Source: Leptolyngbya iicbica LK (GTDB lineage Bacteria > Cyanobacteriota > Cyanobacteriia > Phormidesmidales > Phormidesmidaceae). From it: DNA of 64,000 nucleotides. Within the stretch, counting starts at the first letter, position 1. Every line of letters starts with the position of its first letter. This document shows, piece after piece, positions 1 to 64,000 of this stretch. The stretch spans positions 1 to 64,000 of the forward strand of contig NZ_QVFV01000006.1 of assembly GCF_004212215.1 (NCBI RefSeq). Reading direction: 5' to 3'. The notes below the pieces were generated by a model that saw only the letters and a list, made by a program, of their open reading frames with translations, ran no database searches and was not told the DNA's origin. A program made the translations under genes and the position numbers.

Positions 1-81
1 GAATCGGTCGCGCTTTAGCCAGTCATCGAGAACGTCGAACCATCCTCGCTGGGCTTGCGCTCGTCCCATTGCTATGGTCAT
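1..81 (-). CDS. psbD: Photosystem II D2 protein, 5' end only (runs off the left edge)
   Basis: Read on the minus strand, an ATG whose first base is at 81 opens 27 codons that stay open to the window edge. The peptide starts MTIAMGRA and continues with [15 protein letters not shown], the characteristic N-terminus of the D2 reaction-centre protein. D2 is a thylakoid membrane subunit that, with D1, binds the photosystem II cofactors. A Shine-Dalgarno GGAG lies 8 bases before the ATG. Only the cytoplasmic N-terminus is visible; in cyanobacteria psbC commonly follows and overlaps psbD, but that would be outside the window. The identification rests on this short but highly conserved stretch. Confidence 0.9.
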
Positions 82-789
82 AGCGCGATTCTCCAAAAAT
101 GAATCTACTAAATAAATAAGTACAGACTGCCAGGTGAGCCATAGCATATAAGCAAAAATACTCACCTTTAAGACGGCAATGTCTTAACTGTTCTTTACTA
201 TAAGCGATTTTTTTCTCATTTGCAGCGACAGGAAACGCGCGATCACCCCTCCCAGAGACGTTTATGAACGATCAGTCTCTTTACAAAGGCTTAAGAGTTC
301 TCAGGAAATAGCGTCATTTTGCTCGCTGTCAGCGCCCAAGAACGCAACTATATGCATTATCTCGACTGATTGCCTCTGGTGCTCTTGAGACTTCGCGGTT
401 ACGAGGATGAAAGCTTCTCATTTTGCCCCTTGCCGAACGACTAGTGTAGGGAGAATGCCCCCTATGACGAGATCGCCGGGCTGCGAACCATGAAGCAGGA
501 TCTGGTCTTCAGTGGTAAAACGGCACTGTTGCGACCTGCCAGTTCGGAATGGGCAGACATTGGTGGTGGTGAGGGCACGCGAATCCCAACTTCTCCAAAA
601 AATCACAGCTTTTCAGAGAAAGCGGGTTGGGGTAATGCGGCAGCTAGTCAAGCAATCGTGAAGGTTTGCCTGCGAGTTCTTACTGAAGTCAGCCCTGCGG
701 TCTTGAAGAACATCTTGCCAGGACGAGGCTACCGGGAGAAGCTCCAAAGTAGGGTATTGCCTGGAATATAAGGTGCTGACTCAAGCAAT
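82..789. other. Long upstream region of psbD with no supported gene
   Basis: About 700 bases without a convincing coding region. The part next to psbD (roughly 82-240) is AT-rich and is presumably the promoter and leader of this highly expressed gene; on the minus strand a TATGCT-like hexamer sits near 140-150. Open frames exist further right (for example 418-606 minus and 490-771 plus), but they overlap each other on opposite strands, lack ribosome-binding sites and resemble nothing I know, so I treat them as chance. Confidence 0.5.
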
Positions 790-865
790 AAAAAAACCGA
801 CGGGACTCCCGTGTGCCCATCGGTTTGTGTGTGTTCCCTGTAGATGACTCGGCTAGAGTTGAGTC
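790..865 (-). ncRNA. Candidate small RNA of about 75 nt with its own promoter and terminator
   Basis: On the minus strand a promoter-like pair TTGGAG (895-900) and CATACT (872-877), spaced by 17 bases, predicts a start near 865. The RNA would begin with a hairpin GACTC/GAGTC (865-861 with 850-846), continue through an unpaired A/C-rich stretch, and end in a terminator hairpin. In that hairpin AAACCGA pairs with TCGGTTT (820-826 with 794-800), extended by GGG/CCC, and seven U residues follow (796-790). No convincing protein gene lies on this strand here. The layout (5' hairpin, unpaired middle, terminator) is typical of cyanobacterial small RNAs, but I do not recognise the family; the Yfr1 core motif is absent. 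Confidence 0.5.
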
Positions 866-920
866 CTTATCAGTATGTTCAAGTACGTGTTTTCCTCCAA
901 GGATCTCTATCACCAGACAG

Positions 921-936
921 AGTGACATTGATCACA
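921..936. promoter_or_regulatory. CRP/SYCRP1-type palindrome (9 of 10 arm positions)
   Basis: The sequence is AGTGA-CATTGA-TCACA. It matches the cAMP-receptor-protein consensus TGTGA-N6-TCACA at nine of ten arm positions. Its centre (928.5) is about 63 bases upstream of the predicted start of the minus-strand small RNA, close to the classical class I activator position, and about 160 bases upstream of the purL start codon. Inference from sequence only. Confidence 0.45.
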
Positions 937-1089
937 CGTTTTCTTCCTGAAGAATCTCGGTATGCGATCGCAGCTTCGAGGCGATAGAGCAGCGGATCTC
1001 AACCTTCACGCTCATGGTACCAATATTGCCAAGAACTGGAGTAATGAGCGGTAAAATGATGCGGTTTCTAAGAGACAGGTTTACCCCGC

Positions 1090-3441
1090 ATGGTTGCGCC
1101 CTTTTCCCCTGATGAGATCGCGTCTGAAGGCATTAAGCCTGACGAGTATGAAGAGATTGTGCGGCGGTTAGGCCGACATCCCAACCGCGCCGAGTTGGGC
1201 ATGTTTGGGGTGATGTGGTCGGAGCACTGCTGCTACAAAAATTCGCGCCCGTTGTTGAAACAGTTTCCCACTGAGGGTGATCGCATCCTGGTTGGCCCGG
1301 GTGAAAATGCAGGGGTCATTGATGCGGGCGATGGCCTGCGGGTAGCGTTCAAGATTGAGTCTCACAATCACCCCTCAGCGGTGGAGCCATTTCAGGGAGC
1401 GGCCACGGGGGTGGGGGGCATCCTGCGAGATATTTTTACCATGGGGGCACGCCCGATCGCGGTGTTGAATGCGCTGCGGTTTGGCACCTTGGACAATCCC
1501 CGCACCCGACAAATTGTGAATGGTGTGGTGGCGGGCATCGCCCACTACGGCAACTGTTTTGGGGTGCCCACGGTGGGCGGCGAGGTCACCTTTGACAAAG
1601 CCTATGCCGGCAATCCATTAGTAAATGCGATGGCGATCGGCCTGATGGAGACGCCGGAAATTGTGAAGTCGGGTGCTGCGGGCATCGGCAATCCAGTGTT
1701 GTATGTGGGGTCTACCACGGGGCGCGATGGCATGGGCGGCGCGAGTTTTGCCAGTGCGGAACTTACCGACGCCTCCCAGGACGATCGCCCAGCGGTGCAA
1801 GTGGGCGACCCCTTTCTAGAAAAATCTTTAGTGGAAGCTTGCCTGGAAGCCTTCAAAACCGGAGCTGTGGTAGCAGCCCAGGATATGGGGGCAGCGGGGA
1901 TCACCTGTTCCACTTCTGAAATGGCGGCCAATGGGGGGGTCGGGGTCGATGTAGATCTGGATAAGGTGCCCAACCGCGAAACGGGCATGGTGCCCTACGA
2001 ATATTTACTATCGGAATCTCAAGAGCGGATGCTGTTTGTGGCGCAAAAGGGGCGCGAGGCCGAACTGATCGAGATTTTTGAACGGTGGGGTTTGCACGCT
2101 GTCGTCGTCGGTAAAGTGATTGAAGAACCCATCGTACGCATTCGCTTTCAGGGGGCGATCGCGGCGGAGATTCCGGCCAATGCCCTGGCTGACGACACGC
2201 CGCTGTATCACCGCGAGTTGATGACCGATTTGCCGGACTATGTCAAAACGGCGCGGCAATGGTCAGAGGCGAATTTGCCAGGGTGCGATCGCGCGGGCCT
2301 CCAACTAGCTCAAGGCTCGCAACCTTGGACGGACGTTTTAAAAATGCTGCTCGACAGTCCCACGATTGCCTCCAAGCAGTGGATCTATCGTCAGTATGAC
2401 CATCAGGTGCAAAACAATACGGTGTTGTTGCCTGGTGGGGCGGATGCGGCGGTGATTCGCTTGCGGCCTCAAACCGGCGACCAAGCAGCGGCCTTTGTCA
2501 ATACCCGCAAGGGCTTGGCCGCCACAGTGGACTGCAACGGTCGCCATGTGTATCTCGATCCCTATGAGGGAGCCAAGGGGGCGATCGCTGAAGCGGCTCG
2601 CAACCTGAGCTGTGTCGGGGCGACCCCTGTGGCCGTAACCGATAATTTAAATTTCGGCAGTCCTGAAAAGGCCATTGGCTATTGGCAATTGGCCGAAGCC
2701 ACGCGGGGATTAGCGGATGGCTGTCGCGATTTTGGTACGCCGGTGACCGGCGGCAATGTTTCCCTCTACAACGAGACCTTGGATAGTGACGGCAACCCGA
2801 CCCCCATTTATCCCACTCCGGTGGTGGGCATGGTGGGGCTGCTAGACGACGTGACTCAGGCAAAGGGGCAGGGGTGGCAGCAAGCGGGCGATCGCATCTA
2901 TTTGCTCGGGGTGAAGTTGGAGGCGATTGCCGATACCCCTGACCTCGTCACCCTCGGCGGTTCGGAATATCTGGCCGTCGTTCACGATACCGTGGCCGGT
3001 CGGCCACCCCAGATAGATGTCGCGTTAGAGCAATCAGTTCAAGCGGCCTGTCGCCACGGCATTCATCAGGGGTGGGTACAATCAGCCCACGATTGTGCCG
3101 AGGGGGGCTTTGCCGTCGCTACCGCAGAATCATGCATCAGCGGTCAATTGGGGGCTAGTGTTCAGCTTCCGGAGATCGCCGCCGATGGGCGGTGGGATCG
3201 ACTCCTGTTTGGCGAAGGAGGGGCGCGGATTATTGTCTCCGTAACTCCAACCGCGATCGCAGACTGGGAAGCTTACCTGCAAGCGCATCTCGAGGGCTAC
3301 TGGCAAGCCATCGGAACGGTTACCCCCGCCGCTGATGGCCTCGCGCTCACCACGGTTGATGATCAGCCCATTGTGCAAGCGGCGATCACCGATTTAACCA
3401 CGGTTTGGGAAAGCGCGATCGCCCGCCGATTAAGCAGTTAA
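1090..3441 (+). CDS. purL: Phosphoribosylformylglycinamidine synthase subunit PurL
   Basis: The 783-residue protein catalyses the ATP-dependent amidation of FGAR to FGAM, the fourth step of purine synthesis. It matches the bacterial three-component type, in which PurL works with separate PurQ and PurS. Visible hallmarks are SEHCCYKNS near residue 43, the ESHNHPS and [11 protein letters not shown] stretch near 90-110 (ATP and FGAR binding), GGEVTFD, and the C-terminal half with DNLNFG and [10 protein letters not shown]. There is no C-terminal glutaminase domain, consistent with a separate PurQ. The ATG at 1090 is the only good start and the length is usual for cyanobacteria. Its neighbours are not purine genes. 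Confidence 0.97.
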
Positions 3442-3492
3442 AGACAACTGTTGGCGGGCAATGCTACTGAGCAACCTTGGTATCTTCACCAG

Positions 3493-6057
3493 TTACACGG
3501 GCACTCGCCCCTCGGCACGACCATACATCAGGTAGTGTTCAAAACCGCTGACCAAGTCACCGGCGGCTACAGCCGCCGCCACATCGCCATAGCGCCCCAG
3601 ATAAGCGCTCTGATCAAATAATTCAGACGGATTACGCCCCTCACTTTGACCAATGGCAAAGAAGTGGTACATCCCCAATGCGATTTTGCCGGCTTGTACG
3701 GCAGCCGCCACATCCGGGTTCTTTTCGAGATAGAAAGCCTCATCAAATAAGAAGCCTGACTGTCGCCCTTCTTCAATACCAAACTCGGCATAATGCTCAA
3801 AAGCGCTGTCAATTGCCCCCGCCGCGATCGCCCCTTTGACATCAGGATTATTCAGCAGGTAATCCTCAGCATCAAACACCGCATTAGGATTGCGCTGTTC
3901 ACGATGTCCAAAGGTAAAGAAATGAGCGATCGCGCTACGCACAGTGCCATTCTTTACCGCAGCAGCCACATCAGCGTTTTGCTCCAAATAGTAGTCTTGG
4001 TCAAACCACCGCCCTGGCCCCCGGCCCTCATCCATCCCGTACAGCACAAAGTGCTCAAAGCCATAGCGTAGGCGTCCCTGCTGCACGGCTACTGCTACAT
4101 CGGGGTTAGCGTGCAAGTACGCCGCTTCATCAAATAGAGGGGCTACCCTCAGGCCGCCAATTTGGATATTAAAGTCCACCAAACTGCTTTGATATACCAC
4201 GCCCGTTTTGATGGCCACACGAGAGACCCAGTGCTCAAAGTTCAGAAAACTATTGGCCACAAATCGGTTAAGCGTGTCAGTGGCACTGTTGGTTTGAGCA
4301 TCAGTGGCCAGGGTAAATAAATCGCCAGCGGCAAAATTAATCCCGCTAAACGTCACGACATCGCCATTAATCTTGCGCCCATTGGTAAATACCGATGCAT
4401 TGCTAAAGTCAGTATCGGTATCAACGAGCAAAGCAAAGTCTTTGACATCAGTGAGGTTATAGCCCAAGCCAGTGAGGTCAAAACTAATCTCAACGGTGCC
4501 GACTTCCCCGGTTTCGGCTACTTGCCAGAGACGACTCAATCGTTCTGGATACGCTGCTGGCGTATTGTTACTGACGCCTGCTGCACTGGCATCACCATCG
4601 TCATTCCCAATCAGCAAAAATTCATTGTCATCCAAATCAGAGGCATTGCTCAGCGTCACAATGCTGTCGTCATTGCTGCTGCGCGACTGCGTTTGGTTGA
4701 GGGTGCTGAGCGTATCCTGACCAATCCCAAAAATGTCATTGGCATACAGGCTGTTAGCTCCGTCAGTATCAAAGACGACATTCCCCGCAGTGCTGGTGTA
4801 GTCCGCATTGATTAAAGTCGTGCCGTATTTTATGGCCAAATACGTTTCAACCTTATTGCGCTCAGCCGCATCCAAGTCATCGTTATAAATTAGAATTTCG
4901 GCAATTTGCCCTTCATAGTTACGGTCAAAATTACTAGCTTTGCCAATAAAGTTGGCGGTTCGTTGCACATTTGTGGGTTTGTCAATAAAGCCGTTGCCAC
5001 TTAACTCGCCATTGGCCCAAAAATTGACAGGGTTGTTGGCTTGTTGCACCACCCCATAAATTTTAAACTCGCCATTATTGATCACATCGTTAGTGGTAGT
5101 GTTGGCCACTAAAAATTGATTGGGTTGACCAACTGTGCCATAGGCTAAGTCGTTGCCAGCATCTCTCCTAGAAAAGAACACGGCGTTTGTGACGTTGTTC
5201 GGATCGGTCGTGTCGCTAAAGTCAAAAAATCTTGCGAAGTTACTACTGGTGTCTGGCTTCGCGACGACAAAAGCAGACAGCCCCCCGGTAAAATCGGCAA
5301 AGCCTGCGGGCAACTCAACATAACCACCAGCAAAATCAAGGGCGGCATTACCGTTGATCGCATTGAGATTCAGTGTGACTGCTCCAGTGCCAGTGCCGTT
5401 CTGGTTATTGCCTGATTGATCGGCCCAGGCAGTGACAGCTCCCCCGCCCTGGGTCACACCAGCGTTGGCTTTAAGCCAGAGTTGCTGACTGTTACCGCCC
5501 CCAAAAGCAGGCAGAATGCCTGGATAATATTCGAAATTAATCAAGGCAGTCGTTAGGGTGCCAAGCCGATATTCAAGCTGCGGATCCCCCCCCTGGCGTG
5601 GATTCCCCGTGGGCGTTTTTGAGGCGGCAATGTTTGCTTGGGTAAGTTGTTGGATTTGCTGGATGAAGGCCTGACCGATCGCTCCCTGCGCGACTTCACA
5701 GCCATAAATCAAAACATCGATATCGACAGCGAAAAACTCTTGCCACGCGCTGATCTGTTGACTGTAGTGAGTCAAGCTATATCGATCAAGCAGAGTGTTA
5801 CCGATCGAAAGTTGGCCAGGCGCCCCGTGACTGATGAGGTGCAGGCTGCGAATTGCCGTATTGGAAGTCTGAATAGCCGCAGTGAGCTGGGCAATACCAT
5901 CTTGTTCTGCGTCTAAGATCACCACTTGGGCATCGGCTCTAATCTGGCTGAGCAAGCTAGCATGGTCGGCTACCTGGGCTGCGATCGCAACCAAATGGCG
6001 ACCTTGGGCCACGCCGGTCTGTCGGTTAATAGCAGCAATCGAAGATGAGCTAAACAT
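3493..6057 (-). CDS. Large DUF4347 / LamG-like protein with five C-terminal repeats
   Basis: From the ATG at 6057 the protein has 854 residues. Residues ~20-165 are a DUF4347 domain with LHLISHG (His77) and DVLIYGC (Cys120). Residues ~185-410 look like a concanavalin/LamG-type jelly roll (AALDFAGGYVELP, then a closing EILIYNDDLDAAERN). A further beta-rich region runs to ~620. The C-terminus carries five imperfect ~43-residue repeats with the pattern FDxxxYLxxNPDVAxAV...HFxxFGxxEGR. Such architectures occur in large cyanobacterial cell-surface or exported proteins, but I see no cleavable signal peptide. In-frame upstream starts at 6111 (ATG) and 6174 (GTG) are possible; none has a clear ribosome-binding site. 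The gene is convergent with purL. Function unknown. Confidence 0.85.
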   Translation of the reverse strand: MFSSSSIAAINRQTGVAQGRHLVAIAAQVADHASLLSQIRADAQVVILDAEQDGIAQLTAAIQTSNTAIRSLHLISHGAPGQLSIGNTLLDRYSLTHYSQQISAWQEFFAVDIDVLIYGCEVAQGAIGQAFIQQIQQLTQANIAASKTPTGNPRQGGDPQLEYRLGTLTTALINFEYYPGILPAFGGGNSQQLWLKANAGVTQGGGAVTAWADQSGNNQNGTGTGAVTLNLNAINGNAALDFAGGYVELPAGFADFTGGLSAFVVAKPDTSSNFARFFDFSDTTDPNNVTNAVFFSRRDAGNDLAYGTVGQPNQFLVANTTTNDVINNGEFKIYGVVQQANNPVNFWANGELSGNGFIDKPTNVQRTANFIGKASNFDRNYEGQIAEILIYNDDLDAAERNKVETYLAIKYGTTLINADYTSTAGNVVFDTDGANSLYANDIFGIGQDTLSTLNQTQSRSSNDDSIVTLSNASDLDDNEFLLIGNDDGDASAAGVSNNTPAAYPERLSRLWQVAETGEVGTVEISFDLTGLGYNLTDVKDFALLVDTDTDFSNASVFTNGRKINGDVVTFSGINFAAGDLFTLATDAQTNSATDTLNRFVANSFLNFEHWVSRVAIKTGVVYQSSLVDFNIQIGGLRVAPLFDEAAYLHANPDVAVAVQQGRLRYGFEHFVLYGMDEGRGPGRWFDQDYYLEQNADVAAAVKNGTVRSAIAHFFTFGHREQRNPNAVFDAEDYLLNNPDVKGAIAAGAIDSAFEHYAEFGIEEGRQSGFLFDEAFYLEKNPDVAAAVQAGKIALGMYHFFAIGQSEGRNPSELFDQSAYLGRYGDVAAAVAAGDLVSGFEHYLMYGRAEGRVPV

Positions 6058-6575
6058 AGTTTTTTGCAATAAAAAATAACTGTGTAAACAGAAGCATGAC
6101 GTTGATGCCATTGGAGGAAAACGACACTCGAGGCATCGAGTATTAAGAGCGATCGCCCCCCTCAAACAGCGCACAGCTCAAATTGAAATCATGCGCAGTA
6201 CACTTCCAAATATTATTGGCCGCTCATACGCATAATCACTGACTCAGGAGTATTAAATTGTTCGAAACTTTGCGCCAGCTACGGAAATTTGTTCAAAACT
6301 TTGCAGTACTTCTGGCGATCGGCAAAACTACTGCGCTAAACCACGGTTACGCGCTTTCTTGGCACGCACGAATCACGCAATATGCCGTGAAAATCTAGAG
6401 CTTAAATCAGCACTCAGGTTAGGAAGTCGCTGAGCAATCAGCTCATGCAACTGATAGAGATGAGCGGCCCAAAATGAGTGCTTGAGAGCAAGCACACAAA
6501 GGCTAAGAATGACCTAACGGGTGGGAGTCCAGACGCAACCGTTACGGACATCAACATAAAGTCTGGAATGGCCTG
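6058..6575. other. Intergenic region with short direct repeats and a small hairpin
   Basis: No gene is supported here. Two near-identical copies of a TTGTTCGAAACTTTGC-like sequence lie at 6255-6273 and 6285-6304, on the upstream side of the DUF4347 gene, and could be a regulator binding site. A small perfect hairpin GTGCTTG-agag-CAAGCAC is at 6478-6495 and lies downstream of the HAS-barrel gene, without a T-run. Confidence 0.4.
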
Positions 6576-7208
6576 CTAGCGCATGGCCCCCATGGTGTTT
6601 TTCCAAGAGAGTTCTTTGCACAACACCGTGAGCGCTCGTTGATCAGCTCCGGTGAAGAGGTTGCTGTCAATCAGTTCGGTCAAGACCTGCTGCGTGAGTT
6701 GCGCTGCGAACAATCCGCCCGATCGCAATAAATGGCTGTAGTAGCGGAATTGCGGCTGCCCTGTCACCGTACAGTGGAAGCGGTGTACCGTTTCGGCATC
6801 AAGACTATACACGTTGGTATTTACGGGGACGACTTCTTTGGGAATGCCATGCTGGCCATAGGGCATTGAGCCATTATTTTCGAGACAGCCCACGAGCACA
6901 ATCCCCAGCAGAGTGCGGGTTTCGCTGATGAGATCGGGCGTAAACATGGGGTCAGGTTCACTCGACAGGCGTGGGCCATTGTTGAGAAACATCGGATTGA
7001 CGAGCTGCGAATTATAAATGAGGCCCACCGCCCAATGGCGATCGCCATCTTCCAGAGCAACAAACCGCCCAAAGCCATAATCTTCGGGTTGTGGTGGCGT
7101 TACTACGTCATGACTGTCATCTACTTGAATAACGTAGTCGCAGTGAGAGTTCGACTTAACCACCTTGCCAATGCGTTGTGAGTGGGCGACTGGGTCTAAA
7201 AAATCCAT
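6576..7208 (-). CDS. HAS-barrel domain-like conserved cyanobacterial protein
   Basis: This is a 210-residue soluble protein. The N-terminal ~90 residues (PVAHSQRIGKVVKSNSHCDY, then DYGFGRFVALED and WAVGLIYNSQLVNP) resemble the HAS-barrel beta domain found at the start of HerA-type ATPases. A stand-alone form is common in cyanobacteria. The rest is predicted alpha/beta with no catalytic motif and no membrane segment. The ATG at 7208 gives the full domain. It stands alone, with non-coding DNA on both sides. Domain assignment is from memory of the family; the cellular role is unknown. Confidence 0.8.
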   Translation of the reverse strand: MDFLDPVAHSQRIGKVVKSNSHCDYVIQVDDSHDVVTPPQPEDYGFGRFVALEDGDRHWAVGLIYNSQLVNPMFLNNGPRLSSEPDPMFTPDLISETRTLLGIVLVGCLENNGSMPYGQHGIPKEVVPVNTNVYSLDAETVHRFHCTVTGQPQFRYYSHLLRSGGLFAAQLTQQVLTELIDSNLFTGADQRALTVLCKELSWKNTMGAMR

Positions 7209-7610
7209 AATGCGCTACCCATTGCTCCCTAAGAACTACCAGAACTCATGTATTGCTGATTGTAGTCTGGAATGCCGATAGCAGAGCCGCGATCGCCGAT
7301 GAGTATTAAGCGCGATTGGGCTTGGGGAACTGTGCTGTCCCAACCATTCTCTGCTCCTCATAATGCTGGTCTAGTACTGATGCAGCCGCCTGGATTTTGT
7401 TGTCTCCGTAAAGCTAACTTTGCCACTGTCCTGGGTAACCTAGGAAAGCTCAGCCCCGCGTTTGGGCTCGGCCTGCACCTAGACTGTTCCACCGCATGTC
7501 AGGCAAATCGGTAGGCTAGCCAGCACAACAGCGTGCCTTCGGAATTCGCCATTGCACTGCCAGCGAGCCCCAGGCCCGCATCCGTAGTTTAACTAGGATA
7601 TTTAACTGTC
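7209..7610. other. Intergenic region, nothing recognised
   Basis: Four hundred bases between the divergent HAS-barrel gene and gmd, containing one HIP1-related GCGATCGCC. An open frame at 7272-7514 shows no family features or ribosome-binding site. Promoters for both genes must lie here, but I cannot place them with confidence. Confidence 0.4.
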
Positions 7611-8684
7611 ATGACTGACCCTAAACGTGCCCTCATTACTGGCATCACTGGCCAAGACGGCTCATATCTAACTGAACTTTTATTAGAAAAAGGCTATGAG
7701 GTGCATGGGATTATTCGCCGCACCTCCACCTTCAACACTGATCGCCTCGATCATGTGTATACCGACCCCCACAATGACGAGGCGCGGATGTTTTTGCACT
7801 ATGGCGACCTGAATGATGGCACAATGTTGCGCCGCATCTTAGAACAGGTTGAACCGCTCGAAGTATATAACCTGGGGGCACAATCCCACGTTCGCGTCAG
7901 CTTTGACTCGCCGGAATACACCGTGGATACCGTCGCGATGGGGGCACTGCGCCTGCTCGAAGCCATCCGCGACTATCAGCAACGCACGGGCAACGAGGTT
8001 CGCTACTATCAAGCGGGCTCCTCCGAAATGTACGGCAAGGTGCAAGAGATTCCCCAAACAGAGACGACGCCGTTTTATCCCCGCAGTCCCTACGCTTGCG
8101 CCAAGCTCTACGCTCACTGGCAAACCGTCAACTACCGCGAATCTTACGACCTGTTTGCCTGCAACGGCATCTTGTTCAATCACGAGTCGCCGCGTCGGGG
8201 CGAAACCTTTGTCACTCGTAAAATCACCCGCGCGGTCGCCCGCATTGTCGCCAAACAGCAAAAAAAGCTATTCATGGGCAACCTCGATTCCAAGCGCGAC
8301 TGGGGCTACGCCAAAGACTACGTGAGAGCGATGTGGCTAATGCTGCAACAAGACAAGCCCGATGATTATGTGGTGGCAACGGGCGAAACCCATTCCGTGG
8401 AAGAGTTTTTGGAACTCGCCTTTGGTCGAGTCAATCTCAACTGGCGCGACTATGTGGAATTTGACCCCCGTTATCTGCGCCCCGCCGAGGTCGATTTGCT
8501 CATCGGCGACCCCGCCAAAGCGAAAAAGCAGCTGCAATGGGAACCCAGCGTCACTTTCCAAGAGTTGGTGGAACTGATGGTCGATGCTGACCTGGAAGCC
8601 GTAGGCATTGTTGATCCGGACAAGGTTGTGCATCCGGAGTTGGCGACTATTCGGCGCACCCAACTCAGCCAGAGCATGGCCTAA
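7611..8684 (+). CDS. gmd: GDP-mannose 4,6-dehydratase
   Basis: The 357-residue enzyme converts GDP-mannose to GDP-4-keto-6-deoxymannose, the first step toward GDP-fucose and related sugars of surface polysaccharides. The N-terminal Rossmann motif [11 protein letters not shown] (residues ~10-20) binds NADP. The SDR-type catalytic residues are seen in SSEMYG and [10 protein letters not shown] (Tyr-x3-Lys). The [16 protein letters not shown] stretch is typical of Gmd. Length and both ends agree with the family. GDP-fucose synthase (fcl), often the next gene, is not adjacent here; a terminator follows instead. Confidence 0.97.
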
Positions 8685-8737
8685 GCGCCGCAAACTGCAA
8701 CCGCTGGCACCTTAGAAAACGTTAGCCAAACTAATCA

Positions 8738-8780
8738 CAGCCCTCCAGATAAAGAAACTGTCTGGGGGGCTGTTTCCTTT
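8738..8780 (+). terminator. Rho-independent-type terminator after gmd
   Basis: A 12-bp stem, CAGCCCTCCAGA (8738-8749) with TCTGGGGGGCTG (8761-8772), contains one G-T wobble and is followed by TTTCCTTT. It lies 54 bases after the gmd stop. Confidence 0.75.
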
Positions 8781-8849
8781 AATATGGTTACGAGCGAGAT
8801 TTCATCTCGACCTTCAGAAATATGCAGACTTAAAAGGCGTTGCAACAAC

Positions 8850-9293
8850 ATGGCTGAAGACAAGACGGCACAATCGGCTCCGAAGGCAGCAAAAGCGAAA
8901 AAGGAAAAACCGCCCAAGCTGGAAGACAAGCCCTTTGGCGAGTTTATGGAGCAGCACTTTTTGCCGGCGTTGGACGAGGCGTTGGGCTCCGACGGCTGGG
9001 AAGGGGTGCAGTTATCGCTCGTTGATGCGCCGCTCACCGTCAAAGGGGCCGATGCGCAAGAAACCTATTGGCAGTTGCAGGGCAGTCACCCCAGTAATTT
9101 AGACCATCGGTTCAATATCGTTTTTACTCAAGACGACATTACCAGCCCTAAATATTTCTATTACAGCCAGGGCAATGGTCCTGCCAGCACGCTGGAGCAG
9201 TTTATGGGCGATGAGCGCCGCATCACCCTCGATCTGATGGTGCTTTACACCGTGCAACGCTTGAAAGGCCAAAAGTGGCTGAGCCGCAATTAG
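8850..9293 (+). CDS. DUF2996 family protein
   Basis: From the ATG at 8850 the protein has 147 residues. It opens with a Lys/Ala-rich charged segment (AKAKKEKPPKLEDKPF) followed by a compact domain with FMEQHFLPAL and WEGVQLSL and ending VQRLKGQKWLSRN. This pattern matches the DUF2996 family of cyanobacteria and plastids. An earlier in-frame start at 8784 would add 22 residues unlike the family. No catalytic residues or membrane segments are evident. Function unknown. Confidence 0.85.
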   Translation: MAEDKTAQSAPKAAKAKKEKPPKLEDKPFGEFMEQHFLPALDEALGSDGWEGVQLSLVDAPLTVKGADAQETYWQLQGSHPSNLDHRFNIVFTQDDITSPKYFYYSQGNGPASTLEQFMGDERRITLDLMVLYTVQRLKGQKWLSRN

Positions 9294-9427
9294 CATAGGC
9301 AACAGCTGACAACGAGTGAACACCAGCCGCAATCGTTTGAGTACCAGTGGGCCATGGGATGGGTCGCGATGCTTTAGGATTGAAAAGGCGTTTTTGCAGG
9401 GGTGCGAGCCACTGCCACGGGTAGTTT

Positions 9428-11185
9428 ATGTTGTCAGCGATCGCGACTCTTACACAGCGGCTTGAGCAAGCTTTGGTGAAAGCTTTTGGTGAGGATCTGG
9501 CGGGGACGGATCCCGTCTTGGTGCCCGCCAGCAATCCCAAATTTGGCGACTATCAAGCAAATTGCGCGATGGCGTTGGCGAAGCGGCTGAAGGACAAGCC
9601 CCGAGCGATCGCCGAAAACATCGTGGCTAATTTGGATGTCGCCGACATTTGTGAGCCACCCGAAATTGCCGGACCGGGATTCATCAATTTGCGCTTGCAG
9701 ACAGGCTATTTAGAAGCGCAGTTGCAGGCGATCGCGAGCGACGAGCGGCTAGGCGTAGTCCTCGTCGCCTCTCCCCAAAAAGTGATTGTGGATTTTTCCA
9801 GTCCCAACATTGCCAAAGAAATGCATGTGGGCCATTTGCGATCGACCATTATTGGTGACTCCATCGCGCGGGTGTTGGAATTTGTCGGCCACGACGTGCT
9901 GCGGCTGAACCATGTCGGCGACTGGGGCACTCAATTTGGCATGTTGATCACTCACCTGCGCACCGCCTGTCCCGAAGCTTTGACAGGCTCTGAGCAGGTG
10001 GATATTGGCGACTTAGTTGCCTTCTACAAGCAGGCCAAGCATCGCTTTGATGAGGACGAAGACTTTAAATCGCGATCGCGCCAAGCCGTGGTCGAACTCC
10101 AGTCTGGCGACGAATCGGCTAGCCAAGCCTGGCAAGTCCTCTGTGATCAATCCCGCAAAGAGTTCCAAAAAATCTACGATCGCCTGGATATCGCAATCAC
10201 CGAACGAGGCGAGTCTTTCTACAATCCCCTCTTGTCTGATGTCGTGGAAGACTTGAAAAATCAAGGTTTACTCGTCGAAGACCAGGGCGCTCAAGTTGTT
10301 TTTTTGGATGGGTTCACCAACAAGGCAGGCGATCCCCAGCCGCTCATCATTCAAAAGTCAAATGGCGGCTTCAACTATGCGACAACAGATTTAGCCGCGA
10401 TTCGCTATCGCACCCAGCAAGACGGTGCCGAGCGCATTCTCTACGTCGTTGATGCCGGACAAGCCAACCATTTCAACCAGGTATTCCAAGTGGCGGGTAA
10501 AGCGGGCTGGGTGCCTGAGAAGGTTGAGTTGAGCCATGTACCCTTTGGCCTCGTCCAAGGTGAAGATGGCAAGAAATTTAAAACGCGATCGGGGGAAACA
10601 GTCCGGCTCAAAGACCTGCTGGATGAGGCGGTGAGTCGTGCGCGCGCCGATCTGGAAAGCCGCATAGCCACTGAGGAGCGGCAGGAAAGTGCCGAGTTCA
10701 TTCAATCCGTTGCCGAAACCGTGGGCATTGGGGCGGTGAAATACGCCGACCTGAGCCAAAATCGCACCAGCAACTATATCTTCAGCTACGACAAAATGCT
10801 GGCGCTGCAAGGCAACACCGCGCCCTATTTGCTGTACGCCTATGTGCGGGTGCAGGGCATCAGTCGCAAAGGCGGCATTGATTGGCAAAATCTGGGCGCA
10901 GACGCGGCGATTCACCTGGAGGATGACAGTGAATTCGCTCTAGCTAAACACATTCTGCAACTAGACGAAGTGATTGCCGAAGTCGCTCAGGATCTCTATC
11001 CGAACCGTCTGTGCCAATACCTGTTTGAGCTGAGCCAGAAATTCAATCAGTTCTACGATCGCTGCTCCGTTTTGCAAGCCGAGGAACCTCAGCGGACCTC
11101 TCGCCTGATGCTGTGCGATCTCACTGCTCGCACCTTGCAATTAGGGCTCTCTCTATTAGGGATCCAAGTATTAGAACGGATGTAG
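9428..11185 (+). CDS. argS: Arginyl-tRNA synthetase
   Basis: The 585-residue class I synthetase charges tRNA-Arg. The N-terminal Add-1 domain (residues 1-~100) is followed by the catalytic core with the HIGH-type signature in [16 protein letters not shown] near residue 132. The KMSK-equivalent region reads GKKFKTRSG near 385. The C-terminal helical anticodon-binding domain ends [17 protein letters not shown], as is usual for ArgRS. Length is typical. The gene is preceded and followed by short non-coding gaps and is probably transcribed alone. Confidence 0.97.
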
Positions 11186-11281
11186 CCAAGTGCTGCCGCG
11201 ATCGCGGCTCTACGTATAGTTGACTAACTTCCAGCAGCCTTCCGGATGATGGGGCACGTCTGGCGAAAGGCTGAAAGTCAA

Positions 11282-11998
11282 ATGCTATCTACAGAGCCTA
11301 TGGAGACCCCTAAGCCAGCTTCGAAACTCTCGTCTTCTACGGAGTATGCCTTGATTTTTGGAGCTGGGGCGAGTGCCGCAATGTCCCTGGCTGCCCAACA
11401 AATTGCGGCGGCTTCTGTACCTGTGACGGCCTTGGTGGCCATTGGTCTGCTCAACCGGCGGCGGCTTGATCGCCACATTCAGTCCAGCGAACTGCCCGGT
11501 TCCCTGTTAGAGGAACAATCGCCGCGAACGCAAACGGACGCCTCTCCCCAGGTCTCGGCCCAGCCCATGCCTAACGTGCCTGCGGCTCCGATCTCACCGA
11601 CGTCACCCCCAACGGCTTCGACCACTCCGGTCATGGGATCAACCATGCATCCGTTGATGGGGCAGTCGGCAACACCGATGATGAGTCCGCCGCCGCAGTT
11701 GCGGTTTGCGCCTCGCCAACAACGATTGATGGCGGCCAAACAGGCGTTGCAAGCGGCCCAAGCCGAGAGCTTAAGCAAAATTGGGGCTCAGCTGCAACAA
11801 GCTCGCACTGCACGAGGACTGACCCTGCAAGATATTCATCAGCGCACCTACATTCAGCGCTATGCGTTGCAGGCGATTGAGTGCGGTGACCTAGACGCCC
11901 TGCCTGAGCCGTTTTACATCTGCGCCTTTATTAAAAAATATGCGATCGCGCTCGGGTTACCGAGTGGTGAAATCGCCGCTCAATTTCCGCTCGCTTAA
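11282..11998 (+). CDS. RodZ-like helix-turn-helix protein
   Basis: The protein has 238 residues from the ATG at 11282. A hydrophobic helix near residues 20-50 (ALIFGAGASAAMS to VTALVAIGLL) is followed by a Pro/Thr/Met-rich linker. The C-terminal ~75 residues form a RodZ/XRE-type helix-turn-helix (IGAQLQQARTARGLTLQDIH, then TYIQRYALQAIE and LPEPFYICAFIKKYA). In RodZ this fold binds MreB, and the domain order is HTH first, membrane helix second; here the order is reversed. A role in cell shape is plausible but unproven. The ATG at 11300 or a start at 11246 are alternatives. Confidence 0.8.
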   Translation: MLSTEPMETPKPASKLSSSTEYALIFGAGASAAMSLAAQQIAAASVPVTALVAIGLLNRRRLDRHIQSSELPGSLLEEQSPRTQTDASPQVSAQPMPNVPAAPISPTSPPTASTTPVMGSTMHPLMGQSATPMMSPPPQLRFAPRQQRLMAAKQALQAAQAESLSKIGAQLQQARTARGLTLQDIHQRTYIQRYALQAIECGDLDALPEPFYICAFIKKYAIALGLPSGEIAAQFPLA

Positions 11999-12306
11999 TC
12001 ATCCCCCAGAGTCATCACCCACCCCCTCAGCAGCTTGAATCCAGCAAAACCCCGCTCGAAGAATGGCGAATCGCGGAACATTTACTGCACTTGACGCTCT
12101 AGGCACAAAGCCCAAATCGGCTAAACAGGGGGATTTGGAAGTCACTGTAGGCCAGCCCGTCTTGGGGGAGCATCCAGCATCAATCGTGACGATTGGTGAC
12201 AATCTGGCACAGGAAAAAGTCGCCCGTTGAAACTCCAGTGAGCTGTAGTGTTTAGCATGTAAACAGCGTTCATAGGAGTGGGGTGCGATCGCGCTCTAAC
12301 CAAACG
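11999..12306. other. Intergenic region, nothing recognised
   Basis: About 300 bases between the RodZ-like gene and the copper ATPase. No terminator, small gene or metal-regulator operator could be recognised. A HIP1-containing segment (GCGATCGCGC) immediately precedes the ATPase start. Confidence 0.35.
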
Positions 12307-14556
12307 ATGCAACAGACTTTGCAAATTACCGGCATGAGCTGTGCCGGCTGTGCCAGCAGTGTTGAAAAAGCCATCCATCAGATTGACGGAGTCGAAAATT
12401 GCATCGTCAACTTTGGCACCGAGCAAGCCACCGTCGAATTTAATGACCAGCGGCTGAAGCTGCAAGACATTCAGCAGGCGGTGGCACGAGCCGGCTACGG
12501 AGCCGAACCCATCACCGAGTTTTGGGAAATGTCGGCAGAGCGCGACCCCTCGGCTGACCCACACACCCAAGAATTGCGCCGCAAGACGTTATTTGGCGGT
12601 GTCATGAGCGCCATCATTGTCTTTGGCTCGATTCCTATGATGACGGGGCTGCAGATTGGCTGGATTCCCATGTGGCTGCACCACCCCTGGGTGCAATGGG
12701 CCTTGGCGACCCCTGTTATGGTGTGGTGTGGGCGCGACTTTTTTGTCGGCGCGTGGCACAGTTGGCAGCGACGCACCGCCGATATGAATACGCTCGTAGC
12801 GCTAGGCACAGGGACGGCGTACATTTACTCCCTGGTCATCACGATTGCCCCGCAACTCGTTACTAATCAAGGCATTGAGGTTGCCGTTTACTACGAGGCG
12901 GCGGTCGTCATTATTACCCTGCTGTTGCTGGGCCGCTGGCTCGAGCAGCGAGCCAAAAACCACACCTCTGACGCCATTCGTCACTTGATGGGGCTGCAAG
13001 CCAAAACCGCCCGCGTCTTACGCCAAGGCCAAGTGGTGGATATTCCCATTCAGGCGGTCGTTGTGGGGGACGTGGTGTTGGTGCGTCCGGGAGAAAAAAT
13101 TCCCGTAGATGGGGAAGTGATCGAAGGGCAATCGACGGTGGATGAGTCGATGGTGACGGGGGAGTCGATGCCAGTGAGCAAAGGTTCGGGCGATCCCGTG
13201 ATTGGGGCCACGATCAACAAAACGGGTAGTTTTCAGTTCCGAGCGTCACGGGTGGGCAAAGACACCGTTCTGGCCCAGATTGTGCAGTTGGTGCAAGCCG
13301 CACAAAATTCCAAAGCTCCCATTCAAAAACTGGCCGATCGCGTGACCAGTTGGTTTGTGCCGACGGTGATGGCGATCGCGTTAGTCACATTCCTCGTCTG
13401 GTTACTGACTACGGGCAACCTGACCCTATCGTTGATTACGACTGTGAGCGTGCTGATTATCGCTTGTCCCTGTGCGTTGGGCCTGGCGACGCCCACCTCC
13501 ATCATGGTAGGCACGGGCAAAGGGGCGGAAAATGGCATTCTCATTCGCGGCGGCGACAGTTTGCAGCAGGCGCACCGCATCAACACCCTGGTACTCGACA
13601 AAACGGGCACGCTGACTGCCGGACAGCCCACCGTGACGGATTTTGTCAGCGTGGGAGGAACGGCCAATCAGAATGAGCTAAAGCTACTGCGCTTAGTCGC
13701 TGCCGTCGAGCAAAATTCCGAACATCCCCTGGCAGAAGCGATTGTGCAATACGCTCAACGGCAGGAAATTGAGGTGAATGCGTTGCCCCCGGTTTCTGAA
13801 TTTGAAGCGATCGCGGGCTGCGGCGTGCAAGGGCGAGTCTCGGATCGCTGGGTGCAAATTGGCACTCCCCGCTGGATGCACGACCTGAACATTGATATCG
13901 AACGGCTGGCGGCGCGAGAAACAGCCTTGGCGAGTCAAGCCAAGACGACAGCCCTGATTGCTGTGGACGGACAGATTGAGGGACTGCTGGCGATCGCCGA
14001 CACCCTGAAACCGAATTCTCAAAGTGCTGTCAATCGGCTGCAAAAGCTAGGCTTGGAAGTCATCATGCTCACGGGCGACAACCGCCACACCGCCGACGCT
14101 CTGGCGCGTGAGGTCGGCATTCGGCAAGTTATCGCTGAAGTTCACCCCGACCAAAAAGCCGCCAAGATTCGCGAGTTGCAGGATGCGGGCAAAGTCGTGG
14201 CGATGGTGGGGGACGGCATTAATGACGCCCCGGCCCTAGCCCAAGCCGATGTGGGGATCGCGATCGGCACAGGGACGGATGTGGCCATGTCCGCCAGCGA
14301 CATCACCCTAATTTCCGGTGACCTGCGGGGCATTGCCACCGCGATTCAACTCAGCAATGCGACCCTACGCAACATTCGGCAAAATCTCTTTTTCGCCTTC
14401 ATTTACAACGTGATTGGTATTCCCATTGCCGCCGGAATCCTGTATCCCGTCACTGGCTGGCTGCTAAATCCCATCATTGCTGGTGCCGCGATGGCGTTTA
14501 GCTCAGTTTCTGTGGTGACCAATGCCCTACGCCTGAAGCGATTTCAGCCCCATTAA
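12307..14556 (+). CDS. Copper-translocating P1B-type ATPase (CopA/PacS/CtaA type)
   Basis: A 749-residue membrane pump that moves Cu(I) across the plasma or thylakoid membrane. An N-terminal heavy-metal-associated domain carries GMSCAGC (residues ~10-16). The pump motifs are all present: TGES (actuator), CPC within [12 protein letters not shown] (transport site, ~385-395), the phosphorylation loop DKTGTLT, SEHPLA and [10 protein letters not shown]. The last helices contain YN (FIYNVIG) and MxxSS (MAFSSVS), which favour copper over zinc or cadmium. Cyanobacteria have two such pumps (CtaA and PacS) and I cannot decide which this is. The ATG at 12307 starts just before the HMA domain; a GTG at 12283 is an alternative. 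Confidence 0.95.
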
Positions 14557-14633
14557 GTAGGTGCAATCAGACGGTTGCACGGCGGCCAGAGAACCCCTGC
14601 CTCAAAACCTTGCTGTGAGGCCGTGTGTCCCGC

Positions 14634-15617
14634 TCAGGCCACCGCCCCAGCTTGAAAGACCCGGCCAATCACCTCTTCAATCGGGGGATCGGTCACGGTC
14701 AAGTCTTGTACGGGAAGATCGGCCAACATGCGTGACACCGTTTCGGTTAAATCAGCCCGCTGCACAATCAGACTGGCCGTGCAGCCCGCCAAGGTTTCGA
14801 CTTCGCCATATTGCGCCAGTTTCCCCACATCGGCATCCTGGGCCAGTTCGACTTTGACCTCACGATAGGGGGCAAAGCGGTTGAGCAACCCATCGAGACC
14901 GCCATCGTAAATCAACTCCCCCTGGTAAATCAGCAGCACGCGATCGCATAACGCTGTGATATCCGCCATGTAGTGACTGGTGAGCAAAATGGTCGCCTCA
15001 TAGCGACGGTTATATTCTTTCAAAAACTCCCGCACGGCCACCTGCGCGTTGACATCTAGCCCAAGGGTCGGTTCATCCAAAAACAGGACTTTAGGCTGGT
15101 GGATTAACGCTGCCAGCATTTCCGCCTTCATCCGTTCGCCCAGGGACAGCTTACGGACGGGCTGTTTGAGTTTGTCGGCAATGTCGAGCATGGTGGCCAG
15201 TTCAGACACGCGATCGCGAAACGTGCGATCGCTCAATCCATAAATCGCCCCGTTAATCCGCAGCGAATCCATCGCGGGCAAATCCCAAAGTAATTGCTGC
15301 TTTTGGCCCATCACCAGGGTGATCTGCTGCAAAAAGTCGGGAGCGCGTCGAAACGGCACCTGTCCAGCGACCTTAACGACCCCACTCGTCGGATGGATTA
15401 GCCCCGTAAGCATCTTCAGCGTGGTCGTCTTACCTGCCCCGTTGGGGCCGAGAAACCCCACGACCTCTCCCGGTTCAATTTGAAATGAAACCTGACGCAC
15501 CGCTTCGACGTTGCGATATTGGCGGCGAAAGAAGTGGTTGAGGGTGCCCTTAAGACCCGGCTCTTTGATCGCGATCGGGTAAACTTTTTTGAGTGCTGCA
15601 ACGTCGATAATGGGCAT
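14634..15617 (-). CDS. ABC-2 type transporter ATP-binding protein
   Basis: A 327-residue cytoplasmic ATPase subunit. Walker A is [10 protein letters not shown], the signature is LSLGERMKAE, Walker B is VLFLDEPTLGLD and the switch His lies in TSHYM. The N-terminal extension (KEPGLKGTLNHFFRRQYRNVEAV) and the long C-terminal tail after the ATPase core resemble ATPases of ABC-2 exporters that carry polysaccharide, drugs or unknown cargo. No permease gene is adjacent: the gene is convergent with the copper ATPase, and a divergent plus-strand gene lies upstream. The ATG at 15617 (MPIIDV) is preferred over the longer start at 15638. Confidence 0.92.
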   Translation of the reverse strand: MPIIDVAALKKVYPIAIKEPGLKGTLNHFFRRQYRNVEAVRQVSFQIEPGEVVGFLGPNGAGKTTTLKMLTGLIHPTSGVVKVAGQVPFRRAPDFLQQITLVMGQKQQLLWDLPAMDSLRINGAIYGLSDRTFRDRVSELATMLDIADKLKQPVRKLSLGERMKAEMLAALIHQPKVLFLDEPTLGLDVNAQVAVREFLKEYNRRYEATILLTSHYMADITALCDRVLLIYQGELIYDGGLDGLLNRFAPYREVKVELAQDADVGKLAQYGEVETLAGCTASLIVQRADLTETVSRMLADLPVQDLTVTDPPIEEVIGRVFQAGAVA

Positions 15618-15739
15618 GTTTAAGAAAGCAAACCTCATGCTAAAACATAGATCCGCTGCAGGTGATATCTACGCGACAGACTGGATCTTAATAACCTACA
15701 TATCATGCTTGATGGTGCGGTCAGGGAGCTAAACCTTTG

Positions 15740-16102
15740 ATGTCCAACGAAATCACCAACACCGATAAAGAAGCCATTCGCCGAATTATTATTGCTCAAA
15801 TTGAAGCCTTCAAAGCGGACGACGGCATTCAAGCCTTTCTCTATGCGGCACCGACCATTCGGCAACAGTTTAAGAGTGTGGGCAATTTCATGCGCATGGT
15901 GCGCGGCTCTTATCAAGCCGTTTATCGTCCCCGCAGTGTTTTGTTTGGGGAGCTGAACGAAATGCAGGGCATGCCTGCCCAAACTGTTTATTTAATGGCG
16001 CAAACGGGCGAAATCGTGAAGGCCGTCTATCTGATGCAGCAGCAACCATCAAAAGACTGGCGCATTGCCGGCTGCTTTTTGATGCCGATGGAAGAGATCT
16101 AG
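15740..16102 (+). CDS. DUF4864 family protein
   Basis: A 120-residue protein with the features of DUF4864, an NTF2-like fold family. An N-terminal helix (IRRIIIAQIEAFKADD) is followed by the conserved AFLYAAPTIRQQF and FMRMVRGSYQAVYRP segments and a C-terminal strand pair ending DWRIAGCFLMP. The ATG at 15740 has AGGGAG about 12 bases upstream. There is no signal peptide. It is divergent from the ABC ATPase gene with ~120 bases between them. Function unknown. Confidence 0.88.
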   Translation: MSNEITNTDKEAIRRIIIAQIEAFKADDGIQAFLYAAPTIRQQFKSVGNFMRMVRGSYQAVYRPRSVLFGELNEMQGMPAQTVYLMAQTGEIVKAVYLMQQQPSKDWRIAGCFLMPMEEI

Positions 16103-16151
16103 CGTTAGCTGACTACTGCGACCGATCGTCGGTTCAGGAATAGGGATGTAA

Positions 16152-16240
16152 TTAAGTGTGGACAGCCGTCTCGGCTGTTTAGGAACAGGCAGGATGCCTA
16201 TCCGACAAAGCCGAGAGTTTATAAAATCCTGATTCCTTAG
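16152..16240 (+). repeat. Dispersed repeat family 1, short copy (central and 3' hairpins)
   Basis: This copy contains AAGTGTGGACAGCCGTCTCG, a hairpin GCAGGATGCC and the palindromic TTTATAAAATCCTG block, as in the other copies near 22.7, 33.7 and 36.5 kb. The 5' third of the long form is absent. It sits between convergent genes. Confidence 0.7.
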
Positions 16241-16581
16241 GCAGACGCGGCACGGATGCCAAAGTAAGTGAGCGTCAATACTTCTGAACCGGTATTGCAG
16301 ACTTCATGGGTTTCGCCGGGAGCCACCGCGACGCAAACACCGGGTATGAGGTCATGAGACTGGCCGTTGATGACGATTTTCCCAGTGCCTGACTCCACGA
16401 AAAAGACTTCGTGCAGGTCATCGTGGTGGTGAGCACCGGCGATCGCCCCTGGCGGAAACTGAGCCTGGGCAAATTGCGTGAGATGGGGCAAATCGCCCAA
16501 TTGCAACATGACTTTTTTGCGAATAGCGGCATTATGAGAAACGCCCTGGGTAGCCAGGTCAGCAAGACGGGTTTGTTTCAT
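16237..16581 (-). CDS. Cupin domain protein
   Basis: A 114-residue single-domain cupin. Motif 1 is visible as the PPGAIAGAHHHDDLHEVFFVE segment, with the metal-ligand His pair and Glu. Motif 2 is in CVAVAPGETHEVCNTG, with the His. Such small cupins bind a metal and serve as enzymes or sensors with many substrates, so the function cannot be read from sequence. The protein is soluble. The ATG at 16581 gives a typical length. The gene is divergent from the pentapeptide lipoprotein gene. Confidence 0.88.
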   Translation of the reverse strand: MKQTRLADLATQGVSHNAAIRKKVMLQLGDLPHLTQFAQAQFPPGAIAGAHHHDDLHEVFFVESGTGKIVINGQSHDLIPGVCVAVAPGETHEVCNTGSEVLTLTYFGIRAASA

Positions 16582-16727
16582 AACAATCTCCAGCAGTGAT
16601 TAACATTGCGTCAGCGACCCGGGGAATCAGGAAACGTAACGGGGCACAGGACATGGCGGCAGGCGATCGCCCCCATCGGTTAGGATCAACCCAATTGCAT
16701 TTAGCTTGAAAGTTATATCAAAGCGCC

Positions 16728-17246
16728 ATGACTATTTGCCAGCGGGGACTTGCGATCGCGGCGCTTGGGTTAAGTATCGTCGCGTTGGGCTGTAACCAGC
16801 GTACCCAAGATATGTATCGCATTGAAGTGGAGCGATCGTGCCAGCAATGCGATCTGCGGGGCATCAACTTACAAAATCAGAGTCTGGGCCGCAAATATCG
16901 CATTTCCATCTCTAACCAACCGCTATCAACTAATCCTGAAGGGCTAGGTGCTGCTGCCCCCGTGGATTTAACCGGGGCCGACCTGCGAGACGCTAATCTC
17001 AAGTCGGCTAATCTGACGGAAGTCACGCTCAACGAGACCCAATTGGGCAATGCCGACCTGAGCAACGCCAACCTCACCGACGCGCAACTCGTCGGCGCTG
17101 ACTTGCAAAATGCGAATTTGCGATCGGCAAATTTGGAAGGCGCCAATTTTCAAAACGCGAATCTCAGCGGCGCAGACCTGCGAGATTGCGATTTGTCCGT
17201 CGCTAACTTGCGGGGGGCAGATCTCACCGATGCGTTACTTGACTGA
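16728..17246 (+). CDS. Pentapeptide repeat lipoprotein
   Basis: A 172-residue protein. A short hydrophobic signal (GLAIAALGLSIVALGC) ends in a lipobox with Cys22, so it is probably anchored as a lipoprotein. After a CQQCDLRG motif come many A(D/N)LxN-type pentapeptides (residues ~80-172: ADLRDANLKSANL and so on), which fold as a right-handed beta-helix. Proteins of this kind are frequent in cyanobacteria and many face the lumen or periplasm. No enzymatic activity is predicted. It ends 5 bases before the convergent XRE gene. Confidence 0.92.
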   Translation: MTICQRGLAIAALGLSIVALGCNQRTQDMYRIEVERSCQQCDLRGINLQNQSLGRKYRISISNQPLSTNPEGLGAAAPVDLTGADLRDANLKSANLTEVTLNETQLGNADLSNANLTDAQLVGADLQNANLRSANLEGANFQNANLSGADLRDCDLSVANLRGADLTDALLD

Positions 17247-17251
17247 TCAGC

Positions 17252-17755
17252 TCACTCAGCTGTGGGCGGTTGATACGAATCAGTCGGGTCAAAGGCTGAA
17301 GTTTTGGCCACTAGGCCCAGGTGTTTCATTGTGGAGCGATCGGGCGCGTATACGCCATTTTCCCATTCGCTGATAGTTTGACGACGAACCCCCATGGCTT
17401 CAGCAAATTGCGACTGAGTCAAGTTCATGTGCAAGCGTAGCGCTCGAATCGCGGCTTGATCCCACTTAATTGCCCCGTCTTCTCGCTGAATCTTGTACTC
17501 AGTTTGAAACTTTTTGAAGACGACCCGCTGCTGCTCAAAATCCACCGTATCCACGTGATAGCCCGCTTGAACCCACGCTTGAGACTGGCTGGCACCTTTG
17601 CTGCGATTCGCCCACCAAGCGCTCTTTTGACGTGCCGTGGGCGGTAACTTGCTCTCGATACAAGCCTCCAACTCATCCATCGTGAAAGTGCAGGTGTCGT
17701 CTGGCAATTGAGCGAGTCGCTGATAAAGGGGATAGTACTTGCTGCCAGGTTTCAT
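17252..17755 (-). CDS. XRE-type helix-turn-helix regulator
   Basis: A 167-residue protein. The C-terminal helix-turn-helix is clear (residues ~110-160: LTQSQFAEAMGVRRQTISEW, then ENGVYAPD), so it should bind DNA. The N-terminal ~75 residues (MKPGSKYYPLYQRLAQLP, then FTMDELEACIESKLPPTAR and SAWWANR) form a separate domain often seen in hypothetical proteins and probably contribute sensing or a second contact. Targets are unknown. Upstream lies a perfect 20-bp inverted repeat. Confidence 0.88.
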   Translation of the reverse strand: MKPGSKYYPLYQRLAQLPDDTCTFTMDELEACIESKLPPTARQKSAWWANRSKGASQSQAWVQAGYHVDTVDFEQQRVVFKKFQTEYKIQREDGAIKWDQAAIRALRLHMNLTQSQFAEAMGVRRQTISEWENGVYAPDRSTMKHLGLVAKTSAFDPTDSYQPPTAE

Positions 17756-17793
17756 CGCGATCGCTCACATATCACGTCTCACTGCACTCGGGC

Positions 17794-17838
17794 GGCCTGC
17801 CCCCCCTCACTCTCATCAAGAGTGAGGGGGGGCAGGCC
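17794..17838. repeat. Perfect 20-bp inverted repeat (hairpin)
   Basis: Arms at 17794-17813 and 17819-17838 are exact reverse complements, with seven consecutive C or G residues, and are separated by 5 bases (CATCA). No T-run follows on either strand, so it is not a standard intrinsic terminator. It lies just upstream of the XRE gene on the minus strand. Confidence 0.85.
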
Positions 17839-18035
17839 CGGCCAGTGGCTTAATACTACTCACAGGCCCCACCACGGAGCCACACAATTCGCCTGAGCGA
17901 CTTTTCGGAAACGCACGATCGCCATTCGTACCGGGCTGGGGAACTGAACACCCAGGCATCGCGTCAAAGCACCCATAGATTGAAGATGCCCCCGCAAGCT
18001 TCTGTTTACGTGGTCTCCTCTCCTGCTTAACTGTG

Positions 18036-18068
18036 CCCCACTGGTCGTGCTCCGGTGGGGATTTTTTT
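18036..18068 (+). terminator. Strong plus-strand intrinsic terminator without an obvious gene
   Basis: A 9-bp stem, CCCCACTGG (18036-18044) with CCGGTGGGG (18052-18060, one wobble), has a 7-base loop and is followed by A and seven T. It is oriented for plus-strand transcription. The only neighbouring genes on either side are minus-strand, so it may end a small RNA transcribed across 17850-18060. It directly abuts the tsaD stop codon. Confidence 0.6.
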
Positions 18069-19110
18069 AGGCGTATAGCGTCATGACCTCAGCCAAATCC
18101 ATCCGCGATCGCGTCCCCAGTTTGAAGTCTGACTGATGGCCGCGGGCCAGGTGATCCGCTGCGGCACAGCCAATCATCGCCGCGTTATCGGTGCAGTATT
18201 TCAACGGCGGAAAAAGCACCTGAAGACCCTGCTCGGCGGCAGCAGCCGAAAGATGCTGACGGAGACCGCTATTCGCCGCAACGCCGCCCCCCACAGCGAT
18301 CGTGGTTAGACCATAATCTTGCGCACAGCGAATCGTGCGCTTCGTCAGGCCCTTGGCGACCGTCTCTTGAAAGCTGGCACACAAATCATTCACTGGCATC
18401 GGGTCGATACCGTCATCTTGGAGCGACTGTACCAACCGCAGCACCGCTGTTTTCAACCCGCTAAAGCTGGAGTCATAGGGATGGACACCTCCGCCCGGCA
18501 AGGAAATATTCCCCTCAGGCAGTTTAAAAGCCGTGGGATCGCCCTGGGCGGCTAATTTGTCGATGACCGGACCACCGGGATAGCCCAAGTCCAACAGGCG
18601 CGCCACTTTGTCAAAGGCTTCACCCGCCGCATCATCACGGGTTTTGCCCAGTAGTTCGTATTGCCCACAGTCTTGGACGTGAATCAGGCTGGTGTGCCCG
18701 CCAGAAACGAGCAAACACAGATACGGCGGCTGTAACGCTCGCTGACTGAGGTAAGACGCATAAATGTGCCCTTCTAAATGGTGAATGCCAAGGAAGGGTT
18801 TGCTGTGAAGCATAGCCAGAGTTTTACCCGCAGTCACGCCGACCATCAACGCGCCCACCAGGCCCGGCGCACAGGTCGCCGCCACGCCATCAATGTCCGC
18901 CCAAGTCACATCCGCATCCTGCAGTGCGGCCGCCACCACCGCACCCAAATTTTCGACATGGGCGCGGGAGGCGACCTCGGGCACCACCCCGCCATAACGC
19001 CGATGGATGTCGATTTGTGACGCGACGATATTGCTGAGCACAGTGCGATCGCGCACCACCGCTGCCGCCGTTTCATCACAACTGGTTTCTAAGGCTAAGA
19101 CTGTCTTCAT
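18067..19110 (-). CDS. tsaD: tRNA N6-threonylcarbamoyladenosine (t6A) transferase TsaD
   Basis: A 347-residue ASKHA-fold enzyme that, with TsaB and TsaE, transfers the threonylcarbamoyl group to A37 of ANN-decoding tRNAs. The N-terminus MKTVLALETSCDETAAAVV is the family signature. The metal-binding His pair is in GIHHLEGHIYA, and LLVSGGHTSL and AVGGGVAANSGLR are also present. Full length with a normal C-terminus. It is divergent from psaF, a neighbourhood also seen in other cyanobacteria. Confidence 0.97.
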   Translation of the reverse strand: MKTVLALETSCDETAAAVVRDRTVLSNIVASQIDIHRRYGGVVPEVASRAHVENLGAVVAAALQDADVTWADIDGVAATCAPGLVGALMVGVTAGKTLAMLHSKPFLGIHHLEGHIYASYLSQRALQPPYLCLLVSGGHTSLIHVQDCGQYELLGKTRDDAAGEAFDKVARLLDLGYPGGPVIDKLAAQGDPTAFKLPEGNISLPGGGVHPYDSSFSGLKTAVLRLVQSLQDDGIDPMPVNDLCASFQETVAKGLTKRTIRCAQDYGLTTIAVGGGVAANSGLRQHLSAAAAEQGLQVLFPPLKYCTDNAAMIGCAAADHLARGHQSDFKLGTRSRMDLAEVMTLYA

Positions 19111-19282
19111 TTACAAAACGCAGCATAAAACTTTGAGAGATGTAAACCCCTTCCCAGCTTTGCTTTACCGGGTCTCGGGGGCGAGGTATTATGGCCTCCA
19201 ATTGTTAGGCAAAACGCCTACAAATAACTTAACGTTTTGACTTCAAAACTTTGACCTTTGCGTAATAAAGGGAAACCACTGT

Positions 19283-19783
19283 ATGCGACGGTTGTTTGCA
19301 CTGGCTCTAGTAATTTCACTCTGGTTCGGCTTTGCAATGCCTGCATCTGCGAGCATCGCAGGTGACAACGTGTCTGGCCTGACCCCCTGTGGCGAAAATG
19401 CTGCCTTCCAGCAGCGTGCCGCTAACGCCACCACTGACCAAGCCAAAGCTCGATTCGAGTTTTATGGCAACTCTAGTTTGCTCTGCGGCGAAGATGGCCT
19501 GCCCCACTTGATTGTGGATGGCGACTTGGCTCATCTGGGCGAATTCATCATTCCGAGTCTGCTGTTCTTGTACATCGCTGGCTGGATTGGCTGGGTGGGT
19601 CGCGCTTATCTGATTGCAGTGCGCGATGAAAAAAGCCCCGAAGAAAAAGAGATCATTATCGACGTGCCTTTGGCCGTCAAGTGCTCGATTTCTGGCTTTG
19701 CTTGGCCTTTAGCTGCGGTTAAAGACATGCTCAGTGGCGCAATGTTCGCTAAGGATGATGAGATCACTGTGTCTCCTCGTTAG
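19283..19783 (+). CDS. psaF: Photosystem I subunit III PsaF
   Basis: A 166-residue precursor. Residues 1-~24 are a lumen-targeting signal ([20 protein letters not shown]) and the mature protein begins SIAGDNV. The family stretches SGLTPCGEN and [14 protein letters not shown] are present, with the two lumenal cysteines. They are followed by the membrane helix around [18 protein letters not shown] and the C-terminal [12 protein letters not shown]. PsaF is part of the plastocyanin/cytochrome c6 side of photosystem I. It is the first gene of psaF-psaJ-psaL. Confidence 0.98.
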
Positions 19784-19818
19784 ACATTTCGTTCATTCAC
19801 ACTTGTTGGAGAGCATTC

Positions 19819-19944
19819 ATGAGTAAAAACTTGCTGACCTATCTATCAACGGCTCCCGTGCTCGCGGCAGTTTGGATGGTCATCACAGCGGGTATTTTGA
19901 TCGAATTCAACCGCTTCTTTCCCGACTTACTGCTTCATCCTTAG
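19819..19944 (+). CDS. psaJ: Photosystem I subunit IX PsaJ (41 aa)
   Basis: A short frame of 41 codons plus stop begins at the ATG at 19819, 35 bases after psaF, with GGAGAG about 10 bases upstream. The peptide starts [17 protein letters not shown] and continues through a single transmembrane helix to [13 protein letters not shown]. These are the hallmarks of PsaJ, which neighbours PsaF in photosystem I. The position between psaF and psaL supports it. Confidence 0.97.
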
Positions 19945-20111
19945 GAAAAGGTTGTCTTGAGTTAGCGTGGGGCTTTTTGGTAATGCTCTGCGTTTATTCA
20001 AGTTCTAACTTTGCTTCCTTTAGGCTTGAAGCCATTTGTCGCTGGCAAGATTGCTGGTATTGAATTATTTGCTGTGTTGCGTTCATCTTCGAGAGTAGGA
20101 GAACTCAAATT

Positions 20112-20594
20112 ATGTCCGATGCGATTCAGCCAATGGGGGATCCCCAAATTGGCAACTTAGAAACCCCCTTGAATTCCTCTGGTTTTACCAAGGCATTCAT
20201 TGGGAATTTGCCCGCCTACCGCAAGGGGCTGTCGCCTCAGCGTCGCGGCTTAGAAGTGGGCATGGCTCATGGCTATTTGCTATACGGTCCGTTTGCGCTG
20301 CTTGGCCCCCTGCGGGATTCTGATATTCCCGGTTTGGCAGGCTTATTGGGCGCTGCTGGCCTGGTGGTGATTTTGACGGCTTGCCTCTCGATTTATTCGG
20401 GTGCAGGCGTTAATCCAGCGGTTTCGAAAACCACTGCACCGTTTACCCCGCCTGAAGCACTCAGCACCGATGAGGGCTGGAGTGAATTTGCGGGTGGCTT
20501 TTTGATTGGTGGCATTGGCGGCGCAACGTTTGCTTATCTGTTGGCGGCCAACATGTCTACCTTGTTAGCAGTTGTTTCCGGTGGACACAGTTAA
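20112..20594 (+). CDS. psaL: Photosystem I subunit XI PsaL
   Basis: The 160-residue protein has the PsaL pattern: NSSGFTKAFIGNLPAYRKGL at residues ~20-40, RRGLEVGMAHGYLLYGPF, then three hydrophobic segments including GLLGAAGLVVILTACLSIY and FAGGFLIGGIGGATFAYLL. PsaL connects photosystem I monomers into trimers or tetramers. AGGAGA lies ~11 bases before the ATG. A gap of 167 bases separates it from psaJ, and no psaI is seen beside it. Confidence 0.97.
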   Translation: MSDAIQPMGDPQIGNLETPLNSSGFTKAFIGNLPAYRKGLSPQRRGLEVGMAHGYLLYGPFALLGPLRDSDIPGLAGLLGAAGLVVILTACLSIYSGAGVNPAVSKTTAPFTPPEALSTDEGWSEFAGGFLIGGIGGATFAYLLAANMSTLLAVVSGGHS

Positions 20595-20623
20595 GTCGTT
20601 TCCATACCCTCAAACCTCTGCTG

Positions 20624-20653
20624 AAAAGGGCGTCTCTGGACGTCCTTTTTTTT
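20624..20653 (+). terminator. Intrinsic terminator after psaL
   Basis: An 11-bp stem, AAAAGGGCGTC (20624-20634) with GACGTCCTTTT (20639-20649, one wobble), has a 4-base loop and runs into eight T. It ends the psaF-psaJ-psaL unit. Confidence 0.85.
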
Positions 20654-20689
20654 GCCCAATTGTCGTAGGGGTTAAAGATGTGAGAACGG

Positions 20690-22063
20690 TCATGTGGGCC
20701 AGCTTTTTTGACCCATGATGTAGGTGGCGGCGATCGCGCGATCGTCGCCCATGATCACCAGGGAAAACACTAAATCAGCCAGGTCTGCCAAGGTTTTTGC
20801 CGTGGGTTGAGGATTGCGCAAGGTCAGCAGGGGAGTGGCCTGGGGGTTAAGGACAATGAAATCTGCTTCTTTGCCCGGGTCAAAGCTGCCGATTTTGTCT
20901 GCTAACCCTAATGCTTGCGCCCCCCCTAAAGTGGCTAAAAATAGGGCTTTGAAGGGCGAGAGTTGCTGATTGCGCAGCTGCGCCACTTTATAGGCTTCGT
21001 TCGCAGTTTGTAAGAGCGAGAAACTGGTGCCCGCACCGACATCAGTACCCAAGCCCAGTTTGACGGGATGATCGGCCGATTTGGCCTGCTCAAGTTTGAA
21101 TAAGCCACTGCCGAGAAACAGGTTGGATGTAGGACAAAAGGCGATCGCGGCCCGTGCCGCTGACAACCGCCGAAATTCTTCATCCGTTAGCTGGACACCG
21201 TGGGCAAAGACTGATTTCTCACCCACTAGTCCCGCTTGATCATAGGTGTCTAAATAGCAGTCACAGTCAGGAAACAGTTCGCGCACAAAACCCACTTCAT
21301 TCACATTTTCCGACAGGTGGGTGTGCAGATAGACACCGGGATATTCCCGCAGCAATTGTCCCGCTTTTTGCAACTGTTCTGGAGTGGAGGTGATGGCAAA
21401 GCGGGGCGTGACGGCATACAGCAGGCGATCGGTTTGGTGCCATTTTTCGATCAGCGCTTTACTGTCGGCATAGGCGGATTCGGGCGTGTCGCAGAGATAG
21501 TCGGGCGCATTGCGATCCATCATGACTTTGCCCGCAATCATGCGCAGGTGGCGGGCTTGCGCGGCGGCAAAAAAGGCATCTGCCGACTGGGGAAACACGG
21601 CGGCAAATACCAGAGCCGTCGTGGTGCCGTTGCGCAACAGTTCATCCAAAAAGCGATCGGCCATCTCGCGGGCAAAGTCTGGATCTTGGAATTTACGCTC
21701 TGTCGGGAACGTATATTTATTCAGCCATTCCAACAGTTGCTCGCCGTAGGCTGCCATCATGCCAATTTGCGGAAAGTGGATGTGGGTGTCGATGAACCCA
21801 GGCATGATGAGGCGATCGCGATAAACCTCAACGGGGATGTCCCCATAAAGTGCGGCCAGGGTGTCATAGGGGCCAAAGTCGCAAATATGGCCAGTGGCAT
21901 CCATCACCAACAGACCATCTGGCAAATAGCGGATACTCGCGGCCTCGTCGGTAAAGAAGGGATCAGCCACAAAATCTAAAAACGCTCCGCGCAGCCCGTG
22001 ACATGGTCCGCCCGTTTTGCTGTTGGTGGCTTGGTAGGCAGTAGCACTGGATTGAGAGGACAT
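20690..22063 (-). CDS. guaD: Guanine deaminase
   Basis: A 457-residue amidohydrolase that deaminates guanine to xanthine. The metal ligands are in PGFIDTHIHFPQ (residues ~80-90), HTHLSEN (~240) and the late GLGTDVGAG. The N-terminal GAFLDFVADPFF and the substrate-pocket stretch CPTSNLFLGSG fit guanine deaminases rather than other amidohydrolases. Length is typical. It is convergent with psaL. Purine salvage role inferred from the family. Confidence 0.93.
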   Translation of the reverse strand: MSSQSSATAYQATNSKTGGPCHGLRGAFLDFVADPFFTDEAASIRYLPDGLLVMDATGHICDFGPYDTLAALYGDIPVEVYRDRLIMPGFIDTHIHFPQIGMMAAYGEQLLEWLNKYTFPTERKFQDPDFAREMADRFLDELLRNGTTTALVFAAVFPQSADAFFAAAQARHLRMIAGKVMMDRNAPDYLCDTPESAYADSKALIEKWHQTDRLLYAVTPRFAITSTPEQLQKAGQLLREYPGVYLHTHLSENVNEVGFVRELFPDCDCYLDTYDQAGLVGEKSVFAHGVQLTDEEFRRLSAARAAIAFCPTSNLFLGSGLFKLEQAKSADHPVKLGLGTDVGAGTSFSLLQTANEAYKVAQLRNQQLSPFKALFLATLGGAQALGLADKIGSFDPGKEADFIVLNPQATPLLTLRNPQPTAKTLADLADLVFSLVIMGDDRAIAATYIMGQKSWPT

Positions 22064-22272
22064 GGCGCAAAGAGAGTGGGCAAACTGGCCAAGTGCTGAC
22101 TGACAGCAACAGGCGCATCAGTACCATACCGTGTCTATCGTGGGGCGATCGCCAACCCGGATACGGCGATCGCGGATTCTGCCGCCAGTCCAGGCGTCTG
22201 CGACTGATGCCCCTTTTCCATTCTCAGCATCCCTGGTTACATAGAGACTGTACTGTCTGAGCGTTGGAAACT

Positions 22273-22623
22273 ATGCCACTGATTAAAGTCCAGACCTCCT
22301 TGCCGACTCCCGAGCGGGACCAAATTGAAGCCATGCTCAAAGACTTGTCGAGCAGCCTCGCCGCTCATCTGGGCAAGCCCGAATCCTATGTGATGACGGC
22401 CTTTGAGGGCGATGTGCCGATGACCTTTGCCGGTACGACCGAACCGGTCTGTTATGTCGAGATTAAAAGTATCGGCACGATGGGTGCAAAAACAAAAAAG
22501 ATGAGTGCAGACTTTTGCACCAAGATTGAAGATACGCTCGGCGTGCCCAAAAGTCGCACCTACATTGAGTTTGCCGATGCCGCCGGGACCATGTGGGGCT
22601 GGAACGGCAGCACCTTTGGTTGA
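22273..22623 (+). CDS. MIF-family phenylpyruvate tautomerase-like protein
   Basis: 116 residues beginning MPLIKVQTS. The ATG at 22273 places Pro directly after Met, as required for the N-terminal catalytic proline of the tautomerase superfamily; a TTG at 22264 would mask it. The internal GKPESYVMTAFEGDVPMTFAGT and the C-terminal GVPKSRTYIEFADA, W-GWNGSTFG are the MIF/D-dopachrome tautomerase pattern. The protein is small, soluble and probably trimeric. The physiological substrate in cyanobacteria is not known. Confidence 0.93.
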   Translation: MPLIKVQTSLPTPERDQIEAMLKDLSSSLAAHLGKPESYVMTAFEGDVPMTFAGTTEPVCYVEIKSIGTMGAKTKKMSADFCTKIEDTLGVPKSRTYIEFADAAGTMWGWNGSTFG

Positions 22624-22822
22624 TATAGCAATCCGCAGTCAGGTGCAGAGAGCCCAAAGTTTAAAGCATGGGTATTGAATCCAAGTGTGGACAGCCGTCT
22701 CGGCTGTCCCGGCGCAGGCAAGATGACTGCGCGACAAAACTGAGATTTTATAAAATCCTGCTTCCTCGGCCCCTCGTTTTCTGCCAAAGACATGAACAAA
22801 GCTATCTGCGCAATGCCATATC
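22624..22822 (+). repeat. Dispersed repeat family 1, full-length copy
   Basis: The copy starts ATAGCAATCCGCAGTCAGGTG, contains GACAGCC-gtctc-GGCTGTC (a 7-bp hairpin at ~22690-22709), GCAGGCAAGATGACTGC and ATTTTATAAAAT, and ends near ATGAACAAAGCTATCTGCGC. It begins immediately after the stop of the tautomerase gene and lies between two convergent genes. Confidence 0.85.
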
Positions 22823-22872
22823 CGATGGCAAGCGGCTATTCATCCTATTAGCGATCGTCGGCTTGCCAGAGG

Positions 22873-24828
22873 TCAAAAAGGCACATCTTTGCCTGGCGAT
22901 GAGGACGGCTTTGAGCTGCCTTTCCCCTTGGTCTTGCGTTGTTTGTCTGCCGCTTGATCAGCCTCATCCGATAAATCGACAATTTGGCCGTTGAAAAATT
23001 CGGCAAAACTTTTCACTGCCCGATCCAAATCAGAAGCCGATTGCCAATGCTGAGCGACTGGGGGATCTGGTCGTGTGATGGCCGGAGGCGGCGGTGATGG
23101 TGGGGCAGACTCTGACGCCGCCGGGGCCGACTCTGGTGGGGCGGCGGGCGGCGGTGATGGTGACGAGCGATCGCTCTGGAGCGGCGGCGATGGAGGTGCC
23201 GGAGTCACCACCGGAGCACTCTCGGCGGGTGGAGCCCCCGCCACCTCGAGGGAAACTTTGACCGATTGATTGAGCAACTGCTGAAATGCCGCCTCAATAT
23301 TAGGCAGTTTCGACTGGGCCATTTTGAGCAGCTTGTCTGACCGGATGCCGACCCGGGCCGCTTTGCCGTCGTAATTGATCAAATGGCCTTGCTGTTGCAA
23401 CAGTGCCCGGGTGCCCATGGGCTTTACCTGAGCGATCACCTGGGCCCACAAAGCTACTAGATCAGGATGGTCGGCAGGCGCGGGAGCAGGAGTAGCTGGC
23501 GCGGCCGGACTGGCCGGAGAAGGCGAGGGGGGCGAACTCGCGACAGGAGCAGCGGGAACAGACTCGGCAGGTGGCGGGGCTACTGGCGGCGGCGGGGCGC
23601 TCGTTGGCGCGGCGGGTTGGGCCGTTGGAGTCGGGGACGGGGGGACGGGGGGGGACGGAGTCGCGACGGTTGATGCCGGAGGACGAGACGGTGGACGGGC
23701 AGGTGCCCCGACCCCGGTGGCAGGACTCACGTTAACCTGGGCCGACGGCAGCAGATTCATCAGCGTCACTTCTAGCCAGAGGCGTGGCTGCGTCGTATTG
23801 CGGAGTTGAGTCTCGGCTTCCCGCAGGGTCTTTTGGCCCGTGAGCAGTAGCGACAGCGGCAGCGACTGACTAAACTCTTTCATCGCTGCCCAAGTGGGGG
23901 GCGTCACCGGCACCAGGTCAGCCCGATCGCCCGCCGTTTTGGCAATAATCAGGTCGCGATAAAAGCCCGCTAGATTTTGCAGCACAATCATCGGTTCACG
24001 GCCCCGATCCATCAGGCGACGCACGGTGTCGAGGGTGGTGACGCCGTCATCGGTCGCAATCGCCTGCACCAGTTCCAGCAAATCTCGCTCGGGCACTGCC
24101 CCCACCAAATCCCACACCTTCTCCGCGCTGATGGGGGGCGCTAGCAAGCTCAACTGGTCCAGCAAGCTCTGGGCATCGCGCAAGCCGCCCTGGGCAATTT
24201 GCGCCACCAAGCGTACGGCCTCTTCGGTGATGTCAATGCTCTCCTGCTGAGCGATCGCCTGCAAGTGGCTCACCATCGCCTCTAGGGGAATGCGGCGAAA
24301 ATCGAACCGCTGACACCGAGAAATAATTGTCGGCAGCACCCGCTGCGGATCCGTGGTCGCTAAGACAAAAATCACGTGCTCTGGCGGCTCTTCCAGCGTC
24401 TTGAGCAAAGCGTTAAACGCCGCCGTGCTGAGCATGTGACACTCGTCGATCACATAGACCTTAAAGCGGCACTGCACCGGAGCAAATTGCGCCCGCTCAA
24501 TCAGTTCACGAATATTGTCGACGCCCGTATTGCTGGCGGCATCAATTTCCACAATGTCGAGAATGGAGCCATTGCTGATGCCCCGACACACATCGCACTG
24601 ACCACAGGGATGCGGATCGGGTTGCCCCTGGGTAAGGCAATTGAGCGATTTCGCCAAGATGCGCGCACTGGAAGTTTTGCCCGTGCCCCGAGGTCCGCAG
24701 AACAAATACGCTGGGGCAATGCGCTGCTGCTCCAGCGCGTGGCTCAAGGTTTGGGCGATCGCATCTTGCCCTACCAACTCGGTAAAGGTTTGGGGGCGAT
24801 ATTTGTGGTGCAGTGGCTCATATCCCAT
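22873..24828 (-). CDS. dnaX: DNA polymerase III subunit gamma/tau
   Basis: A 651-residue clamp-loader subunit. Walker A GPRGTGKTSSARILAKS is near residue 45. Next come a four-Cys zinc module (CLTQGQPDPHPCGQCDVC), the DECHML Walker B and an SRC sensor (PTIISRCQRFDF). These form the ATPase core to ~370. The remainder has two long Pro/Ala/Ser-rich linkers (about 375-480 and 555-615) around a conserved tau-like domain (~480-545: LWAQVIAQVKPMGTRALLQQ). No intein interrupts it. It is convergent with the tautomerase gene, with a family 1 repeat between. Confidence 0.96.
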   Translation of the reverse strand: MGYEPLHHKYRPQTFTELVGQDAIAQTLSHALEQQRIAPAYLFCGPRGTGKTSSARILAKSLNCLTQGQPDPHPCGQCDVCRGISNGSILDIVEIDAASNTGVDNIRELIERAQFAPVQCRFKVYVIDECHMLSTAAFNALLKTLEEPPEHVIFVLATTDPQRVLPTIISRCQRFDFRRIPLEAMVSHLQAIAQQESIDITEEAVRLVAQIAQGGLRDAQSLLDQLSLLAPPISAEKVWDLVGAVPERDLLELVQAIATDDGVTTLDTVRRLMDRGREPMIVLQNLAGFYRDLIIAKTAGDRADLVPVTPPTWAAMKEFSQSLPLSLLLTGQKTLREAETQLRNTTQPRLWLEVTLMNLLPSAQVNVSPATGVGAPARPPSRPPASTVATPSPPVPPSPTPTAQPAAPTSAPPPPVAPPPAESVPAAPVASSPPSPSPASPAAPATPAPAPADHPDLVALWAQVIAQVKPMGTRALLQQQGHLINYDGKAARVGIRSDKLLKMAQSKLPNIEAAFQQLLNQSVKVSLEVAGAPPAESAPVVTPAPPSPPLQSDRSSPSPPPAAPPESAPAASESAPPSPPPPAITRPDPPVAQHWQSASDLDRAVKSFAEFFNGQIVDLSDEADQAADKQRKTKGKGSSKPSSSPGKDVPF

Positions 24829-25289
24829 AGTTCTAAGATACTGGGAGACCGCGAGGTTGGTGAATTTTGGGCCGCAAAAACTGAGGAACTATCGTCGCTC
24901 TCCCGAAATCCAGACTGCAACATCAACATCGCCTTAACGGCCCTGGTGAATTGCTCATGTGCCACCGCCTAACGGAATTGCACTCATGGGCTGCTGTCTT
25001 GATCCTCGTTAGAGGCATGAAACTTTCCATCAAGCTGGCGGCTCTTACGGGCCTCTCTTGCGCCAAAGTGCCAGCATCGATACCAGGGAGAAAGACTGCG
25101 CAGCTGAGCTCTAAGTCGCTGCCGGACTGGCGATCGAAACCACAGCCTGGATATAAAGTTAATCGCATTAGTGTGATGTAGGTCACATTTGGGCAAGATA
25201 ATGAGAGATAGCCCCTGAATGTTAAGAACCTTTGCGCATCAATAATCAAGACGGGATCAGCTCTCGTTATTAGCGTCACACCTAATTTC
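24829..25289. other. Divergent promoter region of dnaX and the GGDEF/EAL gene
   Basis: Some 460 bases hold no supported gene. A minus-strand frame (24923-25369) overlaps the GGDEF/EAL start and has no family features. The region carries the CRP-type palindrome at 25172-25187. A GATAAT hexamer lies at 25197-25202, with a second -10-like CAATAAT near 25239-25245. No Shine-Dalgarno is evident before the ATG at 25290. Confidence 0.5.
25172..25187. promoter_or_regulatory. Perfect CRP/SYCRP1-type palindrome
   Basis: TGTGA-TGTAGG-TCACA matches the consensus TGTGA-N6-TCACA at all ten arm positions. It lies 103 bases upstream of the GAF-GGDEF-EAL start codon. In Synechocystis, SYCRP1 binds this consensus in a cAMP-dependent manner; that a homologue binds here is inference. 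Confidence 0.65.
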
Positions 25290-27932
25290 ATGAGTGTAAA
25301 AAAAATCGCCGCCCATATGCAGCCAGATTTCGAGATGCAAAATGCGTTGCACCGCATGACCAATCGCATTCGTCATTCGTTAGAGCTGCGAGAAATCTTA
25401 GAGGCGGCAGTCGTTGAAATCCGCGATTTTATTAACGTCGATCGCGTCAAAATTTATCGGTTCCACGCCGATGGCAGTGGCGAAGTAGTGGCGGAGTCGA
25501 TTGATGGTGAGCGACTGCCCACCCTACTCGGACTGAACTTTCCAGCCGAGGATATTCCTGAGCAGGCGCGGCAGCTATTTGTGAAGGCCCGAGCCCGCAT
25601 CGCGGTGGACGTCGTCTCTCAGCAACAAATCTGCAGCCAGCTCGACAATATGGACACCGGGGCCAGTCTCGAGATCGAGCAAATTCGCTATCACCCGGTT
25701 GATGCTTGCCATGTGGAATATCTGCAAAATATGGGAGTGTGTGCGTCGCTGGTGCTGCCCATTTTGCATCAACAGCAATTGTGGGGCCTCTTGGTGGCTC
25801 ACCACACCGAATCTCGTGACTATAGCCCGTTAGAGTTACAGATCTTGCAGCTGTTGGTTGATCAGTTATCGATCGCGATCGCCCAGGCCCATCTACTCAT
25901 CCAAATGCGGCAACAGGTGACGCAAGAAGCCACCCTCAACCGCATTAACCAATGGCTGCATTCACCTCAGGATTTAGCCACCATTCATCAGTCGGTGCTG
26001 TCGGAGGCGATCGCCACCCTCAATGGTGTTGGCGGCAGGCTATACGTCAGTGCGTCCCCAACGGGCCAAGTCGCCCACCTGCACCATCAAGGCGAGCAAC
26101 CCACCCTCGCCGATCTTGAGGAAAGCCCCTTTTGGCAGCAAGCCATGGGGATGGACATCACCACGTCTGAACGCGAATCGCCCCCTGCCTTGACGCCGTT
26201 GACGCCGCTCTCTGCCGCTAATCACAATGTCTTTGAAACCGCTGATGCCCCCGTCCGGATTTACAGCATTGACGATTTATACCAAGTGTCGGAGTTGGCT
26301 GACCTGGCGATCGCCTTTGAGGGCACCCAGATTCGGTCGCTGTTGCTCGTGCCGCTCGCCTATCGGCATCAATGCATTGGGTGTCTGACCATCTTTCGTG
26401 CCGAAATCGAGACCGAACGCTTGTGGGCCGGACGAGTCGACCAAGACCCTCGCAACCATCGCCCTCGGGCCTCCTTTGAGGCTTGGCGCGAAGTGCGTCA
26501 GGGGGTGGCCCAAGCTTGGCAGCCCCATGAGCTGAAACTGGCCCAAACCATCGGCACCCACCTTTACATGTCCATCATGCAGCGCCGGATCGAAGAGGCC
26601 ATGCGACATCAGGCCTCGCACGACCCCCTCACGGGCTTGCCCAATCGCCTGCTGTTTAATGAACGCCTGGCATTAGCGCTCGCCAGTGCCCACCAGAGCG
26701 GCTCTTCGCTGGCAGTCATGTTCATTGATATGGATCGCTTTAAGGTGATTAATGACTCGCTGGGGCACGATACGGGCGATTTGCTGCTGCGACAGTTTGC
26801 CCAGCGCCTGACCCACAGCCTAAAACAGACGGACACTGTAGCCCGCTGGGGCGGCGATGAATTTACCGTGATTTTGCCGCAGATCCACTCCGGTCAACAG
26901 GCGACCTACATTGCAGAACGGATTATTCAATCATTACAAACACCGTTTTCTTGTAACGGTCATGATCTGCACATGACCACCAGTGTGGGCATTGCGATCG
27001 CCCCCTACGACGGACAGGATGCTGAAACCCTCTTAAAACATGCCGACACCGCAATGTATCGCGCCAAGCAGCAGGGCAAAAACCAGTTTCAACTCTATGC
27101 CCCTGAGATGAATGAAGCGGCGCTCGATCAATTAGTCTTGACGAATGATTTGCACCATGCGCTGCGCCGCCATGAACTGGTGCTGTATTACCAACCACAG
27201 GTCGATTTGCAAACGGGCCAGATTGTGGGGCTAGAGGCGTTGGTGCGTTGGCAACATCCAGAACGAGGCTTGCTGTCGCCCGGACAATTTATCCCGCTGG
27301 CGGAAGAGACGGGGCAGATTCACGCCATCAGTCAGTGGGTTTTGCACACGGCCTGCACCCACAACTACGCTTGGCAACAAGCCGGGCTGCCCCCCGTGCG
27401 AGTAGCGGTGAATCTCTCCGCCCAGCAGTTTCAAAATCATGACTTGCCGCGGCTGATTCAACGCACACTGCTGGAAACTGGCCTGCCCCCCCAACATCTG
27501 GAAGTGGAAATCACGGAAACGATCGCCATTGCGAATCCGGAGAAGGCAATCGCCATCTTGCAGCAACTCCGCCAGATGGGGGTGCAAACCGCGCTGGATG
27601 ATTTTGGGACGGGATATTCTTCACTCTCCATCCTGCAACAGTTTCCTCTCCATCAGTTGAAGATCGATCGAGCCTTCATTCGTCACCTGGCCCCCGGCAC
27701 CAAGGAAGCTGCCCTCGTGCGAGCGATCGTCAATTTAGGCCATGGCCTGGGCCTGACCCTCGTCGCCGAAGGGGTCGAGACTGTCGAGCAACAGACTTTT
27801 TTGCAGGCGATCGGATGTAATGCCATGCAGGGCTACTTATTTAGTCAGCCAGTATCCGCCGCTGCCATTCCCGATTTGCTGCAAGCAACCCTAGCCAGAA
27901 CATCGTCAACTAAGGCATGGAACTTGAATTAA
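25290..27932 (+). CDS. Bilin-type GAF, GGDEF and EAL protein (c-di-GMP turnover)
   Basis: An 880-residue soluble signalling protein. Residues ~20-205 are a phytochrome-like GAF with FPAEDIPEQARQLF and DACHVEYLQNMGV. Cys140-His141 is the position where cyanobacteriochromes attach a bilin, so light sensing is plausible. A second, weaker GAF spans ~210-425. The GGDEF domain (~440-600) has an intact RWGGDEF; the inhibitory site reads KQTD instead of RxxD. The EAL domain (~620-865) keeps EALVRW, DDFGTGYSSL, KIDRAFI and EGVET, so both cyclase and phosphodiesterase may be active. The last residues (GTWNLN-like KAWNLN) are encoded by a dispersed repeat. A perfect CRP site lies upstream. Confidence 0.93.
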   Translation: MSVKKIAAHMQPDFEMQNALHRMTNRIRHSLELREILEAAVVEIRDFINVDRVKIYRFHADGSGEVVAESIDGERLPTLLGLNFPAEDIPEQARQLFVKARARIAVDVVSQQQICSQLDNMDTGASLEIEQIRYHPVDACHVEYLQNMGVCASLVLPILHQQQLWGLLVAHHTESRDYSPLELQILQLLVDQLSIAIAQAHLLIQMRQQVTQEATLNRINQWLHSPQDLATIHQSVLSEAIATLNGVGGRLYVSASPTGQVAHLHHQGEQPTLADLEESPFWQQAMGMDITTSERESPPALTPLTPLSAANHNVFETADAPVRIYSIDDLYQVSELADLAIAFEGTQIRSLLLVPLAYRHQCIGCLTIFRAEIETERLWAGRVDQDPRNHRPRASFEAWREVRQGVAQAWQPHELKLAQTIGTHLYMSIMQRRIEEAMRHQASHDPLTGLPNRLLFNERLALALASAHQSGSSLAVMFIDMDRFKVINDSLGHDTGDLLLRQFAQRLTHSLKQTDTVARWGGDEFTVILPQIHSGQQATYIAERIIQSLQTPFSCNGHDLHMTTSVGIAIAPYDGQDAETLLKHADTAMYRAKQQGKNQFQLYAPEMNEAALDQLVLTNDLHHALRRHELVLYYQPQVDLQTGQIVGLEALVRWQHPERGLLSPGQFIPLAEETGQIHAISQWVLHTACTHNYAWQQAGLPPVRVAVNLSAQQFQNHDLPRLIQRTLLETGLPPQHLEVEITETIAIANPEKAIAILQQLRQMGVQTALDDFGTGYSSLSILQQFPLHQLKIDRAFIRHLAPGTKEAALVRAIVNLGHGLGLTLVAEGVETVEQQTFLQAIGCNAMQGYLFSQPVSAAAIPDLLQATLARTSSTKAWNLN

Positions 27933-27978
27933 GTGTGGACAGCCGTCTCGGCTGTTTCAGGCCATGCATGATGCCTAA
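27915..27978 (+). repeat. Dispersed repeat family 1, truncated copy overlapping a stop codon
   Basis: GGCATGGAACTTGAATTAAG continues into GTGTGGACAGCCGTCTCGGC and a GATGCCTAACG remnant, matching the middle third of the family. The first ~18 bases are the final codons and stop of the GGDEF/EAL gene. Confidence 0.7.
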
Positions 27979-28204
27979 CGCTCTCATGGCTGACGGTTTT
28001 GAATAGCCGTTGGGCGGATAACTATCGGCAATGTTCCGTCTCACAGCTTCATACCAATCGTCCATGATGCTGTCGCAACACCCCCAACGATAACAAGGGG
28101 CGATCGCTGAGGTGTTAGGGACCGGGTCTGTTTTTAGAGCAACGGTCTATGACGCGATCGCGCCACTCTGAACGATGTCAAGGGGGAGAGATTGCGAAAG
28201 GGCT

Positions 28205-28267
28205 AGGGGACGGGTCCCTTGGACAATTCCTGACCATCCTGATTGAACCGACAGGGACCCGTCCCCT
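28205..28267. repeat. Dispersed repeat family 2, 63-bp copy with perfect 15-bp arms
   Basis: The arm AGGGGACGGGTCCCT (28205-28219) is the exact reverse complement of AGGGACCCGTCCCCT (28253-28267), and the interior is CCTGACCATCCTGATTGAACC-like. Two other copies of exactly the same length lie at 48634 and 54975. Confidence 0.85.
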
Positions 28268-28435
28268 GAGGGAGCAGGCAATTCTCGGAAGTAGGACGAC
28301 AAACCCCGTCTCTTCAAAGCTCTTTTCCCAAAATTGGGCGAGGGGTTGGGGTGAGGGCCGAGGATCGCGGCAAAGTACAGAACTGAGGTAAGACACTAGT
28401 TCTGGGTTGCTCTTCAGTTTCGGGTGAGTCTCTGA

Positions 28436-30928
28436 CTAGTCGCCCCAGGTCGGCTGCAGGGGCGCGGGCAGCGTCATATACGGCGGCGTGTAACCGCCAT
28501 ACATCGCCTGGGTCGTGAGCAATACTTGATTGAGCGCCTTGACGGTAGCGGCATCAGCCTGGCGCGGCACCGCCACCCGGGTCATGTAGGCGGGTGCGTA
28601 GATCGAGTCAAAGTGATGGTTAAACTTGGGCAGCACCTGTTGTTGCCCCCCTTCGGCAAACAGGAGATCGATCGCGCCATCAGCTTGCAGCACAAAGAGC
28701 GGGTCTTGCAGCATCACCAGGGGCAGCGACACCGAGACTTCACCGCTGTTATTCGAAAATCGCCAGGCGAGATTAGCCGCAGCCTCGGGCGTGAGGTGCG
28801 GAAAAATCTGCTGCAAATTAGCCGGGGTCAAGCGGCGGACACGCGGCGGCGTCGGGGTGCGCGTCTCGGGCCAACCCGCCAGCCGAAAATCCAGATTATT
28901 GAGACCGTGCAGCACGGCGGGAGCCCCATTCCCATCCGCCCCGGCGACTCGTCTGAGTTCGGGCCGATACTTCTCGACCAGATGGAGCAGGGCGAGCTGG
29001 CGGGCGGGCAGTTGCGACGGAGTCTGGTTGGACGAGAGGCTGCAAGCAGTGCTCACCAGTTGCATAAAGGTGTCGCGATCCCAGCGATCGAGGTCACCGT
29101 TAGACACCATTTTGAACCAGAGATCACCCATGGCATCGAGGGTCGGGGCGTCGTCGGGGGTGAGGGCCATCAGATTGGGCACCACATAATTGTCGAGGCC
29201 ATAGCGCTTGATGTTGTGGCCGTTGCCCCACTGCATATTCAGATCGGGCATGTCGCGCAAAAACGGATAAATCGCCCGAGTAAATTCCAAATATTCCACG
29301 CTTTTGCGATCGCTCGGCTGAAATTCGGCATACACCAAATCACTCAGCCGTTTGGCCATGGCCACTGACAGCAGCGAAAACGCTTCAGTCGAGATATCGA
29401 GCTGGTGGCGCTGCAACCGACGAAACACTTCGGCTTCTTGGGTGGCGGCGTCGGTGTATCCCGTTTCCAATTGCTGAATGGCCGCCTGCACGGCATTGAT
29501 TTCAGTCACCAAGTCAGGCTGCCGCCGCTTCAGCGCTCGCCAAAATTGCGGATTAAAGGCTTGGTCACAAAAGAGTAGTGTCAGCAGTTCGGTTTCTGAC
29601 AAACCCGGCGCATTTTTCTGAAAGAAGTCAATGAAGTGCTGCCGCGCTACGGGATAGCTCTCAGCCGCAGGCCAGCTAGTAATCGCTTCGGTGCGGGTGG
29701 CAAAGAGACCCAAAATCCGCGAGGTGTCCATCTGATTCACCGATCGCCGCCCCAACTCATCGGTGAGGCCAATGCTGACCCAAAAGTCGCGATCGTAATA
29801 GTTGTTGATCGCCGCCAAGATATCGTCACCGTGGGTCGCGGCCAGGGCAGTGAGCTGATTGCGGAGGGCGGTTTCTAAATTGCGACGATGGATGTAGCGG
29901 TGCTGATAGTCGAGCGCCGCCTGCTCTAGCTCCGCAGGAAACAGGGAAATTCCCTGCTGGCTCAGGTGGGCAATATTCAGCGCGTGAACGGCAGGCGTAT
30001 CTTCGGCGGCGGTGGGGGTGGGCAACGGCAAGCGCCCCAGCGACACCGTGGTGCTGGTAGATTCGGCGTCGGTGTAGTCTTGCTTGGTGGTTGCGGCTTC
30101 CACCTGGGCGATCGCTTCCAGCCGCAACCACGGTTCAACGGGAGTCGTGAGCAGCGATCGCATCAAATACTGCTTATTCGTCAGCTCCTGCTCATACTTG
30201 TAAAACGAATGCACCGAACCCGAGCCCGCATACAGGTCTTGCTCACGCAAATAGGGAAACTCCAGCGTCGTGAGGTGAGTTTCCACCAAGGGGATCAGTT
30301 CTTGCAGGGGGACATCAGCCTTTTGCGCGGCCCAAAACAAATGGCCTAAAAATGGGCGCAGGTAATAAGCATCCGTATCGAAGACCTTATTGCTGATCAG
30401 TTCTTCATGTTCGCCCCGCCCCAGATCGGCCGCGATGAGCGGAATGGCAGGGTTGCGCTGCAAATGCCAAAAAAACTTGTCATCCAAAACCGACTGTTGA
30501 CCGGGCGGCACCGTACTGCGAATCGTGTCGTAAGTCTGACGAGACAGCGGCGGCACTACTACCCCATTCGACAGCACAAAAGTAATGCTGTTATCTGGAT
30601 TGACCGTGTAGGTGGCCCCTTCTAACAGGCGGATAGAGCGTCGCGGCTCAACGCCAGTTAAGGCCACAAAGCCGCCAATTTGCACCTCGGCCCAAAAGGC
30701 ATCTTTGCCGCGCAAAAATCCCTGCCACAAATCGGCAAAGCGGCTTTTGGGAATGGGCAAAATATAGCTGCTCGCGGTTCGGGAAATCGAGGGAGTCGCA
30801 ATCGCCCCTTTGGTCATCGAGCCCACCAGCGTGGCGCTACCGATGCAATAGGTCAATCCGACTATTAGCCAACTCCGCCGCCGCGGGCGCAAAGTTAGCA
30901 AACTTTTGAGCAAAAAGCGCGATCGCAC
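28436..30928 (-). CDS. Large exported or membrane-anchored protein of unknown function
   Basis: An 830-residue protein starting at a GTG. The positively charged N-terminus (RPRRRSWLIVG) leads into one hydrophobic stretch (LIVGLTYCIGSATLVGSM), a signal peptide or anchor. The rest is soluble and mostly helical. Segments with an internal register include DLWQGFLRGKDAFW, VLDDKFFWHLQRNPAIPLIAADL and LAWRFSNNSGEVSVSLPLVMLQDPLF. No transmembrane helices follow and I recognise no catalytic motif. It may be a periplasmic protein restricted to cyanobacteria. It stands alone between a repeat-rich gap and a pentapeptide gene. No function is offered. Confidence 0.85.
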   Translation of the reverse strand: MRSRFLLKSLLTLRPRRRSWLIVGLTYCIGSATLVGSMTKGAIATPSISRTASSYILPIPKSRFADLWQGFLRGKDAFWAEVQIGGFVALTGVEPRRSIRLLEGATYTVNPDNSITFVLSNGVVVPPLSRQTYDTIRSTVPPGQQSVLDDKFFWHLQRNPAIPLIAADLGRGEHEELISNKVFDTDAYYLRPFLGHLFWAAQKADVPLQELIPLVETHLTTLEFPYLREQDLYAGSGSVHSFYKYEQELTNKQYLMRSLLTTPVEPWLRLEAIAQVEAATTKQDYTDAESTSTTVSLGRLPLPTPTAAEDTPAVHALNIAHLSQQGISLFPAELEQAALDYQHRYIHRRNLETALRNQLTALAATHGDDILAAINNYYDRDFWVSIGLTDELGRRSVNQMDTSRILGLFATRTEAITSWPAAESYPVARQHFIDFFQKNAPGLSETELLTLLFCDQAFNPQFWRALKRRQPDLVTEINAVQAAIQQLETGYTDAATQEAEVFRRLQRHQLDISTEAFSLLSVAMAKRLSDLVYAEFQPSDRKSVEYLEFTRAIYPFLRDMPDLNMQWGNGHNIKRYGLDNYVVPNLMALTPDDAPTLDAMGDLWFKMVSNGDLDRWDRDTFMQLVSTACSLSSNQTPSQLPARQLALLHLVEKYRPELRRVAGADGNGAPAVLHGLNNLDFRLAGWPETRTPTPPRVRRLTPANLQQIFPHLTPEAAANLAWRFSNNSGEVSVSLPLVMLQDPLFVLQADGAIDLLFAEGGQQQVLPKFNHHFDSIYAPAYMTRVAVPRQADAATVKALNQVLLTTQAMYGGYTPPYMTLPAPLQPTWGD

Positions 30929-31194
30929 GACAAAACTGCCCCATGACTGCCGCCCAGTATATCGACGATTCCCGAGAGAGCATCACTTCCGTAACGATGT
31001 GGAATGCACCGCACACTGACAGCGATCGCTTGATCTGGCGCTCTTCACCGACCGAGTTGTGCCAACCGGCCTGGACGCAGCCCTCATCATGCACGTCGCT
31101 TTGGGAGATCTCTGGAAAAGAATTTCCCACTCGTCGGGTGTCATGAGCGCAGCGTCATGCTCCGCAGCCAGGTGTTTTGCGGCTGGAGATCTCT

Positions 31195-31635
31195 TCACTG
31201 GTCGTAGCTGCCACCAACGCTGATTGGCGTCCCGACAATTTCAGCCCGGGTAATATCCAGGTTATCCAATGTCGCTCCAGCCACATCGACAAAGTAAAGT
31301 TTGGCCTCAGTCAAATTCACATTGGTCAAATTGGCATTGCGAAAACTCGCGTTGGTCAAAAATGCATCGGCGAGAATGGCCCCTCGCAGGTTGGCCCCCT
31401 CCAGATCGGCCCCTTCCAGATTGGCCTCAGTCAAGTTGGCATTCGTCAAGTCCGCCTGTCGCAGGTCAGCGCCAATGATGTGGGCTTGCGACAAATTTGC
31501 GCCCGACAAATCACAGCCATAGCAGGCGTTAGTGGTCAAGAGTTGCTCAACCTGAGCTGGGTCTTCTGCCTGAGTGGGCACGGCGATCGCGATCGGCAGC
31601 GCGACAGATAATAAAGCGGTGGTGAACAGTTTCAT
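31195..31635 (-). CDS. Exported pentapeptide repeat protein
   Basis: 146 residues from the ATG at 31635. Residues 1-~23 form a signal peptide (MKLFTTALLSVALPIAIA, then VPTQA). The mature part begins with LLTTNACYGCDLSGANL, then ~15 pentapeptides of the A(D/N)LxxA type and a C-terminal cap. The CxxCDLxGxNL opening is shared with the lipoprotein at 16728 and recurs in cyanobacterial lumenal pentapeptide proteins. A structural beta-helix role is likely. An earlier start at 31656 would put charged residues ahead of the signal peptide. Confidence 0.92.
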   Translation of the reverse strand: MKLFTTALLSVALPIAIAVPTQAEDPAQVEQLLTTNACYGCDLSGANLSQAHIIGADLRQADLTNANLTEANLEGADLEGANLRGAILADAFLTNASFRNANLTNVNLTEAKLYFVDVAGATLDNLDITRAEIVGTPISVGGSYDQ

Positions 31636-32326
31636 AAGTTCCCCCTTTTGCAACAAACATATGGCAAGGGAGCGATCGCAACTTTAGTACTTAGCTTCGG
31701 CGCAAAAACTCACCCGATTGCTGACAGTCGATTGGGGCGATAAATTAGCTGCCAACAATTGTCATGCACCAAAGTCACAGCCAACAAAAACTGCAACACG
31801 TAGTGACTCAGTTTCGTCCATCCGCCAAAAATGTCACCTAGATTACAAATCCTGCACAGCATTTGAAATTTTTAAGCTTATATTTCAAATTCATGCAGCG
31901 GTTTAGCACTCCTGAACTTTTGCGGTAAAACGACTTGCCATACTTTTATAATCGCACATTTCTTTAGGTTCACAAGGCCAAAACGCTTGTCTGTCAAGAA
32001 TCTTAGCGATTACTGGGTCTGACCAGCGATAGAAAGTCTTCGCGGAGTCTTCATAAAAACGATGGATATTTTCCGGGGCAATGGGTCAATCTAAGGTAGG
32101 TAAAACCAGATTAATCACTCATCTGATTTAGCCAGATTCCATCCCTCGATGGATTTTGAACAGATGGAGTTTTGTGACTAACTTTGACGTTTTGAAATGG
32201 ACAACAGCGGAACGATTGACCCATGCCACGACGAGCTAATTTCTTTCACGAATGTGTTAGGTTGAGGCTGTCAAGCGTTCGCTTCACACTCCACATTGCC
32301 AACTCAGCTTTACCCCCTGTGGAAAT
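31636..32326. other. AT-rich intergenic region with an isolated TATAAT
   Basis: Nearly 700 bases without a supported gene. A consensus -10 TATAAT lies at 31947-31952 on the plus strand without a good -35 at the right spacing. A 9-bp inverted repeat ATTTGAAAT/ATTTCAAAT lies at 31861-31869 and 31882-31890. The stretch is visibly richer in A+T than the neighbouring genes. It may hold a long leader or small RNA upstream of 32327 and folP. Confidence 0.4.
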
Positions 32327-32518
32327 ATGCTTTGCCAAACTTGTCAGCGGAAATCAGATTGCTTGCCAGCAGCATTGGCGGCTAACGATGCCCGTCTCTA
32401 TCGCTTGTTAAAAGGGCTGGAATGCTGCGATCGCCACCTAGCGGTCAAGCCAGCCCCCGCCGCAACCCCAGTTGCCCGTCGCCAGCTCCTGCAGCTCATT
32501 ACGCGCCATTCGACATAA
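32327..32518 (+). CDS. Possible small cysteine-rich protein (63 aa)
   Basis: The frame opens with ATG and MLCQTCQRKSDCLPAALA, and then has LECCDRHLAVK. Five cysteines arranged CxxC...C...CC suggest a metal-binding or redox microprotein. The ribosome-binding site is weak (GTGGAAAT). It precedes folP by 134 bases on the same strand. I do not recognise the family and it may be chance; the confidence is low on purpose. Confidence 0.3.
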   Translation: MLCQTCQRKSDCLPAALAANDARLYRLLKGLECCDRHLAVKPAPAATPVARRQLLQLITRHST

Positions 32519-32652
32519 AGAACAGAGAGCCGACCACCGCCTCGTACAGAGCCGTGGCTGGTTAGTTTAGTCGTCAGGGAAAGAAAAATCATTGCTACCA
32601 TGCCGTGAGCCTATGGCAAGCTAGCTTGTGTTGTCTTTTTCCTTGCGCTGCC

Positions 32653-33552
32653 ATGACGACTGCTGCAATGCCCGTTTGGATGCTCCGCGATCGCAATTTT
32701 CATTGGGGCGATCGCACCCATGTGATGGGCGTGCTCAACGTCACCCCCGATAGCTTTAGCGACGGCGGGCAGTTTGAGACCCTGCCGCAGGCGATCGCCC
32801 AAGCCGCAGCCCTCTGCCGAGCTGGCGTCGATATTTTAGATATTGGTGGCCAGTCCACCCGTCCTGGTGCGGCGCAAATTTCCATCGAAGCCGAGCAGCA
32901 GCGGGTGATCCCGGTGATTGAGGCCATCCGCGCCAGTGATGATCCCCAGCTATCGCAAGTGGTGATTTCGGTCGATACCACCCAAGCCGCAGTGGCACGA
33001 GCCGCAGTGCGGGCGGGCGCTGACTTGGTCAACGACATTTCCGGTGGCACGTTCGATGCGGCCATGTTCTCCACCGTGGCCGACCTTGGGGTACCCATTA
33101 TTCTGATGCACATTCGCGGTACTCCCACCACAATGCAGCAGCACACTGACTATGCCGATCTCATCGGCGAAATCTATGACTTTTTAGAACGTCAGATCGA
33201 GACCGCCCAAGCCGCTGGGGTCGGTCATCATCAAATTGCGATCGATCCCGGCATCGGATTCGCCAAAACCTATCCACAAAACCTAGAAATTCTCCGACAA
33301 ATTCCCGTCTTACGGCAACTGCACTGCCCGATTTTGATTGGCCCCTCGCGCAAGAGCTTTATTGGCTGGCTGCTCAACCAACCCGATCCGCAACAGCGGG
33401 TGTGGGGCACGGCGGCCGCCTGCTGCGCCGCGATCGCTGGCGGTGCTGATATCATTCGCGTCCACGACGGCGACGAAATGGTGCAAGTTGCTAAAGTCGC
33501 CGACGCCATTTGGCGACAGCGACTCCCGGACGATTGTTCTCCGACAACCTAA
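32653..33552 (+). CDS. folP: Dihydropteroate synthase
   Basis: A 299-residue TIM-barrel enzyme that joins p-aminobenzoate to dihydropterin pyrophosphate in folate synthesis; it is the sulfonamide target. The signatures MGVLNVTPDSFSDGG near residue 25, DIGGQSTRPGA and DPGIGFAKT, and the C-terminal GPSRKSF and RVHDGDEM are all present. The ATG at 32653 is preferred; in-frame starts at 32605 and 32668 are alternatives. Other folate genes are not adjacent. Confidence 0.96.
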   Translation: MTTAAMPVWMLRDRNFHWGDRTHVMGVLNVTPDSFSDGGQFETLPQAIAQAAALCRAGVDILDIGGQSTRPGAAQISIEAEQQRVIPVIEAIRASDDPQLSQVVISVDTTQAAVARAAVRAGADLVNDISGGTFDAAMFSTVADLGVPIILMHIRGTPTTMQQHTDYADLIGEIYDFLERQIETAQAAGVGHHQIAIDPGIGFAKTYPQNLEILRQIPVLRQLHCPILIGPSRKSFIGWLLNQPDPQQRVWGTAAACCAAIAGGADIIRVHDGDEMVQVAKVADAIWRQRLPDDCSPTT

Positions 33553-33622
33553 AGGTCTGATTACACAGGCTCAGATCACTGATCCCAAGGCAGGATGAGC
33601 GATCGCCCATCCATCAGCCAGG

Positions 33623-34000
33623 GCTATAGCAATCCGCAATCAGGTGCCGAGCGCCCTAAAGCTTAAAGCATGGGGATTTGGGCTCAGTGTGGACAGCCGT
33701 CTCGGCTGTCCCGGGGCAGGCAAGATGCCTGATACATGTTTAGCCTTAGTTCGGAATGGCTGATCCCCTCCGATGGAGGAGTGCCCGGAGGGCGGGGTGG
33801 GTCAAATAATTAGTCATGACTTCACCAACCCACCCCAACGCCCCTCCCCGGAGGGGATTGAATCCCGGCGGAGAGCTTCACGCTAAACACTTACGATGCC
33901 TGCTCCAAAAAACTTGGATTTTTAAAATCCTGCTTCCTAATTTAATCCCCTCGTTTTTCTGCCAAAGCGATGAACAGAGCGATTTGCACAACGCTATGAC
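33623..34000 (+). repeat. Dispersed repeat family 1, full-length copy split by a MITE
   Basis: The left part (33623-33731) and right part (33895-34000) together reproduce the ~200-bp element: TATAGCAATCCGCAATCAGG, the GACAGCC/GGCTGTC hairpin, GGCAGGCAAGATGCCTG, GGATTTTTAAAATCC, and CTGCCAAAG plus GATGAACAGAGC. The two halves are separated by a 163-bp insertion. Confidence 0.85.
33732..33894. mobile_element. 163-bp foldback MITE-like insertion with 8-bp target duplication
   Basis: The insert is bounded by direct repeats GATGCCTG at 33724-33731 and 33895-33902. Removing the insert and one repeat restores the uninterrupted family 1 sequence seen at 36.5 kb. The termini carry TGTTTAGC (33737-33744) and its complement GCTAAACA (33882-33889). 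Internally ATCCCCTCCG...GGGGTGGGT pairs with ACCCACCCC...CGGAGGGGAT. It has no coding capacity. The transposase that moved it is not in the window. Confidence 0.75.
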
Positions 34001-34010
34001 ACCAGGCACG

Positions 34011-35183
34011 CTAGCGGAAGCGCACGTCCCGGAACACGACCCGCGTATTAAAGCCCTCGCGCCGCAATTCCAGAACTCGAATCAAAGCATCTTCTTCACT
34101 GCTGAATGCCCCCGCATTAATGAAATCACCCTGACGGGAAGAACTGTCCATAAAGGCTTCTGGGAAAAAGCGCTGCACTTCTCTCAAGGTGCTGTCTCCC
34201 CCAAAGACGGCCGCAATATACGCATCTTGGACTCTAGTACTGAGGCCAGGATCACCCCCATTGGGAGGACCATCACAAGGTTGATTAGCGGGGAAATCGG
34301 CAGGCGGAACATTGTTCTGGACACTACCGATACTGTTCTCACGCAGAATTCGCGCCCCGCTGGCGTTGTAGGTTTCTAAGAAGGTAGTTTCTGAGCAGTA
34401 GTCGTAGCGGGCATAGTAACGCACCGGCTGATTAGTCAGCCCGCCAGTCGCCACATAGCTGACTGTCCGCTCAAACTGGTTGATCGGATTTTCCAGGCTC
34501 GCCCGTGCCCCATTCACTTCCTGAGCACTGGTGCGACGGTTAAAGACATTCATCAAGCGCAGGCCGTTGCGATTAAAGACCCGCACCGCATAGGTGTTGG
34601 TTTCGAAGAAGAGCAGCGTGTCTTGAATATTGCCCCCAGTGCCGCCGCCAGTGCCGATACCAACGCCTGGCGGCACATTAAAGACGGAGACAAATTCAGC
34701 GTCTTCCACGCGAATCACGCTGACCTCGCCACCAGGGCTAAAACTTTGATCGAGAATAAATAGACGAGCAAACCCCCCAGCCGGATCTTGGGGCTTGGCA
34801 AAGACTTGCGAAGCATATTCCACCGATCGCCCATTAAAGCTGCCAAAACTGACGTAAGCATCCTGCCCTTGAACCGTACTCAGAGAAGCCGGAGCTCCAT
34901 TTAATTGGGTCACCCCTCGAATGTTGTCAAAGACGTTCATAAAGGTACCACCGCCTCTTTCAAACACCCGCACACTGAATTCGCCCGTGTTGTAGGCCAA
35001 AACATCGCGAGACTGTGCCACCTCAAGGGGTTGGTCACCACTTGCTGGCTTTGCAGGCAGTGTAGACTCGGGCATTTCTCTCGCAGCTTTGACAACACCG
35101 GCACCAACAATGGCACTCACTACCAAAGTTGATGCCAGCGTTAGCGAGGCAACTTTACTAATAAGAATAAGGGGGGACTGCAT
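34011..35183 (-). CDS. Exported protein with a duplicated beta domain and SPOR-like C-terminus
   Basis: 390 residues. The ATG at 35183 has GAGGAG 7 bases upstream; the longer TTG start lacks this. Residues 1-~34 form a signal peptide (LILISKVASLTLASTLVVSA). Two related domains follow: one near 62-140 (FSVRVFERGGGTFMNVF, LNGAPASL) and one near 195-275 (YAVRVFNRNGLRLMNVF, VNGARASL). The last ~40 residues (INAGAFSSEEDALIRVLELR then GFNTRVVF) look like a SPOR peptidoglycan-binding domain. It is divergent from a smaller protein that contains the same repeated domain. Function unknown; probably periplasmic or outer surface. Confidence 0.85.
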   Translation of the reverse strand: MQSPLILISKVASLTLASTLVVSAIVGAGVVKAAREMPESTLPAKPASGDQPLEVAQSRDVLAYNTGEFSVRVFERGGGTFMNVFDNIRGVTQLNGAPASLSTVQGQDAYVSFGSFNGRSVEYASQVFAKPQDPAGGFARLFILDQSFSPGGEVSVIRVEDAEFVSVFNVPPGVGIGTGGGTGGNIQDTLLFFETNTYAVRVFNRNGLRLMNVFNRRTSAQEVNGARASLENPINQFERTVSYVATGGLTNQPVRYYARYDYCSETTFLETYNASGARILRENSIGSVQNNVPPADFPANQPCDGPPNGGDPGLSTRVQDAYIAAVFGGDSTLREVQRFFPEAFMDSSSRQGDFINAGAFSSEEDALIRVLELRREGFNTRVVFRDVRFR

Positions 35184-35558
35184 TACGTTGCTCCTCATCT
35201 TCAACTGCCCGTTTAGCCCGCAGAATTCTGGTCACAGGAACTGTTAACGCCGCTGCTATGGCTCAGAAAACGCGCTCATACGACCGTAATTCTATGTCAA
35301 CTTTCTGAAATGGCGCGATTTTTTTGATTTTCTCAGTCGTCATCGAACACGGTTTAAATCAGCGTTTACCAGTCAGTCAAAATTCGACGACGGCTATGGG
35401 TGCTTGCGTCAATTTTTGTGACGACCCATGACAGATTTATGCGTAGGCGAACCCGAGTATTCAACAGTATTAGATGTTTGAGTCATGGCTCGATCGCACC
35501 CAATATCGCTGAGGGGTCTCTCAGTGCCGTCAATCTAAGTTAGAGAAGGTTGCCAACT
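35184..35558. other. Shared upstream region of two related exported proteins
   Basis: About 375 bases between two divergent genes whose products share a domain. It is AT-rich in the middle (TTTTTTTGATTTTC near 35320). I see no consensus promoter or known operator, but co-regulation from this region is plausible. Confidence 0.4.
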
Positions 35559-35999
35559 ATGTTGCATGATCACTGTCATCGCCGGATCTGGGGCATCAGC
35601 CTTGGGGGAATGCTCGCTTGGGCGATCACCCTACCTGCTCAAGCAGAAACGCTGGAAGCTTACTGCGACACCCCCAGCTTTGCCATCAAGATCTATAACC
35701 TTGACGATGATCTGGATCCAGAATCGCCAAGCCGGGGTGACCTGTATGTCCGTATTTACGATCGCGAAGACAACGTTAGCTTTATCAACGGTGTCCCCGT
35801 CACAGAAGCAGACGGCACCTACAACAATATCGAAGGCAGCTTCTATACCAATCTCAGAGGCGAGAACGAGTGGCAGCTCTTTGTCCCGACCAATCCCGGT
35901 GGTGGCCTCGATCCTGAAGCGCCGGGTGCGAGCAACTACCGTTGTGCCCTCTTCCGCGATGGCGACCTTTTAGAATTTGGGCAAGCCCAACGCCCCTAA
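35559..35999 (+). CDS. Small exported protein sharing a domain with its divergent neighbour
   Basis: 146 residues from the ATG at 35559, with AGAAGG about 10 bases upstream; a TTG at 35550 is an alternative. A signal peptide (GISLGGMLAWAITLPAQA) is followed by ETLEAYCDTPSFAIKIYNL, LYVRIYDREDNVSFINGVPV and a Cys near the end (YRCALF). The 'FAIKIY ... YVRIYD ... FINGVPV' pattern matches the duplicated domain of the protein encoded at 34011-35183. The two cysteines may form a disulfide. Function unknown. Confidence 0.82.
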   Translation: MLHDHCHRRIWGISLGGMLAWAITLPAQAETLEAYCDTPSFAIKIYNLDDDLDPESPSRGDLYVRIYDREDNVSFINGVPVTEADGTYNNIEGSFYTNLRGENEWQLFVPTNPGGGLDPEAPGASNYRCALFRDGDLLEFGQAQRP

Positions 36000-36027
36000 A
36001 GCTAACAACTGTCGCCGATCAGCAAAA

Positions 36028-36062
36028 CAAAACGGGATGCAGCGTTGCTACATCCCGTTTTG
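36028..36062. terminator. Bidirectional terminator
   Basis: A perfect 12-bp stem, CAAAACGGGATG (36028-36039) with CATCCCGTTTTG (36051-36062), has an 11-base loop. On the minus strand it is followed by TTTTGC and should end rpmF; on the plus strand it lies 28 bases after the small exported protein. Confidence 0.8.
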
Positions 36063-36098
36063 AAATTTGGATTGGATGACATCAAAGCCAACTGGTCT

Positions 36099-36278
36099 CT
36101 ACTCTTCGTCGTCTTCACCCTCATCATCAGTGGGATAGACAAAACCTTTGGAACGACCTGTGAGCACAGACTTACCTTGGGAGAGCGCTTTTTGTGCTTG
36201 CAGCGCTGCTGTACGCTTCCAATGCGCTTTGCGCTGATCCCGCCGACCCTTCGAGGTTTTCTTCTTGGGAACCGCCAT
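36099..36278 (-). CDS. rpmF: 50S ribosomal protein L32
   Basis: A 59-codon frame on the minus strand. It begins [20 protein letters not shown], the diagnostic start of bacterial and plastid L32, and ends in an acidic tail ([11 protein letters not shown]) common in cyanobacteria. It lacks the zinc-binding cysteines of some L32 forms. It ends just before the bidirectional terminator. L32 is a component of the large ribosomal subunit. Confidence 0.96.
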
Positions 36279-36408
36279 GACTGCTAAAAAGTTGACAACC
36301 TTTCAATTCTACACCCTTTTTCCCAGAGAGTAGATAGAAATTCGTGTTGGCGGTTGAGCGATCGCCATCCTCGGTCGACTCTGTGGCATGTACACAACCC
36401 CCGGGCTC

Positions 36409-36606
36409 AGCAACAATCCGCAATCAGGTACCGCGTGCCCCAAAATTTTTAAAGAGTAGGCATTTAATCTAAGTGTGAACAGTCGTCTCGGCTGTCCTGG
36501 CGCAGGCAAGATGCCTGCCCAAAACTTGAATTTTATAAAACCCTGCATCTAATCCCCTCGTTTTTCTGTCGAAGAGATGAACCAAGCTATCTGCGCGACG
36601 CGATAT
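36409..36606 (+). repeat. Dispersed repeat family 1, full-length copy
   Basis: CAACAATCCGCAATCAGGTA, then AGTGTGAACAGTCGTCTCGG, GCAGGCAAGATGCCTGC and AATTTTATAAAA, ending at ATGAACCAAGCTATCTGCGC. This is the uninterrupted version that serves as reference for the MITE-split copy. Confidence 0.85.
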
Positions 36607-36808
36607 TCCCGCTGCCAGATCACGCATGAATTCTGCACCGCTTTCTGAGGGCATCGATCCAGTCGTGATTGCCGTCAGCATCCTGGGCAAAATTTCAGTA
36701 CAGTAAGAGTAGGTAATGCAAAGGCCGAATACGACTTTTTGTTACAAATCTGCTTGTTTTGGAACGCTGCGTCGCAAATTGTTACCTAAGTGAGAGTACG
36801 ACATCGTT

Positions 36809-37057
36809 ATGCTTCAAGATGCCAAATCGGTTCGGTACTATCAGCGCATTACGGATGCCCTGGTAGACCACTGGAATCGGGGTTATCGCACCGACGAATT
36901 GCGCCTCTTCTTTGAAGGGTATATTTCCGCATTGCGTCATGCTGATGCCTTAGAGCCCTATCTTATCCATCGGCTAGAAGACGAAGTGATGCGCTTTTTG
37001 CTCGATCCATCGAATTTCTATGAGCCGGAAACCGAGCTCGATCGCGACTATTACTAG
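36809..37057 (+). CDS. Small conserved cyanobacterial protein (DUF6761-like)
   Basis: An 82-residue acidic protein, predicted helical, reading MLQDAKSVRYYQRITDALVD, then HWNRGYRTDELRLFFEGY and EPYLIHRLEDEVMRFLLDPS. I recall this pattern as a short cyanobacterial family (DUF6761), but the number is from memory. There is no membrane segment and no metal motif. The start codon is the only good ATG. Single gene; function unknown. Confidence 0.8.
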   Translation: MLQDAKSVRYYQRITDALVDHWNRGYRTDELRLFFEGYISALRHADALEPYLIHRLEDEVMRFLLDPSNFYEPETELDRDYY

Positions 37058-37378
37058 AGCTGGACTTGATTTAGGCCGATGCGCCGCTTTTGGCGTCAGC
37101 CAGTCACTTGTCGAGTCATGCCTGGAGTTGAGTTTTTCGTTTTCCAGGGGATACCAAGAGGGCTGTGACTCATTGACTTAAACGACCTTCGCCACCCAGA
37201 CGACAGGGCATTATCCCCTGATCTTTCAACAAGACATCTTTCTATCAAGACATCAATGAAGATGGGTTCCAGCCGAACTGGCGTCTTCGAGATCTGAGCT
37301 CTTCATCCAACTTACTCAGATCCAGCATAGGGTGCGGCCAAAAACAGCGTTGGCAAGCGTTCCAGGACAATCACCTAT
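37058..37378. other. Intergenic region, nothing recognised
   Basis: About 320 bases between convergent genes. Two AAGACATC repeats lie near 37230-37255. No terminator or small gene was recognised. Confidence 0.35.
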
Positions 37379-37528
37379 CTAGTAAAAGCTCAACCAGCCG
37401 ACGACATCCACTGGCGCGGGCAACATTTCGCCGCGAAAGTCGAGCAACTGCACCAGCAATAGGTAGCCAATCGCGAGCAACAGCGACAAGGCCCCGGTAA
37501 TAATTGCGACAATTTTAGAACGAGTCAT
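37379..37528 (-). CDS. Small single-helix membrane protein (49 aa)
   Basis: The minus-strand frame starts at the ATG at 37528 (an adjacent ATG at 37531 would add one residue). It reads MTRSKIVAIITGALSLLLAI, then GYLLLVQLLDFRGEMLPAPV and DVVGWLSFY. One N-terminal transmembrane helix is followed by a short conserved-looking LLDFRGEM segment. The composition is clearly protein-like and I believe similar short proteins are annotated in other cyanobacteria. It is divergent from the ABC ATPase gene. Role unknown. Confidence 0.7.
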   Translation of the reverse strand: MTRSKIVAIITGALSLLLAIGYLLLVQLLDFRGEMLPAPVDVVGWLSFY

Positions 37529-37639
37529 CATGGTTCGATTTCCGATACCCTAAAATACGGCTTTTCGACTGTGGATGGCGTGCCTCCGCCAATTGGGTGG
37601 CATCTGCTTAGTCCCAGCCTGACATAAAACGGTACTGCC

Positions 37640-38611
37640 ATGAGTGCTTCAGCTCCCAGCTTTGTTGCCCCCCCCACGGCCCCCACCGCCGCCGTGGTCG
37701 AGACGTATCAGCTCACCAAGACCTATCGCACCGGGTTTTGGCTCAACCAGATGGTGACGCCCCTCAGACAATGCGACCTGGCGGTGCAACCGGGGGAAAC
37801 CTTTGGCCTGTTAGGGCCGAACGGAGCCGGCAAAACCACTCTGCTCAAACTGTTGCTCGGTATTGTGCGGCCCACCAGCGGTCGCGGCACGTTGTTGGGC
37901 CATCCCCTCGGCGATCGCGGCGTCAAACATCGCATTGGCTACCTGCCCGAAAATCCCTACTTTTATGACTATCTTACGGGAGAAGAGCTGTTAGCGTATA
38001 CCGCTGGCTTGTTTGGGTTGTCAGCCACTCAGCGGCGGCAGCGCATCGCGGAACTGTTGGACATGGTGGGCCTGGATGCTAAAGCGATCGCCAAAAAGCC
38101 GCTCAAAAAATATTCCAAAGGCATGTTGCAGCGGGTAGGGTTAGCGCAAGCGCTGATCAATGACCCCGAGGTGGTGTTTTTAGATGAGCCGATGTCGGGG
38201 CTTGACCCCATGGGACGCTTTCGGGTGCGGGAGGTGATTTTGGCCCTCAAAGCTAAGGGCAAGACCATCTTCTTTAACAGTCATGTCTTGGCCGATGTGG
38301 AGACGATCTGCGATCGCGTGGCCTTGCTCGATCAGGGTGAGCTGCTCTGCGCAGGCACGCTGGATGAACTGCTGGGTCAGTCGAACCAGTATCAAGTTTC
38401 GGGGCGCGGCGGCAATCTCAACATCTTGCAGCAGTGGATCACGCAGCTGCAATTTGAGCAAGGACTATGGCACGGCACCCTCAACGGTGCCCCCCATGAC
38501 TTTATGTCCAGTCTGCGGGGGATGGGCGGCACATTGGTCACCATGCAGCTCGCACGCCCGACGTTAGAAGACTTCTTTATTGAACGCATCAATCAGCGTC
38601 GCGAGGCTTAA
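37640..38611 (+). CDS. ABC transporter ATP-binding protein (CcmA/Gld type)
   Basis: A 323-residue ATPase. After a Pro/Ala-rich N-terminus, Walker A is [12 protein letters not shown], the signature is [11 protein letters not shown], Walker B is [13 protein letters not shown] and the switch His lies in [10 protein letters not shown]. The core is typical of ABC-2 exporters. The C-terminal ~90 residues are a less conserved regulatory domain. No permease gene follows in this window: the next gene is hpsA after a 353-base gap. Substrate unknown. Confidence 0.92.
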
Positions 38612-38964
38612 CCCTGACCCTGTATTTTTACGGAGCTTACGTACAAATACGGAGACTTTCCAGGTTTTTTAATGTAACAAATGTTTTGACGGGTACTGAT
38701 CGTTTTGCTAGAACGGATGGGTACCTTCTTTTTAACGTCGCCCTTACAAAAGGTGGCAATTTGTAAAAGATTCGCTAAGATTCTTCAGGGTTACGGTACG
38801 GTGAGTAGCTTTTGTCAACGCTAGTCTCACTCCCATCTACAGGATTTCACACGCTGAGTCATTGCCGGATACTTTTTGCGCTGGTTAGCTACCATAGGGG
38901 CTGCCAGCGATTTTCGCAGTGAACTCTTTGATATATCTCGGACTTGCTAATAGGGTGAGCCAAC
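38612..38964. other. Upstream region of hpsA
   Basis: 353 bases without a gene. It contains AT-rich segments (TTTTTTAATGTAACAAATG near 38670) and a sequence AAGATTCGCTAAGATTC with an internal direct repeat near 38768-38785. In Nostoc punctiforme the hps genes are induced in hormogonia by a sigma-factor cascade; I cannot identify a matching promoter here. Confidence 0.4.
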
Positions 38965-41900
38965 ATGATGCCTAATCGTCACACCTCCCGGAAATCGAGT
39001 CGCGCCCAGCGCTTGTTTAAGCAATTTATGAAGGGCGTTTTTCGTTCGCTTTGGTGGTTTAGCGGGCGGCGACACCGCTCCACGGCCCGAGCGGGCTTTG
39101 TCTTTCCGACGACGTTGTTGCTGTTGTTAATGGTGACGCTGACCGCGACCGCGCTCACCTATCGCACGTTTAGCCGCAGCAGCCAGGTTATCACCCAGCG
39201 CCAACAGCAAGTTGTTTACAATGCGGCGACGCCTGCAATTGATCGGGCGAGAGCAAAAATCGAATTTCTTTTTCAGCAAGACAACCGCATTCCCAGCGGG
39301 GTGCCGCCGAGCGATCGCCTTTCCGATATGTTGCTGCCCGAAGGCTCTCGGGTTTTGCTCAACGAAGACGAAGATCCCCCAGTGCCGTTGGTCGCTAACC
39401 TCTCTGCGGTTGATGGCGATCCGCTTGAAGATCCTTACACGTTGCCAGGTGAAGATCGTCTTGACATCAACCGCGATGGCACCTTAGACAACGCTTGGAT
39501 CTTCGACTCTGGGCAAGATGTAGACGGCGACGGCATCAACGAAAAAGTTATTTATTCATTAATCCTGGATGACCAGGGGCCGGGCGCGACCCCGTTTGAT
39601 GATGACGATGCTGTTTTCATGACGGATGCCGATGACGCAGCTAAGGCAGAAGCCCTGGTGACTCGGACTGGGCCGCTGGCTACTACAGAGGCGACTCCTT
39701 TATGTAAAGCAGCGATCGCTGAAGGCGGTTGGCAAATTGTGTCGGCTGGCGATAACGCCAACCTGCAAAAGAACTTTCAGGTCAACGCTTTGGTCGTGCC
39801 CAGTCGCGGGCGGACTCAAAGCATCGAAACCTTGGAATTTCAGCAGTCCCGCATTGCCGCTAGAGCCAATAAGTGGGGCGCTTGGTTCCGTTACGACCTC
39901 GAACTGCACCCTGGTCAACCCTTCAACTGGAATGGGGCGATGCACGCCGACGGCAACATTGTGCTAAATGGCCGCATCGAGCCTTTCATGGTGAGTTCAG
40001 AAAAATCTTGTGTCTACAGTCAAGAATCATCAGAAATCACCCTCGGTGAATTTAATAATGACGGCGTTGATGGCATTTTGGTGGGCGACCCCAACGCAGC
40101 TGAAGCGGGTACCCTGGGAGACTTTCAGGGGCAGGCAATCATCGCTTCCACACGTGACAACGCTTACACTGGCGCCAGTATACCGGTGCATATCTTCTCC
40201 ACTGATGATGATCCGCCCAATAGACAAAACCTGACTCAAAATAACGACTCAGTGAACGGCGGGTTGCCCTCAGAGGTGGCCATGAATCCGCTGATTTTGT
40301 TCGCCCAAGACCAAGAATCACACGTCGACCCCACTACTTGGACCCGCCCTGGGGCTTGGGAAAACAGTAATTTCGTGAATGGTGCACGCATTATTAACGA
40401 TTCTGTTTCCCGACCGTTTGTAGACGACTTCTTTCGGGCCGACGATCGCTGGGGACCAAAACCTCGCTACGATGCCACCGACCCCACGCTAGACATCACC
40501 ACGTTGCCAAACATTTCGATTGGGGATGATATTGAAGACACGACGAATACCGACTACGATGCCGCCACTGACGCCAGACTGACCAATTCGGTTGATGGTT
40601 TAGACGGCTATTGGGAGCGTCAGGCCGTCCGAACGGGGATGCGAATCGTCGTGGGACAACGGCTGGAACTGGGAAATGCCAACGGCTGGGGCTATGACCC
40701 GACTCCTGAGTATGCCGCTTATACGCTACCAGCAGCTTCGGTAGGCGACCCTCTATACCCGCCCAAAGATCTTGACTACACGGCCAACACTCGGATTGGC
40801 GGGCCTAATGAGCAGCTCCACCGCAAGTCACTGCGCGATAACCTGGCCGCTGTGCAGGGCATGGTGGTCTACCACTACCAAATCAACGATGGCAGGTTTC
40901 CGGCGGCTTGTATGGCGGCTACCGCCCACCCCGGTACAGAACAAACCATCATCAACAGCCGCACTTTTAACAACTACCCCGTATCGGGCGAGTTAAAGGC
41001 CGATTTCTTTACGGGTAACGGCACTAACGGTTTGGAGTTTGGATTTCCCGCTGACTATGACACCGAAGATGAATTTAAGACGCAGTTAGATGAGGATGAC
41101 CCGCTCGGCAAAGCACTGCGTAATTGGGCTTACTTTGCTGGCGATCCCCTAGGTGGTGCGCCTTCGTTCAGTCCTGTGCAAGAAACCACCACCACTGAGG
41201 AGGTGGACGATCCGGACTCGACAGACCCTGCCGATACCATTACGGTCACTAACTACGGCCAAGTGCATCCGGCTCCTTACATGAGCATGTGGGGCGATGC
41301 GTCAAACCTGCGCCGCATTTTTGATGACTACCTCGATAACACAACCACGACTTTCACCTACGACGATCTCAGCGTGGCTGACAAAACGACGCTACATAGT
41401 GCTGCCTGCACGATTAGCCTATTGGCTTACAACGTCGATACAGCCATCGCCGAGTACGAGTCTGTGGCAGGGGAGAATCTTACGGACGTTGGAGAGCAAT
41501 TCTGGAAATTCATAAACCCTGGTAGTCCTGATGATCTGAGTGATCTTGTAGGCGCAACTTACGACACTTTCCCAGCCACTCATCCGCTGTATCCTAATGA
41601 GCCAATTATCTTGACACCAGGGATTCCAGAAAGAGATGACTGGGTCGATCCTAATCACACTGGGACAACGGGTAACACCTGTATCGACGTTGCTGATACA
41701 GATTCCGAAGATTTTGAAGAGGGCTGCGATGAAAGAGATTACTACGACCAGTTCACTCCAGAAGATTTCATTCGGGCTTACATAGCCAAGAACAGCAACA
41801 ATGCGACTCGCCTGGCTACGGCTTTAACCGATGTTCAAAAAATTCAGAGCTTTATTGGCGGCTACCAAATTCTGAGAGACAGAGCATTAGGATTTGTTCG

Positions 41901-43974
41901 CGGCCCCATTCCGTCAGGTCTTGGTTTAGAGCCAGGAGACCAGGTGCAGTGGGATGCCAATGAATCAGTCACGTTACCTGGCGATGCTGCTCAAACCAGA
42001 GACAAGAAGTATTCCTCAACTTGTGACCCGGACATCTTTACCGGGATTGGTGGTTCAGGAGTTGGTAAAGCAACTAAGAAAATTGGTCTAGCAGTAGCGT
42101 TCTGCTCAACTAAGCTTGACACCAAATATCCCTCGCTGTACTACCTCTTCCCGCTCGTTGATCATGGCCATGGGGGGGCTAACTCCGGTGGCTTTGACCA
42201 TACCCAACCGGCTGGGGCAGAAGAGTACATTGATAACGAGTACGTCAGAGACACTAACGATGGCGCAGATCGTTACAAAATTATCGATACCGGCACTCCG
42301 GCTAGTGGAGCTGATCCTGAAGTGCCAGCTGTCCCCCAAGACGTCAGTGACATTGCTGCCGCTCCGGTCGATGTAGTGGGCAATTGGGTACTTCCGATTG
42401 ATACCACCGTCCAAACCGAACTCAACGATCCGGATGCTCAGCCCTTCCGCATTAGCTTGGGTGCCATAGGCTACGATGTGCCCTTCCTTGATAAAGGAAT
42501 GTTCGATGGCCGCGAATTGCTCAATATTCGCGTCTTGGATATCGACTTAGAGGCTTTGATCGGCAACACCACAGATGGTGGCGACTACTGGCTCTCGGCT
42601 GATATCACCAATCGAGCCGAAGGCGTTGTCTACGCCTTCCGCGAAGATGCCGTCCGCGAAGACGAAATTGTCCGGGCCCAAGCCTCGGGCGTCACCTTTA
42701 CGGACTGTATGGAGGCCGATACCGGTGAAGACCTGATCTTTGCCCTCGAACGAGAGCCTGCTTGTTTGATGAACTTTGCTGAGGAGGCCCAAGATCCGCC
42801 CCTTACCGATGAGGGCATTAGCCTCAAACCCGTCGATTTCATTCCCGATGGTGATCGGCGTTCCTATGGTTTCCGCCTTCGCACCCTCAGCGGTGATCCG
42901 GCTGACTTTAGCGGCGGCGACCCAGATGCCGATGATGCTCGCAGAGTCGGTATGACCTTTGTGACCGACAATAGCGTCTACATCTTGGGCAACTTTAACC
43001 CCCACAGCAGCGATGGCGGCGTCACTAACTTGCTAGAAGAGTTTGACGAAACTATCTTGGGCGGGGCGTTTGGTTTCAACGATTTCTACGGTGGCAATCG
43101 TGAAACCCTCAATACCGACACTTTCGCTAACTTAAGTGCCGACCATTGGCGCCCCGTTGAGGTGTTGTCAGACTCTATGAGCATCTTGTCCAACAGTTTT
43201 AGAGACGGGGCGATTTCGGACATGGTGACGATCAGAGATGGTCAGGCAGCCAATATGACCTCTTACACCAATCAGACCCGTCCCGACTTGAATGGCGATC
43301 GGCCCCTTGCCAACTGGTGGGTGCAAGAAGACCCTGACGATCCGAATTCACCCTTGTGGATTGATCGCAACGGCGTTTACTACTGGACGGGAAATGCTGC
43401 CAATACGGTCAGGCCCTTTTATGACCAATTCACCACCGACGACACCGCCGACCGCGGCTGGATCGAGCACAACGATGGCAACAACCGGGGCAATAACGTG
43501 CAGGTACCCGTTCAAGACGATATCTACGTCAACGCGATCTTCGTCAGCGGCATCGTACCCCGGCGTCCGAGACAAGGCTATGGCGGCTTGCATAACTATC
43601 CCCGCTTCTTAGAAGACTGGGTCGACAAGAATGTCAACATTCAGGGGGCGTTCCTCCAGCTCAACTTCTCAACCGCAGGAACTGGGCCTTATGAGCAAGA
43701 AGCCTTCGAACCGGGTCAAAATACGGTCAACCGAGAGGATATTGATTATTACGAGGCTCCTAATCGACGTTGGGGCTATGATGTGGGCCTTTTGTATGTG
43801 CCGCCGTCGGCAGCAGCCCGCCGCTTTGTCAGCCTGGGCAATGCCCGCAGCGAGTACTATCGCGAGATTCCGGCTGATGACCCCTACATCGAGCAACTGA
43901 AATGTGCTGTCGATACGGACGGTGACGTGGTGTTGACCAATGCCAATGGTGACCCACTGTTTGACTGCCCATAG
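38965..43974 (+). CDS. hpsA: Hormogonium polysaccharide biosynthesis protein HpsA
   Basis: A 1669-residue protein. A basic N-terminus (HTSRKSSRAQRLFKQF and following) leads to a pilin-like hydrophobic helix (FVFPTTLLLLLMVTLTATAL, residues ~46-65). The very long, Asp-rich extracytoplasmic part then begins RQQQVVYNAATPAIDRARAK, a conserved HpsA feature. Acidic DxDGD-type stretches (VDGDGINE) could bind calcium. In Nostoc punctiforme hpsA is needed for hormogonium polysaccharide and gliding. It is followed at once by three pseudopilin genes, the known hpsBCD order. Start ATG-ATG, with AGGGTGAG upstream. Confidence 0.92.
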   Translation: MMPNRHTSRKSSRAQRLFKQFMKGVFRSLWWFSGRRHRSTARAGFVFPTTLLLLLMVTLTATALTYRTFSRSSQVITQRQQQVVYNAATPAIDRARAKIEFLFQQDNRIPSGVPPSDRLSDMLLPEGSRVLLNEDEDPPVPLVANLSAVDGDPLEDPYTLPGEDRLDINRDGTLDNAWIFDSGQDVDGDGINEKVIYSLILDDQGPGATPFDDDDAVFMTDADDAAKAEALVTRTGPLATTEATPLCKAAIAEGGWQIVSAGDNANLQKNFQVNALVVPSRGRTQSIETLEFQQSRIAARANKWGAWFRYDLELHPGQPFNWNGAMHADGNIVLNGRIEPFMVSSEKSCVYSQESSEITLGEFNNDGVDGILVGDPNAAEAGTLGDFQGQAIIASTRDNAYTGASIPVHIFSTDDDPPNRQNLTQNNDSVNGGLPSEVAMNPLILFAQDQESHVDPTTWTRPGAWENSNFVNGARIINDSVSRPFVDDFFRADDRWGPKPRYDATDPTLDITTLPNISIGDDIEDTTNTDYDAATDARLTNSVDGLDGYWERQAVRTGMRIVVGQRLELGNANGWGYDPTPEYAAYTLPAASVGDPLYPPKDLDYTANTRIGGPNEQLHRKSLRDNLAAVQGMVVYHYQINDGRFPAACMAATAHPGTEQTIINSRTFNNYPVSGELKADFFTGNGTNGLEFGFPADYDTEDEFKTQLDEDDPLGKALRNWAYFAGDPLGGAPSFSPVQETTTTEEVDDPDSTDPADTITVTNYGQVHPAPYMSMWGDASNLRRIFDDYLDNTTTTFTYDDLSVADKTTLHSAACTISLLAYNVDTAIAEYESVAGENLTDVGEQFWKFINPGSPDDLSDLVGATYDTFPATHPLYPNEPIILTPGIPERDDWVDPNHTGTTGNTCIDVADTDSEDFEEGCDERDYYDQFTPEDFIRAYIAKNSNNATRLATALTDVQKIQSFIGGYQILRDRALGFVRGPIPSGLGLEPGDQVQWDANESVTLPGDAAQTRDKKYSSTCDPDIFTGIGGSGVGKATKKIGLAVAFCSTKLDTKYPSLYYLFPLVDHGHGGANSGGFDHTQPAGAEEYIDNEYVRDTNDGADRYKIIDTGTPASGADPEVPAVPQDVSDIAAAPVDVVGNWVLPIDTTVQTELNDPDAQPFRISLGAIGYDVPFLDKGMFDGRELLNIRVLDIDLEALIGNTTDGGDYWLSADITNRAEGVVYAFREDAVREDEIVRAQASGVTFTDCMEADTGEDLIFALEREPACLMNFAEEAQDPPLTDEGISLKPVDFIPDGDRRSYGFRLRTLSGDPADFSGGDPDADDARRVGMTFVTDNSVYILGNFNPHSSDGGVTNLLEEFDETILGGAFGFNDFYGGNRETLNTDTFANLSADHWRPVEVLSDSMSILSNSFRDGAISDMVTIRDGQAANMTSYTNQTRPDLNGDRPLANWWVQEDPDDPNSPLWIDRNGVYYWTGNAANTVRPFYDQFTTDDTADRGWIEHNDGNNRGNNVQVPVQDDIYVNAIFVSGIVPRRPRQGYGGLHNYPRFLEDWVDKNVNIQGAFLQLNFSTAGTGPYEQEAFEPGQNTVNREDIDYYEAPNRRWGYDVGLLYVPPSAAARRFVSLGNARSEYYREIPADDPYIEQLKCAVDTDGDVVLTNANGDPLFDCP

Positions 43975-44019
43975 TGACTGTGACTGGCCTTCTACTGAGT
44001 CTTATCGAGGAGCAAACCC

Positions 44020-44817
44020 ATGAACATACCTTGGGCTCGACGACATTTCCGCCCAATACATCGACCACCAGTGATGCCCTTAAACGGGTTAACCGCCAAT
44101 CAAGCGAGCGTAGCTGGGCTAACGCTATTGGAGTGTTTAGCTGCCATTGTGGTGGTCGGCATGATTGGGGCTGCCATCACGCCAGTGTTGGTGTTATCGG
44201 TAGCGACACGGGTGCAAAGTCAAAAAGCTGAACAGGCACTTGCTGTGGCGCAGGGAGAAATTGACCGCGTCCGAGTCATCCTCGAACAAGGGGGCGATCG
44301 TGCCGATGCCTTGAGAGATTTAGACCCAGCGGCGACCTCTCCTCCCCCGGCCAATCCCTTGCCCACAGCAGCAGGGTCTACCATCACTGAGGTGCCAGCC
44401 CCGACCGCTCCCGCCGTGCCAATTTTGCCTGCCGATGTCAGCGCTGATTTTGATCAGCCAACTCAAACAATTGCTGTGTTTGTCGACCCCACTGATGACC
44501 CCACCGATCCAGATGATGCCGACTTTGCGGTTCAGCGGTTCCGCGTAGAAGCCCCGGATGTGGAGCGGGGGTTTTACATCGGCGTTCGCGTCTATGACTA
44601 TCAAGCCATTGTCGACGGCGACAATCTCGGCATCAATGAAGGTTCTTTGGGCTTGACCAGCAGTCAGGGAGAGCGTGTGAGAGCGCCCATGGCCGCGTTA
44701 TACTCCACGGCCTTCGTTACCGCTGAGGGGACAGCTTTTTGCAATTACATTGATTTCGATGATGCAGCTGGGGGCACAACGACAGCAGATGATGATAAGC
44801 CCCTTGGCTGCGAATAA
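44020..44817 (+). CDS. hpsB: Pseudopilin HpsB
   Basis: 265 residues with a long leader ending in the prepilin cleavage motif AG/LTLLE (Gly33-Leu34, Glu38 at +5) and the N-terminal helix CLAAIVVVGMIGAAI. After it come a Pro/Ala-rich linker (residues ~110-150) and a beta domain ending in two cysteines. This is a type IV pilin-like minor subunit, cut by PilD. It lies 45 bases after hpsA and 8 before hpsC. In Nostoc punctiforme the equivalent supports polysaccharide export. Confidence 0.88.
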   Translation: MNIPWARRHFRPIHRPPVMPLNGLTANQASVAGLTLLECLAAIVVVGMIGAAITPVLVLSVATRVQSQKAEQALAVAQGEIDRVRVILEQGGDRADALRDLDPAATSPPPANPLPTAAGSTITEVPAPTAPAVPILPADVSADFDQPTQTIAVFVDPTDDPTDPDDADFAVQRFRVEAPDVERGFYIGVRVYDYQAIVDGDNLGINEGSLGLTSSQGERVRAPMAALYSTAFVTAEGTAFCNYIDFDDAAGGTTTADDDKPLGCE

Positions 44818-44825
44818 AGCTAAAT

Positions 44826-45890
44826 ATGATGTCTCACGAGGTGTCGTCGCCCATGTTTTTCAAATCCGCTAAACGCCATCTGCATAGACTGTGTGCCCCG
44901 ACTCCCCCGAGTCAACAATGCGGCTTCACCCTGATTGAGTTGCTCGTGTCGATTATCGTAGGGGCAATCATTGTTTCGTCGATGCTCTTTTTAGTGCTTG
45001 AGCTCCTCAAAGTGAGTAAGCGCGAAGAAGTGTTGACCATAACGCAACAAGACATGCGTCGAGCTTTGGCATATATGGCAAGTGATGTGGGCGAAGCGGA
45101 TTATGTATATGCTGATCCGGCACAAGTTACTAGGATTGCCACTGAAGTGGAGGGCGATCCCAGATGGCCAGCAGGGGCTACTCCGGTCCTCGCGTTTTGG
45201 CGACTCGACCCGATTGATATGGGTGATTTACCCGCCAATCCCGCCCCTTACAACGAAAATGACCCAGACGGTTGCATTGCCGAGTTTGACGGAGATAGAG
45301 AGAGCGAATGCAGCACATTAAAGATTCGCCAGAGCGCCTACAGCCTAGTGATTTATCTGATTGCGGAAAACGACGAGACGGGAATCTGGGAAGGGCCAGC
45401 TCGCATTATTCGCTATGAGTTGCCTAAATACAGCGACGTAGAAGAACTGTTGCAAACGGTTGGCTACGATGACCCCAGTATTGATAATCCCAATGCTGAC
45501 GATGGCTCATTTGCCGACTGGGTCGTCATCAACGGGCCACCTGAAGGCAATGCTCAGGTACTCACTGATCATGTCGATTTAACTGATGCTGCAGCTGATT
45601 GGGTAGATTGCCCGGATGTAGGCGCATATCTTCGAGTGCCAGAAATCGACAATACTCAAGATCCGCTCAATAGCTTTTATGTCTGCGCTCGCATCGGCGA
45701 TGACATTGATCAGATTGACGGACAAGATGTACGGGTAGGTAGTCTCAGTCAAAGCTTGATTATTAACCTAACCGGCAATATCGAACAAAGTCCAGCGACT
45801 GCCGCTTCGAGTGAATCCAGTAAGTTGCCAGCTCTGCAATCAGAGGTCCTGGTTCGAGGCGTTATCGAAAAACGCGTTACCGGCGACTGA
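44826..45890 (+). CDS. hpsC: Pseudopilin HpsC
   Basis: A 354-residue prepilin-like protein. The cleavage site is CG/FTLIE (Gly33-Phe34, Glu38), followed by the helix LLVSIIVGAIIVSSMLFLVL. The large C-terminal domain is Asp-rich and has four or more cysteines (GCIAEF, ECSTLK, VDCPDV, YVCARI). The size exceeds a typical pilin, as in GspK/PilX-type minor pseudopilins. The in-frame ATG at 44853 is an alternative start. Same operon as hpsA and hpsB. Confidence 0.86.
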   Translation: MMSHEVSSPMFFKSAKRHLHRLCAPTPPSQQCGFTLIELLVSIIVGAIIVSSMLFLVLELLKVSKREEVLTITQQDMRRALAYMASDVGEADYVYADPAQVTRIATEVEGDPRWPAGATPVLAFWRLDPIDMGDLPANPAPYNENDPDGCIAEFDGDRESECSTLKIRQSAYSLVIYLIAENDETGIWEGPARIIRYELPKYSDVEELLQTVGYDDPSIDNPNADDGSFADWVVINGPPEGNAQVLTDHVDLTDAAADWVDCPDVGAYLRVPEIDNTQDPLNSFYVCARIGDDIDQIDGQDVRVGSLSQSLIINLTGNIEQSPATAASSESSKLPALQSEVLVRGVIEKRVTGD

Positions 45891-45941
45891 TTCAGGGTGC
45901 CCGATCTCTTGCTTCAAACAGTCTTTGTCTTGGTAGTTAAC

Positions 45942-46559
45942 ATGTTTCTCCTGTCGTCCAAACACAAGCCATCAGAAGCCGGATTCACAATCCTAGAAGT
46001 CTTGGTGGTGGTTATTATTGTCGGGATCTTGGCCGCGATCGCGGCCCCCAGTTGGCTAGCCTACGCCACCCGCCAGCGCGTCCGCGCTGTTGAATCCGAC
46101 CTTGTGCAAGTGCTTAAACAGGCTCAGCAAGACGCGATCGCTCAGCGCACTCAGGTCACCGTCCGCATTGACGAAGCCGAGACGTTGCCCACTGTCACCA
46201 CAGTGGTTGGGCCGATTGCGGCAGGTGCAGATATTGCCACAGTTGATGGCTTTGAAGAAAGGCTTGGCCCTAATGAGCTACGGGACGGCATGATTACTCT
46301 AGATGCCAGCTCTCCCTCTGTGGCACCGGGCGGCGACCCCGAAGCGACCACCGCCATAACCTTTGACTATCAGGGCATGGTGAGACTAGGGCCAGCCAAT
46401 ACCACCGCCCAAGAATTACCCTTTGTCGTTAAAATCAATCCTGCCAATAATGACGGCATTCAGTCCTGTGCCGTGGTCACGACGATACTCGGTGGAGTCA
46501 TGTCCTTTGAAGATGATACTTGCGACAATGATGCCGCCGCTTGGCAAGATGTCTTATAA
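45942..46559 (+). CDS. hpsD: FimT/GspH-type pseudopilin (HpsD position)
   Basis: 205 residues from the ATG at 45942; an upstream in-frame start at 45897 would add an unlikely hydrophobic leader. The cleavage site is AG/FTILE (Gly14-Phe15, Glu19), then VLVVVIIVGILAAIAAPSWL. The RAVESDLVQVLKQAQQDAIA segment and the two C-terminal cysteines are typical of GspH/FimT minor pseudopilins. It closes the hpsABCD cluster; the symbol is assigned mainly by position. Confidence 0.8.
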   Translation: MFLLSSKHKPSEAGFTILEVLVVVIIVGILAAIAAPSWLAYATRQRVRAVESDLVQVLKQAQQDAIAQRTQVTVRIDEAETLPTVTTVVGPIAAGADIATVDGFEERLGPNELRDGMITLDASSPSVAPGGDPEATTAITFDYQGMVRLGPANTTAQELPFVVKINPANNDGIQSCAVVTTILGGVMSFEDDTCDNDAAAWQDVL

Positions 46560-46633
46560 GCAAACCTTTTCGGCTGTTTGAAATCCCGATTTCTCGAAGA
46601 AACTGGGGTTTTTGGCTATTGAGCCGATCGCTC

Positions 46634-46927
46634 TCATAAACCGAGTTGGGTCAGGCGATCGCTAAAGTCAGCCCAGGGAATGTCGCGTTCCAGATACTGC
46701 GGATTGTCGGGGGTGTAGGGACTTTGTAGGCGATCGATGGTGTCAATGATCGCCGCCTCAGACAAAACGGGAACTTCCGGATCAGCTGCTGTCGGCTTCA
46801 CTAACGAGCTGGAGAAGCCGCGAAACACCACCACAAAATCTTCGTCGCCATCCACCTGGGCGTTGACCATCAACACTTCGTCAGGAAAGCGAAAGGTGTA
46901 CTGTTCGAGTCGTTGAATAGGCAGCAT
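46634..46927 (-). CDS. Small conserved protein (cyanobacterial/plastid type, DUF7734-like)
   Basis: 97 residues reading LEQYTFRFPDEVLMVNAQVD, then DFVVVFRGFSSSLVKPTAAD, VPVLSEAAIIDTIDRLQSPY and NPQYLERDIPW. The FRGFSSSL and DRLxSPYxPxNPxY segments are a pattern I associate with a small family shared by cyanobacteria and plants; the DUF number is from memory. No membrane helices or enzymatic motifs. It ends 26 bases downstream of the DUF3177 gene on the same strand, probably in one transcript. Confidence 0.82.
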   Translation of the reverse strand: MLPIQRLEQYTFRFPDEVLMVNAQVDGDEDFVVVFRGFSSSLVKPTAADPEVPVLSEAAIIDTIDRLQSPYTPDNPQYLERDIPWADFSDRLTQLGL

Positions 46928-46953
46928 GGTCGTGATTGGCGATCGCCCTAACT

Positions 46954-47583
46954 TTAGTTGATCGCTGAACGGCCCTGACGTCCGAGCCGCACAAAGACAA
47001 AGTAACCCAGCACCAGCAGATAAATCAGCAGACCGACGACCCCAAAGAATGCGAGAAACCCATTGGTATAGCCACCATGGAGAATCTCTTTATAGAGCAA
47101 GGGAGGCTGCAACCAAGTTTGACAAGCGGCCCCCGCAAATTGAGCGCGCGAAAACGCACAGGAAATATAAAACGCGAAAAACACGGCTCCTGCCAAACTG
47201 TAGACGCTGACGGCCCAGCGCCAAGCCACAAAGGCAAAGCGTAGCAAGGAGTTCGGTTGCTCACGAATCTCTTCGTTGAGGTCTTCCCAAAACCATAAAC
47301 TGAGGGGAATGAGAATGCGTGCCATCAGGCCCGTGAGAAAGCTGAAAGTCAGGCCACCAATCATCAGATACACCGTGATCATCAGCAAACTCGCCACCCG
47401 CCAGTAGATCGTCAGCAACCGCTGGATGCTTTCATTTTTTTGCACGAAGGCCCAGATCAGCAGAATGAGGGGCAAGAACACCGTGAAGAGCACTGCAATC
47501 CGATAGTCTGCCCAAACGAATTTCTCTAAAGACCACATTTCAGCGGGTTCAGTAGCAGCCAGTAAGGTGGGCAGAGTCAGCAT
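46954..47583 (-). CDS. DUF3177 family membrane protein
   Basis: A 209-residue integral membrane protein with about five hydrophobic segments (IAVLFTVFLPLILLIWAFV, VASLLMITVYLMIGG, WAVSVYSLAGAVFFAFY and FLAFFGVVGLLIYLLVLGYF). The conserved NESIQRLLTIYWRVASLL and LWFWEDLNEE stretches identify DUF3177, a cyanobacterial family of unknown role. Two Cys (CAFSRAQFAGAAC) flank a likely lumenal loop. It is upstream of, and probably co-transcribed with, the 97-residue gene. Confidence 0.9.
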   Translation of the reverse strand: MLTLPTLLAATEPAEMWSLEKFVWADYRIAVLFTVFLPLILLIWAFVQKNESIQRLLTIYWRVASLLMITVYLMIGGLTFSFLTGLMARILIPLSLWFWEDLNEEIREQPNSLLRFAFVAWRWAVSVYSLAGAVFFAFYISCAFSRAQFAGAACQTWLQPPLLYKEILHGGYTNGFLAFFGVVGLLIYLLVLGYFVFVRLGRQGRSAIN

Positions 47584-47753
47584 TGATGATGGGGAATAAC
47601 AGCTTTATTAGGGTAGCACTGTAGCAGGGGGCAAGCGGCGCAGAGGTGCAGGGTGGCAGAGTGGCAGGGTGGGATGATTGAGTAGAGCGATCGCCCCTCT
47701 CTACAATGAATCGGTATGATCTTTCACGTCGTCCTCTATATTCACCACTGGTC

Positions 47754-48614
47754 ATGACTGCTGCTCCCGTCACTCGCCCGTCTTCCAAAACGTTCAAAAA
47801 ACTGCAGGCGTGGCTGCGATCGCAAGTGGGCAAAGCCATTGAAGACTACGGCATGATTCAAGACGGGGACAAAGTCATGGTGTGCCTGTCGGGGGGCAAA
47901 GATTCCTACACCTTGTTGGACATGCTGATGAGCTTGCAGCGCCGTGCCCCCGTGCAGTTCGAGCTGCTAGCGGTGAATCTGGATCAAAAGCAGCCCAACT
48001 TTCCGGCCCATGTGCTGCCGGAATATTTAACCCAGTTGGGCGTGCCGTTTCGCATTGTGGAGCAAGACACCTACAGCGTGGTCAAGCGGGTCATTCCGGA
48101 AGGCAAGACCATGTGTGGCCTCTGTTCGCGACTGCGGCGGGGCGTGCTGTATCGGGTGGCGGCGGAAGAAGGGGTGACCAAAATTGCCCTGGGCCATCAT
48201 CGCGACGACCTGGTAGAAACCTTTTTTCTCAACCTATTCCACGGCGGGCGGATGAAGGCCATGCCCCCCAAACTGCTGACAGACGATCACCGCCACATTG
48301 TCATTCGACCCCTGGCCTACTGCCCGGAAAAAGATATCGCTCGCTATGCCCGCCAGCGCGAGTTTCCCATCATTCCCTGCACCCTGTGCGGCTCTCAAGA
48401 CAATCTCCAGCGAGTACAAATTAAGCAGATGTTGACTCAATGGGAGCGGGAATCGCCGGGGCGGGTGGACTCCATTTTTCGCAGCTTGCAGCACGTCTCC
48501 GAGAGCCAGTTAGCCGATCCGCAGCTGTTTGACTTTCAGGGATTAGAGGCGCAGCGATCGCTCCCATCCCCCTCTGACGCAACTGATAATTCCCCCCTGC
48601 CCTGGGAACTGTGA
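47754..48614 (+). CDS. ttcA: tRNA 2-thiocytidine(32) synthetase TtcA
   Basis: 286 residues from the ATG at 47754; the ATG at 47706 would add a non-conserved extension. The PP-loop [13 protein letters not shown] binds ATP. Two CxxC motifs ([14 protein letters not shown] and [13 protein letters not shown]) bind the iron-sulfur cluster that TtcA needs for thiolation of C32. ALGHHRDD completes the signature. Full length and intact. It is divergent from the DUF3177 gene. Confidence 0.94.
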
Positions 48615-48633
48615 AACTTGCAGGGTAACACCC

Positions 48634-48696
48634 AGGGTACGGGTTCCTTGGGCTATTCCTGACTGTCTCGGTTGATCCGACAGGGACCCGTCCCCT
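48634..48696. repeat. Dispersed repeat family 2, 63-bp copy
   Basis: AGGGTACGGGTTCCTTGGGC ... GTTGATCCGACAGGGACCCG and TCCCCT. Same length and layout as the copy at 28205; the arms differ by two substitutions in the left half. It starts 20 bases after the ttcA stop. Confidence 0.85.
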
Positions 48697-48708
48697 CACC
48701 CTGTCCCC

Positions 48709-48864
48709 TTACCCGCTCAGCCAGTCTTCTTTTTCTTCTTCATCATTTTGAGGAGTGGGCAAATTTCCCGACCCCTTGGGCGAGTATGCATTGGCTCCCC
48801 TGCCCCGCCGCTCCCATTGCCCATGCTCATGAACCGGACTAGCAATACCAGCCCCGATTGACAC
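48709..48864 (-). CDS. Possible small acidic protein or gene remnant (51 aa)
   Basis: A minus-strand frame from a GTG at 48864 reads IASPVHEHGQWERRGRGANA, then YSPKGSGNLPTPQNDEEEKE and DWLSG. The acidic, ordered C-terminus looks like a real protein end, but there is no good ribosome-binding site and an in-frame stop lies just upstream. It may be a true microprotein or the tail of a decayed gene. Confidence 0.35.
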   Translation of the reverse strand: MSIGAGIASPVHEHGQWERRGRGANAYSPKGSGNLPTPQNDEEEKEDWLSG

Positions 48865-48929
48865 TTCCAGAAATCAACCGGGCCGATATAGTGTCATTAA
48901 GTCTCAGTTGTTGACTTAGGTGCCCTGCC

Positions 48930-49889
48930 ATGACCCCGCTCAAAATTGTGTCTTTGTTGCCCAGTGCCACCGAAATCATTCACTGCCTCGGCCTGACGGA
49001 GTATCAGGTGGGGCGCAGTCATGAATGCGACTTTCCCGCCGCAGTGACCGCGCTTCCCCCTTGCACGGCCCCTAAGTTCAACCCCGAGGGCACCAGCGGC
49101 GAAATTCACGATCGCGTCACCGAGTTGCTGCAATCGGCGCTGAGCGTGTACCAAATCCAGACCGACGTGCTGGAGGCATTGCAGCCGACGCACATTTTGA
49201 CCCAGGCCCAGTGCGAAGTTTGTGCCGTCAGTCTGCCGGAGGTGGAAGCGGCGGTGGCCTCTCTGACGGGGATTGCGCCGCACATTCTATCGCTGCAACC
49301 GAATCGGCTAGCAGAGGTGTGGGCTGATATTCGCCGGGTGGCGATCGCGCTCCTCGGCGATGCTGGCGGGGCTCGGGCAGAAGCCGCGATCGCGGCCCTC
49401 AAAGCCCGCGTTGATCACTGTCAAGCCCAAGTAGCGACGGCCTCCCATCGGCCCACAGTGGTGTGCATCGAGTGGCCCGACCCGCTGATGTCGGCGGGTA
49501 ACTGGGTGCCCGAACTGGTGTCGCTAGCGGGGGGACGGCCCTTGTTGGCGCAAGTCGGCCAACATTCCCCGTGGATCACCTGGAATGATCTCGTCAAGAC
49601 TGACCCCGAAGTGATTATTTTGATGCCCTGTGGCTATGACATAGCGACGACGATCCGCGAGAGTCAGGGGCTACGCGATCATCCTTATTGGTCTTTGCTC
49701 AGAGCGGTCAAGACTGGGCGCGTGTATGTCACCGACGGCAACCAGTATTTCAACCGTCCGGGGCCGCGACTGGTGGACTCGCTGGAGATTTTGGCGGAAA
49801 TTTTGCATCCCGAGCAAATTTCCCCGCGCTACGCAGGGATGGGATGGCGATCGCTCCAAGACTGCCTGACGTTCGCTGCCGCAGAGTGA
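48930..49889 (+). CDS. BtuF-like cobalamin-binding / periplasmic-binding-fold protein
   Basis: 319 residues of the helical-backbone (BtuF/FhuD) fold. KIVSLLPSATEIIHCLGL at the start, GRSHECDFP and TQAQCEVCAVS match a group annotated as cobalamin-binding protein. There is no signal peptide or lipobox, so it may be cytoplasmic, unlike classical BtuF. IILMPCGYDIATTI and YFNRPGPRLVDSLEILAEIL are in the C-terminal lobe. Permease and ATPase partners are not nearby. A riboswitch-like sequence follows downstream. Confidence 0.85.
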   Translation: MTPLKIVSLLPSATEIIHCLGLTEYQVGRSHECDFPAAVTALPPCTAPKFNPEGTSGEIHDRVTELLQSALSVYQIQTDVLEALQPTHILTQAQCEVCAVSLPEVEAAVASLTGIAPHILSLQPNRLAEVWADIRRVAIALLGDAGGARAEAAIAALKARVDHCQAQVATASHRPTVVCIEWPDPLMSAGNWVPELVSLAGGRPLLAQVGQHSPWITWNDLVKTDPEVIILMPCGYDIATTIRESQGLRDHPYWSLLRAVKTGRVYVTDGNQYFNRPGPRLVDSLEILAEILHPEQISPRYAGMGWRSLQDCLTFAAAE

Positions 49890-49989
49890 ACAGCCCCGCG
49901 ATCGCTCGATTTGTGACCTGGTTGATAACGGCAATCGCATGAAATGAAAGCAAAGTTTTTGAGCCTTCTGAGCACTCCTTGCGTAGATT

Positions 49990-50100
49990 GAAGGGAAGGC
50001 TGAACAGGGTGCTACATCAGAATTATTACCGCCGGGAAAGTTAGGCGAACCCCCGCAACTGTCATGCGATCGCGATGGCACGGTGCTCGGGTCGTCATTT
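49990..50100 (+). promoter_or_regulatory. Possible divergent cobalamin-riboswitch-like element
   Basis: Within this stretch, CCGGGAAAG (50032-50040) and GGCGAAC are followed by CCCCCGCAACTGTCATGCG (50050-50069). The GGGAA and CCCGCAACTGT pieces in this order match the conserved core of cobalamin riboswitches. The usual 3' box with ACCTGCC is not seen, so this is a variant, a remnant or coincidence. It lies after the BtuF-like gene and ~65 bases before the heme-sensor gene. Confidence 0.35.
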
Positions 50101-50164
50101 CCCCGAAATCTCATCATTGCTTTTGTATTGCATTACAGAGTCCTCTAATGAGTAGTCGCCCCCT

Positions 50165-51109
50165 ATGAATAAGCTCAAAAATTTACAACTCGGTCAAAAA
50201 TTTACGCTCCTGCTGACGCTGGTCTTTTTAGGCGGCGTGCTGGCCAGCGGAGTCGCCCTCTCCTCAGTACTCAATCGCGGCACGCAGGGCCAACTCACCA
50301 CCAATGCCCTCATGCTGATGGAGACCATGAACGCCATTCGCGGTTACACCAGCGAGCATGTGCAGCCCGAAATTGCCGATCGCCTGGAGGAAGAATTTCT
50401 CCCCGAAAGTGTGCCGGCTTATTCCGCTCGCGAGGTGTTTGAAACCTTTCGCCTGAACCCTAACTACAGCGACTTTTTCTACAAAGAAGCAACCCTCAAC
50501 CCGACCAATCTGAGGGATAAGGCCGATGCCTTCGAAGCCGAGCTCGTCAACAATTTTCGGGCCAATCCCAACAACGCTTCAGAAGTGAGTGGCTTTCGCA
50601 GCACCCCAGCCGGAGACCTTTATTACATCGCTCGCCCCATCAAAGTGGGTCAGCAAAGTTGTCTGGAATGCCACAGCACCCCAGCCGCTGCCCCGGCCAG
50701 CATGATCGAGCGCTACGGCTCCGAAAATGGCTTTGGTTGGGAACTGGAGGAAATCGTGGGGGCACAAATGATTTCCGTCCCTGCCGAACGGGTTGTGCAG
50801 GCCGCTAGACAGTCCTTAGTGCTGATTTTAGGGATCTTTATTGTGGCGTTTGCGGTGGCGATCGTCCTGGTTAATCTCTGGCTCAAGCGCTTAGTCGTGC
50901 GACCGCTGAACCGCATGGCCATGGTGGCCGAGGCCGTCAGCATGGGCGATACCGAAGCAGAATTCACCCAAGACTCGCAAGACGAAGTGGGCAAACTGGC
51001 GGAAGCCTTTAACCGCATGCGCTTGAGCCTACAAATGGCGATGAAGCGGTTGGAACGCTATCGTGAGGGGCGACGCAGCGGTTCCTCAACGAACGACCTA
51101 TCCCAGTAA
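50165..51109 (+). CDS. Membrane sensor with c-type heme (DUF3365/Tll0287-like) and HAMP
   Basis: 314 residues. An N-terminal transmembrane helix (FTLLLTLVFLGGVLASGVAL) is followed by a periplasmic domain with SCLECH (CxxCH heme site near residue 165) and the family stretches YTSEHVQPE and FRLNPNYSDFFYKEA. A second helix (LVLILGIFIVAFAVAIVLV) leads into a HAMP linker (~240-300: VVRPLNRMAMVAEAVSMGDT). No output domain follows, so it must signal through a partner. It converges with the cyclase-kinase gene with one base between the two stops. A redox or gas sensor role is inferred. Confidence 0.9.
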   Translation: MNKLKNLQLGQKFTLLLTLVFLGGVLASGVALSSVLNRGTQGQLTTNALMLMETMNAIRGYTSEHVQPEIADRLEEEFLPESVPAYSAREVFETFRLNPNYSDFFYKEATLNPTNLRDKADAFEAELVNNFRANPNNASEVSGFRSTPAGDLYYIARPIKVGQQSCLECHSTPAAAPASMIERYGSENGFGWELEEIVGAQMISVPAERVVQAARQSLVLILGIFIVAFAVAIVLVNLWLKRLVVRPLNRMAMVAEAVSMGDTEAEFTQDSQDEVGKLAEAFNRMRLSLQMAMKRLERYREGRRSGSSTNDLSQ

Positions 51110-51110
51110 C

Positions 51111-53285
51111 TTATCCCAATAACTGCTGTTGAAATTCCTGTGCCTTGCGAGGATCAGGAATTTCAGCTGCTAACTGAGCCACAAATTCGGGCCGTTGTAA
51201 GTGTGCATAATCGGCCAGCGCATCTTCCAACAGCATTGCTGCCATGGGACCAACACAGCGGGTCAGTGCTTGTTGACATTGCTTGATAAAGTCTGGGCTC
51301 AAGCCCGAGACCGGTTCTTCATTGATGGTGGAGCTACCGCTGGGGGTGGGGGTCGCGGCGGTAGTGACTCCAGAAGTGCGGTGGTGGCCTTGGCTCATGG
51401 TATGAGCGGCACTCGTTGCGCCCGGCGATCGCCCCATGCCCGAACCACTCGCCTGACTGTAATGATTAGGCGCTGCACTGGGGATATGAATGCTGCTGAC
51501 AAACTGCTCGGCTTGCTTGCCGTCAGATAGTTGTGACGCCAAAATATCGACCAACTCATGGGGACTGGCATCCGGATATTGATCGATCGCGTCTTCAATG
51601 ATGAGGGTCGCCATGGGGCCGATGCAGCGGGTTAGTTCCTCCCGACAGCGCGAGACAAACGCCTCATTTTGCAGCAACGAACTCGAACGAATGTGCATCG
51701 GCGCGTTGAATTCCGGAGCCGCTTGAGGATCAGGAGACAGATCAATGCGCGTCATGGTGAGCATCGACTGCGGCAAAGGCGAGCTCACTTCCTCCGCCCC
51801 AAGTAGTGGCGTGAGCGCTTCGAGCACCGTTTGTGCCGACTGGAACCGCTCCTGGGGCTGCCGGTGGGTCAGCTGGCGCAGCAACATCGCAAATGAGTAG
51901 CTGATCGCCACATGCTGCTCCCACTGCCAGTCAAGCGTATTGCGATCCATCAATTCGCGGGGATAGCGCCCGGTGAGCATCACGATCGCTGTCACCCCTA
52001 AGGCATACAAGTCACTGCACGGAAAGCATTGGCCCAACTGAATTTGCTCCGGCGGGGAATAGCCAAATTTACCCACCACCGTGGCAGTGCGCGGCGCATC
52101 TTCGTCTTGCTCTACTTCGCCCGACAAAATCTCATTCATGGCATCGTTGACCAGCCCAAAGTCAATGAGGATGGGCAAGTCGCGCTCGCGGCAATACATC
52201 ACATTGTCCGGCGAGATGTCGCGATGCACGATATTCAAGCCGTGGAGATATTCCAGTACTTGCAGCATGTGGATCAGCCAGCGCTTTACCTCCGGCTCAG
52301 AAAATGCCTGACCACTGCGCTTGCGCTCTTTGAGCAGGTGCGAATAGGTGACGCCGTCGATGTACTCCTGCACAATAAACAAGCGTTGTTCTTGGGTGAA
52401 GCCCGCGAGAAACTTGGGCACTTGAGGGTGATTAATCTGGTACAGCGTTTTCGCTTCGCGCTTGAAGAGGTCGAGGGCTTTTTGCAGCGATCGCTTCGAC
52501 GCATTACGAGGAAAAAATTCCTTCAAGACGCACGCTTCCCCAAACCGCTGGGAATCTTCCACCAAATAGGAGCGGCCAAACCCGCCCTGCCCGAGCACCC
52601 GCTGAATCACATAGCGCCCCCCGACTTTGCTGCCTGGCCCCAACTTGCTGCGGGGCGAACCCACCTCACCCGACTCTCGCTGAGTCGGCCTTGCCGGGGC
52701 CACCGGCTCTTGATAGGTGGCGCTGGAATCGGTCGCGGCTTTTTCGTGCGGGTCGATATGGTAAGCCGGTTGCGGTTCCTGAATATTTTTGAGCTGTAGG
52801 GGACCTGCGTAGGTCGCGTTCAGCTCAACTCGCGACTTCACCACGTCATAGGCAATCTGTGAAATGCAGATCCCCCCCGGATGCGCTTCGGTCTGCAATC
52901 GGGCTGCAATATTGACCCCATTGCCCATCACGTCGCCGTCTTTAAAGAAAACATCCCCGAGATGCAGGCCAATCCGATGTTCGAGGCGCTGCTCTGGGGC
53001 TACAGATTGATAAGCAGCCGCCAGTTGATGCTGCATTTCTAAGCTACAGTTCACCGCCTGCACCGCACTCGAAAAGCACATCAGCAGGCCATCACCCGTA
53101 GATTTGATCACCCGTCCTTCAAACTGCTGGCACAAAGTTTCCATCAGCCCCAAGTCGCGATGAATCAGGTTGAGGGTGTCTTCCTCATCAATCGACATGC
53201 GGGCACTAAAGCCCACCGCATCGGTCAACACGATCGCTGCGAGGGTTCTCTGTCCTTGTGAGTTATCAGGTATCGGGTAGTTCAT
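51111..53285 (-). CDS. Adenylate cyclase - Ser/Thr protein kinase fusion with two C-terminal repeats
   Basis: 724 residues. Residues ~10-175 form a class III cyclase: metal Asps in TDAVGFSA and STGDGLLM, substrate Lys in VIKSTGDG, and transition-state Asn/Arg in GVNIAARLQ, all intact. A linker leads to a kinase (~225-490) with GQGGFGRSY, the invariant Lys (CVLKEFF), HRDISPDN and IDFGLVND, so it should be active. The tail has two copies of a ~58-residue module (CREELTRCIGPMATLIIEDA at ~541 and CQQALTRCVGPMAAMLLEDA at ~666). No membrane helix. It would make cAMP and phosphorylate proteins; signal input unknown. Confidence 0.92.
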   Translation of the reverse strand: MNYPIPDNSQGQRTLAAIVLTDAVGFSARMSIDEEDTLNLIHRDLGLMETLCQQFEGRVIKSTGDGLLMCFSSAVQAVNCSLEMQHQLAAAYQSVAPEQRLEHRIGLHLGDVFFKDGDVMGNGVNIAARLQTEAHPGGICISQIAYDVVKSRVELNATYAGPLQLKNIQEPQPAYHIDPHEKAATDSSATYQEPVAPARPTQRESGEVGSPRSKLGPGSKVGGRYVIQRVLGQGGFGRSYLVEDSQRFGEACVLKEFFPRNASKRSLQKALDLFKREAKTLYQINHPQVPKFLAGFTQEQRLFIVQEYIDGVTYSHLLKERKRSGQAFSEPEVKRWLIHMLQVLEYLHGLNIVHRDISPDNVMYCRERDLPILIDFGLVNDAMNEILSGEVEQDEDAPRTATVVGKFGYSPPEQIQLGQCFPCSDLYALGVTAIVMLTGRYPRELMDRNTLDWQWEQHVAISYSFAMLLRQLTHRQPQERFQSAQTVLEALTPLLGAEEVSSPLPQSMLTMTRIDLSPDPQAAPEFNAPMHIRSSSLLQNEAFVSRCREELTRCIGPMATLIIEDAIDQYPDASPHELVDILASQLSDGKQAEQFVSSIHIPSAAPNHYSQASGSGMGRSPGATSAAHTMSQGHHRTSGVTTAATPTPSGSSTINEEPVSGLSPDFIKQCQQALTRCVGPMAAMLLEDALADYAHLQRPEFVAQLAAEIPDPRKAQEFQQQLLG

Positions 53286-53642
53286 ATAGTTGGGAAAAAT
53301 ATGCCATCGGTCGCCAGACCCTCGATGCAGAAGGTCCTACTACTACTCAGATGCTTCAACCCTGATCCGCCGATTTACCTACAAAGTGTGTAGGACAGTT
53401 GAAAAACTGGGTCCGCGTGTCGGTCACTCCGATCGCCACCAGCCCATAACCGTCGCAGTTATTAATCAATTTACGACTACCGTAGCGTAAGCCGCTGTGA
53501 TTGATGTCAGTATGGAGCCCGGTTTATGGAATTTTACGGATGACATTGGGGGAGATGGCGATCGCATTACACGTTCTTGATGTCGTCGCCGTGCAAATTT
53601 TGGCCTTGAGTCAAGCTGGCGACTTATTTGCCAATGCCAGCA

Positions 53643-53797
53643 GATCTGGCGTTGTGCGATCTGGCGTTGTGCAGATAGCTCCGTTCATCTCTATGACAAT
53701 AAAACGAGAAGCTGAGGCAGCAGGATTTTATCAAACCAAGTTTTCTCCCGATGTCCAAACCGAGATGCAATGCCCATTCTTCAAACTTTTGGGCCAT
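53643..53797 (-). repeat. Dispersed repeat family 1, internally deleted copy, with a 15-bp tandem duplication
   Basis: In reverse orientation the copy keeps the 5' (ATGGCCCAAAAGTTTGAAG) and 3' (GATGAACGGAGCTATCTGCA) parts but lacks the central hairpins. At its end GATCTGGCGTTGTGC occurs twice in tandem (53643-53657 and 53658-53672). The rest of the gap 53286-53900 holds nothing I recognise. Confidence 0.7.
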
Positions 53798-53900
53798 CGG
53801 TATCTGAGTGCGGATTGATAAACCAATATCCATCAATGCAGCCGCTTATCGCCGCGCGATGTCCGTTTCCTTGAGGTTGATGGTGCCTGTGGGGTCGCTG

Positions 53901-54809
53901 CTACAGCTCCGGTTCTTCTGCCGCTGCCGCTTCACCCGGAACCGTCAAAACCGCCGGTTGTTCTCGCACACGATCTTCCAGGGGGCGCACTTTATCCACC
54001 AGCTGAATCAGTTGATCAAAGGTCGGGGGGGCCGCGTTGGCGATATATCCGGCATCCGAGGCGACGCTGGCCGGAGCGGCCTGCATGGCGTCCTCAATGA
54101 GGCGCTGCTGGTTGCGATCGATCGCGGGGCTCAGCAACACCGCCCCATTGTTGATTGTGCGGCTCTCATGCAGCACCCGCAAAGCATTCGCCCCAAACTC
54201 GTTGCGATACTGTTGATAGTCTTCTTCTGAGAGTGCCCCAGCGGCGACGTCGCCCTGGGCGACCCATGCCAAAACGGTTTTGGGCGTCGGGGCAAAGCGA
54301 ATTTCGGCAAAGGTTAACCCGTACAAGTCATACAGCGGTAAGTAATAGCCAGTGGCCGAACCCGGTTCCCCTAAGGCAATCACTTCATTCGCCAAGTCAG
54401 ACAAAGACTCAGCGGTGCTGTCAGTGGGCACCACCAGCACCGATCGCTGGTTGGGACTGCCCTGGAGCGGAAATAGGGGAATGTATTGGGCATCTTCGAC
54501 GGCGATCGCCGCCAAGCCCGCTGGCGCAAAGGCCAGATCCCACGCTTGAGCCTGAATCTGTTCAACCGCCCGAATTTCATTGAACACTGGCTCTAGCTCG
54601 ATTTGCGCCGCCAACGCTTCACTCAAATAGTCTTTGAGGGGAGTGTAAGCATCCACCGAAGCCGCCCCGGTGTCATAGCTGACGAGACCAATCACCAGAC
54701 GACTGGGGCCACCCACTGGAGATGACTGCCCCTGACAGCCCGTCAGATTAAGCAGGAAGGCCAGACAGACTCCCAGGAGTCCCCAAGCGAGTAGTTGTCG
54801 TCGTCTCAT
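53901..54809 (-). CDS. PhnD-like phosphate/phosphonate ABC transporter substrate-binding lipoprotein
   Basis: 302 residues. A signal with lipobox (LLNLTGC, Cys25) predicts a lipoprotein. The fold is the PhnD/PtxB type: YTPLKDYLSEAL, WDLAFAPAGLAAIA, ALGEPGSATGYYLPLYDLYG and AWVAQGDVAAGALSEEDYQQ. Such proteins bind phosphonate, phosphite or phosphate, but sequence alone does not decide. No permease or ATPase is adjacent, so it may serve a distant transporter or act as a sensor partner. Confidence 0.9.
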   Translation of the reverse strand: MRRRQLLAWGLLGVCLAFLLNLTGCQGQSSPVGGPSRLVIGLVSYDTGAASVDAYTPLKDYLSEALAAQIELEPVFNEIRAVEQIQAQAWDLAFAPAGLAAIAVEDAQYIPLFPLQGSPNQRSVLVVPTDSTAESLSDLANEVIALGEPGSATGYYLPLYDLYGLTFAEIRFAPTPKTVLAWVAQGDVAAGALSEEDYQQYRNEFGANALRVLHESRTINNGAVLLSPAIDRNQQRLIEDAMQAAPASVASDAGYIANAAPPTFDQLIQLVDKVRPLEDRVREQPAVLTVPGEAAAAEEPEL

Positions 54810-54974
54810 ACGCCGTGTGGTCAGCCCGATTGAACGCTTTCATTGTGCCGGGTTGCGCCCCATCAGCGGCTAAATCCACAGTTTTTTTAACGCTCTGGTC
54901 AGACCCATTCGGCAAGTACGCGCAATGTTCCATGCCGTCGCGCGCCGCACCGAACAATGGACAGAGGGCATCGA

Positions 54975-55037
54975 AGGGGATGGTTCGCTCACACGGCTCT
55001 TGACCATCGCGGCTGAACCGACAGGGAACCGTTTCCT
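54975..55037. repeat. Dispersed repeat family 2, diverged 63-bp copy
   Basis: AGGGGATGGTTCGCTCACAC ... GGCTGAACCGACAGGGAACC and GTTTCCT. The length is again exactly 63. Arm matches are weaker, suggesting an older copy. It lies 40 bases from a family 1 copy. Confidence 0.75.
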
Positions 55038-55076
55038 GAAGCTACGGCTCATTGCAAAACCGCATTCATGATGAGT

Positions 55077-55281
55077 TCTATCGCGTTGTGCAGATAGCTC
55101 CGTTCATCTTTTTGGCAGAAAAACAGGGGGCTTAGAGTAAGAAGCAAGATTCTATCCAATCCAAGTTTTGTGAGGCAGGCGTCTTGCCTGCCCCAGGAAA
55201 GACGTCTCGGCTGTCCACACTGGGATTCAATTCCCATGCTTTCAACTTTTGGACTCTTGGCACCTGACTGCAGATTACTAG
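55077..55281 (-). repeat. Dispersed repeat family 1, full-length copy in reverse orientation
   Basis: Read on the minus strand it runs TCTAGTAATCTGCAGTCAGG through AGTGTGGACAGCCGAGACGT, GGCAGGCAAGACGCCTGCC and TTTTTCTGCCAAAAAGATGA to GAGCTATCTGCACAACGCG. The loop GTCTC of the first hairpin is changed to GAGAC relative to the other copies, and the 3' stem is decayed. Confidence 0.85.
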
Positions 55282-55317
55282 AGTCCTGGCCGCAGTGGTG
55301 CCCTTCCCCTGAAACCG

Positions 55318-57090
55318 TTACAACAGCACTTCTTCGAGTTTGTGTTGCTCCCAGAGTTGTTGGTAGAGACCGGGCTGGCGGACGAGTTCGTCGTGGGTGC
55401 CGATTTGGGCGATGCGGCCTTGATCCATCACCATGATGCGATCGCTCAACGCCGCCACCCCCATCTGGTGAGAGATAAAGAGCACCGTCTGGTTTTGGGT
55501 GCCGGTTTTCAGGTTGTTGAGGATGTCGGTGGCGGTTTGATTGTCAACGCTGGAAAGGGCGTCGTCGAGCACAACCACCGGGGCCTCGATCATCAGGGCA
55601 CGAGCGAGGGCCGATCGCTGCCGTTGTCCGCCGGAGAGGGTGATGCCCCGTTCGCCGACAATCGTGTCGTATCGCTTCGGAAAGTTGTCGATTTCCGGCG
55701 CAATTTGGGCCAGTTTGGCGGCGTGCTGCACTTCCGGCAATTCTGCCAGCGGCTCACCATAGCGGATGTTGTTGTTGATGGTGGAGCTGAACAGGAAGCT
55801 CTCTTGGGGCACGTAGGCGATCGCTTTCCGCAAGTCCGCTAGGGGAATGTCGGTAATATCCTGACCATCGAGGAAGATTTGTCCGGGGGCAATATCCAGC
55901 AGGCGCGGCAGCGCATTCGCCAGGGTCGATTTGCCGGAACCAATGGGGCCGACGATCGCCACCGTTTCGCCGGGTTGAATGGTGAAGGAAACGCCGTTAA
56001 GGGCCGGAGCTTTGCTGTCGGGGTAGGCAAAGGTGAGGTCACGGGCCGACAGTTGCCCGCGAATGGTGTCACTGGGCACTGCCTGGACAGAGGGCGCATC
56101 GACGATTTTGGGCTGGCTGGTGAGAATCGCCTCGACGCGATCGATACTGACCTCGCCCCGTTGGTAGGCCGTGATGGTAAAGCCGAGCAGCGCCGTAGGA
56201 AAGACCAACCGTTCCACATAGAGCACCATGGCGACAAAGTCCCCGACGGACAGGGCACCATCCGCGATCGCCCCCGCCCCCGTCGCCAAAATCAGCAGCA
56301 GGCTAATGCTCGCTAGTCCGCCCAAGAGGGGAAACAGGGTGTTGCGGGTGCGGGCTAGGGTCAGGTTGGCATCCAGCAAATTGTCATTGAGTTCCGCAAA
56401 GGCGCGGCGTTCGTTCTCTTCCTGAGCGTAGATTTTGATCAGAGAAATGCCGCTCAGGTCTTCTTGAATCAGCTCGCTGAGGCGAGAAGTGGATTGCTGT
56501 ACGCGGAGCTGTTGGTTGCGGAGGCGATCGCTAAACAGCCGCACCAAAATCAGCATGACGGGATAGACCACCAGCGCCACCACCGTCAGCCGCACACTCA
56601 GAGACAGCATCACCGGCACCGTGAACGCGTAGGCAAATAGGGTGTTCACCAAACTCAGCACGGCAAAGCCCAACAGGCGGCGAATATTATCCACATCGCT
56701 GGTGGCGCGACTGATCAGTTCGCCAATGGTGTTGGTGGCGAAATAGCTCGGCTCCATGCCCAGCAAATGCTCAAAAATGCGCTGTTTGAGGTCAAACTCG
56801 ACCTGTCGTCCCACGCCAAAAATCAGGATGCGCGACGCCATGCGAATTACCCACATGATCGACGCCAGCACCAGCACCACGACCGCATAATACGTGATGC
56901 GATTAAAGCTAAAAGTTACCTGCAATTCGTCAATGCCGTCGCGAATCAGCAGGGGAATGCGCACGCCGACTAGATTGACCAGCATCAATGCAACAACGCC
57001 CAGCGCCACCCGCTGCCAATGGGGTCGCAGATATTCTCCAAGCTTTTTCAGATGCCAATTGCCCTGAGAGGACTGTTGCGATCGCGCCAT
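55318..57090 (-). CDS. ABC exporter, fused permease and ATPase
   Basis: 590 residues from the ATG at 57090; the TTG at 57108 is an unlikely start. The N-terminal exporter permease has six helices (VALGVVALMLVNLVGVRIPL; ITYYAVVVLVLASIMWVIRM; and so on) and the EISRATSDVDNIR-type coupling region (ELISRATSDVDNI). The ATPase has Walker A GPIGSGKSTLANAL, the Q-loop YVPQES, the signature LSGGQRQR and Walker B VVVLDDALSSVD. It acts as a dimer, like MdlB/MsbA-type exporters of lipids or drugs. Substrate unknown. Single gene, divergent from the DUF2079 gene. Confidence 0.93.
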   Translation of the reverse strand: MARSQQSSQGNWHLKKLGEYLRPHWQRVALGVVALMLVNLVGVRIPLLIRDGIDELQVTFSFNRITYYAVVVLVLASIMWVIRMASRILIFGVGRQVEFDLKQRIFEHLLGMEPSYFATNTIGELISRATSDVDNIRRLLGFAVLSLVNTLFAYAFTVPVMLSLSVRLTVVALVVYPVMLILVRLFSDRLRNQQLRVQQSTSRLSELIQEDLSGISLIKIYAQEENERRAFAELNDNLLDANLTLARTRNTLFPLLGGLASISLLLILATGAGAIADGALSVGDFVAMVLYVERLVFPTALLGFTITAYQRGEVSIDRVEAILTSQPKIVDAPSVQAVPSDTIRGQLSARDLTFAYPDSKAPALNGVSFTIQPGETVAIVGPIGSGKSTLANALPRLLDIAPGQIFLDGQDITDIPLADLRKAIAYVPQESFLFSSTINNNIRYGEPLAELPEVQHAAKLAQIAPEIDNFPKRYDTIVGERGITLSGGQRQRSALARALMIEAPVVVLDDALSSVDNQTATDILNNLKTGTQNQTVLFISHQMGVAALSDRIMVMDQGRIAQIGTHDELVRQPGLYQQLWEQHKLEEVLL

Positions 57091-57241
57091 GCTGCTGCCA
57101 AATTTCAACCTTTCTCATCCTAGACGACAAGGCTGAGGTTCCTGGGGGCGATCGCCGTCGCCAAATCATGCTGAGTGAGGCAAACAGGCGGTATTCTACG
57201 GTGCAGTAGAGTTTTAAAACTGGCAGGGCGGGGCTCGCAAG

Positions 57242-58888
57242 ATGCTATTGAGTTGGCGCAAGGAAGCAGATTTGAGGCGAGTGGTCGCGATTGCGGCGGC
57301 TTTCTTTTTGGTCATCGCCGGGCTCCTGCTCCATCGCTATTTCACCTACTACGCCTCCTACGACCAGGGCATCTTTAACCAGGTGTTTTGGAACAACGCC
57401 CACGGCAACTTCTTTCAGAGCACCCTGTCATCGCAATTATCGACGGACGTGATTCACGCTGGGGAATTGCCCCGAGTGGACTATCGCCGTTTAGGACAAC
57501 ACTTCACCCCGGCGCTGCTGTTTTGGTGGCCGATTTACCGACTGTTTCCATCGCCGGTGACGTTGTCCGTGTTGCAAGCCGCCTTTGCGGCGATCGCGGG
57601 ACTCCTCCTCTACTTTCTCGCCCGCAAGCATTTAGAACATCGCCTGTCGCTGGCAATCATGGTGAGCTTTTATGGGGGGATCGCCGTCCTCAATCCCTAC
57701 CTCGCTAACTTTCACGATTTGGGCCAGATTCCCCTCTTTATGTTTGGCCTGTTATTGGCGATGGAATATCGCCGCTGGGCCATCTTCGGGCTGCTGTGTC
57801 TAGCCATTTTGGCCGTGCGCGAAGATAGCGCCATTCCCCTCTTTGGGGTCGGAGCGTATCTGCTGGCCAGTCGCCGCCATCCGGGGATCGGGGCCGGGGT
57901 CTGTACCCTCAGCGTGGGCTATTTTGTGCTGGTCACCAATGTCTTCATGCCCATCTTCTCCGACGACATTTCCAAACGATTCATGATTGAGGAGTTTGGT
58001 CAATATATCGACAGCGAAGAGGCATCCACGTTGGAAGTCTTGTGGGCCATGGTGAGTCAGCCCGGACTGCTCTTGCGAGAACTGGTGACGCCGCTGGATG
58101 GCACGTTGGAATATCTGGTCGGACACTGGCTTCCTTTGGCCTTCATCCCTGCGCTGTCGCCGACCACCTGGCTGATGTCTGGCCCCCCGCTGCTCAAAAT
58201 GACCTTGACGGAAAGCAACTCAGGTCTCAATACCAGCATTCGCTATGCCCTGAATGTGGTGCCCGGCATGTTTTACGGGGCGATTATTTGGTGGCGAGGG
58301 CAGGGGTTTCGACGGTTTGGGCGATCGCTAGAACAAGTAACACCGCGATCGCCCGCCCGCAACTTCCGCCGCTTTTGGCGATTCTGCCTCATCATTTCGC
58401 TGATCCTGGTGCCGTTTACCAACCCCAGTCGCACCTTTTCCTTCGCTCTGCCCGACTCCTATCAACCCCTGGTCTACGTGCCCTTGCCGCAACAGTGGCA
58501 ACGCGCGGGGGAAATTCATCAGCTATTGGCGCAGATTCCCCGTGAGGCCAGCGTTACAGCATCCACTTACATCGTGCCTCACCTATCAGGACGACGGGCC
58601 ATTTTGCGCATGCCCCGAATTGAATATTTGAACGATGCAGGAACGGCAGAAACGGTGCAGTTCATCGCTGTTGACTTGGGGCGACTGCGGCGCTATCAAG
58701 TGGCCTTTGGCAGCGATCGCGATCGCTACAACACCTTTGTGCCCGTGATCAATAACCTGATCGAGAGCGGTCAATATGGCTTGATTGATGCCCGTAACGG
58801 TTTAGTCTTATTGGAACGAGGTCAGCCATCCAATCCCACCGCCCTGACTGACTGGCAAACCTTCTTGAGCATCAGTTCGACAGAATAA
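57242..58888 (+). CDS. DUF2079 multi-spanning membrane protein
   Basis: 548 residues with about eleven hydrophobic segments. The DUF2079 features are FTYYASYDQGIFNQVFWN (residues ~33-50), GQHFTPALLFWWPIYRLFPS and YLANFHDLGQIPL. REDSAI is a conserved acidic loop. The architecture resembles GT-C-fold glycosyltransferases (first loop with an acidic residue), to which this family has been related, but the activity is not established. The C-terminal ~150 residues are soluble. Role possibly in surface glycan synthesis. Confidence 0.9.
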   Translation: MLLSWRKEADLRRVVAIAAAFFLVIAGLLLHRYFTYYASYDQGIFNQVFWNNAHGNFFQSTLSSQLSTDVIHAGELPRVDYRRLGQHFTPALLFWWPIYRLFPSPVTLSVLQAAFAAIAGLLLYFLARKHLEHRLSLAIMVSFYGGIAVLNPYLANFHDLGQIPLFMFGLLLAMEYRRWAIFGLLCLAILAVREDSAIPLFGVGAYLLASRRHPGIGAGVCTLSVGYFVLVTNVFMPIFSDDISKRFMIEEFGQYIDSEEASTLEVLWAMVSQPGLLLRELVTPLDGTLEYLVGHWLPLAFIPALSPTTWLMSGPPLLKMTLTESNSGLNTSIRYALNVVPGMFYGAIIWWRGQGFRRFGRSLEQVTPRSPARNFRRFWRFCLIISLILVPFTNPSRTFSFALPDSYQPLVYVPLPQQWQRAGEIHQLLAQIPREASVTASTYIVPHLSGRRAILRMPRIEYLNDAGTAETVQFIAVDLGRLRRYQVAFGSDRDRYNTFVPVINNLIESGQYGLIDARNGLVLLERGQPSNPTALTDWQTFLSISSTE

Positions 58889-59023
58889 TGCCGAAGCAGC
58901 AGGTCAAGCTATCTTCGGTTTTCCTGATGGCTAGCTGTTGCTGGCAATGCTCAACGCACGTCACTGCCCTGCGATCAATGAACTACCCGCAGCAAATAAG
59001 CTAAGTATTTGATGTCAAACAAA

Positions 59024-59096
59024 TGCCAGGAGGCGGGCTTGAACCGCCGACACGAGGATTTTCAGTCCTCTGCTCTACCAGCTGAGCTATCCCGGC
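59024..59096 (-). tRNA. tRNA-Phe (GAA)
   Basis: The 73-nt gene read on the minus strand begins GCCGGGATAGCTCAGCTGGT. It has an acceptor stem pairing with TCCTGGC, the anticodon loop CTGAAAA (anticodon GAA) closed by GAGGA/TCCTC, and the T-loop GTTCAAGCC. The discriminator is A and the CCA is not encoded. Confidence 0.97.
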
Positions 59097-59254
59097 TTGA
59101 GCGCAAAACTTGAGCGCTTGATTAAGATAACAGACCCATTGAACCAACAGCAAGCGTTTTTTCGAAAATTGGCGAATTTGCGAGGACGTTGGTGATCGCT
59201 AGCATTGCCCACCTCAGAGCACACCTAGCTTATGCACCCCCGGGGCAACTGCTA

Positions 59255-59707
59255 CTAGTCGATAGGGCGTAGACGTGCGACTTTAAGCAGAAATTCGCCT
59301 GAACCCTGGCCGGCATAGGAACGCACTCGCACCGTATAGGTCCCAGATTCGGTGATGCGGGCAAAGAGTAGAGAATTGGTGGTGCCGTCGGGGCCATCGT
59401 CATTCTCACCCACGGTGGTGCCATCGGGACCGAGCAGGGTAATCAAAGTGTCGAACTCTTCAGAAATCAAGTCGATCGCGACTTGGTCTCCATCTTCTAG
59501 CCGCACGGTGTAATCTCGGGCAAAGCCGCCCACCCCAGTCGGAATGTCGTTATCAGACAAGGTATCGGTGATTTCTCGATTGCTAGGCAGGGGAATAGGG
59601 CTATAAACCGAGTTCTGGGCCTGGGCTTTAACAGCGGTGAGGCCAAGGGTGCAGGCTACGGCGAGCGGCATCCATGCCCATGAACTAGCGGAGCGCGATA
59701 ACTTCAT
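59255..59707 (-). CDS. Exported protein with a pre-peptidase C-terminal (PPC) domain
   Basis: 150 residues. Signal peptide 1-~31 (WMPLAVACTLGLTAVKAQAQ). The remaining ~115 residues form one PPC-type beta sandwich: FARDYTVRLEDGDQVAIDL, FDTLITLLGPDGTTVGENDD, LLFARITESGTYTVRVRSY. PPC domains usually accompany secreted enzymes; here the domain stands alone, so it is probably a binding or structural protein. It is next to tRNA-Phe on the same strand. Confidence 0.9.
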   Translation of the reverse strand: MKLSRSASSWAWMPLAVACTLGLTAVKAQAQNSVYSPIPLPSNREITDTLSDNDIPTGVGGFARDYTVRLEDGDQVAIDLISEEFDTLITLLGPDGTTVGENDDGPDGTTNSLLFARITESGTYTVRVRSYAGQGSGEFLLKVARLRPID

Positions 59708-59801
59708 AGATTTCTATTGCGGGAAGATTTCCTGTGTCATTATGGCTCAGCTTTGTGAGAATGCAGCCCTAACGCGACAAGCTGATCACATTTGCAACAC
59801 T

Positions 59802-60050
59802 TTATCGCGGCACATCGGGCTTGTAGTAATCATCTTTGGTGGGCGTTTGCGAGCCCCCGTCGGGATTGATGCAGCCAGGTTTATCGACATATTTACAAAC
59901 TCTGGCCCAGAGGCGAGCGCGGGTGCCCGGAGGTCCGGCGGAAAATTGGACGCGATCGCCCCCCACCACACCGACTAAGATTTTGACGCCACAGACCGGA
60001 CAGGTTTGAGTTTCCATGAGGTCATTGCGAGAACTCGACTTGTCCATCAT
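59802..60050 (-). CDS. Small zinc-ribbon-like protein
   Basis: 82 residues. TCPVCGVKILVGVVGGDRV contains a CxxC pair, and CKYVDKPGC offers a second pair of cysteines, so a zinc ribbon is likely. FSAGPPGTRARLWARVC is a distinctive conserved-looking stretch I have seen in cyanobacterial hypothetical proteins. Starts at 60050, 60047 and 60017 are possible (the last gives METQTCPVCG). Function unknown. Confidence 0.7.
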   Translation of the reverse strand: MMDKSSSRNDLMETQTCPVCGVKILVGVVGGDRVQFSAGPPGTRARLWARVCKYVDKPGCINPDGGSQTPTKDDYYKPDVPR

Positions 60051-60070
60051 CTCAATAATTGGGTGCTTTC

Positions 60071-60113
60071 GGGCATGACAAACAGCTCGCCCAGCGCCCT
60101 GTTTGTCATGCCC
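60071..60113. repeat. Perfect 15-bp inverted repeat, probable transcript end
   Basis: GGGCATGACAAACAG (60071-60085) and CTGTTTGTCATGCCC (60099-60113), loop 13. It lies 7 bases downstream of the fructosamine kinase-like gene. No T-run follows, so termination would be atypical. Confidence 0.7.
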
Positions 60114-60119
60114 TAGTCG

Positions 60120-60980
60120 TCAGCGCAACAAACGATCCATCATGCTCTGCGCCTGAGAGCCATAGCCCCCGCCAAACAGGTTGAAGTGATTGATGATGTG
60201 ATACAGGTTGTAAAGAATTTTGCGCGTCTCGTACCCTGGCTCTAGGGGATAGGTGGCGTTGTAACCGTCATAAAAGGGTTGGGGAAAGCGGCCAAATAGC
60301 TCCGACATGGCGATATCCACTTCGCGATCGCCGTAATAAGTCGCTGGGTCCAAAATCACCGGGGTGCCGTCAACAGTCACGGAAGCGTTGCCCGACCACA
60401 AATCCCCATGCACGAGGGAGGGTTCAGGCGTGTGGCCTGCCAAGAGTGAAGGCACCGCTGCCATCAGTTCCTCCTGTCGCCGAAAGTTGCCGCGCCGATT
60501 GGCGAGTTGAAACTGATAGCGCAGCCGATGTTCGACATAAAATTCGACCCAGTCGTCTGTCCAGGGATTTTTTTGGGGTGTGTCGCCGATAGTGTTGTCA
60601 CGCTGCCAGCCAAACCCGCGATCGCTCGTTACGCGGTGCATGGCGGCCAAATCTTGCCCCATTTGATACCACGAGTCGCGACTGCTATTGCCCAGCGGCA
60701 AATACTCCATCACGATGTAGCACGAGCCCTCGGCGGTGCCCCAACAAATTGGCTTCGGCACTCGAATGGTCTGCGTTTCCGCCATTTCCCGCAGGCCCAA
60801 CGCCTCCGCTTCAAACATGGCATATTGGCTTGCCTGATTCAGCTTGAGGAAATAGTCGCGATCGCCATCCGTAATCCGAAAGGTCTGATTAATGCTGCCG
60901 CCACCCACGCTGCGGCGGTCTTGCAAGTCAAACGACTGACCCGTCGCGCGGGCAATGTCTTGGGCAATCAGGTTCCACAT
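60120..60980 (-). CDS. Fructosamine kinase family protein
   Basis: 286 residues from the ATG at 60980; the TTG at 60995 is an alternative. The fold is the aminoglycoside-phosphotransferase type: SVGGGSINQTFRI (nucleotide loop), YFLKLNQ (Lys), the catalytic VHGDLWSGN near residue 190 and the metal Asp in ILDPATYYGDREVDIAMSEL. The family phosphorylates sugars on glycated amines, leading to deglycation; the bacterial substrate is often ribulosamine or erythrulosamine. No neighbours suggest a pathway. Confidence 0.93.
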   Translation of the reverse strand: MWNLIAQDIARATGQSFDLQDRRSVGGGSINQTFRITDGDRDYFLKLNQASQYAMFEAEALGLREMAETQTIRVPKPICWGTAEGSCYIVMEYLPLGNSSRDSWYQMGQDLAAMHRVTSDRGFGWQRDNTIGDTPQKNPWTDDWVEFYVEHRLRYQFQLANRRGNFRRQEELMAAVPSLLAGHTPEPSLVHGDLWSGNASVTVDGTPVILDPATYYGDREVDIAMSELFGRFPQPFYDGYNATYPLEPGYETRKILYNLYHIINHFNLFGGGYGSQAQSMMDRLLR

Positions 60981-61132
60981 AGGCAAAATCGGCAAATCGA
61001 ACGACAGTGAGGTTAACCCTAAAAGTTTTGTATCCTGCTTTAGTGCAGCATCGACTCGGACCTTGAGTCAAATCTCAATCCCGTCTTCACCAGACGATGC
61101 CTTGTCTAGCCAATTCTTGCGGTACCCGCGTG

Positions 61133-61753
61133 ATGTCCTCTTCTTTGCCCAAATCGTCCATATCGGCTGAATGGTTGGGCCGCCCCGCTCCGGTCGTGGC
61201 TCCAGATCTGGTCGGTTGCACCCTCGTGCGCCAGTTTGCCGATGGCAGTCAATATCGCGGCCTGATCGTGGAAACCGAAGCCTACGCCCCCGATGACCCG
61301 GCTTGTCATGCCTATCGTCGCCGCACCGCCCGCAATGAAGTGATGTTTGGGCCACCGGGGAGCTGTTATGTCTACCTCATCTATGGCATGTACCACTGCA
61401 TCAATGTGGTGACTGACGCCGACACCGTGCCCAGTGCCGTGCTCATTCGGGCCCTCGACCTCGATCGCGTGCCCCTCTGGATTGACGAGAAACAGCGCCA
61501 AAAGCCCCGTCGCATCGCCGCTGGCCCAGGCAAGTTATGTCGGGCTCTGCACATTGACCGCACCCTCAACGGCATTCACTTAACGGGCGGCCATCCCCTC
61601 TGGCTAGAACCGCGATCGCCCCACTGGGTTGAACAATTTGCCCAGGGGCACCATCAACTGGTGCAAACCACCCGCATCGGTCTCACTCAGGGCGTCGAGA
61701 TTCCCTGGCGCTGGTATCTGGCCGATTGTCCCGCCGTTTCTAAAAAGGGATAA
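61133..61753 (+). CDS. 3-methyladenine DNA glycosylase (AAG/MPG type)
   Basis: 206 residues from the ATG at 61133; the ATG at 61097 would add 12. It removes alkylated purines in base-excision repair. [10 protein letters not shown] carries the catalytic Glu. [36 protein letters not shown] and [17 protein letters not shown] are the family signatures, with the intercalating Tyr in this region. Length is normal for bacterial MPG. It is divergent from the fructosamine kinase-like gene. Confidence 0.94.
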
Positions 61754-61902
61754 CCATGACCTCCAACCAGGGGTTGATGATCTCAAACTTCAGTCTTCAC
61801 ACAGCAGTCTTATAAGTCGGCAATTACTCACTTTACGACCGCTGCAATCGCCCGGTAGGTTAGCACTAATCCTCACAACAGTTCCTCACACAGTTTGAAT
61901 TT

Positions 61903-62811
61903 ATGACGCAGTTTGCCGCTGGAGCGCCCGAAGTTTTGTGGCCGTTGGTGCAACAGACCACCACGCAAGCCTTGGCCAGTGGAGCACTCATGCCGATCGC
62001 AACGCATACTCATACCCTGGCCGATGGCGGCATTCCCTTTATGGTGCGGGTGGTCGATAGCCTGGCCCGGAAAGCAAAGCACGACCAAGCCCAGCGCGAT
62101 CGCCCAGCGCGTCAGCCCGCTAATCCCTTTTTGCCCTACGAACCGGCCTTATTTGTGGCCGATTTGTCGCCTACCCACGTTTGCCTGCTCAACAAATTCA
62201 ACGTGGTGGATCATCATCTGCTCGTCATCACTCGCGACTATGTTGCTCAGCAAACCTGGCTCACTCTTGAAGATTTTGTCGCCTGGGCGCGCTGCATCCA
62301 AGAGATTGATGGACTGGGCTTTTACAACAGTGGGCCGATCGCGGGGGCGAGCCAACACCATAAGCATCTGCAACTGGTGCCCTTTCAAGAGGACGACAGC
62401 GCCGCCACCTTGCCGATCGCTCAAATCATGCCCCCGCCAGGCTCCGCGATCGACCCCACACGCCTGCCAACTCTGCCCTTCCACCACCGTTGGCAGCCAC
62501 TCCATCTCGACTGGCAACAAGATCATCGCAGCTTAGGCCAGCAGTTGCTCTCGACCTATCGCCAGTTACTGGCCACCCTGGGCTTGACGCTGACTACCCC
62601 GCAACCGGAGCAGTCCTATAATCTGCTGCTGACCCGCAACTGGATGCTGGTGGTAGGGCGATCGCACCCCGGCTACGACGGCATTGGCGTCAATAGCCTG
62701 GGCTACGCTGGCTGGCTATTGGTCAAGACCCCCGCCGAGCTGGAAAAACTGAGCCAGATTGGCCCCCTCAACCTGTTAACCAAAGTGGGCATCCCCGTTA
62801 CCGAGCCCTAG
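61903..62811 (+). CDS. Ap4A phosphorylase / ATP adenylyltransferase-like protein
   Basis: 302 residues. The N-terminal domain resembles DUF4922 and the C-terminal part is the ATP adenylyltransferase type of the HIT superfamily. The catalytic HxHxQ-like motif is seen in GASQHHKHLQLVPFQ near residue 150. NPFLPYEPALFVADLSPTH and HHLLVITRDYVAQQ match the APA1/APA2 group, which cleaves diadenosine tetraphosphate with phosphate. Full length. Probably controls Ap4A levels in stress. Confidence 0.92.
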   Translation: MTQFAAGAPEVLWPLVQQTTTQALASGALMPIATHTHTLADGGIPFMVRVVDSLARKAKHDQAQRDRPARQPANPFLPYEPALFVADLSPTHVCLLNKFNVVDHHLLVITRDYVAQQTWLTLEDFVAWARCIQEIDGLGFYNSGPIAGASQHHKHLQLVPFQEDDSAATLPIAQIMPPPGSAIDPTRLPTLPFHHRWQPLHLDWQQDHRSLGQQLLSTYRQLLATLGLTLTTPQPEQSYNLLLTRNWMLVVGRSHPGYDGIGVNSLGYAGWLLVKTPAELEKLSQIGPLNLLTKVGIPVTEP

Positions 62812-62897
62812 TCAATAAACTAATTTTTTTGACGGTTCGGGGTGAACGGTTTTGTTCCTTGCTGCAGCAGATAATAAGCGAAATCTCCAAATAAAAA

Positions 62898-62919
62898 GCC
62901 GACTCCGCAAGAAGTCGGC
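62898..62919 (+). terminator. Hairpin after the Ap4A phosphorylase-like gene
   Basis: A 7-bp stem, GCCGACT (62898-62904) with AGTCGGC (62913-62919), has an 8-base loop. It is preceded by an A-run and followed by CTTAAAAG, a weak T-tract. It lies 87 bases after the gene; efficiency is uncertain. Confidence 0.5.
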
Positions 62920-63154
62920 CTTAAAAGAATATAGTTGCTCTCTCAAGTGGGAGGAAACGACGTCTCTCAAAACGTCCATGAAGCGGTGTTTCCCGATTCA
63001 TCTCTCTCACCAAAAAGCATTGTATCAAGCCACACAGTTTTTTTGTCATAAAACTTCAGGATTTTCGCGAGATTGTCTTAGGGACCCTAAAGACAATCAT
63101 GGTTTTTAGGTCGTTTTATCTGATATATGCTCATGAAACCCTGACAGCGATCCG
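62920..63154. other. AT-rich intergenic region between convergent genes
   Basis: No gene supported. An almost palindromic GTCTTAGGGACCCTAAAGAC (63073-63092) lies near the RqcH gene end. An open frame across 62852-63109 has no protein-like features. Confidence 0.35.
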
Positions 63155-64000
63155 TTAGGGTGCGGTTAAAACTGGCTCCGACGAGGCCGAATTTTCTAAA
63201 AGTTGAGGTTCGAGTTTAGTCGGCTGGCCCCACAACACGGTTTCGTGGGTATAGGTCACCATACCCGGCAGGGCACCCTTTGGCTTAAACACATATCTCG
63301 GTTGAGTAAATACGACGGGCACTTGGTCGGCCTGCTGGGCGCGACTGTAGTAGGCTGCCACATCAGCGGTGAACTGGAGATCTTCATCCGTGGGCACTTG
63401 TCCCGCATCTAAGCGCAACAGCACATGACTGCCGGGAATCTCTTGGGTATGAAACCAGAGATCGTAATCGGTGGCCGCTTTCGAAATCAGCAAATCATTC
63501 TGGCGGTTGTTGCGGCCCACCCAAACCTCCAAATTGCCGGGAGTCTGAAACTTGCGCACATTTAAAGCGTCCTTGCTGGCTGCAGTACCGGGTCGATAGG
63601 TCGGGTCTTCCAGATAAGTTTGCTGAATGAGTTCGTCGCGAATCTCTTGCAGCGCGATCAAATCGGGTTCGGCCTCGTATTGCTCCAGACGTTGCACCGC
63701 TGCGTCCACCTGATCAAGATAGGCAATTTCTGCCCGTACGGCCTGCAACAGGGGGGTAATGGCTTGGCGCGATCGCTTCAATTTTTGATGCTGCTTATAA
63801 ATGGCCTGCGCATTCTGGATGGCATTTTTCTCGGGATCGAGGGCGATCGTCACCGTTTCCCCCGTTTCAAAATCCGCCAGCGCCATGGACTGCATACCCG
63901 GTTGCCACTGGTAGTTGTAAGCCATCAGCAGATCCGCCTGCTGACGATAGTCATCCGCTTGATCCGCCTTGTCTAACCGCTCGGCAAAGGTCGTTTCCTT
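63155..64000 (-). CDS. RqcH/NFACT family protein, 3' part (runs off the right edge)
   Basis: The frame is open from 64000 to the stop at 63155 (281 residues visible); an internal ATG at 63925 is not the real start. A coiled-coil (YKQHQKLKRSRQAITPLLQA, then YLDQVDAAVQRLEQYEAEP) is followed by the NFACT-R domain with KFQTPGNLEVWVGRNNRQND, DLWFHTQEIPGSHVLLR and FVFKPKGALPGMV-like RYVFKPKGALPGMVTY. RqcH binds split 50S subunits and adds alanine tails to stalled chains; cyanobacterial members are often annotated as fibronectin-binding. The N-terminal NFACT-N domain is outside the window. Confidence 0.93.
   Translation of the reverse strand, partial: KETTFAERLDKADQADDYRQQADLLMAYNYQWQPGMQSMALADFETGETVTIALDPEKNAIQNAQAIYKQHQKLKRSRQAITPLLQAVRAEIAYLDQVDAAVQRLEQYEAEPDLIALQEIRDELIQQTYLEDPTYRPGTAASKDALNVRKFQTPGNLEVWVGRNNRQNDLLISKAATDYDLWFHTQEIPGSHVLLRLDAGQVPTDEDLQFTADVAAYYSRAQQADQVPVVFTQPRYVFKPKGALPGMVTYTHETVLWGQPTKLEPQLLENSASSEPVLTAP

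Follow-up and report, generated by a model that had tools for sequence, protein, structure and literature searches.

Positions 790-865 of the window (the whole stretch of DNA that we analyzed, 64,000 nucleotides at the start of a Leptolyngbya iicbica LK contig) probably hold, on the minus strand, a stand-alone gene for a conserved cyanobacterial regulatory small RNA, one that would be switched on by a SyCRP1-type CRP and act in trans by pairing. An earlier note on this DNA had proposed a CRP-controlled small RNA here. Chance can be excluded as the origin of the arrangement, because the DNA is kept in relatives, the RNA is kept across the class and the CRP palindrome is kept at a fixed distance.

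Layout of the predicted small RNA gene

The predicted gene is about 76 nt long and runs from 865 to 790 on the minus strand, with +1 placed at 865. The conserved stretch begins at the first base beyond the -10 spacing and runs on to the U tract, and it matches R1, a covariance model built from 20 sequences of close relatives, at 100.8 bits. The 76-nt RNA folds at -24.3 kcal/mol (z = -3.4 against dinucleotide shuffles). Both the MFE and centroid structures contain a 5′ hairpin, GACUC-N10-GAGUC (846-865, minus), followed by the conserved stretch AUCUACAGGGAACACACAC (827-845, minus), which is single-stranded in the fold and is a candidate target-binding site; GGGAACACAC lies within this linker (829-838, minus). 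The RNA ends in an intrinsic terminator, a GC-rich stem-loop and then U7 (790-826, minus), found by the fold and by an independent terminator scan. Upstream on the same strand are the -10 box CATACT (872-877), 6 nt before +1, the hexamer TTGGAG (895-900) and two CRP-type sites. The first of these, TGTGATCAATGTCACT (921-936), is a 9/10 match centred at -63.5, and the second, GGTGATAGAGATCCTT (899-914), is a degenerate CRP-like site whose centre, at -41.5, falls exactly 22 bp downstream of that of the first. The earlier note had described a compact unit of about 75 nt on this strand, with a 5′ hairpin, an unpaired stretch and a U7 terminator, and all of its elements were found in place.

The same note had located the unit between psbD and purL, and this also held. 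The 5′ end of psbD (1-81, minus, start codon at 81), whose first 27 residues match PSII D2 residues 1-27, lies downstream of the small RNA in the same direction, starting about 700 nt past the terminator. The divergent neighbour is purL (1090-3441, plus; Pfam AIRS/AIRS_C/FGAR-AT linker). Elsewhere in the window, positions 3493-6174 (minus) encode a protein of 893 aa that has a DUF4347 at its N-terminus, a LamG-like domain, and C-terminal repeats resembling FDEAAYLHANPDVAAAV.

Conservation, folding and possible targets

A DNA query of positions 781-960 matched 59 of the order's 65 genomes at E ≤ 1, clearly so in about 50. In the resulting alignment the stretch that starts with GACTC and ends with the U tract is nearly identical, and the sequence outside it changes fast, apart from the -10 region and the CRP palindrome. 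Across Cyanobacteriia, R1 found the RNA in 186 of 390 genomes and 85 of 159 genera. A broader model, R2, built from 107 diverse matches, found it in 187 of the 390 and in almost the same set, and the near agreement of the two models suggests that presence or absence is sharp and not a matter of sensitivity. Carriers among the matches listed in a pattern scan of named genomes include Nostoc, Anabaena, Calothrix, Fischerella, Tolypothrix and Mastigocoleus, together with Leptolyngbya, Nodosilinea, Leptothoe, Adonisia, Phormidium and Acaryochloris. In 59 genomes sampled across the phylum, the sister non-photosynthetic classes gave no convincing match to the RNA, the single marginal one having E = 0.007. 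Weak model matches on the antisense strand and a match in an Acidimicrobiaceae MAG (L138) were set aside as chance or contamination. The earlier note had made its proposal depend on conservation of the hairpins and the palindrome in relatives, and both proved to be conserved there. By this comparison the predicted RNA is an ancient cyanobacterial family and not peculiar to this locus, and the RNA with its putative CRP-type switch is conserved in about half of the sampled oxygenic cyanobacteria.

In an alignment of 105 distinct sequences, in which 90.4% of cells pair, both-side changes occur at 9 of the 14 pairs, compared with a mean of 3.6 in shuffles (0 of 500 as high) and 6 pairs or fewer in slid controls; the alignment was fitted to the model, making these counts somewhat generous. 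Most of the covariation comes from the terminator stem, with both-side changes at 7 of its 9 pairs. The 5′ hairpin is essentially invariant in the family; its five-pair helix shows few double changes, and distant relatives have GU pairs and a small number of compensatory forms (for example AACUC/GAGUU in L076). In the Nostoc group this helix loses its outer and fifth pairs to A.C and G.G mismatches, and an inner ACUC/GAGU helix is possible there. The compensatory changes exceed the controls, and the RNA is, on the evidence of the alignment, a conserved structured RNA. The linker core, GGGAACACA, is near-invariant across the Cyanobacteriia copies. A small coding ORF seems unlikely on inspection, as the core is kept base by base and the linker carries single-base indels, unlike a reading frame.

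In the mechanism that we propose, the RNA would start at or near 865, fold its 5′ hairpin, expose the near-invariant single strand and stop at the intrinsic terminator. The exposed AUCWAYAGGGAACACAC strand would pair with several mRNAs and lower or alter their translation, and the CUC-containing 5′ loop might perhaps pair with mRNAs as well. The main rival to this proposal accepts the RNA and its CRP link and has the exposed GGGA-containing strand bind or titrate a protein instead of pairing with mRNA, which we consider unlikely while giving it more weight than any other alternative. Such a protein-binding role would suit the extreme conservation of the unpaired, purine-rich core, as well as the 2-5 tandem copies found in several genomes, which are expected of a sponge. 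It would also suit the result of an exact-complement search, in which no complement near start codons was shared across the family except the gene's own antisense. On the other side, no partner protein is known, and ANGGA-type CsrA sites are typically found in hairpin loops, whereas the core of this RNA sits in the linker. This alternative had also been put forward for Yfr1 by Voss et al. (PMC2190773).

Pairing with mRNAs is still the mode of action that we prefer. Within the genome the exact 10-nt complement of the core has five occurrences, including the gene's own antisense, and a search for the 20-nt complement with up to 3 mismatches found none elsewhere. One exact core complement, GTGTGTTCCC, is found immediately upstream of the ATG of a gene for a response regulator (L227 1501-1513; G000:C2:1371195). 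We do not claim this site as a target because such sites are no commoner than expected in the family.

The promoter, its proposed activator and ownership of the CRP sites

The palindrome that the earlier note had read at 921-936 has close counterparts throughout the family: among 195 distinct copies, the best match to TGTGAN6TCACA reaches 8/10 or better in 96%, compared with 3.9% for shuffles. Its centre falls between -60.5 and -66.5 in 89% of these copies, mostly at -63.5 or -64.5. We then looked at an anchored set, the 73 copies whose CRP site is at -63.5; GTGA and TCAC are both at 100% in it, partly by construction given that the set was selected by a CRP score of at least 8/10. The -41.5 site played no part in that selection, and in the anchored copies T-47, G-46 and A-45 reach 95-97%, T-44 73%, T-38 73% and C-37 74%. 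In the -10 box of the same copies, A-11, T-10, A-9 and T-7 are at 95-99%. The profile of the anchored copies contains no conserved -35 hexamer, and a promoter scan of the window locus returned no sigma-70 match, TTGGAG agreeing with TTGACA at only 3 of 6 positions. Since a -35 hexamer is not conserved, and the -41.5 site is conserved and overlaps its position, we take the -41.5 site and not a -35 to be the conserved element. Known cyanobacterial CRP promoters have the -10 box about 22 bp after the CRP site (PMC2633013), and the spacing between the -41.5 site and the -10 box here fits that pattern.

These results divide what the earlier note had said of the promoter. It had paired TTGGAG with CATACT at 17-nt spacing as -35 and -10; the positions are real and CATACT is conserved, but TTGGAG does not stand as a -35. 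It had also put the CRP centre about 63 bases before the start, near the class I position, and the distance is right, but class I activation with a sigma-70 -35 is not what the comparison points to. Instead, the promoter seems to be a tandem CRP promoter, with the CRP consensus at an activating distance and conserved predicted centres at -63.5 and -41.5. With two CRP-type sites and a -10 box, as drawn from sequence comparison, a rise in cAMP would place CRP on both sites and recruit RNA polymerase, with class II contacts from -41.5 and class I-like contacts from about -63.5.

The genome encodes a 235-aa CRP-type regulator that is SyCRP1-like, has a cNMP domain and matches CRP structures, with cAMP binding being putative. 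Strong matches to this protein (CRP1) are present in 146 of 149 RNA carriers and 95 of 186 non-carriers (Fisher p ~3e-25, kinship uncorrected), as counted by hand in those of the 390 genomes that are at least 90% complete, and many CRP1-carrying genomes are thus without the RNA. Because the cut of E < 1e-60 was chosen with the list already in view and kinship is uncorrected, we treat the co-occurrence as support and not as proof. An activator from elsewhere in the CRP family would leave the regulatory RNA real and change only its switch. In favour of such an activator, NtcA and another CRP-like protein are among several cNMP-domain proteins encoded in the genome, and the second site matches the CRP consensus only in degenerate form. 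However, the upstream site is a canonical TGTGAN6TCACA that misfits the NtcA consensus GTAN8TAC (PMC3898017), and the RNA co-occurs with CRP1; we therefore find another activator improbable and keep the SyCRP1-like protein as the preferred one.

Clustering of the flanking ORFs showed the commonest neighbours of the RNA to be purL (divergent), apcD (convergent) and a gene of about 210 aa (convergent). The purL-family cluster holds 34 flanking ORFs across lineages, the apcD neighbour matches allophycocyanin alpha-B structures, and the ~210-aa gene gave no Pfam or NCBIfam match. A relative of this last gene is found within the window itself, at 6576-7208 (minus). A well-placed CRP site is present in 34 of 34 copies beside purL, in 36 of 37 beside apcD without purL, in 22 of 23 beside the ~210-aa gene and in 39 of 47 elsewhere. 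In several genomes the RNA is found as 2-5 tandem copies per locus, most of which keep their own pair of CRP sites. Arrays of 3-5 copies are seen at L194, L101, L134, L177, L179, L186 and L156; at L156 the upstream CRP site is lost in 2 of the 3 copies. The CRP sites belong to the RNA, we conclude, because they are kept without purL adjacent and in most tandem copies. With the palindrome centre some 161 bp upstream of the purL start codon, the sites could in principle serve the divergent purL promoter and leave the RNA incidental. We regard this as very unlikely, because their spacing to the RNA is constant even at loci without a neighbouring purL, in lineages with no flanking gene in common, and in the majority of tandem copies; this context test led us to reject a role as a purL element. 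Equally improbable is a cis-acting leader or attenuator of the downstream gene: psbD does follow the RNA in the same direction in the window, but a conserved terminator ends the RNA gene well short of the psbD start, and the psbD leader was rejected because the downstream neighbour in relatives varies by lineage and is mostly convergent.

Two near-identical copies of the RNA, at L104 2420-2496 (G279:C17:13119-13195) and L092 2511-2588 (G070:C11:151210-151287), are without the CRP sites and the -10 box. These are possibly second copies expressed from the 3′ end of another gene.

Comparison with known RNAs and CRP regulons

The control of this RNA, as predicted, resembles that of enterobacterial CRP-controlled small RNAs, while the RNA itself is similar to Yfr1 in layout and presumably in mode of action. 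CyaR, which is activated, and Spot 42, which is repressed, are enterobacterial small base-pairing RNAs under direct CRP control. In general features rather than sequence, the cyanobacterial RNA differs from both in being shorter and in having the tandem -63.5/-41.5 arrangement as its own. Hfq dependence would not be expected for this RNA. Among conserved trans-acting cyanobacterial small RNAs are the Yfr2 family, PsrR1, NsiR4 and IsaR1, several of which have a dedicated transcription factor; these have other sequences and regulators, and the window RNA has no Rfam match to any family.

The earlier note knew of no described RNA with this layout at this locus, and our searches agree. Rfam 15 gave no match on the RNA, either at the gathering score or at E ≤ 10 on the local stretch, for the window and ten homologous loci, and a literature search for the RNA motif and for CRP-linked cyanobacterial small RNAs found nothing relevant. 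Brenes-Alvarez 2016, a survey based on transcription start sites plus terminators, reports 327 predicted small RNAs in Nostoc sp. PCC 7120 (PMC4734099). The sections of that survey covered by our search name no such RNA, CRP link or apcD/purL locus. The Nostoc homologue may be listed, unnamed, among the 327 predictions, which would lower the novelty of the discovery and leave the mechanism unchanged.

The cyanobacterial CRP sites predicted by Xu and Su 2009 lie in front of protein-coding transcription units, and none of the CRP targets in that study was common to more than 5 genomes (PMC2633013). The consensus (TGTGAN6TCACA) and the protein family are the same as those considered here, whereas the RNA promoter is common to far more genomes than any target predicted in that study. 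Cyanobacterial cAMP-CRP signalling, which is linked to light, motility and nitrogen, presents a puzzle in that nearly all of its predicted CRP targets are restricted to particular lineages (PMC2633013). A CRP-linked RNA present in roughly half of the oxygenic cyanobacteria sampled, with the tractable Nostoc among them, would supply a conserved output for the cAMP signal. We put at roughly even chances the broader claim that, of all the direct outputs of cAMP-CRP in cyanobacteria, an undescribed small RNA with a tandem CRP promoter, and no protein gene, is the one conserved most widely, and that it turns a rise in cAMP into post-transcriptional control of many mRNAs. If this is true, CRP regulons that seem unrelated between species would share an RNA-mediated core. 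Rfam, for its part, would gain a missing family for which a covariance model is ready.

Yfr1 is built from a 5′ stem-loop, an unpaired linker of 16-20 nt with an ultraconserved motif and a 3′ terminator hairpin (PMC2190773). The window RNA is likewise small, stand-alone and found in cyanobacteria only, with two stem-loops around an unpaired linker of 19 nt. The differences are that it is without ACUCCUCACAC, having AUCUACAGGGAACACACAC as its linker, that it carries CRP sites, and that its neighbours are purL and psbD (in relatives purL, apcD or the ~210-aa gene) and not the guaB/trxA neighbourhood of Yfr1. Identity with Yfr1 was ruled out by the motif, by these neighbours and by the presence in the same genome of a separate Yfr1-like gene (L279; G000:C8:39738), which contains the exact motif and reads ACTCCTCACAC, with an upstream hairpin and a terminator with a U-tract.
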